DNA of 38,660 nucleotides, taken from positions 1 through 38,660 of IMG/VR virus record IMGVR_UViG_3300038760_000054. One strand, written 5' to 3'. Below are positions 1-38,660 of the stretch, in pieces. The stretch comes from a virus. The notes beneath the pieces are model-generated. The model was not told the DNA's origin. It saw only the letters and a list, made by a program, of their open reading frames with translations, and did not search any database. The position numbers and the translations under genes are program-made. Numbering within the stretch: position 1 is the first letter of the stretch; each line of letters begins with the position of its first letter.

Positions 1-99
1 GAGCCGCTAACATAAAGGGCTTGGCCGGACGCTGATGCGTATGGCGTACCTCCGGTGAGGTCCAAACCCATCTCTAGGGCATTGACAACAACACTTACG
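1..99. repeat. Terminal direct repeat, left copy
   Basis: These 99 bases are identical to 38562-38660. The copy lies inside the tailspike gene, and the reading frame continues without a break when the two copies are merged. A repeat of this size at both ends of a contig is typical of an assembler k-mer overlap on a circular or circularly permuted molecule, as expected for a headful-packaging P22-like phage. A genuine short terminal repeat cannot be excluded from sequence alone. Confidence 0.95.
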
Positions 100-2993
100 T
101 TGTCGCCTGCTTGGATAAATGCAGAACGTTCAGTCCGAAGGCTGTTAACTTCAAGGATGCCGCCACTAGCGGATTTTACAGTGTTCCCGCCGACCGTAGC
201 CGTGGTATAACCCCCGCCGAATTTACAGTCCTCTGTGGTAATACGTATGTCGGGCAGCTCAAAGGTCCGTTTAACTTCAACCGCTGAGTTACAGAAGTAA
301 AAGTTACCGCGAATCCTACAAACAGACCCAACCCCTGCTGTACTCTCTGCCGATGCGTAAATGCCAAGATCCACAGCGCCGGTACAGCTACCGATGCTTA
401 GATCAAGATTGCTACCAACCGCAAATATGTGACTGTCCCCACCTGCTGTGCGATAATCCACGCCAGCATAAGTGCGCTCCAAATGGATCTTCGCACTGCT
501 GTGATTGGTGGCGTTCAATGAGAACAGATCGTTCGATTGGCCTCCCCCACTATTCGGCTGTTGTTGGCAATCATAAGAGCCGCCTACCCAGCTTAATACA
601 TGGTCCGTACCCGTGCCTGTGGTCACTTGGATCATATCGCTGTCTGCGGCAAACCCGGCTAGAGCATTAATTTCAACTCCCGCAGATATCCGCACGTCTA
701 TGTCTGTATTTAGGGCATGGCCTAACGTGGACGAGATGCCGTAAATTCCGGGTTGAATGATTTCCCCCTGGTTCCCTAGGAACACATAATCCATCCACGC
801 CTGCATCTCTGTAGTCTCGTCTGACCCGTCAGCTACAGCGCCGAAATGCTGGGGCACCGGCGACCCAAACGGCAACCAGTCCTGCATGTCGGCTATCGCC
901 GTAGCCCCCGCGCTTTTGACGTAGGATATCCCCTGGGACTTTGTGACAAATCCATCTTGAGCCGACTTGGCGCTTGCAATATCAGCGGCGAGGCTAGACC
1001 TAAGAACGTAAGCCTCCTCGATGCCGCCCTCGTTGCTGGTGATTACAGTGTTTGTTCCGTTGTCTAGGATGTCGGTTGTGGTGTTGGAGAACACCGACCC
1101 GCCTATGATGCGGGTGTCTGTCGCCGTGCTTTCTACATCCAAGCCAATGTCATTCCCTCGGGAGGTACAACCGATCAAAGATGTGTTGAAAAGGTTAGCA
1201 CCGACCTCAAACCCTGTACCGCTATTGCCTCGCGCAACACAGGCAGACATTGTGATTTGGTCCCCATTTGTACCGTTGACGCCTTCGTCAAGAATAAACC
1301 CATCAATCCCGTTGGTCGCATAACAAGCTTCTAGCCCGCATTCACGCTGCGAAATCCTTGCCGCCTCCCCGCAGTTGTTCAGAGACATTTTCGAAACTGC
1401 AATATTGAGCGCGTCGATCCGCAAGCCCTGCATTTTCTGGATAGGTGATGTGCCTACGGTTTCAGCGGATGGCTCAACATACCCATTTGATACGGTCGTA
1501 TGATCCAGAGCATTGAAATTGCTATCAGCATCCTTCAACACCCGAACACCGACAAGGCCCAACTGGCTGGCAGGGGTTCCGTTTAAAGGCGCTTGCCAGT
1601 CTGTGACACTGTGTTCGCCAAGGCTCCAACCAGACCTAAGATCAATCCCCGCCTGTGGCGTTGCTAGGCCATCCAGAGCCAGCCCAAACCGTTTGACATA
1701 AAGCCCCTCGATACGGTTGCCATACCCTGTGCCATCGTCGTTTTTGCAGTCAATCCCATCTGCGCCCGTGTCCTCAATCCGGGTGTTCCGAATAAGGCAA
1801 TCCTTATGCCCCTCTCGCTGGAACCCAATCCCGTAATAAATAGTGTCGTGAATATACAACTCATCCAAAACGGCCCGCTCGCATCCATCGGACACGCTTA
1901 CCCCGGCGTTGTGGAAGTCGCTTGCAGTCGGAAGGGTTTGGTTCGCCCGGTTGCCGTCTATTTCAATCTCAGAAACGCCGCAATCTGATACAGAAATAAG
2001 CCCTAAGTCGCTGTCTGCCCGCGCGCCAAGCTTAACTACGTGTGCATTCTCGCTATCCCCAAGTTTCAGGACGGCCCCAACATCTCCTATAATTCTGATG
2101 TTGTCGTTAAGGATGTGGATGCACACCCGATCATCCCATGTGGATGGGGTAACGCTCTGATCTGTAACAATGTGGACGCCAGACAAAACCCTAACATCGC
2201 CGCCGCCAAGGCTGTTTTGATACGCCACCGCATCAAGAACCCCCTGAGTTGTATCAGTTGTTCCAGGCGTCACGTTCTCTAGGAAGTGATCAGCATACAC
2301 GTCGCCGAAGGGCTTCCATCCCGGCAAGTCAGTTATTGCCGATGATGTGTTGTCAAAAACATATGACAGCCCCCCCGCCGTTACCGTTGTCCCGTTTTCT
2401 TCAGACAACCCCGGCGCTGCCGACACAAAGTCGCTTCGCAAATCATAAGAACCCTCCGTACCGATTGCCCCCGTCACTACTCTAATAGTGACCTCGATGT
2501 TATCGGTGCCTTCTGGGGGGGCCTCGGAAAATGTCAGGTCAGCCCCAGATAGGCTGTATGTGTTTTTATACTGCGGGATTCCCCAGACAAGAATAAGGGT
2601 GTTATCAACGCTAGACGGGGTTGTCGCTAAGGTGAAGAATCTATTCGCCCCATCCCCTGAAAGGTACTCAACAAAATCTGAAGTTCTGAGAAGGGATGAG
2701 TCAGACGAAAACAGGCTGGAATAAATCTGCGCGCCCTCACTGTCCTCTACCGTGATCGAGAAATCACCGTCTGCAAAGAAGTTGGAAGGCGAACCCCCAT
2801 TATCAGGGTAGCCTTGCACCGTCCGGATGGGCTGCAGGGCCGCAGTCACAAGGGTTTGGTCCCAGTACACAGTAACCGGGTTGGTTTTCGCGTCCAGGCC
2901 AGCCACACCCACATAGATGTTGCCTCCCTCTAGTGACCCGCCGTCAACGTCGGTAAAAAAGGGATACGGGTTGTCAATCGTAATGGTCGTCAT
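1..2993 (-). CDS. Tailspike protein, N-terminal 997 codons (continues at the right end)
   Basis: The start ATG at 2993 overlaps the stop of the gp16-like gene as ATGA. The frame stays open to base 1 and continues into 37868-38561, giving 1228 residues in all. The first ~115 residues resemble the P22 tailspike head-binding domain: an early NPYPFFTDVDGG motif, then IYVGVAGLDAKTNPVTVYWD. A first right-handed beta-helix appears to begin near residue 235 (TPGTTDTTQGVLDAV). A second begins near residue 715 with the FGAVADGSDE pattern typical of pectate-lyase-fold tailspikes. The protein should trimerise at the tail and bind or cleave surface polysaccharide. The exact carbohydrate activity cannot be read from the sequence. 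It is the first gene after the ejection-protein block, as gene 9 is in P22. Confidence 0.9.
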   Translation of the reverse strand, partial: MTTITIDNPYPFFTDVDGGSLEGGNIYVGVAGLDAKTNPVTVYWDQTLVTAALQPIRTVQGYPDNGGSPSNFFADGDFSITVEDSEGAQIYSSLFSSDSSLLRTSDFVEYLSGDGANRFFTLATTPSSVDNTLILVWGIPQYKNTYSLSGADLTFSEAPPEGTDNIEVTIRVVTGAIGTEGSYDLRSDFVSAAPGLSEENGTTVTAGGLSYVFDNTSSAITDLPGWKPFGDVYADHFLENVTPGTTDTTQGVLDAVAYQNSLGGGDVRVLSGVHIVTDQSVTPSTWDDRVCIHILNDNIRIIGDVGAVLKLGDSENAHVVKLGARADSDLGLISVSDCGVSEIEIDGNRANQTLPTASDFHNAGVSVSDGCERAVLDELYIHDTIYYGIGFQREGHKDCLIRNTRIEDTGADGIDCKNDDGTGYGNRIEGLYVKRFGLALDGLATPQAGIDLRSGWSLGEHSVTDWQAPLNGTPASQLGLVGVRVLKDADSNFNALDHTTVSNGYVEPSAETVGTSPIQKMQGLRIDALNIAVSKMSLNNCGEAARISQRECGLEACYATNGIDGFILDEGVNGTNGDQITMSACVARGNSGTGFEVGANLFNTSLIGCTSRGNDIGLDVESTATDTRIIGGSVFSNTTTDILDNGTNTVITSNEGGIEEAYVLRSSLAADIASAKSAQDGFVTKSQGISYVKSAGATAIADMQDWLPFGSPVPQHFGAVADGSDETTEMQAWMDYVFLGNQGEIIQPGIYGISSTLGHALNTDIDVRISAGVEINALAGFAADSDMIQVTTGTGTDHVLSWVGGSYDCQQQPNSGGGQSNDLFSLNATNHSSAKIHLERTYAGVDYRTAGGDSHIFAVGSNLDLSIGSCTGAVDLGIYASAESTAGVGSVCRIRGNFYFCNSAVEVKRTFELPDIRITTEDCKFGGGYTTATVGGNTVKSASGGILEVNSLRTERSAFIQAGDNVSVVVNALEMGLDLTGGTPYASASGQALYVSG

Positions 2994-5764
2994 TGTGCGC
3001 CCTCCTCGGGCTGTTGCGCGGCTCTTGTACCACCACGGAAGGCTGCAAGCGATCCAGTCACAGAAAGGGCGTTAGCTATCATCCTAGACTTTGCCTCTGA
3101 TAAAGGTTGACCAGCGATGGCTTCATTTATTGCATCTAGCGCCTTGGTTACATTTGTTCCCCTGACTTCCGTTAGGGATGTTGCAATTTCCTGCATAAGA
3201 GCAGCACGTCGCGCTTGGTCCGCTTGGGGGGTTGTGTCGGCTAGAACTTGGGTTATTCTCCGAACCGCCCCAACTGGCTCCCCTCTCGCAAGAGTGCCCA
3301 GAACGCCTGGGGTGGTTACCTCGTCAACTGCGGCCTGTCCTGCCTGCCTGACAGCAGTAGCAGACCCGCGAGACACTGCCGCGCGTGTCGCAAGCTGTGG
3401 GACCTCTGCCTCCATTAGCTTACTAATACGCCTTGCAGCCTCTGGGCCTATTGCGGCCTCAATCTTGGCTGTAGTGGCGCGCGAGGAAAGCGATTGAATC
3501 GCCTGCCGTACTTCCCGCGCGTCTAGGTTTTGGTCCGAGGCCACAGAGCGAACATTTGACATTCCCTCCTCAAGAGCCTCCCGAAGACCGCGCTTGAATG
3601 CAGACTTCTCAGCCTTAGACGCGCCCTCCATTTGCGCAGCAACATCCTCTAGCCGCACGTTTTGGGTAAGCACACCACGGCCCATGGCTAGAGCGTTATC
3701 CTCTGCAATCTTGTTGCCCCCAAGCCTAACAGCCCGGCCATATGTCGGGACCGCTTCAGTTAGTGCAACCCTAAGATCTGACGCCAAACTAGCCGCGCCG
3801 ATACCTTCCCGGCTCAATCGTCCGAACTGGTCTTTCGTTTCCTCGGCAATGCCGCCTAGCTGGATTTTGATTTCATTCAACTGCTGCACGTTTAGGGGAT
3901 TCGTGAACGTCACTGTTCCATCGTCCGCAATGCTCGCCATAATCTGCTGGTTTTTCGTCCCTGCAATCTGCATGGCGTCGTTTGCGTCTTGAACCGCTCG
4001 GTTGAGTGTCTTGCTTGGAATGCGGTCAAGTACCCCCTCAATCTCCCGCCCCGCTGGGCTGGCGTAGTTGATAGGCTGCTCAAATGCCGCGTTGTAGGCT
4101 GTTCGCCTTGCTGCAGCAGACCCTTGGGATATCTCTCTAGCCGCCGCCTTAACTCCACCGGGTTTGCCTAGGATGGCATCGAATGCAGACCGCAACTTAG
4201 GGCCGCTTTCCGCCGCTCTGGCTTCAACAGCCTCCCGGCCTACGCGCAAAGCCCCGCCACCTTCAGCCATAGCCGTGTCAAGGGCCTGCGCCGTTGCCGG
4301 TCCTGCATCTGCCAACATGGCCTGATCGCCTACCGCGCCGAGCCGGGCCTGTGCTGCGGGTAGGTCCTCAACAGATAGAGCATTTTTAACGACACGAGCG
4401 GCGTTGGGGCTTAAGCCAAGCTCCCTTGCAATCACGCCGATATCTGCTGATTTGAAAAAATCAATCGCGTTTCTAACCCCTGCACTAATAGCCGGGGTCA
4501 ATCCGCCAACTATGCCGCCGAATGCGCCGCCTGTTATGGCGTCTTCCTGTGCTAAACTAGCCCTTTCCTCTAGGGTCTGTCCCCTGCCAGCACCAGCGAA
4601 ACCGCCCTCTATTGATCCGGCTAATGCGCCTCCGCCTGCGCCTAAAGCCATTTGCGCGGCTAAAGATTCAGGAGCCGCCGCAAGAATGGCAGGGCCAGCC
4701 GTAGCAATAGCCGCAGGAGCTGCAGCCAGACCACCGGCCACCTGTAACGCCATAGTTTGCCCTGGGCGTTCCTCTGCCATAGCGCGCTGTCCCGCCCGCG
4801 TTGCTTGTTGTGCATCCTCAGAAAATAAACCGATTGCCTCGTCTGCGAATTGACCAACAAAGGGAACCCCTTGAATTGCCGTCGCACCGCGCGCCGCAAT
4901 CGGGTTCTGTGCAATCAATTGTTCATTTACACCGCTGCGAAATGCCCCCGCTGGGGTGGCACCCTCTAGGATGCGCCCAACCGTTTCGGGGTCCACTGTG
5001 GCCATGGCTGGGCCTACAAAGCCTTGTGTTCCGTCTGGCTGTGAATATACCACGCCGCCATCATCTGTGCTGGCAATGACGCGCGCACCGGCTGGCAAGT
5101 CCCGCCCGCCTGACAGAATGTTCGTAACGATCCCGGTATTAACGTCGCTTAGATCGCCTCGGTTGTAAGCGTCAATGATTGTTGGGGTTAATTGCTGCGC
5201 TGTCAGACCTTGCTGCGCTGGCGCGGCCTGCTGTTGCGTTGGGGCGACCTCTGGAAACGCGGCCTCATACCTAGCGCGGCTTTCTGGCGTCCCGCCGCCC
5301 TCTCGGTACAGTCTGTGGAGCCGTTCAACTGGGCTTTCCTGCAGCGTGTCAGAGTCGGGACCGCCTGCCGCAACGGAAGAACCGCCGCCGCCCTGTGTGC
5401 TGAGAGGGCGCAGAAACTGCCTCTTAAACACATCCGCCGCCTCTTCGGCTGTGGTTGTCTGTAAAAGAGATTGACCGGCCCTTCTCTCTGTCGTTGCAAG
5501 TTCCTGCAGGGCAAAGTCCAATTGTGTATCCTGGTCGCTAACCGGAACCCCGCGCGATTGGGCAAATGCCTCCAGTTCACGCCGACGCGGACCGGTATGC
5601 TGGAATAGGCCGAATCCGCCACGGGAACCGGGAACAATAGGGCTTATCTCATTGATGCCAGGATTGAACCCACTTTCGCGGCTTATCTCGTTGGCAATGC
5701 CCTCTGCAACATGAGGCGCTAGGCCGCGATTGATAAGCCCTTGAACTACCTCCGCGCGGGCCAT
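2990..5764 (-). CDS. gp16-like ejection protein with N-terminal lysozyme domain
   Basis: 924 residues, against about 609 in P22 gp16. Residues 1-125 look like the phage tail-lysozyme family (Phage_lysozyme2 type), with the ISRESGF motif (candidate catalytic Glu30), then SRGGFGLFQHTGPRR. Residues ~335-400 are Ala/Gly-rich and hydrophobic and could insert into a membrane. The rest is largely helical. It is last of the gp7-gp20-gp16 series, the P22 order for proteins ejected into the cell to form a DNA conduit. The ATG overlaps the gp20-like stop (TAATG). Inference: it digests local peptidoglycan and helps DNA cross the inner membrane. The family assignment rests on gene order and N-terminal motifs, as ejection proteins diverge fast. 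Confidence 0.8.
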   Translation of the reverse strand: MARAEVVQGLINRGLAPHVAEGIANEISRESGFNPGINEISPIVPGSRGGFGLFQHTGPRRRELEAFAQSRGVPVSDQDTQLDFALQELATTERRAGQSLLQTTTAEEAADVFKRQFLRPLSTQGGGGSSVAAGGPDSDTLQESPVERLHRLYREGGGTPESRARYEAAFPEVAPTQQQAAPAQQGLTAQQLTPTIIDAYNRGDLSDVNTGIVTNILSGGRDLPAGARVIASTDDGGVVYSQPDGTQGFVGPAMATVDPETVGRILEGATPAGAFRSGVNEQLIAQNPIAARGATAIQGVPFVGQFADEAIGLFSEDAQQATRAGQRAMAEERPGQTMALQVAGGLAAAPAAIATAGPAILAAAPESLAAQMALGAGGGALAGSIEGGFAGAGRGQTLEERASLAQEDAITGGAFGGIVGGLTPAISAGVRNAIDFFKSADIGVIARELGLSPNAARVVKNALSVEDLPAAQARLGAVGDQAMLADAGPATAQALDTAMAEGGGALRVGREAVEARAAESGPKLRSAFDAILGKPGGVKAAAREISQGSAAARRTAYNAAFEQPINYASPAGREIEGVLDRIPSKTLNRAVQDANDAMQIAGTKNQQIMASIADDGTVTFTNPLNVQQLNEIKIQLGGIAEETKDQFGRLSREGIGAASLASDLRVALTEAVPTYGRAVRLGGNKIAEDNALAMGRGVLTQNVRLEDVAAQMEGASKAEKSAFKRGLREALEEGMSNVRSVASDQNLDAREVRQAIQSLSSRATTAKIEAAIGPEAARRISKLMEAEVPQLATRAAVSRGSATAVRQAGQAAVDEVTTPGVLGTLARGEPVGAVRRITQVLADTTPQADQARRAALMQEIATSLTEVRGTNVTKALDAINEAIAGQPLSEAKSRMIANALSVTGSLAAFRGGTRAAQQPEEGAQ

Positions 5765-7167
5765 TACTGGTTAGCTCCCAGTTGGTTTAGGAGCGCGTCA
5801 AGTTCATCGTCTGGGCTTACCCCCGCCTGTGGTGCTCCCTCCTGCACCTCACCAGCTCGGTTATTTACTATCCAGTCCGAAAGCGTATTTCCCGGCCTTC
5901 CAAGGAACTGCGCCGCGTCTAGTAACATAGCCGCCACTTTTTCTTGCGCGGTCTGCTTCTCTTGCAGCCATGCGCGAAGATCAGGGGCGGAAAGGTTGCG
6001 AGGCGCTGCGGTTTCCATTGCCAATTGCATCTCGCCTGCGCTTAAGGCCCCGAATGTAGTTGCAGAGATAACGTCTAGCCCCATACGATCAAGGGCGTTT
6101 TGAAGTGAAGCACTCTCTTTGGTGATGTCAGGAAGACGGCGATAAATAAGACCAGCCTTAGCGCCCTCGTCAATGGATGTTATGGCCTCCTGGATGTTGG
6201 AAATGCTTGCTCGTGTCTTGCTGAATTGGTCGAACAAGTCGCCGCTTTTGGCCGTGGCTTGTTTGGCTGCGTCCACGGTTGAGGCGGCAACCCCTCCCAG
6301 ATCCACGACTCCCTCAAGCTTTCCCGTTTCTCGGAACAGTGCCCTTTGACCCTGGGTCATCGTTTCGAACTCATTGGCCTCTGCGACCACGCGCGCGGCT
6401 TCCGCCCCGGTGACAATATCCCCAGATGGATTCGTGACTTTGTTAGGAGTGTTCTCGTCGTTGAAGACCTTGATCGTGGTTCCGTTGTCGAAGTTTCGCA
6501 CGGTCTGAACTGATGGCCCCTTGCCTAGAAGGCTGTCGAATGTCGTGCCCCCTAACACCTTCAGCGGCACACCAACCGCGACCAAAGCGCTCTCTGGGTC
6601 AGCCTTGAACATGTCCAGGTAAGCTTGAGTTTGCTGTGCCTCTTCCTCGCGTCCCGGCGTGTTGTTTAGTGCCTCAATCCGACCTTCAAGAAGGGCTGTT
6701 GTTCTTTCCAAATCACCGGACTTGATAGCCGCCTTAATGGAAGCAAACGTCTCCCCCATAAACAACAGCGTTGATTGCTGTTGCGCCTTGTCCAATATCT
6801 GCCAAGCTTGATTCATCTCTGTGGCAAGGTCAGGGTTTCGGGTGATTAGAGAAGCAAACCCTTCCGCCGTTGGGTTGTCCGCCAGAACCTCAAGATCCGC
6901 CTGCATTTGAATGCCCTTCTGGCGTTCCCGATCAGCGTCAGCCAAAGCCGTTTGACGGTCCTGCTGGCCCTGCTCAAACAAAACGTTGCCCTGCCCGAAC
7001 CGCGTATCGGCTTGCTGCTGCTCTACGCCTTGGCGCTCAAACGCCGCCCGGTCCCGTGCCAGCAATTCAGGGCGCAATGCCTGGGCTTGGCCGAACTCTA
7101 GGCCCTGCCGAACAGCGTCAAGTGGGTCCTGGACGCCTTTGAATGTAAAGTCTAACGGCTGTACCAT
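5764..7167 (-). CDS. gp20-like DNA ejection protein
   Basis: 467 residues, close to P22 gp20 (471). The first ~90 residues are rich in Gln, Arg and Ala and look alpha-helical. A short conserved-looking segment (TTFGALSAGEMQLAMETA) lies near residues 390-407, and the C-terminus is acidic (DDELDALLNQLG). There is no signal peptide or transmembrane segment. It sits between the gp7-like and gp16-like genes exactly as in P22, so I infer a virion protein ejected with the genome. The primary sequence is not diagnostic by itself, so the call depends mainly on synteny, length and composition. Confidence 0.75.
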   Translation of the reverse strand: MVQPLDFTFKGVQDPLDAVRQGLEFGQAQALRPELLARDRAAFERQGVEQQQADTRFGQGNVLFEQGQQDRQTALADADRERQKGIQMQADLEVLADNPTAEGFASLITRNPDLATEMNQAWQILDKAQQQSTLLFMGETFASIKAAIKSGDLERTTALLEGRIEALNNTPGREEEAQQTQAYLDMFKADPESALVAVGVPLKVLGGTTFDSLLGKGPSVQTVRNFDNGTTIKVFNDENTPNKVTNPSGDIVTGAEAARVVAEANEFETMTQGQRALFRETGKLEGVVDLGGVAASTVDAAKQATAKSGDLFDQFSKTRASISNIQEAITSIDEGAKAGLIYRRLPDITKESASLQNALDRMGLDVISATTFGALSAGEMQLAMETAAPRNLSAPDLRAWLQEKQTAQEKVAAMLLDAAQFLGRPGNTLSDWIVNNRAGEVQEGAPQAGVSPDDELDALLNQLGANQ

Positions 7168-7168
7168 A

Positions 7169-7867
7169 TTAGAATCCTATCCCCAAACCAGATCCGCCGA
7201 ATGCGCCGTTGAATATTGGGCTTTCTCCAAACCCACCGCCACCACCGCCGCCGATGTTCCCAAAACCTTGCGCGAGACCCCCAGCGACTTGCGAAGCTAG
7301 GTTGGCAGACGCTTGCCCGGAGGCTAATGCCCCACCCGCTTGCGCCGCGCCCTGCTGCGCTAAGAGCTGAGAAATGCTGTTGCCGGTATTCTGTGCCGCC
7401 GCCGCCGAATTAGCCGCCGATGCCTGCCCTAGCCCAGCGATGCCGCCGAGGTTGCTGAACTGCTGGTTAATCAAGCCGGATAGAACCTGGGGCCTAAACT
7501 GTCCTAGCGCGGCCTGGGTATTACCACCCCGTAAGCCACCTGTTGCGGATGCGTTCTGTAGTATGCCTTGCTCACCCTGCTCCACAAGAGATTGAAACTG
7601 TGGGCCTTGTTCAATGCGCTGGATTGCGGCCTGTTGCGCCTCGTCTCCAGACAGACCTGCCAATGCAAGCTGTCCGCTAATTGCTGATGTGCCAGCGTTT
7701 ACAAACGGGCTAAGAGCGCGCTGAGCAACATTGAATTGCCTGCGCTGCTCATCGATCCCCGCGAGTGCCGCCGCCGACTGGGACGAAGCAGCCGAGGCCG
7801 CAGCTTTCTTCTGTGACCGTGCCCCAAGTAGAGAGGCCCCGATACCAAGTAAGGCTCCTATTGCCAT
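7169..7867 (-). CDS. gp7-like DNA ejection protein
   Basis: 232 residues (P22 gp7 is 229). It opens with a hydrophobic Gly/Ala stretch (MAIGALLGIGASLLGARSQKK), followed by long Ala/Gln/Ser-rich segments, a GGLRGGNTQAALGQFRPQ motif near residues 110-127, and a glycine-rich tail with a run of seven Gly. Low complexity with an N-terminal hydrophobic helix is usual for gp7-type proteins, which are packaged in the head and ejected to aid DNA entry. It follows the gp14-like gene and precedes the gp20-like gene, as in P22. Confidence 0.8.
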   Translation of the reverse strand: MAIGALLGIGASLLGARSQKKAAASAASSQSAAALAGIDEQRRQFNVAQRALSPFVNAGTSAISGQLALAGLSGDEAQQAAIQRIEQGPQFQSLVEQGEQGILQNASATGGLRGGNTQAALGQFRPQVLSGLINQQFSNLGGIAGLGQASAANSAAAAQNTGNSISQLLAQQGAAQAGGALASGQASANLASQVAGGLAQGFGNIGGGGGGGFGESPIFNGAFGGSGLGIGF

Positions 7868-8310
7868 TATGGAAATTCCTTCCGATAGTCCGCGAACTTC
7901 TCGCCGTACAGGCTCATGATTAGATGGGCGTTGGCTTCTGTGTCCTCGCGCCCGTAGACAAGCAAAAACACGGTCATCACCACGTCATAGAAACCAGCGC
8001 GCCAAACGAATGACACTTCATCAGCCGCCCCTGCGCGCTCCGCTGCATCTGATGCCTGCCACTTCATAATGAATAAGGCTAAGACAGGGCGCAGAGTGAA
8101 CCGGTTCAAGTCAAAGAATGGGTTGAGTGACATACCGACAATAGACGAATACAAAGCGCGATTTAGATCCGCCCTATCAACCTCATCACCGTCCGCTACG
8201 TCATCATAAACCTGCGTCACTGCGTATAGGTCACAAAGCCACTCAACCGCATCAGCGGGAAGCTTTAGGCCGTCTGTCAGGCTATTTCTGATGATTTGCT
8301 CTTCGTTCAT
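7867..8310 (-). CDS. gp14-like head assembly protein
   Basis: 147 residues, in the position of P22 gene 14 just before the gp7 homologue. It is acidic and mostly helical, with a hydrophobic C-terminal half (FYDVVMTVFLLVYGRE), ending in LYGEKFADYRKEFP. P22 gp14 (about 172 residues) is a poorly understood factor linked to ejection-protein incorporation. The link here is positional, with only a general resemblance in size and composition. The start ATG overlaps the stop of a 28-codon upstream reading frame by four bases, which suggests translational coupling. Confidence 0.55.
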   Translation of the reverse strand: MNEEQIIRNSLTDGLKLPADAVEWLCDLYAVTQVYDDVADGDEVDRADLNRALYSSIVGMSLNPFFDLNRFTLRPVLALFIMKWQASDAAERAGAADEVSFVWRAGFYDVVMTVFLLVYGREDTEANAHLIMSLYGEKFADYRKEFP

Positions 8311-8393
8311 GCGTCCAGCCTGTGATAATGGCTGCTGGATGCCGCGAACTCAGCAAGGCTAATGCTATAGCAATTCAATGAATGGCGCAACAT
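8307..8393 (-). CDS. Tiny conserved-position protein, 28 residues
   Basis: A short frame fills the only gap in this part of the late operon. Its ATG overlaps the preceding stop (TGATG at 8393-8391) and its stop overlaps the next start (ATGA at 8310-8307), so it is stitched into the operon at both ends. The product begins MLRHSLNCYSISLAEFAASS and ends SHYHRLDA. I recognise no domain. Double overlap and exact tiling argue for real translation. Alternatively, it only keeps ribosomes moving to the gp14-like gene. Confidence 0.6.
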   Translation of the reverse strand: MLRHSLNCYSISLAEFAASSSHYHRLDA

Positions 8394-8725
8394 CAGCTTA
8401 TAACCCTGCCGGTCACGCGGATATTTAGAGAGATTGCAGCGCTTGCCAGGGTAGAGATTGAATCCCCGGATGCCAGAACATGGCCGAGAACTTCAGGGCA
8501 TAAGTAAGATTCGTCAGCCCTCAATATCCTATCAGTTATCGCCCGGTTACTGTCACCAGCGCTCCCGCCGCTGGGGATGATACTCAGGCTTAACTCAACG
8601 GCACCCGCCCCTGTGTTGGTCACGGAAACCGCGTCTAGGATAGTCACGCCAGACGCAGTGAACTGGGTGGTTTCTACACTCTCAATAAACTTGTATTCAA
8701 CAAGTGGGGCGGGGGTTGTTGTCAT
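8393..8725 (-). CDS. Small beta-rich virion-associated protein, unknown function
   Basis: 110 residues, with alternating hydrophobic and polar residues and many Thr, Ser and Val, which predicts an all-beta fold. It contains VTNTGAGAVELSLSIIPSGG, a pattern seen in Ig-like or jelly-roll accessory proteins. There is no signal peptide. ATGA overlap with the upstream gene shows that it is co-translated with the large protein in the tail-needle slot. It may decorate the tail or cap that protein. P22 has no obvious equivalent, so the function is inferred only from position. Confidence 0.65.
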   Translation of the reverse strand: MTTTPAPLVEYKFIESVETTQFTASGVTILDAVSVTNTGAGAVELSLSIIPSGGSAGDSNRAITDRILRADESYLCPEVLGHVLASGDSISTLASAAISLNIRVTGRVIS

Positions 8726-10080
8726 AGCTCGCTCACAATCACGTTAAGGTTAATGTCAAGCACGTTATTGCCACTGGTTTCGTTTGACACGAAAACCTCT
8801 ACATAATCATTCGTGTCTAGTTCCACCACAGAAGCAGTAACCAAGCCTTCCGCCCGCCCGCCCGCGTTAGCTGTGCCCTCTGCAAATGACGTGGTAACCG
8901 CCGTTCCATTCTTTGCAATATACAATCTTAGAACGTTGTTATTGTTCGATGATAAAGACGCCCATGCCTCAACTTCAAAGTCTCTTGTTGGTGCCCCCAC
9001 ATATGTTGCGCGGTTATCCGTGAATGAAAACCTTTGACTTATGGGGTTGGATGTAGTGGTGCCAAGGGCCTTGGTGGGAGTGCTGACGACTACAGGAGTA
9101 GTTGTGGCATTGTTCGTCATGTAGTAATTGGCAAATGTCCTGCTGTTTTCGATTCCAGTATTGCCCTTGAACATAGCCTTGTTATCGTCAAATTGAACAC
9201 CGGCCAAGGCCGTCCCAGCTCCAGAAAAATCGCACTCAAACAATATATAATCTTCATCAGGAACCGTTGCAGATGTGCTAAAATCAATGCCAGTCCCGCC
9301 CGTGGGTGTGATAAATGCCGAGAACTTAGGCCGAAACCGTCTCGTTATAATCGCCGTTGCTGGGATTATTAGGGTTGTCTCCCCTGCAATGCCAGAAAAC
9401 AGGGAGTCCCCAAAACCGATAGTCCCTATTGTCCCGTCAAAGGTCCAGTTTGCGCTATCAATAACACCGATATTCAGCCCGATAAAGTTGTCGTAATTCT
9501 GGATCGTCCCTACAGTCGGGCAGTCGGTAAAATTCACCGTCAACCAATCCAGGAACTTCCCAGCAGATCCGTTTAGATCAAGCGCAACATCTGCAGAAAT
9601 ATCTATGTGCCGCAGAGTTATATTTTCGGTGCTGGTTATGAGGGCCGTTCCTGTCAATCCTGTAGATAACAGAGAACTTACCGTTGGGCCCCACCCCTCA
9701 ATCACGTTGTCAACACCCCCCACGATACGGTCGCCCAGCAGGTCAATATCGCAGGTTAGGGAATAGATTGTGCTGTCTGCAAGAGTGATAACCCCCGCCA
9801 CCGGCTTGGGGAGATCGTATTTATCGGCAACAAAAACGAGTTGACCAGTAACAAGCGCAGTGATCGCATCTTGCTTTCGTGACAAGCCCGATAAAGCATG
9901 AAGCCCATGCTCGGGCGCGGCCTGTAACGCAGCTATTGAATCATCAATACCGGACAGATCATCCGGAATGGTTCGCCCTGCAGATCTGAAAAGCTCCTCA
10001 AGCGCGCGCAATAGCCTCTCGTCACCTTGGGAAACACGGGAAAGCTGCTCTCTAGTTGGCGGGTTGAACGTCTCTACCAT
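8722..10080 (-). CDS. Tail protein in the gp26 (needle) slot, beta-helix plus C-terminal knob
   Basis: 452 residues. Residues ~1-75 are helical (NPPTREQLSRVSQGDERLLR, then a heptad-like stretch). A Thr/Ile/Asp-rich middle with repeated short beta strands follows (GTALITSTENITLRHIDISA). The C-terminal ~130 residues look like a TNF/C1q-type jelly roll (FEVEAWASLSSNNNNVLRLY and a terminal LDINLNVIVSEL). It sits directly after gene 10, where P22-like phages encode the tail needle. P22 gp26 is only 233 residues and mainly coiled coil, so this would be a much-altered needle or a replacement distal tail protein. The start overlaps the gp10-like stop by seven bases. Confidence 0.6.
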   Translation of the reverse strand: MVETFNPPTREQLSRVSQGDERLLRALEELFRSAGRTIPDDLSGIDDSIAALQAAPEHGLHALSGLSRKQDAITALVTGQLVFVADKYDLPKPVAGVITLADSTIYSLTCDIDLLGDRIVGGVDNVIEGWGPTVSSLLSTGLTGTALITSTENITLRHIDISADVALDLNGSAGKFLDWLTVNFTDCPTVGTIQNYDNFIGLNIGVIDSANWTFDGTIGTIGFGDSLFSGIAGETTLIIPATAIITRRFRPKFSAFITPTGGTGIDFSTSATVPDEDYILFECDFSGAGTALAGVQFDDNKAMFKGNTGIENSRTFANYYMTNNATTTPVVVSTPTKALGTTTSNPISQRFSFTDNRATYVGAPTRDFEVEAWASLSSNNNNVLRLYIAKNGTAVTTSFAEGTANAGGRAEGLVTASVVELDTNDYVEVFVSNETSGNNVLDINLNVIVSEL

Positions 10081-11477
10081 GCTAGAGGCTCAAAACGCGC
10101 TTCCAGCCGAGCAATGGAGATATGCGCGTCTGTGGTTCCGTTAAACCTCTGTGACCGCCAGTCCCGCATTTTGCCCTGCCTGCGCCATGCTATGCGCTGC
10201 GCCCGGTTGCCTTGAATGCCCGCGCTAACCGTCATTGGCTGAGACCAGTTCAGGCCGTCCAGGGTGTATTGCGTCGTGATAACTGGCGTTAGCCCCAAGG
10301 CCACCTCACCAGTCAAAGCAACAAGCTCTAGATCATGAACAATAGCGCCCATGCCGCCGTTATACAGAATCCCAGTGTGGAATTCCCACTTGACCTCTGC
10401 GCCGTATTGCGTTGACACATTACGGACTAGCTCGCCAACCTTGCCCGATACCGGGTCTCCTGACATCCATTTACCATAGGCCCAGACCATGCCGCGCGCG
10501 GGGTATGCGGTCTTGTTTAGAATGCCACCGGAAAGCGTAAACCAGATTGGACGCTCCAAAGCCTTAGTGGCTGCGATGTCAAAGACAATTGTTTGATCTG
10601 GTAGATGGATGTAAAGCCAGTTGTGAGACAGGTAATTTCTAGATTCCATGACAATCCCGGCAATCTCTGCCTCTGAATACGTCAATAGGATCTCTTCGAT
10701 TTCTCGGGTGGATATCGTTTGATAGTTGCCGTTGATCGCCAAGTAAACAGCCGGGGATTCCTCGCGCCCGCCGCCAACAAAGGCTATCTTGTCATCAAAC
10801 ACAGTCGCAGCGCCTACCCCCGCCGCGCCCTTCTGGATCTGCGCGCCCTCAATACGTTGGAATGGGAACCCTGTCCCGCCAACGTTGTCAAAGACCTCGA
10901 TTGAATTAAGGTTGACCACATACAATTCGTTGCGAAGCTCAAGCAGCCGAATAATCGGGTCGGGGTCGATCTCAGAAGAGCCGTATTTGAGCGGATTTAT
11001 TGAGAACGGGTCGCCAAGCTCAGAGACAACTATCGTTTCATCATCAGATGACACAAAATATCCGTCCAGCCAAACAAAGCTGTTAACCGTGCCTAAGTCC
11101 GGATCTGTGACCCGCGCTAATGTGGTCTTATCGTACAGGTATTCAAACCCACCCGAAGACATGCCGAGGTAATCAAAAGAGTAGTCGAAAACCACCACGC
11201 CACCCGGGCCAATGTCTCCTATGATATCAATGGTTGCGTTTTCATTCACCCGCACGAACTTGGAACCCATAGCGCGATACATAATGCCATCCCACACAAT
11301 GCCTCCCCGGTCAGGACCCGGGCCAACTGCCACTTCCACAACACCCTCGCCTGGGCGCAGGTATCCATTAGATATGCCGCTGCCTTTTGGGACAGGAATC
11401 ATATTGTGAGGGTAGGCCGTGCGGAAATCTGGGTTAGTGTCCGCAAAGATACCGGAAAGTATTGGGATTTGCGTCAT
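10074..11477 (-). CDS. gp10-like tail accessory factor (packaged DNA stabilisation)
   Basis: 467 residues against 472 in P22 gp10. The N-terminus (GIFADTNPDFRTAYPHNMIP) and a WD-like series of beta repeats (FVWLDGYFVSSDDETIVVSE, LRNELYVVNLNSIEVFDNVG) match the Phage_stabilise family pattern. In P22 a hexamer of gp10 binds the gp4 ring below the portal and carries the needle and tailspikes, closing the head after packaging. It follows the gp4-like gene with an ATGA overlap, the same order as in P22. Confidence 0.9.
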   Translation of the reverse strand: MTQIPILSGIFADTNPDFRTAYPHNMIPVPKGSGISNGYLRPGEGVVEVAVGPGPDRGGIVWDGIMYRAMGSKFVRVNENATIDIIGDIGPGGVVVFDYSFDYLGMSSGGFEYLYDKTTLARVTDPDLGTVNSFVWLDGYFVSSDDETIVVSELGDPFSINPLKYGSSEIDPDPIIRLLELRNELYVVNLNSIEVFDNVGGTGFPFQRIEGAQIQKGAAGVGAATVFDDKIAFVGGGREESPAVYLAINGNYQTISTREIEEILLTYSEAEIAGIVMESRNYLSHNWLYIHLPDQTIVFDIAATKALERPIWFTLSGGILNKTAYPARGMVWAYGKWMSGDPVSGKVGELVRNVSTQYGAEVKWEFHTGILYNGGMGAIVHDLELVALTGEVALGLTPVITTQYTLDGLNWSQPMTVSAGIQGNRAQRIAWRRQGKMRDWRSQRFNGTTDAHISIARLEARFEPLAW

Positions 11478-11917
11478 GTTGCTGTAACCGTGTCTTCACC
11501 AATGAAGGGCCGAATGGGTGTCTTGGCCCCTGCACCCCGGATCATACCGACCATGCGCACACAAGGGACTGTGATGGACTGTGCGAGCAAGCTATAGCCT
11601 GCCTTGGCGTCTAGTTTCGTTTGGTTGGATGGCGTCTTGCCAAAGCCCGGCGCTAACCGCAGCGCAAGGTTATTATACATCGGGCCAACCGCATCGTTTG
11701 GCGCGTTTGTCTCTGCGTCGATATCACCACCGCCGGGGTTAACCGTAGCGGGGTACACCGGGTCAAAAACAATACCTCGGGTAGTCCATTCTGCCATCAT
11801 GCTGTCAAGAATGCGCAGAGAATTAGCGCGCTCTTCTGCTGTGGTGTCGAATATGTAGGAAGCAATGCCAATTTCGGCCAATGCCTGTTCAATAATTTGG
11901 TTTTTAGTCCAGGACAT
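11474..11917 (-). CDS. gp4-like tail accessory factor (head-completion adaptor)
   Basis: 147 residues, close to P22 gp4 (166). It starts MSWTKNQIIEQALAEIG and has ANSLRILDSMMAEWTTRGI, features of the P22_Tail-4 family, with a C-terminal IRGAGAKTPIRPFIGE. In P22, twelve gp4 subunits bind the portal ring after packaging to begin tail assembly. gp4 has also been reported to hydrolyse peptidoglycan, which cannot be judged here. It lies between the coat-linked small gene and the gp10-like gene. Confidence 0.88.
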   Translation of the reverse strand: MSWTKNQIIEQALAEIGIASYIFDTTAEERANSLRILDSMMAEWTTRGIVFDPVYPATVNPGGGDIDAETNAPNDAVGPMYNNLALRLAPGFGKTPSNQTKLDAKAGYSLLAQSITVPCVRMVGMIRGAGAKTPIRPFIGEDTVTAT

Positions 11918-11935
11918 TGCCGAGCCTTCCGGTTG

Positions 11936-12139
11936 TTAGCTATTTTCAGCCTTGCTGGCTTCGATCTCTGCCTTAGTGCGGCGCTTGCGCTTTGGCTTGT
12001 CAATATGGGCCTCTAGGGCCTCGCCAAGAGTGGCACACCAACCTTCCGGCAGCTTATCGCCGTCGCCTGCATCTTTCCAAGAGTATGTTGTTCCTTTGGG
12101 GCCTTTAAGGTTGCCCGGTACTTTGTAGATGATACCCAT
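11936..12139 (-). CDS. Small basic-tailed protein between coat and gp4
   Basis: 67 residues. The first half is compact (GIIYKVPGNLKGPKG). The second ends in a strongly basic stretch, KPKRKRRTKAEIEASKAE, resembling an AT-hook or disordered nucleic-acid-binding tail. It sits after the coat gene behind a GC-rich hairpin. I do not recognise a named family. Basic-tailed small proteins after coat genes are common in phages and may be minor head proteins. A ribosome-binding AGGAGG lies about ten bases upstream of its ATG. Confidence 0.75.
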   Translation of the reverse strand: MGIIYKVPGNLKGPKGTTYSWKDAGDGDKLPEGWCATLGEALEAHIDKPKRKRRTKAEIEASKAENS

Positions 12140-12162
12140 TCGGGCCTCCTATAATGGGTGAT

Positions 12163-12182
12163 GGGGCGACCTGCGCCGCCCC
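12163..12182 (-). terminator. GC-rich hairpin after the coat gene
   Basis: A six-base inverted repeat (GGGGCG / CGCCCC) with an eight-base loop sits between the coat stop and the next gene. There is no clear U-run on the minus strand, so it is more likely a partial terminator or an mRNA-stabilising 3' structure that boosts coat expression over downstream genes. Assignment is from sequence shape only. Confidence 0.4.
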
Positions 12183-12190
12183 GCCGTTGG

Positions 12191-13456
12191 TTATGCTTGG
12201 CCGAACAACAGAACGCCGTTCATCTCTGGGTTGGTGTTGACCACCCCAAACAGCGTGTCCAGAGTGAACAGCGTTTCGAATGTGCTGTTGTCAAATCGCT
12301 TCGACATTACAACTTCGATACCGTTCTCAGTGGTCGCCCGCATGACAGACACGCCCTGGTCAGTTGGCACCGCATAGCGGCCCGGCAGCAGTTCAATGCT
12401 GTCATAGTACCAGAATGGGTTAGTCTGAGCTGTGGTAGTGTTCAGGAACACCATCGCAGCCGTTGCCGAAGTCGATGCAACATTGACGTTCTGATAATTG
12501 ACCTCCGGGTCAGTTGGCGAGGAATTCGCGCCGACCATTGGGGGAGATACAACCATCGTGGTTCCATCAGTTACAGAGATAACGCGGAATGTCTTGAGCT
12601 GCCCCGTACTTTCTTTGGTGATGTGGTGAACCGCCTCGATGCCTGCAATGGTGTAGCAGTCACCAGCCGCCAAGCCAGTTGTGGATGAAACAGTGACCGT
12701 TTGATACCGGTTGTCAACATTCACAACACCGTTAGTGGTGGACTGAGCCGCAAGAGGAACATATTGAACCTGAGCGCCGTTTGTCGCAATGGTTGGCGTT
12801 GCTGCCTGACCTGTCAGTGTATTGCCGATCTGCATCTTGTAGGTTTCAAACCCGGCAACAGGGCCAATGAATGAGCGCTCGTATGCTGTCGCGGTCTTGC
12901 CGGTCTGCATATTCGCGCGGCCTGCCAGATCGCCAGCCATGCCTGTGTAATCCCGGACGTTCAGAGACATATAGCGATTCATCTCCTCCACACCCTGCTC
13001 CGTCATAAGAGCCTCACACAGAGCGATGTCGTCATAATCGCCAGCCGCAGCCGTTACATCAACAACCAGCGTACCCTGCAGAGACACAACGTCACGAACT
13101 GCCGTGTTGATATCCGAGGCCAAACGCTGCGAAGCGGCCTTGCCCAAACGGTTCTCTTGCAGCGCATCGCGCAGCTCCAGGGCGTTCATAGTCCAAGGTA
13201 CGGACTTGCTGAAACCCAAAGAGCTGGGGACAGAAAGTTGTGTGCCGTCCTGCGGAGTGACCGCTGAACCCATAGTCCGATCTTGGGACGCCAGAATGTA
13301 AGGCGAAGGACGCCACACGGTATCGTTCGCGCGTTCCATAAGCTGCCCCTCGGTGCCGTACTTAGACACGTTGCGAGAGATAACCATGCTGTCGTGAAAG
13401 CCTTCAAGGATATCCTCAAATGCAACCCGTTCTTCTTTACTAAATTCGTTGGCCAT
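12191..13456 (-). CDS. Major capsid (coat) protein, P22 type
   Basis: 421 residues (P22 coat 430). It carries the family features of P22_CoatProtein: an N-terminal helical arm, ERANDTVWRPSPYI near residue 42, a central segment ~220-340 corresponding to the telokin-like insertion domain (VTVSSTTGLAAGDCYTIAGI), and the C-terminal signature TLDTLFGVVNTNPEMNGVLL. It follows the scaffold gene as in P22. It forms the T=7 shell with the scaffold and portal. Start choice: the first ATG, preceded by AGGAGG seven bases upstream. Confidence 0.93.
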   Translation of the reverse strand: MANEFSKEERVAFEDILEGFHDSMVISRNVSKYGTEGQLMERANDTVWRPSPYILASQDRTMGSAVTPQDGTQLSVPSSLGFSKSVPWTMNALELRDALQENRLGKAASQRLASDINTAVRDVVSLQGTLVVDVTAAAGDYDDIALCEALMTEQGVEEMNRYMSLNVRDYTGMAGDLAGRANMQTGKTATAYERSFIGPVAGFETYKMQIGNTLTGQAATPTIATNGAQVQYVPLAAQSTTNGVVNVDNRYQTVTVSSTTGLAAGDCYTIAGIEAVHHITKESTGQLKTFRVISVTDGTTMVVSPPMVGANSSPTDPEVNYQNVNVASTSATAAMVFLNTTTAQTNPFWYYDSIELLPGRYAVPTDQGVSVMRATTENGIEVVMSKRFDNSTFETLFTLDTLFGVVNTNPEMNGVLLFGQA

Positions 13457-13468
13457 GTTGGCCTCCTA

Positions 13469-14305
13469 TTAACCTGCTTTGAGCTTACGCTTGTATGCCA
13501 GGACCTTTGACATATCATTGGTCTGTGCAGCTTCCGCTCGTAGCTTTTCAAGTGTTTTGTCACTGGACGCTCCGCTAGCAATATTGCCGCCGGTGCGAGT
13601 TTCAGGGACGGTTTTGGGTCTGCGTTGTGATACTTTCATAGCCGTTTCCAGACGTGTTGCCGCTACTGCAAAGGCAATAGGGTCGGTGATGGTGCCAAGT
13701 TCCTTTAGACGCTTTTCATCTTGGCCTAAGCCTTGAATCAATGGCGCAGCCTTGCCGCCAAACGCATGGATTAGGATGGTCTGCTGATTCTCGCTAAGCG
13801 CGCCCTTTACAGCGTCCTCGGCTTCGTCAAACTGATCCGCATCAAATGCGCCCTTGCCTTCTTGGTACTCACTCAGGCGGGCGTTGTATGCCTGCCCTTG
13901 CTTTTCCTGCGCTTCCTTGGCTTCGTTGGCCTTAGCGTCTTGCTTTGCTTTGGCCTTGTCCCATTCACGAACTGCCGCAATGTGCTTTGCTGAATCGTAA
14001 TCAAACTGCTCAATCGTCGGTTCCGGGCCGAGGTCCGTCTTTTCGTCGGCTTTACCGGCTGCAGCTTGCTTCTTCAGATCCTTGAGTTGCTTATTTAACT
14101 CTCGGTTTTCCTTGCGTACATTCTTCACCCAGTCGGGCGCGTCCTGCTGTTCTGGGGCTTCATCGTCGCCAAAAGTCACAACCGTTTTTTCAACAGCCTC
14201 GGTTTCAGTCTCAGCTTGCGCGTCAACCTGTTCCGGCTCTGTTGTTTCTACGGCTTCAATCTCTGCCTCTGGGGCGTCAACCGTTTCTTCTGTCTGGTCA
14301 GTCAT
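13469..14305 (-). CDS. Scaffolding protein
   Basis: 278 residues (P22 gp8 is 303). It is very acidic at the N-terminus (many Glu in residues 1-60), then highly charged and helical with coiled-coil character (NRELNKQLKDLKKQAAAGK). It ends in a short basic helix, MSKVLAYKRKLKAG. In P22 the basic C-terminal helix-turn-helix contacts coat protein, and this tail fits that role. It lies between portal and coat as in P22. There is no protease motif, so the scaffold is probably recycled rather than cleaved. Confidence 0.88.
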   Translation of the reverse strand: MTDQTEETVDAPEAEIEAVETTEPEQVDAQAETETEAVEKTVVTFGDDEAPEQQDAPDWVKNVRKENRELNKQLKDLKKQAAAGKADEKTDLGPEPTIEQFDYDSAKHIAAVREWDKAKAKQDAKANEAKEAQEKQGQAYNARLSEYQEGKGAFDADQFDEAEDAVKGALSENQQTILIHAFGGKAAPLIQGLGQDEKRLKELGTITDPIAFAVAATRLETAMKVSQRRPKTVPETRTGGNIASGASSDKTLEKLRAEAAQTNDMSKVLAYKRKLKAG

Positions 14306-14323
14306 GTATCACCTTCACACACC

Positions 14324-16414
14324 CTATAGGCCGGGTGGAATGCCGTTGCTCAGTCCTGGTTGTACGGCTGGACTGGGTTGCCGTCTCCCGTCTTCACGGT
14401 CGATCTCTGCCACCGCATCAATCACCTGCTGGCGATCATCACGGGGAATGCTTGCAATCTTGGTGGCTGTGTCCGCCTCCAGGTTGCCGGTTTTGGCAAT
14501 GGATTGCTGGGTGTCTGCCTGTGCCTTCTCGGCAAGGGCCATGTTCTTTGCAGCTTCAGACTGCAGGAATTCGTCGTTGGGATTTGGAGCGGCACCCTCT
14601 GCGGCCTCTTCCATTTTCTTGATATCTTCCTCGGTTGGTTCATACACGCCCATCGTTACGAGCTTCTTGCGGTAGAACTCATTGATATCACCCATGCCCT
14701 CGCCTGGGATGTTCTGCATAATCACAGCCTCGGCAATGGAACGTGTTTGCTCGTCTTGGCTGTTCTGCAATACGCCGCCCATTGTCTTAATCATAGCCTG
14801 TCGCTTGCTGCTAGAGCTGGGACCGACCTCTGCGTTAACATCGAATGTAGCCCGTGATAGGTCACCTTGGGAAACAGTGTTCCCCTCGCTATCCAGAATC
14901 TTAGCGTTAAGTTTTACCTGCCCCACTTCCTTTTGCGGGCCTACGGTTTTCATCACGCGGTCGTCTTCCACGTATATCTCTCGCGCCATGCCGAGCCAAA
15001 CCTGCCCGCCGCGTTTCATGGCAATTCGGAAGTTGTCTACATACTTGAATGACTGCTGGTCTAGCCGGTCCTGCACAAGTTCAATGGCTGCGCCACTGAC
15101 GTTTGACTTGATTTCCTCTGCCGACTTGTTGTTTCCCAGAACCGCGTCAATGTCAGTGTCAACAAGAGATGTCAACGCAGCCGTTGCTGGCGGGATTTCT
15201 CCGGGGTTCGTATATCCGACAGGCCCAACATGAGACACTGAGCCGTCTACGTTTCGCACCGGCTCAGCCTGCAGGTATGCCGGGTTGTCTACGTTTGCGG
15301 TTGCCCACTGAGCAGCAATAACTGGCGTGATTTGATCAGAAGCAAAGATTGGCTTGGGATAAGCTGATTGCGCGCTCTGCTCTGCCAGCTTGCTTAGCAT
15401 CATATTCTTGAGACGTTGCACATCCTTACCGCGTCGGACAATGCCGCTGCACCGCTCCTGGGCGTCAATGAATACGCGCTTGCCGTAGTATGGTACAAGG
15501 GGGATATTGCCGCCGGGGATAATCTCCGGGCCCTTCAGAATGCCGTTGCCTGACAGGATGTATTTGGATACCTGATCGCGCTTGACTGTTCTGGTGCGCT
15601 TCTTGCGTGATCCCTTATCCTTCAGGCTGGCCTTTAGGTCTTCGTCTTGCTCAAACCGGTCAGCGGTAAACGTCTCTTCTGTTCCATCAACGTGCTTGTA
15701 AACGGTTAGCTCTACGTTGACCTTTTCGGTCAGGTAGTATTCAGCAACATAAACAACGTCAGGCGTTGACCAATCGAATTGCACCGTTGTCTGATCAATA
15801 GGCCAGGACGCGGGGTCGTCGTCGTACTCGTCAATGTACGACTGGACTGTGATAGCCTCCAGCACAAACGCATGAGTGCTATCTGCCTTGTCCTGACGCT
15901 TAGCGTTGCAGTCAAAGAATAGCGTAGAGTCGGCTTCGTATATCGGCTCGATAAGAATTCGCTGGTGTTCGTTCTCGTCGTCGTTATCGTCTTCCCAATC
16001 TGTTACGAACCGCCATCCGCCATAGCCGCCTGTGATACCCTCGTTAAAGGCTACATCGTAAGCTTCTTGCGCGCCTGAGTTCTGCTCATCAGCTCGGTAT
16101 AGGCCGTCACACACATCAGACAGGGCGTCATTACTGGCCCCGTTCTTTGGTGTGAAGTCAACCGTGATGCGGTTAGCGCGGTATTCATTGTCAACGCGCT
16201 CAACGGCCCCGGAGGTTCTATCCACCTCGATCTTGACCTTGTTGGCATACTGGTCACCCAGCGCGCCTTCCCACTGCGCCCCGGTCACGCCTACAAAACG
16301 GCGGTCAGTCTTGGCCGCGTCCCGCTCTTCTTGGGATGCAGACCAAATGCGGTTGAACCGGTCCAAAGCTACAGCATGAACGCCCTTAGTGTCTTGTGGT
16401 TTGCTTTTAGCCAT
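14324..16414 (-). CDS. Portal protein, P22 gp1 type
   Basis: 696 residues (P22 portal 725), much larger than siphovirus portals. Features include VDRTSGAVERVDNEYRANRI near residue 63, GITGGYGGWRFVTDWED near residue 126, a long Asp-rich region, and a Gln/Ala-rich C-terminal helical part that probably forms the barrel. As a dodecamer it occupies one vertex, nucleates assembly with the scaffold and docks the terminase. The ATG overlaps the terminase stop (TAATG). Confidence 0.92.
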   Translation of the reverse strand: MAKSKPQDTKGVHAVALDRFNRIWSASQEERDAAKTDRRFVGVTGAQWEGALGDQYANKVKIEVDRTSGAVERVDNEYRANRITVDFTPKNGASNDALSDVCDGLYRADEQNSGAQEAYDVAFNEGITGGYGGWRFVTDWEDDNDDENEHQRILIEPIYEADSTLFFDCNAKRQDKADSTHAFVLEAITVQSYIDEYDDDPASWPIDQTTVQFDWSTPDVVYVAEYYLTEKVNVELTVYKHVDGTEETFTADRFEQDEDLKASLKDKGSRKKRTRTVKRDQVSKYILSGNGILKGPEIIPGGNIPLVPYYGKRVFIDAQERCSGIVRRGKDVQRLKNMMLSKLAEQSAQSAYPKPIFASDQITPVIAAQWATANVDNPAYLQAEPVRNVDGSVSHVGPVGYTNPGEIPPATAALTSLVDTDIDAVLGNNKSAEEIKSNVSGAAIELVQDRLDQQSFKYVDNFRIAMKRGGQVWLGMAREIYVEDDRVMKTVGPQKEVGQVKLNAKILDSEGNTVSQGDLSRATFDVNAEVGPSSSSKRQAMIKTMGGVLQNSQDEQTRSIAEAVIMQNIPGEGMGDINEFYRKKLVTMGVYEPTEEDIKKMEEAAEGAAPNPNDEFLQSEAAKNMALAEKAQADTQQSIAKTGNLEADTATKIASIPRDDRQQVIDAVAEIDREDGRRQPSPAVQPGLSNGIPPGL

Positions 16415-17742
16415 TACATCCGAGCCATAGGGTTGTATATCGTAGGGGCCAGCACCGGCTTTGGCTTAGGCTTGTTCACCATAGATGGGAACAACTCGGT
16501 TGCCGCCCATACTAGCGCATCTAGTCTGTCAGGGGAATAGCCTTGTGCTTTGCTGTCAAAACCGATGGTGAATGAACACATCTGATCCTCTAGCTCTGGG
16601 AATGCTCCAGCGTGTTTTACCTTGCTTTGCTCGTACAGCGCGGCGATAGGTTCAGCCCTGACAGCCTTGCCCTTGGTGGCATGAACCCCGCGATATGGTA
16701 TCACTGCCCCCTTTGATTGCGCCTTGATCGTGGCCTCCACCATAGCGCCGCCTTGATTGATTTCCGCAACGATCCGATCAGCATCAAACGTGTGGAAAGC
16801 TGATATTGCACGTCGCGCCCATTCCTCTGGTCTGAATTTCCCGCTTTCATCACCAAGCACATACCCTTTCCCGTCTACGCCTAAGCCCATCACAATGATG
16901 CCCGTCTCGTCTGATCCAATGTCATTGCTGATAGCCGGGTCAACACCAACAACAACCCGTACCATATCCGGCAAGCTATCCTCGTACTTGATGTAATCCC
17001 GCCGCCACAGCGCGTTGTCGTCGTCTGCGGTATAGGCCCCATCCCTGAACCGCCTCCGTTGGCGCTCGGGCAGGCTATCCAGGTCGTCTAGATATTCCTC
17101 TGACAGGTTGTCCCGGTTGTCGCTTGGGTTAACCACAGTGTATGCGTACCGCTCGGCATGGTCCTTGATCGCCAGCTTGTCCTGTGGCTCGATCCCTTCA
17201 ATCCAAATCTGATACGTCCAATGGGCTTTGACTGTCGGGTTGAGATCCACATAGAACCGCTGCTTGAGCGTGGCACCAGACAACGTGGTGCAGACCTGGG
17301 CTAGACGTGACCGGAGCAGCACAAACGCACTGTAAACCACCTCTGACGCTTCGTTGATATAAATCGTGGCATACTCGTTACCAAGTATCCGCTCCATTGC
17401 CTTCTCGTCGTTCAACCCGCCAACCCATACTTCTGATCCATTGGGCAGGGGAAAGTATCCGCCGTCATGGCCTCGGAATGTCGGGCACGGTACACCGGGG
17501 AACTTAACAGCCCATGCTTTGAGGAATGTATCCTTGGCAATCGCCCGCTTTGCGGCGCTACCCTCCTTGCGCACAATCAGGTGCCTAGAACCTGCAGCGT
17601 TCATAGCCCGGTCAAGTATTGCTGAGATGAATAGGAATGTCTTGCCGGATCTACTGCCCCCATAGAGCAGCTGGAACCGGGCAGGCGTCTTGAGGGTTTC
17701 GGCCATAGCTCGGGCTTGGCCTGGGTTTAGCTTAAATGTCAT
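16414..17742 (-). CDS. terL: Terminase large subunit
   Basis: 442 residues. The packaging ATPase domain shows a Walker A GGSRSGKT at residues 28-35 and a Walker B TIYINEAS at about 126-133, with catalytic Glu131. The RNase H-like nuclease domain starts at VVVGVDPAIS (Asp267) and ends near RLDALVWAATELF, supplying another acidic residue. It cuts and pumps DNA into the prohead in a headful manner if P22-like. ATGA overlap with a 60-residue upstream gene couples their translation. Confidence 0.95.
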   Translation of the reverse strand: MTFKLNPGQARAMAETLKTPARFQLLYGGSRSGKTFLFISAILDRAMNAAGSRHLIVRKEGSAAKRAIAKDTFLKAWAVKFPGVPCPTFRGHDGGYFPLPNGSEVWVGGLNDEKAMERILGNEYATIYINEASEVVYSAFVLLRSRLAQVCTTLSGATLKQRFYVDLNPTVKAHWTYQIWIEGIEPQDKLAIKDHAERYAYTVVNPSDNRDNLSEEYLDDLDSLPERQRRRFRDGAYTADDDNALWRRDYIKYEDSLPDMVRVVVGVDPAISNDIGSDETGIIVMGLGVDGKGYVLGDESGKFRPEEWARRAISAFHTFDADRIVAEINQGGAMVEATIKAQSKGAVIPYRGVHATKGKAVRAEPIAALYEQSKVKHAGAFPELEDQMCSFTIGFDSKAQGYSPDRLDALVWAATELFPSMVNKPKPKPVLAPTIYNPMARM

Positions 17743-17921
17743 CGCCCGTTAGGGTTCTCATCAATACCAATGACGTGAAACCCAAGAAACCTCCTTACGC
17801 TCCCCTCCCATGTCACATCTTCACCAGCGCGCATCTTGTCTAGCTCGGCGTTTAACACCTCGTTGTATGCGTCGGCCATGCTCTGAAAGATAGCTTCCAC
17901 TTCTGATTTCATATCGTTCAT
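17739..17921 (-). CDS. Small protein between terminase subunits
   Basis: 60 residues. I chose the ATG at 17921 because it follows AAGGAGAGAGAC, the ribosome site used by many genes here. An in-frame ATG at 17942 has no such site. The protein is acidic and helical (MKSEVEAIFQSMADAYNEV), then has a short C-terminal segment RRFLGFHVIGIDENPNGR. I do not recognise a family. Its placement between terS and terL with overlap at the terL start suggests a packaging or coupling role. Confidence 0.75.
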   Translation of the reverse strand: MNDMKSEVEAIFQSMADAYNEVLNAELDKMRAGEDVTWEGSVRRFLGFHVIGIDENPNGR

Positions 17922-17931
17922 GTCTCTCTCC

Positions 17932-18327
17932 TTAAAGCTCATCCACGTCCTTAGCCATGACGATTTTCACCTCGCCTTTGGTGTCTACCTTATCCACTAG
18001 CAGGCCGTTGACTTTGGCCTTGCCCATACTCGCCGCTGTCATGGCGCTGGACTGCTCTGTTTTCTTGCCCAACACGCGGGCTTCTTCTAGCTCTGCAGTG
18101 ATGGATTCCATTGTTACAAGAGTGCGCTCAGCCGATGCTTCTTGTAACTCGAATAGCCTTTGGGCCACCTTGGGGAGCGCGGCCAGCTTGCTTGCCTCTT
18201 CCCATATCTGCTTTGGGGTCATGTTTTTTGTGTTGTATGCAGCCCTATAGGCGTCTGATTGGGTCATGCCCTCTGCGCGCCCATCTACAAAACCTTGCAT
18301 CTTAGGTGTTAGGGGCTTGTCAGCCAT
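17932..18327 (-). CDS. terS: Terminase small subunit
   Basis: 131 residues. The N-terminal part has the helix-turn-helix pattern of Terminase_2-type small subunits (LTPKMQGFVDGRAEGMTQSD, AYRAAYN). A helical oligomerisation region and a beta-rich tail (TKGEVKIVMAKDVDEL) follow. It should form a ring that recognises the pac site, which in P22 lies inside the small-subunit gene. The first codons overlap the stop of a small membrane protein by eight bases. Confidence 0.85.
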   Translation of the reverse strand: MADKPLTPKMQGFVDGRAEGMTQSDAYRAAYNTKNMTPKQIWEEASKLAALPKVAQRLFELQEASAERTLVTMESITAELEEARVLGKKTEQSSAMTAASMGKAKVNGLLVDKVDTKGEVKIVMAKDVDEL

Positions 18328-18463
18328 TGGCGATGTTGTCCTGTCCTATGTCATAGAAAACAAATGCTAAGATAACGATCAGCGTACCCGTTGATGTTGG
18401 CTCACCTGTTATCAGGAAATGCGCTATGGCATATGTTGCTGCAAACCCGGTTGCTATTCCCAT
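18320..18463 (-). CDS. Small membrane protein before terS, 47 residues
   Basis: Begins MGIATGFAATYAIAHFLITG and contains a second hydrophobic stretch, TLIVILAFVFYDIG, so two short membrane helices are likely. A strong ribosome site, AAAGGAGAGTGAG, precedes the ATG, and its stop lies inside the terS start region. It is the first gene downstream of a promoter candidate and may open the late operon. Function unknown. A holin-like role is possible but unsupported. Confidence 0.75.
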   Translation of the reverse strand: MGIATGFAATYAIAHFLITGEPTSTGTLIVILAFVFYDIGQDNIANG

Positions 18464-18483
18464 CTCACTCTCCTTTGCGTGTC

Positions 18484-18512
18484 ATACTACCCCACATTGC
18501 CTTGCGGTTCAA
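18484..18512 (-). promoter_or_regulatory. Candidate late promoter
   Basis: On the minus strand TTGAAC (18512-18507) and TAGTAT (18489-18484) are separated by 17 bases, a good sigma70-type arrangement. It lies 21 bases before the start of the small membrane gene that leads into terS. Its sequence does not match the conserved TTGCAA promoter family found elsewhere in this genome, so it may be used at a different time. Confidence 0.5.
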
Positions 18513-18567
18513 GTTGGCACTATGGCAGTTCCCGCCCCTGTGGATCAATTGCGCCTTCAAATGCGTT

Positions 18568-18636
18568 ACCCCTCCGAGCAGGCGCGAGCATTGATCCTTA
18601 TCGGCTATGGTTGCCGTTGGAGTAGCTCGGAGGGGT
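18568..18636. other. Long-range 12-base inverted repeat between early and late genes
   Basis: ACCCCTCCGAGC (18568-18579) is the exact inverse of 18625-18636, with 45 bases between. The interior can form a small CGGC/GCCG stem. The element sits in a 178-base gap between the last early gene and the late promoter candidate. It could be a terminator-antiterminator, a processed RNA or a protein-binding site. No T-run follows on either strand. Confidence 0.5.
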
Positions 18637-18641
18637 GTCTC

Positions 18642-18737
18642 TTAAATTACAATGATGATAGCCACGATTACCCAGAACGCCAGTGCATACCCCGTCAGGT
18701 ATACTAACCCTGTCCCGTGTGGTGGTCGGTTATCCAT
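18642..18737 (-). CDS. Single-pass mini membrane protein, 31 residues
   Basis: Its ATG overlaps the stop of the upstream gene (ATGGATAA). The product begins MDNRPPHGTGLVYLTGYALA and then has FWVIVAIIIVI, one hydrophobic helix running to the C-terminus. I recognise no family. The overlap with its neighbour and the clear membrane helix support a real gene despite the small size. It is the last gene of the early leftward operon. Confidence 0.65.
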   Translation of the reverse strand: MDNRPPHGTGLVYLTGYALAFWVIVAIIIVI

Positions 18738-19233
18738 CGCCTATAGCCTCCATAACGATCACGTCGCCTGCTTCGTTGGTGTAGATTCCGGGGATGGGTG
18801 TTCCGTCCAGCGTGGGGATGATGGCGCGCGTTGCAGCCGCGTCAGATCTTTGGACTGACACTGTATGGGCGTGTGTGACGTTCCAAACCGAGCCAAAGTC
18901 AACAATATCCATAACTGCCTCACCGCGTACTGCCTCCTTGCGGATGCGGTAGGCGATGATATTTGAATGCATATCGCTATGCCGCCACATCAGTTCTTCT
19001 GCGCCATCCATGTGGTGTTGAGGTTCCATCCCTGCCGCCATGTCAAGAAATATAACCTCAACATTCTCATTGCACTCTACCGGGTTATCTCCACCGTTCC
19101 ACCCGATCCACGGCCCCCACTTGGGCTTGTCCTCTGTGGGTTCGTTAGCGGCCCTGTGTGCCTCAAGTATATCACCCGCCTCAATCATTGTGTATCCGAA
19201 AAATTTTTGCTCTGTTGCCGCTTCAATCTGCAT
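18730..19233 (-). CDS. Conserved phage hypothetical protein (WxGGxxPV type)
   Basis: 167 residues using the ATG at 19233, which follows GGGAGAAGAGACAG. An earlier in-frame ATG at 19257 lacks a ribosome site. Residues ~40-110 carry WGPWIGWNGGDNPVECNENV and, later, HSNIIAYRI. Together these resemble a small beta domain that recurs in many phage accessory proteins of unknown function. The last part is less conserved-looking. The start overlaps the previous gene by 11 bases. Confidence 0.75.
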   Translation of the reverse strand: MQIEAATEQKFFGYTMIEAGDILEAHRAANEPTEDKPKWGPWIGWNGGDNPVECNENVEVIFLDMAAGMEPQHHMDGAEELMWRHSDMHSNIIAYRIRKEAVRGEAVMDIVDFGSVWNVTHAHTVSVQRSDAAATRAIIPTLDGTPIPGIYTNEAGDVIVMEAIGDG

Positions 19234-19459
19234 CTGTCTCTTCTCCCTCAATATCAACCGTAATCATGAATGCGGGAAACTGCGTAACACTGCCGTCTGT
19301 CAAAATGCAAACGCCATGAAGGCCTTTATTGTTCCCATAGGCCCTGGATCTGTCTTCCGACACAGAATCAATAAACGCCACCACCTTCACCTTTACCTCG
19401 TTTATAGGCCGATCACTGACCCCCGTGCTTTTACGAACTGTTGCGCTGATTGGTTGCAT
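19223..19459 (-). CDS. Hypothetical protein, 78 residues
   Basis: It begins after AGGATAGACAG and ends inside the next gene. The composition is ordinary, with beta-like segments (VKVKVVAFIDSVSEDRS, HGVCILTDGSVTQFPAF) and an acidic end EGEETDAD. There is no recognisable domain, signal peptide or membrane helix. It is part of a chain of small early genes. Confidence 0.7.
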   Translation of the reverse strand: MQPISATVRKSTGVSDRPINEVKVKVVAFIDSVSEDRSRAYGNNKGLHGVCILTDGSVTQFPAFMITVDIEGEETDAD

Positions 19460-19502
19460 CTGTCTATCCTGTGTTCTGGTGGTCTAGTTTGCTTAGAATG
19501 AG

Positions 19503-19823
19503 TTAGCGGCGGCGCTTACGGTTCACAGTCCCCTTGGGTGGCAATGCCTCTGCCAACCGTTCAAAGCTCTGACCAGACGTTGCAAGGCACATCATGCCGT
19601 TGGGCATCGTGACCGTTAAAGTCCAGGACCCTGTGTCGTTGTTAGCCCACGTCTCAAACACAGACCCATTACCGCCCATTGCGATGCTCTGCCGGGTTTC
19701 CCCGTATACGCTTTGAAGTCGCTCGATAACAACCGGGCGGGCGGCGCAGACATTGCGGGCCTGCGAATATGCCGGGGTTGCTGTGATTGCTACGATTGCG
19801 ATTGCTTTGAGTGGTCTCATCAT
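19503..19823 (-). CDS. Exported protein with signal peptide, Rhodobacteraceae-type
   Basis: 106 residues after a strong ribosome site (AGGAGAGAGAAG). The N-terminus MMRPLKAIAIVAITATPAYS is a signal peptide with a likely cleavage site at AYS-QA. The mature part has two Cys and the pattern ERLQSVYGETRQSIAMGGNG, then WTLTVTMPNGMMCLATSGQS. I recall close relatives among chromosomal periplasmic proteins of Rhodobacteraceae, which supports the host guess. Role unknown. It could act in the periplasm during infection. Confidence 0.8.
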   Translation of the reverse strand: MMRPLKAIAIVAITATPAYSQARNVCAARPVVIERLQSVYGETRQSIAMGGNGSVFETWANNDTGSWTLTVTMPNGMMCLATSGQSFERLAEALPPKGTVNRKRRR

Positions 19824-19847
19824 CTTCTCTCTCCTGGTTGGTCGTTC

Positions 19848-20051
19848 CTACTTGGATAATTCCATTGCTTTCTTTGCGTGGGATGCCGCTTGTTCTACAA
19901 GCCTCGACGCTAGGTGCCTATGCATAGAGATAGTTGGCTCAAGATCCTCCTTGAACACATGGGGGTTCGCTTCTGCTATACCTGCGCGAACATCAGCCCA
20001 ATAAGCGTCAATCTCTGCCTGCCGCTCCGGCGTGGTGACAACTTTAATCAT
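19848..20051 (-). CDS. Small helical protein, 67 residues
   Basis: The ATG follows GGGAGATACGCA. The product is mostly helical and charged (PERQAEIDAYWADVRAGIAE), ending HAKKAMELSK. There is no known family. It is the first gene after a 150-base spacer that has an unusually perfect Shine-Dalgarno sequence with no gene attached. Confidence 0.65.
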   Translation of the reverse strand: MIKVVTTPERQAEIDAYWADVRAGIAEANPHVFKEDLEPTISMHRHLASRLVEQAASHAKKAMELSK

Positions 20052-20204
20052 TGCGTATCTCCCATCTGATTATGAACAGGCACCGGCAAAATTCCCGTGA
20101 TGCGATGCCTGCGCTAATTAGATGTTAGATTTGATCACCTCCTTAGTTTGCTGCTGATCGTCTTGTGACAAGCCCCGTAGGGCCTGCTTCAAGAAGGTCG
20201 GCAA
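20052..20204 (-). other. Spacer containing a perfect 13-base anti-16S match
   Basis: On the minus strand TAAGGAGGTGATC (within 20133-20146) matches the complement of a typical 16S rRNA 3' end over its full length. No ATG, GTG or TTG follows at a useful distance. Stops soon follow in all frames. Short open stretches exist in the spacer (for example ending LVTRRSAAN), but they lack a start codon. No other feature is evident. Confidence 0.5.
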
Positions 20205-20414
20205 TTACATCGCTGCGTAAACGTCACCATCGAGGCGCTCTACTATGCCAAATGCAGGATCACCCCTGGCGATGATTGCGGCGTTAAATTTTACAGGGTA
20301 TGCGTGGCCTGCTGGACCAGCATGAAACACAGCTTCGCGGCGTTCTTCATTAATCCAAAGGATTGCGTTCTTTCGGTCGGATTTCAAAGCTCGGGTTATT
20401 TCAAGTGCGGTCAT
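20205..20414 (-). CDS. Hypothetical protein, 69 residues
   Basis: The ATG at 20414 is chosen because GGAGAGACGCA precedes it, and it lies 35 bases downstream of a conserved promoter. A farther in-frame start would overlap that promoter. The sequence (MTALEITRALKSDRKNAILW, then AVFHAGPAGHAYPVKF) suggests a compact alpha/beta protein. No family recognised. Confidence 0.7.
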   Translation of the reverse strand: MTALEITRALKSDRKNAILWINEERREAVFHAGPAGHAYPVKFNAAIIARGDPAFGIVERLDGDVYAAM

Positions 20415-20448
20415 TGCGTCTCTCCGGTTGGTGTCTGTCTCTATAACC

Positions 20449-20476
20449 ACCATACCACAACCGAAACACGTTGCAA
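20449..20476 (-). promoter_or_regulatory. Conserved early promoter, copy A
   Basis: TTGCAA (20476-20471) and TATGGT (20454-20449), 16 bases apart, are embedded in a longer conserved block that reads TTTAACCCTTGCAACGTG then TTTCGGTTGTGGTATGGTGG on the minus strand. The same block recurs at 23033-23060, 24957-24984 and 31836-31863. It drives the 69-residue gene and those beyond it. Confidence 0.75.
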
Positions 20477-20549
20477 GGGTTAAATGATGGCTTGGTGTTA
20501 TTTGTGGCCCGAAGCAGACGGGAGGAACTGCTCCGAGCCGGTCGCCAGC

Positions 20550-21110
20550 TCAGCCTTGCGGCTTTGAGTGGGCTGGCGTGTCCGATAGGGCGCTGAGGGC
20601 GTCCATTGCTTTAGAAATGTCGTGTTGGGCATAGTTGTCTGGGATACACTCTATGCCGTTATTTTCGATCATTTTCTCCACAGCATTATACAGATCCGTG
20701 TTCGCCGCCTCTTGCACCGTCTGTGGTGCTGGGGCTGCGGGCTGGATGGCTGAGAGGGCGTCAAGTAAGTTCACCAACGCCCGCTTCTCGTGCTCAAAAT
20801 ATGACTTATCCTCTTCGCGCTTGGCGCTTCCAATAGCGGCGTTGAAAATTCGCACCCAAGCATTGCGGTGCGTGACGGCGTCATGCAGGTCCAGCGGCTT
20901 CACCGTAACGGGGCTTGCCGTTGCGGGCTGGGGGCGGGATTGATGCTCGTTCCATAATTCGACGCTCATGAACACATCGCTTTCGCAGGATAGGCAACGG
21001 GTGCAGCCACTAAAATCGTGTGGTTCTGGGCTACCCTCCTTGGTGTAGACATAGGGTTCTGCGCCGCATTCGCAGGGCAGCGGGTCGGGGGTGTTGGTTG
21101 GTTCAGTCAT
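20550..21110 (-). CDS. Lar-like zinc-binding protein with helical tail
   Basis: 186 residues. The first ~55 residues contain CECGAEP, then CTRCLSCESD, and ELWNEHQSR. This C-x-C ... C-x2-C pattern closed by a Trp-Asn resembles Lar-type restriction-alleviation zinc domains. The remainder is helical (HRNAWVRIFNAAIGSAKREE). In coliphages Lar modulates type I restriction, but that activity cannot be inferred here. The start overlaps the upstream stop as ATGACTGA. Confidence 0.65.
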   Translation of the reverse strand: MTEPTNTPDPLPCECGAEPYVYTKEGSPEPHDFSGCTRCLSCESDVFMSVELWNEHQSRPQPATASPVTVKPLDLHDAVTHRNAWVRIFNAAIGSAKREEDKSYFEHEKRALVNLLDALSAIQPAAPAPQTVQEAANTDLYNAVEKMIENNGIECIPDNYAQHDISKAMDALSALSDTPAHSKPQG

Positions 21111-21279
21111 GTCTCTCTCCTCGTATGCCCAGTGTCGATGCTACTGCATCCAGAACTATGGCGGGTGCGCGTTCTACCTGCCGGATTATCTCCTGTCGCA
21201 GATCAGAAACGTGCAATGAATAGGCTGGCGATTGGGCTAAATGTTCCGCTAGGGCCTTCACCTGGGCGTGGTCGCTCAA
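21103..21279 (-). CDS. Small helical protein with probable TTG start, 58 residues
   Basis: The frame is clearly coding in style (SDHAQVKALAEHLAQSPAYS, then IIRQVERAPAIVLDAVASTL). The most economical start is TTG at 21279, which overlaps the upstream TGA. A longer frame reaching ATG at 21612 runs antiparallel to common sense because another well-supported gene occupies that stretch. No family is recognised. It may be translated by coupling. Confidence 0.6.
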   Translation of the reverse strand: MSDHAQVKALAEHLAQSPAYSLHVSDLRQEIIRQVERAPAIVLDAVASTLGIRGERHD

Positions 21280-21590
21280 TGCTCTACCATCCAGAAAGGT
21301 TTCGGTACTGCTGTTTGCGTCCACCCCAAGGCTGTTAAAATCGGGTTTTTCATAGCGCCCTTTTCTCCCTCTGTCGTTGCTGTGATTAGGTCCGCATTCT
21401 GCAACATATACGCCGCTTGCCTGACCTCCCCGGTTGAATATTCGGACCCAATCAGCGTGTCGAGCCGGTGCATACTCTTGATGCTTCGCAGGCTGGTAGC
21501 CTCTCGCGCCAGCACGTCCAAGATCCGGCAGCATACGCGGCAATCTGCAACGCGGCGGTCTAGTGGTGGAATTTCTACCCAAGCGGTCAT
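21276..21590 (-). CDS. Possible winged-helix protein, 104 residues
   Basis: It starts after GGGAGAGACAG. Residues 1-30 include CRVCCRILDVLAREAT. The central part (STGEVRQAAYMLQNADLITA) looks like a recognition helix followed by a wing, as in small DNA-binding phage proteins. Three Cys near the N-terminus might bind metal. The identity is uncertain. Neighbours on both sides are small early genes. Confidence 0.7.
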   Translation of the reverse strand: MTAWVEIPPLDRRVADCRVCCRILDVLAREATSLRSIKSMHRLDTLIGSEYSTGEVRQAAYMLQNADLITATTEGEKGAMKNPILTALGWTQTAVPKPFWMVEH

Positions 21591-21612
21591 CTGTCTCTCC
21601 CGTGCTAGTCAT

Positions 21613-22014
21613 TCATGCGCCGTGCGGCTTCCACTTAATCGAATGGCGCTGAGAATACGCCTTTAGACAATCCCGGCTGACGCCCAGCTTTTTGGCTGCT
21701 TCTTTGCACGTTAGCCGTGGTTCCGCCTGGCTAAGCGCGATCCGCTCACCGAGAACCCTTGCAATCTTGTCGCGTCGGCTCTGGCTAAGCATTCGAGTTG
21801 CTTCCTTGAACTTTATCCCGAGGTGGTTCCTGTGGATAAACTTGCTGATTGCCCCCTGATCAACATCAAGAACCGTTGCGGCTTGCCTATACGTCAGGTT
21901 TCCGGCTGCTAGATATGACAGAACCTCAACCCGCTCATTGAAGTGGCGGCGCTTCATTGCGTCCCACGTTTCAATGATTGGCACTCCCTTGGCGTTCATT
22001 ACCATAGCATTCAT
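21613..22014 (-). CDS. Putative DNA-binding protein with two helix-turn-helix motifs
   Basis: 133 residues with two HTH-like segments: LTYRQAATVLDVDQGAISKF around residues 40-59 and LTCKEAAKKLGVSRDCLKAY around 101-120. They are linked by a basic helical stretch. This suggests a regulator or a DNA-binding adaptor. Its ATG overlaps the upstream TGA. No catalytic motif is seen, so it is not an obvious homing endonuclease, though such enzymes can carry similar HTH ends. Confidence 0.7.
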   Translation of the reverse strand: MNAMVMNAKGVPIIETWDAMKRRHFNERVEVLSYLAAGNLTYRQAATVLDVDQGAISKFIHRNHLGIKFKEATRMLSQSRRDKIARVLGERIALSQAEPRLTCKEAAKKLGVSRDCLKAYSQRHSIKWKPHGA

Positions 22015-22280
22015 CAGCTCTCTCCCTTTTCGGCCTTCTTGACCATTTCGTCAAACGTCTTGCGGTCCTCTTTTCGCATCCAGCCAGCGCCTAGAAACAC
22101 ATCCGGCACACCGCCTGCTCCGTGCCCGCCAGGATCGCCCTTAGCCACCCGGTCACGCTTTAGAACGCCCTCGATGGTCTTGCCGGTCACGCCCGTTAGT
22201 GCTGTGACGTAGGGCTTCAGCATCCCGAGGCCAGACAGCCAGACAATCACTGTGTTTCGTTCTGTGTTCGGTTTAGTCAC
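22014..22280 (-). CDS. Hypothetical protein with GTG start, 88 residues
   Basis: GTG at 22280 lies six bases after AGGAGAGACAG. The sequence has an HTH-like part (MLKPYVTALTGVTGKTIEGV), a Gly-rich turn (GGHGAGGVPDVF) and a charged C-terminal helix. I recognise no family. Four-base overlap with the following HTH gene suggests coordinated expression. Confidence 0.65.
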   Translation of the reverse strand: MTKPNTERNTVIVWLSGLGMLKPYVTALTGVTGKTIEGVLKRDRVAKGDPGGHGAGGVPDVFLGAGWMRKEDRKTFDEMVKKAEKGES

Positions 22281-22292
22281 CTGTCTCTCCTG

Positions 22293-22853
22293 TTATGTGG
22301 CGGGGGTGTCTGGTTGTTCAATGTGTGTGGCGTTATACTCAGCTTGCGCCATCGTTAAACAAGCGTGGAGGCCGTCTATCAGATGGGGGCAATTTTCAGC
22401 AACGTATTGCTTTGCTTTGGTAAGGCTGTAGTTATTTCTCTGCTGCGCATGTTGTACCCTGCGCATCTTTGCTGACTTTCCATTCGCTTGATTTTGAAGC
22501 TGCTCCCTCTGCTTCTCAATAGCGGCAAAATATCGGGCAGACTTGGCAATTTCTTTACCTAAACACCCCTTCAGCCTGTTAATTTCCGATTTCAGATCCC
22601 CTTGGCTTGCAGAGCTTTCCCCCTTGATGTGGAGAATCTCCCTATTAAGCTGAGAGATGTCTTTTCTCTTATGCATCAAAGCACCCACAGCGCGTTGCTT
22701 CCAATCATCTGGCTTGCCGTCAAGAAGTCCCTCGTCATACAAGCCAATCTGGGCAGTAATCCTATCTATTGCCACCTCAAGATCTTCAATCTCCGCCATG
22801 CACCCTTCTACGGTGTCCGGTAGAAATTCCTCGGCTGTCTGTTCATTCATCAT
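22293..22853 (-). CDS. Coiled-coil protein, 186 residues
   Basis: Starts MMNEQTAEEFLPDTVEGC. Either of two tandem ATGs (22853 or 22850) may be used, and the second has the spacing usual here. Residues 20-125 form a long heptad-rich coiled coil (MAEIEDLEVAIDRITAQIGL, ISQLNREILHIKGESS). A short globular end contains NCPHLIDGLHACLTMA. No enzyme motif. Coiled-coil early proteins often bind host factors, but that is conjecture. Confidence 0.7.
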   Translation of the reverse strand: MMNEQTAEEFLPDTVEGCMAEIEDLEVAIDRITAQIGLYDEGLLDGKPDDWKQRAVGALMHKRKDISQLNREILHIKGESSASQGDLKSEINRLKGCLGKEIAKSARYFAAIEKQREQLQNQANGKSAKMRRVQHAQQRNNYSLTKAKQYVAENCPHLIDGLHACLTMAQAEYNATHIEQPDTPAT

Positions 22854-22888
22854 CTCTCTCCTGTTATGGGGTTATGCTGGGGAAGGGG

Positions 22889-23011
22889 TTAGGCGAATGC
22901 CGCACCAATGTACCAAGGCCAAACAATAGAAGCCCAGAACCCAAACCCATGATACCAGCATGATAACACGCCAACTATATAGGTTCCCGTGAATCCGCTT
23001 GTGTTGTCCAT
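22889..23011 (-). CDS. Trp-rich mini membrane protein, 40 residues
   Basis: Strong ribosome site AGGAGAGAGAC precedes ATG at 23011, and a conserved promoter ends 22 bases upstream. The product begins MDNTSGFTGTYIVGVLSCWY and ends FWASIVWPWYIGAAFA, with four Trp, one or two hydrophobic segments and few charges. It is the first gene of its transcription unit. I do not recognise a family. Small aromatic-rich membrane proteins in early operons can be superinfection or host-takeover factors. Confidence 0.7.
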   Translation of the reverse strand: MDNTSGFTGTYIVGVLSCWYHGFGFWASIVWPWYIGAAFA

Positions 23012-23032
23012 GTCTCTCTCCTATCTACCACC

Positions 23033-23060
23033 ACCATACACTAACCGAAACGGGTTGCAA
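23033..23060 (-). promoter_or_regulatory. Conserved early promoter, copy B
   Basis: TTGCAA (23060-23055) and TATGGT (23038-23033), 16 bases apart. The surrounding block reads TTAACCCTTGCAACCCG, then TTTCGGTTAGTGTATGGTGG, nearly identical to copies A and C. It begins immediately after the stop of the preceding gene and drives the 40-residue membrane protein. Confidence 0.75.
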
Positions 23061-23063
23061 GGG

Positions 23064-23261
23064 TTAATCGGTCCAATCTCTCTCAAACCCATCGAGGCTT
23101 ACAATCGTATCTGTGGACTCCTCAATTCGGTTGGTCTCCTCAATGGAAGAAAACTCTCCTACCAGTGCAAGTTGTCTGGCGTCCTTCTCATTATCCGATG
23201 TCACGGACACTAAGGCCTCAACTACAATACGACGCCTAACTGTAAATTGGTACTCACCCAT
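23064..23261 (-). CDS. Hypothetical protein, 65 residues
   Basis: ATG after AAAGGAGAGTGAG, a site that also contains the stop of the gene before it. The N-terminal half is beta-like (GEYQFTVRRRIVVEALVSVT), followed by an acidic helix (SDNEKDARQLALVGEF). It resembles small phage proteins of a similar pattern, but I cannot name a family. Confidence 0.7.
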   Translation of the reverse strand: MGEYQFTVRRRIVVEALVSVTSDNEKDARQLALVGEFSSIEETNRIEESTDTIVSLDGFERDWTD

Positions 23262-23262
23262 C

Positions 23263-23733
23263 TCACTCTCCTTTGCTACGATACTTGCCCATAACCTCGG
23301 CTGCTACCTGGGCTCTGTGGGCCTTGTCGGCTTCGCTTACCTCACTGGCGGGGGCTTGCTGGGGAATTAGCTTAGGCGTCCGATCCACTGCCTTACCCCG
23401 GCGCTTCATGATAGCGGCTTTGACGGCCTGCTCTGTCGGACAGTCGCGCGGCCTAGCATCCAGGCAATCGCCGATTCCGCGCTTGACCTCCGCAATGGGG
23501 AACACCCGCAGCACGTCAACCCAATCGTCTGTTAGCCGGTCCTTCATTCGCGGGTCCATATCCCGCCAGCCAAACCGGCTTACCTTCTCGGATACCGCGT
23601 CCAGCTCAAAAGCTACAAGTGCCGCGTTTTGGGCCTCTTGCTGCTGATCGCATCGCTCGTTCAATGGCTTCATCAAACCTAGGAGTTGATCTCGGCCCAT
23701 TGCTGGCTTTGCCGGTAGGTTCTTCTGGCTCAT
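23263..23733 (-). CDS. Possible replication accessory protein, 156 residues
   Basis: The central part (WVDVLRVFPIAEVKRGIGDC, then PRDCPTEQAVKAAIMKRRGK) has the pattern of phage proteins found next to replication initiators and may be a helicase-loader-type or adaptor protein. The ATG at 23733 follows AGAGAGGGATGG. This start overlaps the preceding gene by 128 bases, which is large. ATG at 23673 would reduce the overlap to 68. The position next to the replication-domain gene supports the guess. Confidence 0.55.
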   Translation of the reverse strand: MSQKNLPAKPAMGRDQLLGLMKPLNERCDQQQEAQNAALVAFELDAVSEKVSRFGWRDMDPRMKDRLTDDWVDVLRVFPIAEVKRGIGDCLDARPRDCPTEQAVKAAIMKRRGKAVDRTPKLIPQQAPASEVSEADKAHRAQVAAEVMGKYRSKGE

Positions 23734-23983
23734 CGGTCCATCCCTCTCTGTTTAGCCATGTGGCCGGGTGCGGTATGAATTGCTTGTCTTTCGCTTCCAT
23801 GCTGGCCAGTTGCTGAGACAGGCCGAACATGATGTCGTCGTGGGTCGCCTTCTTTAGCGCCTTGGCGTATGCCCTCGCAGCGTTGGGCTTGCCTACCTTG
23901 CGGGGGTATCGGGCGTAAAACTCCCCGAACGCGCTGGGCGGGGCGGGTTTGGCCTCTGCTGGTGGGAATAGGGGGGCGGTCAT
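23606..23983 (-). CDS. Replication-protein C-terminal-type domain protein
   Basis: 125 residues from ATG at 23983, which overlaps the preceding TGA. Residues ~18-85 show FGEFYARYPRKVGKPNAARA and later FIPHPATWLNREGWTDE, a domain usually found at the C-terminus of phage replication initiators after a winged helix. Here the DNA-binding N-terminal domain is absent. It may have been lost or supplied in trans. The C-terminal ~40 residues are basic and overlap the next gene in another frame. Confidence 0.75.
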   Translation of the reverse strand: MTAPLFPPAEAKPAPPSAFGEFYARYPRKVGKPNAARAYAKALKKATHDDIMFGLSQQLASMEAKDKQFIPHPATWLNREGWTDEPEEPTGKASNGPRSTPRFDEAIERAMRSAARGPKRGTCSF

Positions 23984-24606
23984 GCTGCAGAACTTTCCAA
24001 GTTTCTGGATTCTGTTCTTGGCGTATAGACCCACCCCGGCGCAAGAGCGTGGTTTACAGAGTTCCCAGCGAGGTCAAACTTGTTGTCAGATATTGTGACC
24101 TTTGCGAAGGATCTAAAGCCGGTATAGCCTTGATCTGCGACCCGGTGGATAACGCTAGGGTCAAGCCTTAGAATGTGACCCTTTTCATAAGTCCAAACCT
24201 CAGAAGCCGCCCTATCAGATACCTCCTGCATTTCCTCCATTGACTTAAGGTGGTCGGAAGACAAAGCGAACAGTCCATTAGCGTCGAGAAATTCAGTGGG
24301 GCATTCATCGCCCCAAATGTAGTTGATATCATTCGTCCCGAATCCGTCAGAGTGCCAACCTTTGCGATTGCCCATATTGTCCGGGGTTACGTGCAGAGTT
24401 TTTGCCGTGATGTAGACATATTTCCCGTGCCAGTCCTCATTTGCCAGCGCGATATCAACCATAAACTTATAGTCTGACAGGGTTTCAGGAATGCAAACGC
24501 CAGTCATTCCCGGCAAGCTGATGGGGCAGTACATCCAAAACATCATTTCGGGGTTCGGGTTTACGAAATGGCCAAAGTCTATGGGCATATTTCCATACTT
24601 ACGCAT
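23980..24606 (-). CDS. 2-oxoglutarate/Fe(II)-dependent oxygenase-like protein
   Basis: 208 residues. GWHSDGFG gives the HxD pair (His85, Asp87). IHR gives the distal His154, and GFRSF supplies Arg165, eleven residues on, suited to binding the 2-oxoglutarate carboxylate. This is the full facial triad plus Arg of the double-stranded beta-helix oxygenases. Such genes are common in marine phages, but substrates are mostly unknown and could be nucleic acid, peptide or a small molecule. It overlaps both neighbours by four to eight bases in a replication-linked operon. Confidence 0.75.
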   Translation of the reverse strand: MRKYGNMPIDFGHFVNPNPEMMFWMYCPISLPGMTGVCIPETLSDYKFMVDIALANEDWHGKYVYITAKTLHVTPDNMGNRKGWHSDGFGTNDINYIWGDECPTEFLDANGLFALSSDHLKSMEEMQEVSDRAASEVWTYEKGHILRLDPSVIHRVADQGYTGFRSFAKVTISDNKFDLAGNSVNHALAPGWVYTPRTESRNLESSAA

Positions 24607-24934
24607 TAGACTTGTCCTCGAAGAAATACAGCATTAACTCTTGCTGAATGTAAATGCTGGCCATTCCGACATATTCATGTTCGGACAGATCGTCGGGCAT
24701 GGTTCCGCCAGCCTTGAACGCGTCGAAAACCCTTGTTTCATCGTCCGCAGATGTGTCAACAATAGCCCAGAGATACAGATACCCATCTTCCCCAGCCATG
24801 CGGATAATCTCTGCGGCCTTTGGCAGCCGCAATTCAAAATGCTCAGAAACAGGAACTGGATACTTCCAAATCCTATTGCCCGTGGTGCCTGACATCATGG
24901 GGCCTCTAACGCTTTCATCGAACTGTACCGTCAT
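24599..24934 (-). CDS. Conserved phage protein (DUF7352-like), 111 residues
   Basis: ATG at 24934 after AGGAGAGACT, just downstream of a conserved promoter. The sequence IWKYPVPVSEHFELRLPKAA, then LYLWAIVD and FDAFKAGG, matches a small beta-rich family widespread in phages and of unknown function. I recall the label DUF7352 but cannot verify it. It is the first gene of the transcription unit that contains the oxygenase and replication genes. Confidence 0.75.
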   Translation of the reverse strand: MTVQFDESVRGPMMSGTTGNRIWKYPVPVSEHFELRLPKAAEIIRMAGEDGYLYLWAIVDTSADDETRVFDAFKAGGTMPDDLSEHEYVGMASIYIQQELMLYFFEDKSNA

Positions 24935-24956
24935 AGTCTCTCTCCTTTGTTGCCCC

Positions 24957-24984
24957 ACCATACCACAACGGAAACGGGTTGCAA
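24957..24984 (-). promoter_or_regulatory. Conserved early promoter, copy C
   Basis: TTGCAA (24984-24979) and TATGGT (24962-24957), 16 bases apart, within ATTAACCCTTGCAACCCG and TTTCCGTTGTGGTATGGTGG. It directly follows the stop of the preceding small gene and drives the operon with the oxygenase and replication proteins. Confidence 0.75.
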
Positions 24985-24987
24985 GGG

Positions 24988-25176
24988 TTAATCGTGGGTC
25001 ATAGGAGCGGGCACAGGAACGCACATCATAGTCTTATACCCCCTAAGCAGCGTTCCACTTCCAGATTGTCCCAAGATAGACCCGGCTATGGCTGACTCGC
25101 ATTCCCCCTTGGTCAATCCTGTATCCAAAACTAATGGGTGTTCTGCCAATAGCACCAAAATGTACATTATCTTCAT
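24988..25176 (-). CDS. Exported or membrane-anchored small protein, 62 residues
   Basis: Strong ribosome site GAGGAGGCAAGCA. The N-terminus MKIMYILVLLAEHPLVLDTG is hydrophobic and could be a signal anchor or signal peptide. The rest has two Cys (KGECES, KTMMCVPVP), which may form a disulfide outside the cytoplasm. Function unknown. It ends just before promoter C. Confidence 0.65.
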   Translation of the reverse strand: MKIMYILVLLAEHPLVLDTGLTKGECESAIAGSILGQSGSGTLLRGYKTMMCVPVPAPMTHD

Positions 25177-25209
25177 TGCTTGCCTCCTCTATAGCTGTTG
25201 GGGTTGGTG

Positions 25210-25407
25210 CTAGGTGCGACAAGTATCAATTCCAGGCTCCCAATTATCCCACTCAAGAGGTTCATATGGCTCACCCTTGTACTTTGATACAGCCTCCCGT
25301 GCCTTTTCCAGCCCGTTAATCCAATACTCATTGCTTGGGATGTCTTGGCAGTCATCATTCTCAATGAACCATTCCAATCTCTCCAATATTTCTTTGCTGT
25401 CGCTCAT
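25210..25407 (-). CDS. Small acidic protein, 65 residues
   Basis: ATG after GAGAGGAATAGACG. The product is acidic and rich in Trp and Glu (KEILERLEWFIENDDCQDIP, then YEPLEWDNWEPGIDT). No family is recognised. Acidic, compact early proteins can be DNA mimics or inhibitors, but nothing more specific is visible. It is the first gene after the 1 kb stretch without an intact gene. Confidence 0.65.
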   Translation of the reverse strand: MSDSKEILERLEWFIENDDCQDIPSNEYWINGLEKAREAVSKYKGEPYEPLEWDNWEPGIDTCRT

Positions 25408-25739
25408 CGTCTATTCCTCTCTAACTGTTGTACTCTGTGCTTTAGACATAGTTCCGCTTTCCGCTAGGGTTGACCACATAGGATCAAAGCGGCCTGCCCT
25501 CTCACTTGCTATGTATCACGCGCCTGGGCCTCATTCATGGCAACCCCAAACCACACCCCCGATTAAAGATCATCGGGCACTGTCAACCACTGTGGCGCGC
25601 TATGTCTGGGATCGTAAGCAATACACCAGAACGGCCCGGAAATCCATTCGCGCCCCGTAGGTCGCACCGGCAAAGAGGCCCATAGCATCCAGGTTATTCG
25701 GGAACCCTGACAAAACCGCAGCACCTTTATTCGAAAGGC

Positions 25740-25965
25740 TCAAAAATCGGGAGGGTTCGGGTTGTAAATCATCCCGTAAACGGGTACCTTTACGTCGATG
25801 ACACGTGGAACTCTCCAAAGTTCGTGTCGTCCAAGGCGGCGTTTGATCTTACCGGATCGCGCCGCCGCTTTTACATGTAGCTTATCCCAAGCAAATCCTC
25901 AACTGTAAATCTGTCAACGCAAACGTTTACAACATTTACAAGACTTCCCCCGAGGGGTTCACGCT
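25740..25965 (-). pseudogene. Frameshifted remnant of a small HTH (excisionase-like) protein
   Basis: One minus-strand frame reads VNVCVDRFTVEDLLGISYM and stops. The adjacent frame resumes at once with VKAAARSGKIKRRLGRHELW and RVPRVIDVKVPVYGMIYNP, then stops at PPDF. Joined, this has the look of a MerR/excisionase-type winged helix. The change of frame falls at an AAAA run and the next stop follows a TTTTT run. No start codon exists upstream. It may be a decayed regulator, a sequencing error or chance. Confidence 0.35.
25904..25940. promoter_or_regulatory. Cluster of TGTAAAT/TTTACA operator-like half-sites
   Basis: TGTAAAT at 25904-25910 faces GTTTACA at 25925-25931 and ATTTACA at 25934-25940. 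Further copies occur at 25763-25769 and 25870-25875. Repeated inverted half-sites with helical-turn spacing suggest binding of a dimeric regulator or an initiator protein. No cognate protein is identifiable. Confidence 0.35.
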
Positions 25966-26262
25966 GTGGGGGTTATGGTGTAGGTATGATCTTGCATGAT
26001 GCATCGCGTGCAAAGCGAGCAGACTGCTTGTGTCTGGTATGGACCCTTGCCAAATCATATTCGCAGACGAGCTGCGCGAAACTCGGAACCAACCTGGTAA
26101 CGTTGCAAAACCTACCTGCACCCTTTTCATTGCCCCCTATCCTCTACTGTGATAGACAGACATTGAGCGAATGCGGTGCGCAGTAAGCCAGAGCCGGGGT
26201 GCAAACTCGGTCGCTGGTGGGTCAGGCCACAAAACTGTTGAGTCAGGACTAGCTCATACTAC

Positions 26263-26329
26263 CCGCCCTTTGGCGGTGATACGAGTAATATGCAGAAATT
26301 GCATATTGCTATCTAACCGCCCTTTTGCG
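26263..26329. other. Tandem hairpins
   Basis: Three small stems occur in 67 bases: CCGCC/GGCGG (26263-26276), AATATGCA/TGCATATT with a five-base loop (26287-26307), and CCGC/GCGG (26316-26329). The outer two share the direct repeat CCGCCCTTT. No U-run follows, so simple intrinsic termination is not obvious. It could be a structured RNA leader or a replication signal. Confidence 0.4.
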
Positions 26330-26460
26330 GGCTCACCTTGCCATTGCTCCATGTAAGCTTTGGAATTAGCGACATGCTGGTGGGTCTACATGAGCGCGGC
26401 AACCCTATATCGAACAGGCCGGAACCTTTCGTAACTTGTCGCGCTTATTTCCCCAGCACT

Positions 26461-26489
26461 TTGCAATACACCTGTTAATGTGGTACTGT
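26461..26489 (+). promoter_or_regulatory. Promoter of the Tad1/Acb2-like gene
   Basis: TTGCAA (26461-26466) and TACTGT (26484-26489) with 17 bases between, 31 bases before the ATG. It shares the TTGCAA and GTGGTA elements with the conserved early promoters but not their AACCC flank, so it is a divergent relative or an independent promoter. Confidence 0.6.
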
Positions 26490-26519
26490 AGCGGCTCAAC
26501 CAACATAGGAGTTCTCAAC

Positions 26520-26888
26520 ATGAGGCTTATTGACATTCACAAGGGCAGCGATGCCAACGACAATATCAAGCTTGAGGCTGTAGATGAAATCGGCCCCGGC
26601 AATGCCAATCACAAATATGATGCTCACTGGGATACAGGCGGCGGCTACATGGGCGCTCAAGGTATCAAGATGCAAAAGGGCGCTATCCAAGAGGTTGGGC
26701 GCAACGGCATCACTGACGAGGTGTTACTAGCGATTGTTCTTGATCGCCTGCGGGGGTTTCAAGCTGGTAAGTTCTCTTGTCGTGAAAACGCTCTAGCAAT
26801 CACCAACATTGAACAGGGCCTGCACTGGATGAATTCCCGCACCAAAGACCGTGTAGCGCGCGGCGTTGAGGGCGTGTCTAAGGCTTGA
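26520..26888 (+). CDS. Tad1/Acb2-like hairpin-domain protein (candidate anti-CBASS/anti-Thoeris)
   Basis: 122 residues; ATG after TAGGAG. The N-terminal ~50 residues (EIGPGNANHKYDAHW) form one module. Residues ~58-122 contain GAIQEVGRNGITDEVLLAIV, FSCRENALAITNIEQGLHWM and RTKDRVARGVEGVSKA. This last pattern matches the helical hairpin family that includes Tad1 and Acb2, phage proteins that sequester cyclic nucleotide or ADP-ribose signals of Thoeris and CBASS defence. Other family members may have different roles. The gene stands alone on the plus strand with its own promoter and terminator, consistent with immediate early expression. Confidence 0.65.
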   Translation: MRLIDIHKGSDANDNIKLEAVDEIGPGNANHKYDAHWDTGGGYMGAQGIKMQKGAIQEVGRNGITDEVLLAIVLDRLRGFQAGKFSCRENALAITNIEQGLHWMNSRTKDRVARGVEGVSKA

Positions 26889-26958
26889 CCCACCCCACCT
26901 TACACGCTAGACATAGGGCAGATATCATCTCTCCTGATGTGTCTCTCACTGTCTCTCC

Positions 26959-27000
26959 CCCGCCGCTTAGCTTAAAACCTAGCGGCGGGTTCCTCGTTTT
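26959..27000. terminator. Intrinsic terminator between convergent genes
   Basis: CCCGCCGCT (26959-26967) pairs perfectly with AGCGGCGGG (26981-26989) across a 13-base loop. The plus-strand side continues TTCCTCGTTTT. It sits between the plus-strand Tad1/Acb2-like gene and the end of the leftward SSB-methyltransferase operon, so it likely serves mainly the plus gene and perhaps both. Confidence 0.75.
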
Positions 27001-27018
27001 CTATGCAAAGAAACTGGC

Positions 27019-27189
27019 TTAACCGTTGTTGGCGATAATCTCAACCTTCACAACTTCAAGAACCCCGAGAACCAAAGTAAGCGGCACCGTGCCGTCGTAT
27101 CGCATAATGACCTCCTTGATAGCCTCTGCCATTTCGCTTGATGCATCTATTGGCCTCTGTCCGGTTTTGATTTCCGTCAGGTCGCTCAT
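27019..27189 (-). CDS. Small hypothetical protein, 56 residues
   Basis: The ATG overlaps the stop of the nuclease-like gene (ATGA), and GGGGAAG lies upstream. The product is amphipathic (MSDLTEIKTGQRPIDASSEM, then VIMRYDGTVPLTLVLGVLEV). No family is recognised. It is the last gene of the leftward operon, ending 19 bases from the terminator. Confidence 0.7.
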   Translation of the reverse strand: MSDLTEIKTGQRPIDASSEMAEAIKEVIMRYDGTVPLTLVLGVLEVVKVEIIANNG

Positions 27190-27530
27190 TTAACTTCCCC
27201 TATCTTGCCACGGTGCTCTATGTCTGTCACAGGCTCGATCCCCAGCACCGCCAGGGCCTCGGTAACGCTCTTAACCACGTATACCTTGCTGCCGCGCCAG
27301 TCCCGGTGCCATTCGACTTGGTTATCTGCCAGCCCGCCGTTTTTCTTGTACCTCTTCAACTTGGCTGTACCGATGATCTCCACAAGGAAGTCATCGCCAC
27401 GGAAACCAACCAGGGTATCAGGGCAACCCTTGCCAACTGAGTGGAGAAGCAGCACAGACGCCCCCGCATCGCGCCACGCTGCAACTATATCGGCTTGGTT
27501 GTCATCAACATTGTTGGCGTATCTAGGCAA
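27186..27530 (-). CDS. VRR-NUC / PD-(D/E)XK-type nuclease-like protein, catalytic Lys missing
   Basis: 114 residues from TTG at 27530, which lies nine bases after AGGAGG. ATG at 27575 would intrude far into the methyltransferase gene. The pattern DDNQADIVAAWRDAGASVLL, then HSVGKGCPDTLVG and VEWHRDWRGSKVYVVKS, is that of phage VRR-NUC-like endonucleases. In this family Asp (PDTLVG) is followed by an E-x-K. Here the segment reads FLVEIIG, so the Lys is Ile. It may be inactive, use a nearby Lys (TAKLKR), or be regulatory. It follows the methyltransferase directly. Confidence 0.65.
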   Translation of the reverse strand: MPRYANNVDDNQADIVAAWRDAGASVLLLHSVGKGCPDTLVGFRGDDFLVEIIGTAKLKRYKKNGGLADNQVEWHRDWRGSKVYVVKSVTEALAVLGIEPVTDIEHRGKIGEVK

Positions 27531-28221
27531 GGTCAAATCCCTCCTGTGTTGGTTCCGGCTTATCAGCCTGCACAAACATGTCCGGTTGGCGATAGGCTTC
27601 CTCTACGCGCTTGCAGGCTATGTCGAAATAATCAGGATCTAGCTCGATGCCAATACCCGCGCGGCCTAGCTTGGCGCAGGCTACTAGGGTGGTGCCAGAT
27701 CCCATGAAGGGGTCAAAAACAGTTCCGGCGCACCAGTCTATGACGTTTCGCATCAAATCAACGGGCTTCTGTGTCGGGTGGTATTCGTTGCCCGTCCGAG
27801 TGCCCATCAATACATCATTCGGTCGCCCATTCGGAAACCTATGATTGGGGCCTGCATAGAAAGCACAAACTTCAGTCTTTCGCCCGTGCTCATGATCAAG
27901 GTCTCCCATGCTGTGATTATTCTTCACCCATGTTATAAGGCTTTTAGGTTCTGGGATGGCACCTATGTTATTCCACCTCATCCAAACATACGAAGAGAAT
28001 TGAACGGGCAGGCTGCAGGTCCATAAAAGAAGATCAATCCCCGCGTCATTTTCTATCTTTTTATGCTTTTCTATGCGATAATTGCTCTGAAAATTCATCC
28101 CGTAAGGGGGGTCGGTAACGCATGACTCTATAGGGCAAAGGAGTGGTGTTATTTCCCGGCAATCGCCAAGATACAAGGTGCAGTCGCCAATCACCTCTTT
28201 ACGCTTCCACGGGTCACCCAT
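27523..28221 (-). CDS. DNA methyltransferase, DPPY type (orphan)
   Basis: 232 residues. DPPYG at 37-41 and FDPFMGSGTT at 169-178 occur in the order catalytic motif then AdoMet motif, typical of the beta-type amino-methyltransferases. HPTQKPVDLM at ~148-157 is the motif that precedes AdoMet binding. Expected product: N6-methyladenine, or N4-methylcytosine. The target-recognition region between is short, and no partner restriction enzyme is nearby. It probably protects phage DNA or alters regulation. It overlaps both neighbours. Confidence 0.9.
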   Translation of the reverse strand: MGDPWKRKEVIGDCTLYLGDCREITPLLCPIESCVTDPPYGMNFQSNYRIEKHKKIENDAGIDLLLWTCSLPVQFSSYVWMRWNNIGAIPEPKSLITWVKNNHSMGDLDHEHGRKTEVCAFYAGPNHRFPNGRPNDVLMGTRTGNEYHPTQKPVDLMRNVIDWCAGTVFDPFMGSGTTLVACAKLGRAGIGIELDPDYFDIACKRVEEAYRQPDMFVQADKPEPTQEGFDLA

Positions 28222-28432
28222 TGGGCTTATCCTTCCTTATGCTGTAGCTGGCGATATAAGCACCTGTGGCGGTCTTAACCATCACCTTGCCGATATCATA
28301 CCCGGCTTCCTTCATCTCGCGTATACGGGCCGCTAACCTCCCGCAGCGCCCGAATTTGGGATGTGTGGCGTATACCCGGTCTATGGTGTTGCCTGCCTTT
28401 AGCCATGCCAGGATTAGGTTGTATTGGCTCAT
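28214..28432 (-). CDS. Small HTH protein, 72 residues
   Basis: ATG after AGGAGAGAC. The sequence (YNLILAWLKAGNTIDRVYAT, then RLAARIREMKEAGYDIGKVM) matches the helix-turn-helix family common in phages (HTH_39-like) with a trailing wing (TGAYIASYSI). It could regulate this operon or assist the methyltransferase whose start it overlaps by eight bases. A hairpin just upstream may tune its expression. Confidence 0.75.
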   Translation of the reverse strand: MSQYNLILAWLKAGNTIDRVYATHPKFGRCGRLAARIREMKEAGYDIGKVMVKTATGAYIASYSIRKDKPNG

Positions 28433-28451
28433 GTCTCTCTCCTATCTGCTG

Positions 28452-28479
28452 CTAGGGGCCGGGTAAGCCTAGCCCCTAG
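28452..28479 (-). other. Intercistronic hairpin
   Basis: CTAGGGGC (28452-28459) and GCCCCTAG (28472-28479) form a perfect eight-base stem with a 12-base loop between two genes of the leftward operon. No U-run follows, so it is likelier to be an RNA processing or stabilising element than a full terminator. Confidence 0.45.
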
Positions 28480-28487
28480 GGTGGTGG

Positions 28488-28670
28488 TTAACCGATCCAG
28501 TCGAAGCCAAGCCATACTGACCAGCCGTGAATAACTGCCACTGGGGCCATGAGTGCGCCGAAGATCATGAACAACCACGCCTTGGCTGCGATGCCAACGA
28601 CGATGTGTGTGACCCACCCGGCAAAAGCTGCGAGTCCGATGATAGCGGGGACGATTGATAGTAGTTTCAT
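28488..28670 (-). CDS. Two-helix small membrane protein, 60 residues
   Basis: ATG at 28670 after AAAGGAAACACA. A longer frame to 28799 runs over the SSB tail and lacks a site. The protein has two hydrophobic segments (LLSIVPAIIGLAAFAGWVTH and AWLFMIFGALMAPVAVIHGW) separated by a short loop, resembling small membrane proteins seen in phages of Rhodobacteraceae. Role unknown. It follows SSB. Confidence 0.75.
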   Translation of the reverse strand: MKLLSIVPAIIGLAAFAGWVTHIVVGIAAKAWLFMIFGALMAPVAVIHGWSVWLGFDWIG

Positions 28671-28707
28671 TGTGTTTCCTTTGTGTTGAGCAGTTGATAT
28701 TGCTGGA

Positions 28708-29124
28708 TTAAAACGGTATCTCAGAGTCATCGATACCATGCCCGCCGCCCGAGTTAGCAGACCCGCCGCCACCGTATGAACCGGAACCGCCCCCGCCATA
28801 ACCGCTGCCCTGGCTCTGGCCTTGGTTGCCGCTTGCTGGGGAACCCTGCAGTGTCACGTCGGAAACGTCGATGGTCTGATATGTGACCCCGTTGTGTTCG
28901 CGCGTTGATAGCTCGCCGCACACGGTAATCTTGCCGCCCTTCTTGATGTAGTCCGCAACCTTGACGCCGCGTTGCCCCCACCATGAGCAATCAAACCACA
29001 TGGTTTTTTCGTTCTGGCCCCATCCGTCTTTGACCCCGACTGACCAGCCTGTGACCTGCTTGTCTCCAGCGTTTCGAATTACAGCGTCTTTTCCTACGCC
29101 GCCTGCTATTACGATATTTTTCAT
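28708..29124 (-). CDS. ssb: Single-stranded DNA-binding protein
   Basis: 138 residues. The OB fold spans ~1-95: MKNIVIAGGVGKDAVIRNAG, then TMWFDCSWWGQRGVKVADYI and GGKITVCGELSTREH. A Gly-rich flexible linker follows, and the acidic tip DDSEIPF recruits replication and repair partners. It protects single strands during phage replication and recombination and should work with the Rad52-type annealer encoded on the other strand. ATGA overlap upstream. Confidence 0.92.
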   Translation of the reverse strand: MKNIVIAGGVGKDAVIRNAGDKQVTGWSVGVKDGWGQNEKTMWFDCSWWGQRGVKVADYIKKGGKITVCGELSTREHNGVTYQTIDVSDVTLQGSPASGNQGQSQGSGYGGGGSGSYGGGGSANSGGGHGIDDSEIPF

Positions 29125-29405
29125 GTGTCATCTCCATTTGCCTTGAGGGCCTCTGATGCCGTATCGCATAGAAACGATAGCCCGATTTTCAGCGTTGCCA
29201 TTTTCGCGCCTTTGAGGTCTTTCCCCATGTCCTCAATTGCTACGAGGGCATTCTTTGCCTCGGCAAGCTGTTGGCGTAGGGTGTCGCGTTCAGCGGCTAG
29301 GGCGCGGGTGATATTCTCAGCCTGAACCATGTTGTCGTATATGCGAGGCCAGTTGCGGTTAAATATGGCGTCAACCGCCTCCGCGCTTGTGTCTGTGTCA
29401 GTCAT
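29121..29405 (-). CDS. Coiled-coil hypothetical protein, 94 residues
   Basis: Start overlaps the upstream TGA. The middle is a coiled coil (ITRALAAERDTLRQQLAEAK). The style matches small phage proteins with an ERDTLR-type helix that accompany recombination genes. No function can be assigned. It overlaps the ssb start by four bases. Confidence 0.7.
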   Translation of the reverse strand: MTDTDTSAEAVDAIFNRNWPRIYDNMVQAENITRALAAERDTLRQQLAEAKNALVAIEDMGKDLKGAKMATLKIGLSFLCDTASEALKANGDDT

Positions 29406-29770
29406 GGGGTGTCCGCCTGCATATCCAAGATTCGCGTTTGATGGATAATGCGCTTTGCAATGACCTTGGCAGTATCCATATTAACTTCCCCATCTTGAAA
29501 ATAAGCATCACCAATTTCATATGCGACTTTATCAACAAGAGCGGTATCACTGATTGGGAGCAAGCTACCAACTGCCTCAAGATACCCTTTGGCCTTCTCG
29601 CTTCTCAGCCTTCGGTTATGGTCCTCCATGTAAAGCATGACTTTTCGCACGTCTTCTGTCGCAACTGTGGCTACAGGCGGTGATGCTGCCGCACTCCGAA
29701 GGGAGGCAACGGCCTCGGATGGATACGGAATAAAGTTGCTGGATGCCGGTCCACCGTTATCACTTGTCAT
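29402..29770 (-). CDS. Hypothetical protein, 122 residues
   Basis: ATG after AGGGAGAGATCGA. The N-terminal 35 residues look disordered. The remainder is helical (DVRKVMLYMEDHNRRLRSEK, VDKVAYEIGDAYFQDGEVNM). I recognise no family. It is the second gene of the leftward operon, coupled to the RHH gene by an ATGA overlap. Confidence 0.7.
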   Translation of the reverse strand: MTSDNGGPASSNFIPYPSEAVASLRSAAASPPVATVATEDVRKVMLYMEDHNRRLRSEKAKGYLEAVGSLLPISDTALVDKVAYEIGDAYFQDGEVNMDTAKVIAKRIIHQTRILDMQADTP

Positions 29771-29943
29771 TCGATCTCTCCCTCTAGGTGTCGTGCAGCC
29801 TGTTTCTCGATACGCCTTACCGTCCGCATAATCGCTGGAAGGCAGAGCTTAGACATATCCGTGTTAGACAGGGCGGCAGCGCGTTGAATGCTGGCCTTGT
29901 CGTTCTCGGTCATGCGTATTTCAAGTTTCACATATTTGTACAT
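29767..29943 (-). CDS. Ribbon-helix-helix regulator (Arc/CopG-like), 58 residues
   Basis: The N-terminal strand MYKYVKLEIRM is followed by two helices (ENDKASIQRAAALSNTDMSK, then LPAIMRTVRRIEKQ), the order of Arc-type repressors. The ATG is close to the predicted promoter, so the mRNA may be almost leaderless. Twin GTCATGAC palindromes lie in the divergent promoter region just upstream. The simplest model is autoregulation and control of the rightward operon. Confidence 0.8.
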   Translation of the reverse strand: MYKYVKLEIRMTENDKASIQRAAALSNTDMSKLCLPAIMRTVRRIEKQAARHLEGEIE

Positions 29944-29964
29944 ACGTTACTTGTACAGGCATAC

Positions 29965-29997
29965 GTCATGACTTGCAACCTATATTTGTCATGACTT
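29965..29997. promoter_or_regulatory. Twin GTCATGAC operators
   Basis: The eight-base palindrome GTCATGAC, extended to GTCATGACTT in both cases, occurs at 29965 and 29988, 23 bases apart centre to centre, close to two helical turns. It overlaps the minus-strand TTGCAA (29978-29973) promoter of the RHH gene and the plus-strand -35. This layout suits a dimeric repressor binding cooperatively. Confidence 0.65.
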
Positions 29998-30015
29998 ACC
30001 GCTTGACGTTTATAT
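29986..30015 (+). promoter_or_regulatory. Rightward early promoter candidate
   Basis: TTGTCA (29986-29991) and TTATAT (30010-30015), 18 bases apart. The -35 is part of the second GTCATGAC operator. It lies 40 bases before the first gene of the rightward operon. Confidence 0.5.
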
Positions 30016-30054
30016 CGGCAGGGGGTAGGGTTGGGTAGGAAAAGGAGAGATGAG

Positions 30055-30246
30055 ATGGGTGAATATGCGGAATATGAGTTATTGCGGTCATTGGGCCAGC
30101 TAGACCCCAGGCCAGCGCGGCGGCTACCGAAAAGCCCAGTCACGGCAAAATGCGACATATGCGGTAAGAAAACCAGGTCAGTGGCCGGTGACCCCCTCGC
30201 GGGGCTTCGTAATCACATGCGGGACAAACACGGTAGTAGGCTATGA
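30055..30246 (+). CDS. Small zinc-finger-like protein, 63 residues
   Basis: ATG at 30055 after AAAGGAGAGATGAG. The C-terminal half (CDICGKKTRSVAGDPLAGLR, then NHMRDKH) fits a C2H2 zinc finger. The N-terminal half is basic and Pro-rich (RPARRLPKSP). It is the first gene of the rightward operon and could bind DNA. Its stop overlaps the next start by four bases. Confidence 0.7.
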   Translation: MGEYAEYELLRSLGQLDPRPARRLPKSPVTAKCDICGKKTRSVAGDPLAGLRNHMRDKHGSRL

Positions 30247-30557
30247 CCTGCATCCGATGCCAAGGCACAGGCGTCGTTGTCACTAACACGTGGGAACTAG
30301 GCGACCCAGTTACACGCCACGATTGCGATTGCCCAGCAGGCCGCGCCTTCACTGCCATTCACCTAGGGCCAGCGCCGGGAACAAGCCACCAGTTAGGCGA
30401 ACAGGCGATAGATCGTCACCGGGCCAAGATGAAGGCGGAGGGCCGTTACGAGTGCTTTCACTGCATAGACTGGCACCCTAGCGGGGAGAAGTGCCCGCAG
30501 ATCAAACACGCAGGGTGGTTAGCCCCGCAGTACAGACAGCAAGGAGAGACACAATGA
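30243..30557 (+). CDS. Cys-rich zinc-binding protein, 104 residues
   Basis: It starts MTCIRCQGTGVVVTNTWE, a CxxCxGxG motif as in DnaJ-type zinc domains, followed by CDCPAGRA. A second group, CFHCIDWHPSGEKCPQIKH, lies at ~71-89. There may be two metal sites. No catalytic residues are apparent. The stop overlaps the next start. Confidence 0.7.
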   Translation: MTCIRCQGTGVVVTNTWELGDPVTRHDCDCPAGRAFTAIHLGPAPGTSHQLGEQAIDRHRAKMKAEGRYECFHCIDWHPSGEKCPQIKHAGWLAPQYRQQGETQ

Positions 30558-30835
30558 CCAACCACGAGCACCCAATCCGCAAGGCACAACTTCACACGTT
30601 CAGCAGGGTTGATGGCAATACAGGGACAGGGGTAGAGTTCATTGCGCGCTTCCACCCCTACGCCACATGGCCGGTCTTCTTTCATGGCGAAAGCGAGGAT
30701 GCTGTGATCGACAAGGCCGAGAAGTTCCGCACTGAAACCATCGCCCAGCACGAGCAGGCGTATCAGAACCGCATGGCAGGGCGGGACAAGGCTAAGGCCG
30801 CTCGGGACCGCAAAGCACTGGAGGCAGGGCAATGA
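30554..30835 (+). CDS. Hypothetical protein, 93 residues
   Basis: ATG at 30554 after AAGGAGAGACACA. The N-terminal part is beta-like (KAQLHTFSRVDGNTGTGVEF) and the C-terminal part is a long charged helix (DKAKAARDRKALEAG). No family is recognised. It overlaps the next gene by four bases. Confidence 0.7.
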   Translation: MTNHEHPIRKAQLHTFSRVDGNTGTGVEFIARFHPYATWPVFFHGESEDAVIDKAEKFRTETIAQHEQAYQNRMAGRDKAKAARDRKALEAGQ

Positions 30836-31104
30836 GTGACTATTGCATTGAAAACGATGGTGCGAGACGCGCAGAATTGGCTGCGATACATGGGGCCAAA
30901 GCAGCCGACACCATCACCGAACAGGCAGCGGAGATTGAACGGCTTCGGGGCTTCATTGAGGAACTACGCGACTACAAGGTGGAGATCTACAGCGGACGCC
31001 AGCACGACCCCCAGGACGATGTTCCGGACATGATGGAAGCCGAAACGTTTCTGCTGTTCCAAGATGACGCAACTGCCTTACTGAACAAGGAACCCACATC
31101 ATGA
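30832..31104 (+). CDS. Coiled-coil protein sharing a module with its neighbour, 90 residues
   Basis: It contains EQAAEIERLRGFIEELRDY. The DNA for EQAAEIER is repeated almost exactly in the next gene (21 identical bases at 30918-30938 and 31340-31360). The product is acidic and helical. The shared element suggests duplication or recombination between small genes. Function unknown. Confidence 0.7.
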   Translation: MSDYCIENDGARRAELAAIHGAKAADTITEQAAEIERLRGFIEELRDYKVEIYSGRQHDPQDDVPDMMEAETFLLFQDDATALLNKEPTS

Positions 31105-31424
31105 CCAACCCCATAGACGATATCAAATCCGAGTGGTGGTATCCAACGAAGGCAGATTCCGCTTATTTTGAACGGTTGCGCAATGATTACCCAGATAAGG
31201 CGGATTGGCCAGATGAGAGACTCCATGACTACTTTTCCTATGGTGCCAAATACCCGACCAATTGGGACCACATTGGGGATGCGTACGGTGAATATGAGCC
31301 GCTTGTTGACGCCTTCTTTGCAATGGAAGAGGCGTTGATCGAACAGGCAGCGGAGATTGACCGGCTAACCGCGTTTATCGAGGACCTTGGATATCAGCTA
31401 AAGGAGGGATACCCAGATGAATGA
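31101..31424 (+). CDS. Paralogous-module hypothetical protein, 107 residues
   Basis: The N-terminal part is acidic and Trp/Tyr-rich (KSEWWYPTKADSAYFERLRN). The C-terminal part repeats EQAAEIDRLTAFIEDLGY of its upstream neighbour. The two overlap by four bases. A common helical dimerisation module with different N-terminal domains is a reasonable reading. Confidence 0.7.
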   Translation: MTNPIDDIKSEWWYPTKADSAYFERLRNDYPDKADWPDERLHDYFSYGAKYPTNWDHIGDAYGEYEPLVDAFFAMEEALIEQAAEIDRLTAFIEDLGYQLKEGYPDE

Positions 31425-31650
31425 TCACACCCCCAAATATCTAACCGGCCAAAGGTCACGCCGCAACGCCGCCCGACTTGAGGCCGCGTATCAGAAGGCG
31501 CACGGGGATCACCGTCCATTCCTTGAGCGCAATTCCCGCAAGCTGCTTGTCATGTGCCTGTCCGGTCTGATTGCTCTAGGCTCCGTTAGCTGGGCGTGGT
31601 CAAAGGTGAACCAAACTATTGCCGAGCATGTAGAAATAGAGGTGCAGTGA
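31417..31650 (+). CDS. Single-pass membrane protein, 77 residues
   Basis: A basic N-terminal half (TGQRSRRNAARLEAAYQKAH) is followed by a hydrophobic helix LLVMCLSGLIALGSVSWAW and a short C-terminal tail. The positive-inside pattern suggests the N-terminus stays in the cytoplasm. It lies in the early rightward operon, so a lysis role is unlikely. Function unknown. Confidence 0.7.
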   Translation: MNDHTPKYLTGQRSRRNAARLEAAYQKAHGDHRPFLERNSRKLLVMCLSGLIALGSVSWAWSKVNQTIAEHVEIEVQ

Positions 31651-31832
31651 TGACGCAATGGCCCACATATCAATTCGGGTTCTATAGCCCTTCGCACAAG
31701 TGGCTTGCGTGGTTCCCCGTCAAAACATGGGATAAGCGTTGGGTGTGGGGGCGGACAATCAACCGTCGCCGTGTGTTCAAGAATAGCTACCTTGATGGGC
31801 CTGACTGGGAGTTCTGGGCATATGCCATTTAA
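31650..31832 (+). CDS. Trp-rich hypothetical protein, 60 residues
   Basis: ATG at 31650 shares one base with the preceding stop (TGATG). The protein is rich in Trp (ten), Lys and Arg (WLAWFPVKTWDKRWVWGRTI), probably a small beta domain. It is followed immediately by a conserved promoter. No family is recognised. Confidence 0.65.
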   Translation: MTQWPTYQFGFYSPSHKWLAWFPVKTWDKRWVWGRTINRRRVFKNSYLDGPDWEFWAYAI

Positions 31833-31835
31833 CCC

Positions 31836-31863
31836 TTGCAACAGGTTTCAGTTGGTGTAAGGT
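31836..31863 (+). promoter_or_regulatory. Conserved early promoter, copy D (plus strand)
   Basis: TTGCAA (31836-31841) and TAAGGT (31858-31863), 16 bases apart, inside TTAACCCTTGCAACAGG and TTTCAGTTGGTGTAAGGTGG. It matches the three minus-strand copies in order, spacing and flanks, and it initiates the recombination module of the rightward operon. Confidence 0.75.
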
Positions 31864-31889
31864 GGTTGCGAGAGATAGGAGAGACGACG

Positions 31890-32096
31890 ATGGAATATTT
31901 CCACTACAGCGATAGAGCAATCCAGCGCCTAACCGTGTGCATGGCTAATTCGTGGGTTGCGATGGAACGCAAGCTAGCAAAGCGCCGCGAGAACCCAGAG
32001 CCGGGACTGCGCGCTATTCTTAACCGTGGCATTCGTGAGGATATCAAGAATATTCGGTGCTGCTGGTCTAACGTTCAGACATGGAAGGGCGTGTGA
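31890..32096 (+). CDS. Basic hypothetical protein, 68 residues
   Basis: ATG after AGGAGAGACGACG and 27 bases after promoter D. The product is basic and helical (LTVCMANSWVAMERKLAKRR, then AILNRGIREDIKNIRCCW). No family is recognised. It shares a TGATG with the annealing-protein gene, so the two are translated together. Confidence 0.7.
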   Translation: MEYFHYSDRAIQRLTVCMANSWVAMERKLAKRRENPEPGLRAILNRGIREDIKNIRCCWSNVQTWKGV

Positions 32097-32761
32097 TGGA
32101 CTGGCAAAAGGTATCCGCAGAGCTTCAAAAGCCGCTTACCCCCGACGCAATCAAGCCACCGCCGAAAGGCAAGTTTGGCGAGTACGTTGACGCCCTGCAT
32201 GTGATCCGCGAGGCAAACCGCATCTTTGGTCATGACGGGTGGTCGTATGAGGTGACACGACTAACGCAGACGCATTATGACATGGTTGACCTGACATACA
32301 ATGGCGAGACAAAGCAGCAGCTCCGGTGCTCTTTTCTATGCTCTGTCAAAGTCACCGTAGATAGCACGATACGCGAAGGTACGGCGGTAGGCGTTGGCAA
32401 CGGAAAGCCAGAGAACGCCGGTGATGTTATCGAAAGCGCGGTGAAGGAAGCCGAGACGGACGCGCTCAAGCGGGCACTGCGGACGTTTGGGAATACATTT
32501 GGGCTGGCTCTGTATGAAAAAGACAAGTCCAAGCGCGAGGTGGGCCACACCCCAACCGAACCGGACCCGGCAGATATCCGCGACTATCTACGCGACGGAC
32601 TCAACAAGCAGACAACGGCAGAAGATCTGGAGAAAGTTTGGGGTCATGCCGATTTTGTCAAGAGGTTCGACGCTCTACCTGAGCCTATGCGAAACGATGT
32701 CAAGTCCGTGTATACCGAGAAGCGCACCAAGCTCGACACGGGTGGGTTGCCGAATGTGTAA
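32096..32761 (+). CDS. Rad52-family single-strand annealing protein (Sak-type)
   Basis: 221 residues; ATG at 32096 after GGAAGGGCGTGTG. The family pattern is clear: REANRIFGHDGWSYEV near residues 40-55, VGVGNG near 98, and VKEAETDALKRALRTFGNTF then GLALYEK near 112-140. It should form rings that anneal complementary strands, with SSB as partner. It forms a recombination module with NinB and an HNH protein, useful for repair, concatemer formation and genetic exchange. Confidence 0.88.
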   Translation: MDWQKVSAELQKPLTPDAIKPPPKGKFGEYVDALHVIREANRIFGHDGWSYEVTRLTQTHYDMVDLTYNGETKQQLRCSFLCSVKVTVDSTIREGTAVGVGNGKPENAGDVIESAVKEAETDALKRALRTFGNTFGLALYEKDKSKREVGHTPTEPDPADIRDYLRDGLNKQTTAEDLEKVWGHADFVKRFDALPEPMRNDVKSVYTEKRTKLDTGGLPNV

Positions 32762-32873
32762 CCTCGCCACCATGAAACGACAACGGCTATGGCTATTCCG
32801 CCAGGGCTTCACCACCGCAGCGGCTCATATGGCCAAAGCAATCGACGCAATGAAACAAGGAGAGACAGAATGA
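32754..32873 (+). CDS. Small basic protein, 39 residues
   Basis: The ATG lies inside the end of the annealing gene (ATGTGTAA). The product starts MCNLATMKRQRLWLFRQGFT and ends AIDAMKQGETE. It tiles exactly between its neighbours, and its end contains the ribosome site of the next gene. It may be a real mini-protein or a translational link. Confidence 0.5.
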   Translation: MCNLATMKRQRLWLFRQGFTTAAAHMAKAIDAMKQGETE

Positions 32874-33106
32874 ACACATCAGCAACAGAGGGCCAGCTAC
32901 GCAGCTATGTCGAGCGCACAGAACGGCTTAACGACGATGCCAAGGCGATCAGCGATGACAAGAAAGAGCTGAGCGCCGAAATCAAGGGCCAAGGCTACTG
33001 TGTCAAAACCATTGGCGAACTTGTGAAGCGGCGCGCTGCTGACAAGGATAAGCTGGCCGAAGCCGACGCTATGCTGGAAATGTATTCCGACGTTATGGGC
33101 ATGTAA
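32870..33106 (+). CDS. GapR-like (DUF2312) DNA-binding protein
   Basis: 78 residues; ATG after AAGGAGAGACAGA. The pattern GQLRSYVERTERLNDDAKAI, then KKELSAEIKGQGYCVKTIGE and a C-terminal LEMYSDVMGM, matches DUF2312. The founder is GapR, the alphaproteobacterial protein that clamps overtwisted DNA ahead of replication and transcription. A phage copy could assist its own replication or displace host GapR. It is a strong hint of an alphaproteobacterial host. Confidence 0.85.
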   Translation: MNTSATEGQLRSYVERTERLNDDAKAISDDKKELSAEIKGQGYCVKTIGELVKRRAADKDKLAEADAMLEMYSDVMGM

Positions 33107-33498
33107 TGGCCGCTCACCGGCTCAAGATAGCATCCCCGCGCCTGCGTTCATTGGCGTGGGCTTGGGTTGCAAAGGCTCCAGAAGGATCTATCATTAGCAT
33201 CCAGACGGAGCCAAAGCGAACCGACGACCAAAACGCCAAGCTGTGGCCCATGTTGACAGACCTATCCAAGCAATGCCTAATCAACGGCAACCAGAAGCCA
33301 CCAGAGACTTGGAAGCTTGTTGTTATGCGCGCGCTCAAGCATGAGATGCGATACGAGATGGACCTAAACGGCGAACCTTTCCCGGTTGGGTTCTCGACTT
33401 CGAACCTGAGCAAGTCCCAGTTTTCGGAGTTGATTGAGTGGCTATACGCATACGGCGCAGAGAATGGCGTTAAGTGGTCGGAGAGGGGATACACTTGA
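33106..33498 (+). CDS. ninB: NinB-like recombination protein
   Basis: 130 residues. The family pattern DDQNAKLWPMLTDLSKQCLI, then KPPETWKLVVMRALKHEMRY, VGFSTSNLSKSQFSELIEWL and NGVKWSE, identifies NinB. In lambda, NinB (Orf) binds single-strand DNA, interacts with SSB and can replace RecFOR. It fits the adjacent Rad52-type annealer and SSB. The start overlaps the stop of the GapR-like gene. Confidence 0.9.
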   Translation: MAAHRLKIASPRLRSLAWAWVAKAPEGSIISIQTEPKRTDDQNAKLWPMLTDLSKQCLINGNQKPPETWKLVVMRALKHEMRYEMDLNGEPFPVGFSTSNLSKSQFSELIEWLYAYGAENGVKWSERGYT

Positions 33499-33857
33499 AA
33501 CGCACCGGCTTCACCACCACCCGCAAGCCCATGAACAAGGTTAGCCCCAAACGGCGCAAGAAACACTCCAGCAGTGAGGGCAAGGCCGGTTATGCATATA
33601 TGGGCCTTGTAAAGCAGTTGCCGTGCTGTGTCCCTGGATGTGGGGCCGCTGCGCCGTCAATCGCGCATCACTGCTTTCATGGCCGGTATGGGTCACGCAA
33701 GGAAAGTGACTTTGACACGATTCCACTTTGCGCACAACATCACGACTACCCGCATAAAGAAGCGATTCACAGCGGCAAGTTGACTTGGGCGACAAAGCAC
33801 GGCCCCGACTATGGGTATATTGAACAGACACGCAAGCTAGTAGGAGAGAGCGAATGA
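33495..33857 (+). CDS. HNH nuclease-like protein (Ref/DUF968-like)
   Basis: 120 residues from TTG at 33495, which follows GAGAGGGG and overlaps the NinB stop (TTGA). ATG at 33534 would shorten the basic start LKRTGFTTTRKPMNKVSPKR. The domain shows CCVPGCG, SIAHHCFHGRYGSR, DFDTIPLCAQHHDYPH and WATKHGPDYGYIEQTR, the His/Cys pattern of Ref-type HNH nucleases found in lambdoid nin regions. It would nick DNA in recombination. Next to NinB, as in other phages. Confidence 0.85.
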   Translation: MKRTGFTTTRKPMNKVSPKRRKKHSSSEGKAGYAYMGLVKQLPCCVPGCGAAAPSIAHHCFHGRYGSRKESDFDTIPLCAQHHDYPHKEAIHSGKLTWATKHGPDYGYIEQTRKLVGESE

Positions 33858-34027
33858 CGATCAGAACAGTTGAGATTTCACCAGCCATCACAGCGCAAGG
33901 CGACCTGCTGGACGACAAGCCGGACGCAGACGGCAACCATTCCGTTCTATGTGAGGGCAGGGTGCGCAAGGGCAAGCTGATCGAATGCGTTCGGCCATGC
34001 ACCAAAGACGCCACGCCCTACGAATAG
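33854..34027 (+). CDS. Small hypothetical protein, 57 residues
   Basis: ATG overlaps the preceding TGA after AGGAGAGAGCGA. The product (MTIRTVEISPAITAQGDLLD, then CEGRVRKGKLIECVRPCTKD) carries three Cys in its C-terminal half and could bind a metal. No family is recognised. Confidence 0.7.
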   Translation: MTIRTVEISPAITAQGDLLDDKPDADGNHSVLCEGRVRKGKLIECVRPCTKDATPYE

Positions 34028-34055
34028 ACTAATCGTATAACGAAGGAGAGAGACG

Positions 34056-34244
34056 ATGATAGGGCAACAAGGATACTCTTCCATGAGTGAAGATGAGTTA
34101 AAGCAAACGATCGAACTTGCGCCTAGGGTTTCGGGTAGCTTATCTGGCCCGCTTCTTACATGCGCCGAAATGATGGCCAATAGTAATGCCCAGAATGCGC
34201 AGAGGGAACTCAGTAAGCGGAAACAGAATAGGAGAGAGACATGA
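34056..34244 (+). CDS. Small hypothetical protein, 62 residues
   Basis: ATG after AAGGAGAGAGACG. The product is polar with a basic end (SEDELKQTIELAPRVSGSLS, then ELSKRKQNRRET). The centre is helical. No family is recognised. It overlaps the next gene by four bases. Confidence 0.7.
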   Translation: MIGQQGYSSMSEDELKQTIELAPRVSGSLSGPLLTCAEMMANSNAQNAQRELSKRKQNRRET

Positions 34245-34597
34245 CTGATGCACCGGAAACCATCTGTTTAATGCCAAACGACATGCATGTGGATGTGTGG
34301 TCCAACCCAATCGTATCAGACCCCTATGAAGATGGGGACGAGTGCGTCGAATACATCAGGGCTGATCGGGTCAGGGTGACTGGCTTTGAGGATGCCCCGC
34401 AATGGCAGACTATTGATAGCGCGCCGGGTGGCGGTCGCAGGTTCCTTGCGTATCGTCCAGGGCGCGGGGTTTCCGAGGCATGTATTCCGCCAAAATGCGC
34501 TTGTGGTGATTGGTATAAAATCGAGGGCAAGTGGTGCGGAGTTGCCGATTCAATGGACGCCACCCACTGGATGGCCCGACCCAAGCCACCAACCTAG
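34241..34597 (+). CDS. DUF551-like phage protein, 118 residues
   Basis: The C-terminal half (WQTIDSAPGGGRRFLAYRPG, then GDWYKIEGKWCGVADSMDAT and HWMARPKPP) shows the DUF551 pattern, a small domain widespread in phage early regions and of unknown role. It is the last gene of the rightward operon. Its TAG shares a CTAG with the stop of the convergent lysis gene, with no terminator between. Confidence 0.8.
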   Translation: MTDAPETICLMPNDMHVDVWSNPIVSDPYEDGDECVEYIRADRVRVTGFEDAPQWQTIDSAPGGGRRFLAYRPGRGVSEACIPPKCACGDWYKIEGKWCGVADSMDATHWMARPKPPT

Positions 34598-34806
34598 CGG
34601 CAAACCTTGAACATGCGCGCGTCTAGTAGGTTCATCCACTGGACAAGCGCAGGTTCTGACCGCTCCAGAGCATCCCAAGGCAGGCTTAGGCGCATATCCC
34701 GGTACGCATTGCACCCGGCTAGGCTAATGGTCGCGGCTGCGCATCCGCTCAACAAGATCGCTATTAGAAAGCCCTGTAGTCTCTGATTGTTCGTTAGCCA
34801 CTGCAT
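34594..34806 (-). CDS. Outer-membrane spanin-like lipoprotein (o-spanin)
   Basis: 70 residues from ATG at 34806, which follows AGGAAAGGGGACGGG. The N-terminus (RLQGFLIAILLSGCAAATIS, LAGC) is a lipoprotein signal with a lipobox at LAGC. The mature part is short (NAYRDMRLSLPWDALERSEP). The first 83 bases lie inside the preceding gene in a different frame, the classic Rz/Rz1 layout. With the i-spanin it would fuse inner and outer membranes in the final lysis step. Confidence 0.7.
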   Translation of the reverse strand: MQWLTNNQRLQGFLIAILLSGCAAATISLAGCNAYRDMRLSLPWDALERSEPALVQWMNLLDARMFKVCR

Positions 34807-34978
34807 CCCGTCCCCTTTCCTCGCGTTCAACGCTATCTTTCAAAGCATCGGTTTCGGCCTCTGTGCGGCCCTGTTTCTTCTTTGAGCGCCCATAGGCCAT
34901 GAATGACACCAAAGCAGCCCCAGCGGTCAGCAGGTACGGCAGAGCATCCCCTAGAACTAGATCAATGAGCCAGTTCAC
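34724..34978 (-). CDS. Inner-membrane spanin-like protein (i-spanin)
   Basis: 84 residues from GTG at 34978, which overlaps the upstream stop (GTGA). One N-terminal membrane helix (LPYLLTAGAALVSFMAYG) is followed by a highly charged helical periplasmic region (KKKQGRTEAETDALKDSVER). This is the Rz form, though shorter than lambda Rz. A nested out-of-frame lipoprotein gene starts inside it. The order holin-like, i-spanin, o-spanin supports the assignment. Confidence 0.65.
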   Translation of the reverse strand: MNWLIDLVLGDALPYLLTAGAALVSFMAYGRSKKKQGRTEAETDALKDSVEREERGRDAVANEQSETTGLSNSDLVERMRSRDH

Positions 34979-35154
34979 TTGGCCGAACCTAGCGCGGTTG
35001 TTGTCTTGATGCGAAGAACGACGTTGCCAATGATAAACACAGCCAGCCAGTACGGCATCCATTCATCAGGGATCTGGTAACTTGCGCTCACTGCCTGCAT
35101 TGCGGGCACCACGGCGTTAGCTGCGTTCCATATGATTGTACGATAACCCTTCAT
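34975..35154 (-). CDS. Holin-like membrane protein (DUF7940-type), 59 residues
   Basis: ATG overlaps the endolysin stop. The product begins MKGYRTIIWNAANAVVPAMQ and has WMPYWLAVFIIGNVVLRIKT then TTALGSAK. This is a pattern I associate with small phage membrane proteins next to amidases, often annotated as holin. Two weak membrane segments are likely. The role rests on context. Confidence 0.65.
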   Translation of the reverse strand: MKGYRTIIWNAANAVVPAMQAVSASYQIPDEWMPYWLAVFIIGNVVLRIKTTTALGSAK

Positions 35155-35693
35155 GACTTTCTCCTAAACAGTGCGGCAATGAATGCGAATAGTGCGGCAA
35201 GCCCGGTCGGCTCATCATCTGCATGGTGCACCTGAATAGCTTCCGGGGTTCGCACGATAGGAGATTCCCCGATCCACTCAGCAACACGAAAGCCAGGACA
35301 AGCCTTGGCCGCGTACTCGTTGTGCCCTGATACCTTAGCAATGTCGGGGAATGCCATCTTTTGGTCTTCGATATACTTGCGCAAAGCTAAGTCTTGCTCT
35401 GCGGTGAAGTTCTCCTCAAAGTCGTCATTCTCGGATGATCCATGCCCGCCTAGCAGGCTAACACCAATGGTTCCCGTGTTGTGCCCCTTGCAGTGCGCCC
35501 CGGTCACGTTGATTGGACGCCCCACAATGATGGACCCGTCTCGGTCGATCAGGTCATGATACCCGATATCATTCCAGCCGCGCGCTAGATGCCAGTTGCG
35601 GATTTCATCGCGCTTGGCCCAACCTGATTTCTCGGCCATCCACTCGGGACGGGTTGCGGTGCAGTGAATGATGATTTCGTTTACGTGCCTCAT
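35151..35693 (-). CDS. Endolysin: N-acetylmuramoyl-L-alanine amidase
   Basis: 180 residues, Amidase_2 fold as in T7 lysozyme. Zinc ligands are likely His10 (IIIHCTA), His124 (SGHNEYA) and Cys132 (KACPGF), with catalytic Tyr46 (GYHDLI) and Lys130. It cleaves the bond between MurNAc and L-Ala. No N-terminal signal is seen. An unusual C-terminal hydrophobic helix (GLAALFAFIAALFRRKS) could tether it to the membrane. The start overlaps the upstream stop. Confidence 0.92.
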   Translation of the reverse strand: MRHVNEIIIHCTATRPEWMAEKSGWAKRDEIRNWHLARGWNDIGYHDLIDRDGSIIVGRPINVTGAHCKGHNTGTIGVSLLGGHGSSENDDFEENFTAEQDLALRKYIEDQKMAFPDIAKVSGHNEYAAKACPGFRVAEWIGESPIVRTPEAIQVHHADDEPTGLAALFAFIAALFRRKS

Positions 35694-35821
35694 TCAATCG
35701 GCTCCTTTTGGGTGCATTCAATCACGGGGGCGCAGTCGGGGGGGGAGGCAAGCTCGGGTACCACAGCGTCAAGTAAAAGCGCCGCCAGCCCCGCGCCAAT
35801 GAGCATCTTGATAGTGGTCAT
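35690..35821 (-). CDS. Small exported or membrane protein, 43 residues
   Basis: ATG at 35821 after AGGGGCGAGAAA, inside the stop of the previous gene. A farther in-frame ATG would lie deep in that gene. MTTIKMLIGAGLAALLLDAV is a signal-anchor or signal peptide. The tail has two Cys (PPDCAPVIECTQKE). It lies directly ahead of the amidase, so a lysis-related role is plausible. Confidence 0.65.
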   Translation of the reverse strand: MTTIKMLIGAGLAALLLDAVVPELASPPDCAPVIECTQKEPIE

Positions 35822-36054
35822 TTTCTCGCCCCTGTTATGATCTCTAGCAGTTCTGGTATTTCGTTTATACGAAGTAGGAGGAAAAACATCCCTATTGCGA
35901 ACACCCAAGCTTTCCAGTTCTCTGCGAATGCCACCGCTGGACCGGTAACTATCCATGCCCTATCCGCCCTGTCCATCGCCCTATGCAGGCGCTGCCAGTC
36001 CTCGTCCATATCAGGCGGGGCTTTGCGGTAGTTGTGAAGATCATCATCGCCCAT
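35818..36054 (-). CDS. Membrane protein of the lysis region, 78 residues
   Basis: An N-terminal charged part (DDDLHNYRKAPPDMDEDWQR) is followed by a helix AWVFAIGMFFLLLRI, giving one membrane span near residues 49-63. It could be a pinholin or holin partner, but I do not recognise a family. It overlaps both neighbours by four to eleven bases. Confidence 0.65.
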   Translation of the reverse strand: MGDDDLHNYRKAPPDMDEDWQRLHRAMDRADRAWIVTGPAVAFAENWKAWVFAIGMFFLLLRINEIPELLEIITGARK

Positions 36055-36532
36055 TCACTCGTGCCCGCGTATCTTTTCCAAGAGCCATATAATCATCTCC
36101 TTGGGGGTCCATCCTAGAACTTTGGCTATGAACAGGAGAAGAAAGAAGGTTGCTGATTCTACGGCGAATGATGCGAATACCAGTTCCAAATCCGGCAGAA
36201 CCCATTGCGAAGATCTGAACATATGCTAGTACCCCTACTATTGTGTACGTTGCATAGTAGTCTAACTGCTCAACCAACCTATAAGCAAACACCATTACCC
36301 CGAATATAAAAGCAACGGTCAGCGCTGCCTTGTCCCTAACCACTGCGACAATTGCAACGGCGCTTAGAACATCCAGCCACATTAGAACGTCGGGCGCATG
36401 GCTGTATTGAAGTGTGAAAAATAGGTTAAGCCACATCACCAGGGCAACGAAACGCGCCCCGCTGTAGAAAGCAACGGGGGTGCAGGCCAGAAGGGCCAGG
36501 ATGTAGGCGTATTGGTTAAACTCTAGGGTCAT
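36044..36532 (-). CDS. Multi-span membrane protein, 162 residues
   Basis: About four hydrophobic segments lie in residues 5-120 (AYILALLACTPVAFYSGARF, FVALVMWLNLFFTLQ, VLSAVAIVAVV, ALTVAFIFGVMVFAY, YTIVGVLAYVQIFAMG), followed by a basic polar tail. No named family is recognised. Its place in the lysis region makes a holin candidate, though it is larger than most. Confidence 0.65.
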   Translation of the reverse strand: MTLEFNQYAYILALLACTPVAFYSGARFVALVMWLNLFFTLQYSHAPDVLMWLDVLSAVAIVAVVRDKAALTVAFIFGVMVFAYRLVEQLDYYATYTIVGVLAYVQIFAMGSAGFGTGIRIIRRRISNLLSSPVHSQSSRMDPQGDDYMALGKDTRARVNGR

Positions 36533-36693
36533 CTCTTCCCTGTGCGCTTTCTCTTGCCGGTTTCCTTGCCGGTTCCCTTTGTGGTGCCGGTCTTGCCTGT
36601 CGGTTTCTTTGGCTTGCCACCTAGGGCCAGACCATTATTCCGGCCAGTACGACCTAAGCCACCGCCGCCCTTTTTTCCTGCGTTCTTTGCCAT
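36529..36693 (-). CDS. Gly/Lys/Thr-rich basic mini-protein, 54 residues
   Basis: It starts MAKNAGKKGGGGLGRTGRNN and continues with repeated Gly-Lys and Thr-Gly-Lys units (KPTGKTGTTKGTGKETGKRK). It is almost wholly basic, lacks hydrophobic residues and should be disordered. Four-base overlap with the next gene supports translation. It may bind DNA or polyanions in the virion. Function unknown. Confidence 0.7.
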   Translation of the reverse strand: MAKNAGKKGGGGLGRTGRNNGLALGGKPKKPTGKTGTTKGTGKETGKRKRTGKR

Positions 36694-36714
36694 GATATTT
36701 CCTCTTTATGTTAC

Positions 36715-37839
36715 CTATGAAACCCGAATTTTAAGAGCGGATGCTGTTCTATATATAGACCCAACAGACAACCCACCAACCGCCGCCGCCGCGTCATCAG
36801 CGTACTCCGGGACGTTGGCAATTGGAATGGCCATGACGCCGGTTCCCTTTGGTGCCAAGGTTAGGTTAATGTCTGTATTCGTGCCAATGGCAGCAACAGA
36901 CGGCGAGTCTCCCACATCAGCGGGAACAATCCCAATGCCCGCGCCTAATGTGGCGGAGTAGTTAATGACGAATGCGTTATTGTCTGGGTCTACATCATCG
37001 CCCCAAATGACCGCCGTATCTGTGAAGGTTTGACGCCATTTAACCGCAGGGTCCTCTACTGTGCTGGTTAGCTTGACGACCTCTGCCTGAGTGCCTGGAG
37101 TGGATACAGGATCTTTAGACCACCACGAAACACCGATATTATAACCCAGAGACGCAAACCGTGCATATCCAACACCGTCACCAACCCCCGGCGTGTCAGC
37201 CTGATCATCTCGCAGAATAGCGTTGTGTTCTACGACAATGCCGGTTAGCGCCTTCGCCCCGTTATCCACCATATGCGCGAATGTGTTGATAGCGTAAGAA
37301 TTGCCAAAGATAACCGCATCTGACCCGGCCCCTAGCCTGACGCTCCCCACTATCTCGCCAGCAATCTCTGCATAAGGCGTGGCCGGGGTTAGTGCCGCGA
37401 CCATGTTGCCGCAGTTGATTTCATGCCCTAGGGTGTTGCCCGCGCCCGCTACAGCCCGCACCGCGTCGGAATATCCACCCCAAGCCGTCAGCCCCGCGTC
37501 CGAGTCGTTTAGAGCAGCCATCACGTGACCGATTGCAAGCTCGCCCCCGGAGGTTCTGGAAGCGCTACTTCGGGCAAGCTTGCTATCAGTTACCGACACA
37601 TCCCACGATTGATCCTCGTAGTAATCCCAATCTGTGACCGTCCCTAGATCCGTTTCAAAGGATTGAAGCCATGAACCGCCAGTAACCGAGCCGTCCGGCT
37701 GCGCCCCGTGATCTGCGCCAACACCTCGGAACTTGCGCCCGTACAGGCGGTCTATTTGCGGCGGGTTGGCGTCAGTCGAGAAAAACCCGTCAGAGGCTAG
37801 TCCAGCATAGATGACTGTGTAGTGTGCTTTAGTTAGCAT
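36715..37839 (-). CDS. Second tail fibre / receptor-binding protein
   Basis: 374 residues. The body is rich in Gly, Ala, Thr and Asp with beta-type repeats (SDAVIFGNSYAINTFAHMVD). The end VPEYADDAAAAVGGLSVGSI then YRTASALKIRVS is a tip module common at the C-termini of phage fibres. It follows the tailspike after 28 bases. It may be attached to the tailspike or be an alternative fibre. No enzyme motif is evident. Confidence 0.75.
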   Translation of the reverse strand: MLTKAHYTVIYAGLASDGFFSTDANPPQIDRLYGRKFRGVGADHGAQPDGSVTGGSWLQSFETDLGTVTDWDYYEDQSWDVSVTDSKLARSSASRTSGGELAIGHVMAALNDSDAGLTAWGGYSDAVRAVAGAGNTLGHEINCGNMVAALTPATPYAEIAGEIVGSVRLGAGSDAVIFGNSYAINTFAHMVDNGAKALTGIVVEHNAILRDDQADTPGVGDGVGYARFASLGYNIGVSWWSKDPVSTPGTQAEVVKLTSTVEDPAVKWRQTFTDTAVIWGDDVDPDNNAFVINYSATLGAGIGIVPADVGDSPSVAAIGTNTDINLTLAPKGTGVMAIPIANVPEYADDAAAAVGGLSVGSIYRTASALKIRVS

Positions 37840-37867
37840 GGTGGATTCACTTTCCTTTGTGTGCGGT

Positions 37868-38660
37868 TTATGCTGCTACTGTTGCGCCTGTGTCCACGGC
37901 AATCCAATTGGAGCCGTCGTAGAATACCAGTACACCAGTACCAGCGGCAGCGCCTTCTCCGTTCTTTCTGCCATCCGTAGCGTAATTTATAGTGCCTGCA
38001 TCCGCACCTGCTGGTAGGCTGGCAACGGAGAAGCTTGTAACCTTGGCCCCCTCTTCAGTCACCTCAAACCGGACATTAGAGCTGTTGGGCCGGAACTGCC
38101 AAAGGTTGCTACTAAGGTCGAACCGAATTCGGCCCTCAATATTTCCAGAGGCGTCTTTCATATAAAGCTGCCAGCCATCGTCTGACTGGATTTCCTCACG
38201 GAATTGCGCGGTTCCCGTGCTGGTGGCGCGCTGCGAACCAGACGTGAAATTACCAGGAACCGCACCGATGCCCTCGCTAATGCGGCCACTATCAAGACGA
38301 TTTATGTAGCTGTCACCGCCAACAAGAATAGGCGCGGCAACGTTGTTTTCCTCACTAACCGTGAAAAGATTTCTATCTGAGGAATTTTGTTCCTCGATCG
38401 AACGACCGATATCCCTAGCCTGGACACTGACCATATTATCCAAGGCTTCAAGAGTACCCGCAGTGATGGCACGGTTATCCAGCAGCGTCCCAACGAAAGC
38501 GGAGGTTGCGGCAATCGCGCTGTTCATACCCTGCGCGTTGACCGTAGCCTTCACACCGGACGAGCCGCTAACATAAAGGGCTTGGCCGGACGCTGATGCG
38601 TATGGCGTACCTCCGGTGAGGTCCAAACCCATCTCTAGGGCATTGACAACAACACTTACG
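37868..38660 (-). CDS. Tailspike protein, C-terminal part (starts at the left end)
   Basis: This is the 3' end of the gene that begins at 2993, with the last 99 bases duplicated from the left end. In the joined frame it supplies residues from about 998 to 1228. It contains the end of the second beta-helix region (GMNSAIAATSAFVGTLLDNR), a segment WQLYMKDASGNIEGRIRFDL, and a C-terminal module (VASLPAGADAGTINYATDGR, then GTGVLVFYDGSNWIAV) that recurs at phage fibre ends. The ATG at 38632 is internal, not the start. Confidence 0.9.
   Translation of the reverse strand, partial: VSVVVNALEMGLDLTGGTPYASASGQALYVSGSSGVKATVNAQGMNSAIAATSAFVGTLLDNRAITAGTLEALDNMVSVQARDIGRSIEEQNSSDRNLFTVSEENNVAAPILVGGDSYINRLDSGRISEGIGAVPGNFTSGSQRATSTGTAQFREEIQSDDGWQLYMKDASGNIEGRIRFDLSSNLWQFRPNSSNVRFEVTEEGAKVTSFSVASLPAGADAGTINYATDGRKNGEGAAAGTGVLVFYDGSNWIAVDTGATVAA
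38562..38660. repeat. Terminal direct repeat, right copy
   Basis: Identical to bases 1-99. Removing one copy gives a circle of 38,561 bases. Confidence 0.95.

Follow-up and report, generated by a model that had tools for sequence, protein, structure and literature searches.

A probable full-length Tad1-family signal sponge gene, apparently gained as a cassette, in a P22-like podophage

The DNA analyzed here (the window) is the whole 38,660-nt stretch of the IMG/VR virus record IMGVR_UViG_3300038760_000054. It represents a P22-like podophage whose portal, coat, Hc3, ejection protein, and terminase genes are all oriented leftward. A tad1-like gene that is predicted to encode a 122-aa signal sponge is located at 26520–26888 on the plus strand. 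The original prediction claimed a gene in the region 26461–27000, and this gene is real: the ORF is intact and begins with an ATG. A strong ribosome-binding site (RBS), consisting of the Shine-Dalgarno sequence AGGAG at 26507–26511 (plus strand), precedes the ATG, which lies 8 nt downstream. The ATG is the right start: many homologs begin with the same N-terminal pattern, MR(E/T)(I/L)xxHKVNPAND, and have a similar length. The gene was also described as solitary, and it is indeed the only gene on its strand, with leftward genes on both sides. In a survey of 88 family loci with a crude ORF caller, which gives rough figures, a tight neighbor on the same strand was found in 62 loci and both neighbors were on the opposite strand in 4. 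The isolation of tad1 is therefore unusual but not unique.

A private promoter and a private terminator were also attributed to the gene, and this claim holds only in part. A plausible candidate promoter with an extended -10 TG (TTGCAA-17-TACTGT; 26461–26489, plus strand) is the best in the 5' region and stands in front of the strong RBS. However, it is weak, since the best site of shuffled sequences equals it in 30% of cases. An intrinsic terminator, a hairpin (26959–26989; -19.4 kcal/mol, z -4.2) with a T-rich tail, is present at 26959–27000 on the plus strand. It is not private because the same sequence, collinear with positions 3595–3703 of the reverse strand of locus L317, already exists in G021, a related record without tad1. 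In other words, a terminator that arrived together with the gene, as looked for in a moron, was not found here.

Several lines of evidence place the tad1 product in the Tad1 family. A phmmer search against solved structures returned only Tad1 proteins, with CbTad1 matched over its full length (E 6e-23). A profile built from 73 homologs matched CbTad1 (PDB 7uav) from end to end (positions 1–121, E 7e-42), and residues 15–121 of the product matched phrog_2428 (E 2.6e-30). The C-terminal motif from which an Acb2/Tad1 hairpin counter-defense protein had been predicted is present and occurs family-wide in the 73 homologs. The family call was right, and the sequence, profile, and fold matches sharpen it to Tad1. 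The profile search proposed at the time gave a mixed outcome: the Pfam model PF24729 (Acb2_Tad1_hairpin) matched the C-terminal helices at residues 70–105 (E 2.8e-5), but the score of 24.7 bits falls below the gathering cut-off of 27 bits. The same model is matched by 71 of the 73 homologs at E <= 0.01, and the full-length Tad1 evidence overrides the small shortfall. Searches of NCBIfam and PADLOC with the product gave no match. Motif scans detected at least 417 homologous loci in IMG/VR, the best among the matches listed having 56% identity, and 39 in GTDB genomes; 123 phage records matched the product.

Further evidence comes from structure prediction. An AF2 model of the monomer, made from an alignment of the 73 family sequences, had a pLDDT of 93.8 and was the one used; prediction from the single sequence was poor (pLDDT 52.5). 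The model displays the Tad1 layout, in which an N-terminal antiparallel beta-sheet is followed by two long C-terminal helices. The N-terminal domain (residues 1–51; 26520–26672, plus strand), which is also supported by the CbTad1 alignment, is predicted to contain strands at residues 2–4, 16–20, 32–40, and 43–51. The C-terminal two-helix hairpin (residues 66–114; 26715–26861, plus strand) is predicted to consist of helices at 66–82 and 88–114 and carries the motif FQxG...REN...RTxxRxxR. In a Foldseek search with this model, all 20 significant PDB matches were chains of CbTad1 or CmTad1, with TM scores reaching 0.86; among them were structures solved in complex with gcADPR, cA3, or cAAG.

Could the protein instead be an Acb2-type anti-CBASS protein, a hairpin-only sponge for cyclic oligonucleotides to which an unrelated N-terminal extension has been added? 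The Pfam hairpin domain is common to both proteins and named for both, and Acb2 relies on a related two-helix hairpin and the same sponge principle (PMC12043709). However, the beta-domain that separates Tad1 from Acb2 is missing in Acb2, whose N-terminal helix is short (PMC12043709). Homology to the Tad1 beta-domain extends over the entire N-terminal part of the tad1 product, and this part is predicted to fold with it. Moreover, the significant PDB matches were all Tad1, and no Acb2 structure was among the 50 PDB matches listed for the model. The Acb2-type reading is thereby largely refuted and appears very improbable. The original prediction treated the N-terminal ~50 residues as extra and took them as a sign of a new device. 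This was mistaken, as these residues align with CbTad1 over the full length and correspond to Tad1's own beta-domain, which makes the protein a Tad1 and not an elongated Acb2. Sequence and model together make it very probable that tad1 encodes a full-length Tad1-family sponge. The gene is a further member of a known family, and the particular features put forward as new are not borne out.

Some homologs are annotated as a phage structural protein or as an "ABC transporter ATPase"; examples are the records of phages OLIVR5 and P59 and the chain name of 7uav. That the tad1 product is either of these is hardly conceivable, because the very sequences so annotated have been solved as Tad1 and because an ABC ATPase domain would not fit into 122 residues with this predicted fold (AF2). 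The annotation is an inherited error.

CbTad1, from a Clostridium botulinum prophage (PDB 7uav, 7uaw, 8smd, 8kbe, and 8kbf), is homologous to the tad1 product over its full length, with ~40% identity in the structural alignment, and has the same predicted fold except for small differences in loop length before the hairpin. SBSphiJ7 Tad1, the founding anti-Thoeris protein, shares the domain order and 49% identity over the hairpin part, but it is a 142-aa protein with a longer N-terminal domain. Its gene has a neighbor on the same strand on either side (in sister phages, the downstream one is UvsX/RecA-like), whereas tad1 in the window is alone on its strand. The jumbo-phage Tad1 phiKZ-type gp184 (PDB 8y6v_I) is homologous in its C-terminal Tad1 part, but an added N-terminal region brings it to 230 aa as against 122 aa here; it is reported to be injected with the phage (PMC13282480). 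A Tad1 in a podophage is to be expected because podo-, myo-, and siphoviruses are all known to carry homologs (PMC12043709). Other layouts also occur. In gp131 of Burkholderia phage FLC9 (L012:74-1087; 338 aa), a domain identified by eye as a cyclophilin-type peptidyl-prolyl isomerase is fused before a complete Tad1-like domain. In three viral homologs (L007, L008, and L009), the N-terminal part that precedes the GKFSCREN...RTxDR hairpin is shorter or of another kind; these are possibly layouts between Tad1 and Acb2.

The tad1 product retains Q52, G54, G63, Q81, N90, R107, and R111, which are invariant across the 73 homologs. Two residues of CbTad1, F82 and N92, ligand-pocket residues reported to have a role in gcADPR binding, are also retained; their equivalents in the alignment are F80, found in 69 of 72 homologs, and the invariant N90. 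At columns that are at least 90% conserved, the product departs from the family in three places, with M51 where the others have F, Q99 in place of E, and G100 in place of A. Position 51 is F in 70 of 72 homologs and position 100 is A in 67 of 72. In a family tree, which leaves out the tad1 of record G004, the product falls inside the family on a long branch (1.68 compared with a median of 0.5). The two tested proteins, SBSphiJ7 Tad1 and CbTad1, are in other clades. The long branch and the M at the near-invariant position 51 suggest that the affinity or ligand range of the product may differ from that of other members.

One possibility is that the protein keeps the Tad1 fold but has decayed or become specialized, so that its ligand range is lost or shifted, for example to cyclic trinucleotides alone or to cADPR isomers alone. 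The long branch, M51, and G100 are consistent with this reading, as is a report that Tad1 homologs differ in the range of cyclic dinucleotides that they bind (PMC12043709). Nonetheless, every never-varying residue of the family motif is retained, the reading frame is intact, and the RBS is good, which makes such a loss or shift unlikely. It is also conceivable, if quite unlikely, that the protein is a Tad1 so divergent in its core (M51, G100, and the long branch) that it has a ligand range unseen in tested members, such as a preference for a signal outside classical Thoeris and CBASS.

The tad1 product, a full-length Tad1 by the analysis above, likely serves to sequester cyclic ADP-ribose signals, cyclic oligonucleotide signals, or both, as used in Thoeris and CBASS. 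The published Tad1 mechanism is the sequestration of Thoeris and CBASS signals by a hexamer (PMC12043709), and this mechanism is also the most likely one here. The product, modeled as a monomer, would probably assemble into the known Tad1 hexamer of three dimers. The hexamer would bind, without cutting, the alarm nucleotides of infected hosts, presumably glycocyclic ADP-ribose (Thoeris) and/or cyclic di- and trinucleotides (CBASS). With the signals bound, the defense effectors would stay off. Expression of a Tad1 may carry a cost, as the Panoptes system is triggered by CbTad1 (PMC12657218).

How did tad1 come to stand in this genome? Comparison with G021 reveals an empty site. On the reverse strand of L317, the G021 locus, positions 3545–3598 run straight into 3595–3703 without tad1. 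These two stretches match window positions 26392–26446 and 26883–27001, and both flanks score above 2000 of 2000 shuffles. The segment absent from G021 is 440 bp long (26443–26882, plus strand), has a 4-bp direct repeat, GCTT, at its flanks, and holds the promoter candidate, the RBS, and tad1. It contains all bases of the tad1 ORF except the last few, and the TGA stop codon is recipient sequence. A VRR-NUC-like nuclease gene (27186–27575, minus strand) lies downstream in the convergent orientation, close to the insertion site on its right. Its product is 29% identical to phiGT1_55, annotated as a virus-type replication-repair nuclease, and matches the endonuclease family phrog_93.

Other relatives give a similar picture. 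In Sulfitobacter phage phiGT1, the flanking small-RNA element (described below), nuclease, and methylase occur in the same order with no tad1, and the gene is absent from the element-bearing relatives phiGT1, G015, G021, G040, and G041. Of 20 relatives chosen by their coat or methylase genes, one carries tad1, but elsewhere. The P22-like structural relatives L017, L018, L020, and L036 could not serve as empty-site controls because they have hardly any of the early region in common with the window.

The simplest reading of these sequence comparisons is that tad1 is a cassette gained in the window phage and absent from its relatives. Loss of tad1 in G021 or elsewhere, rather than gain here, is formally an alternative; parsimony favors gain. 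Under gain, tad1 would be an accessory cassette ("moron") acquired by a P22-like podophage, and it would have entered between a small-RNA/tRNA region and the nuclease-methylase operon. The cassette would have brought its own RBS and probably a promoter, and would use the pre-existing terminator. With an empty site in a relative, joints marked by a 4-bp repeat, a recipient stop codon, and a pre-existing terminator, the locus offers a clean case of the acquisition of a sponge gene. It also corrects two earlier readings, that of an "extra" N-terminus and that of a "private" terminator.

A small structured RNA of ~80 nt is present at 25794–25876 on the plus strand. It is located ~650 bases upstream of tad1, outside the tad1 unit and independent of the cassette. 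It has two hairpins, the first rich in compensatory changes and the second followed by T residues as a terminator. Covariance-model hits, which alone define its members as pattern scans gave mostly unrelated coding matches, were obtained in six distinct phage sequences: the window, phiGT1 (L289:2499-2580), L317, L340/L346, L343, and L347. Among 21 base pairs, nine changed on both sides, a covariation that none of 500 shuffles reached. A conserved sigma70-like promoter lies at a fixed distance; it reads TTGTAA-17-TACCTT in the window (25762–25790) and TTGCAA-17-TATATT in phiGT1 and other members. In phiGT1 and L343, the RNA is directly beside a VRR-type nuclease gene. An Rfam search of the tad1 neighborhood including 25794–25876 gave no match, and the phiGT1 paper (PMC10386132) makes no mention of a small RNA, hairpin, or terminator. 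The element resembles a small-RNA gene; it is a candidate for a new small RNA family.

Three further observations concern the surroundings. G021 has tRNA genes for Gln, His, Leu (two), and Pro, five in all (L317:9589-10070, minus strand), in the interval from the small RNA to the tad1 site, although ARAGORN detected none in the window. Nested hairpins with CCGCCCTTTGGCGG repeats around AGTAATATGCA/TGCATATTGCT occur at window positions 26255–26345 (-35.2 kcal/mol, z -6.2), and 25 nt of them are conserved in G021. Farther away, window positions 32789–33106 encode a protein with a GapR-like DNA-binding domain (Pfam E 8.8e-21), which adjoins Rad52/NinB-type recombination genes.
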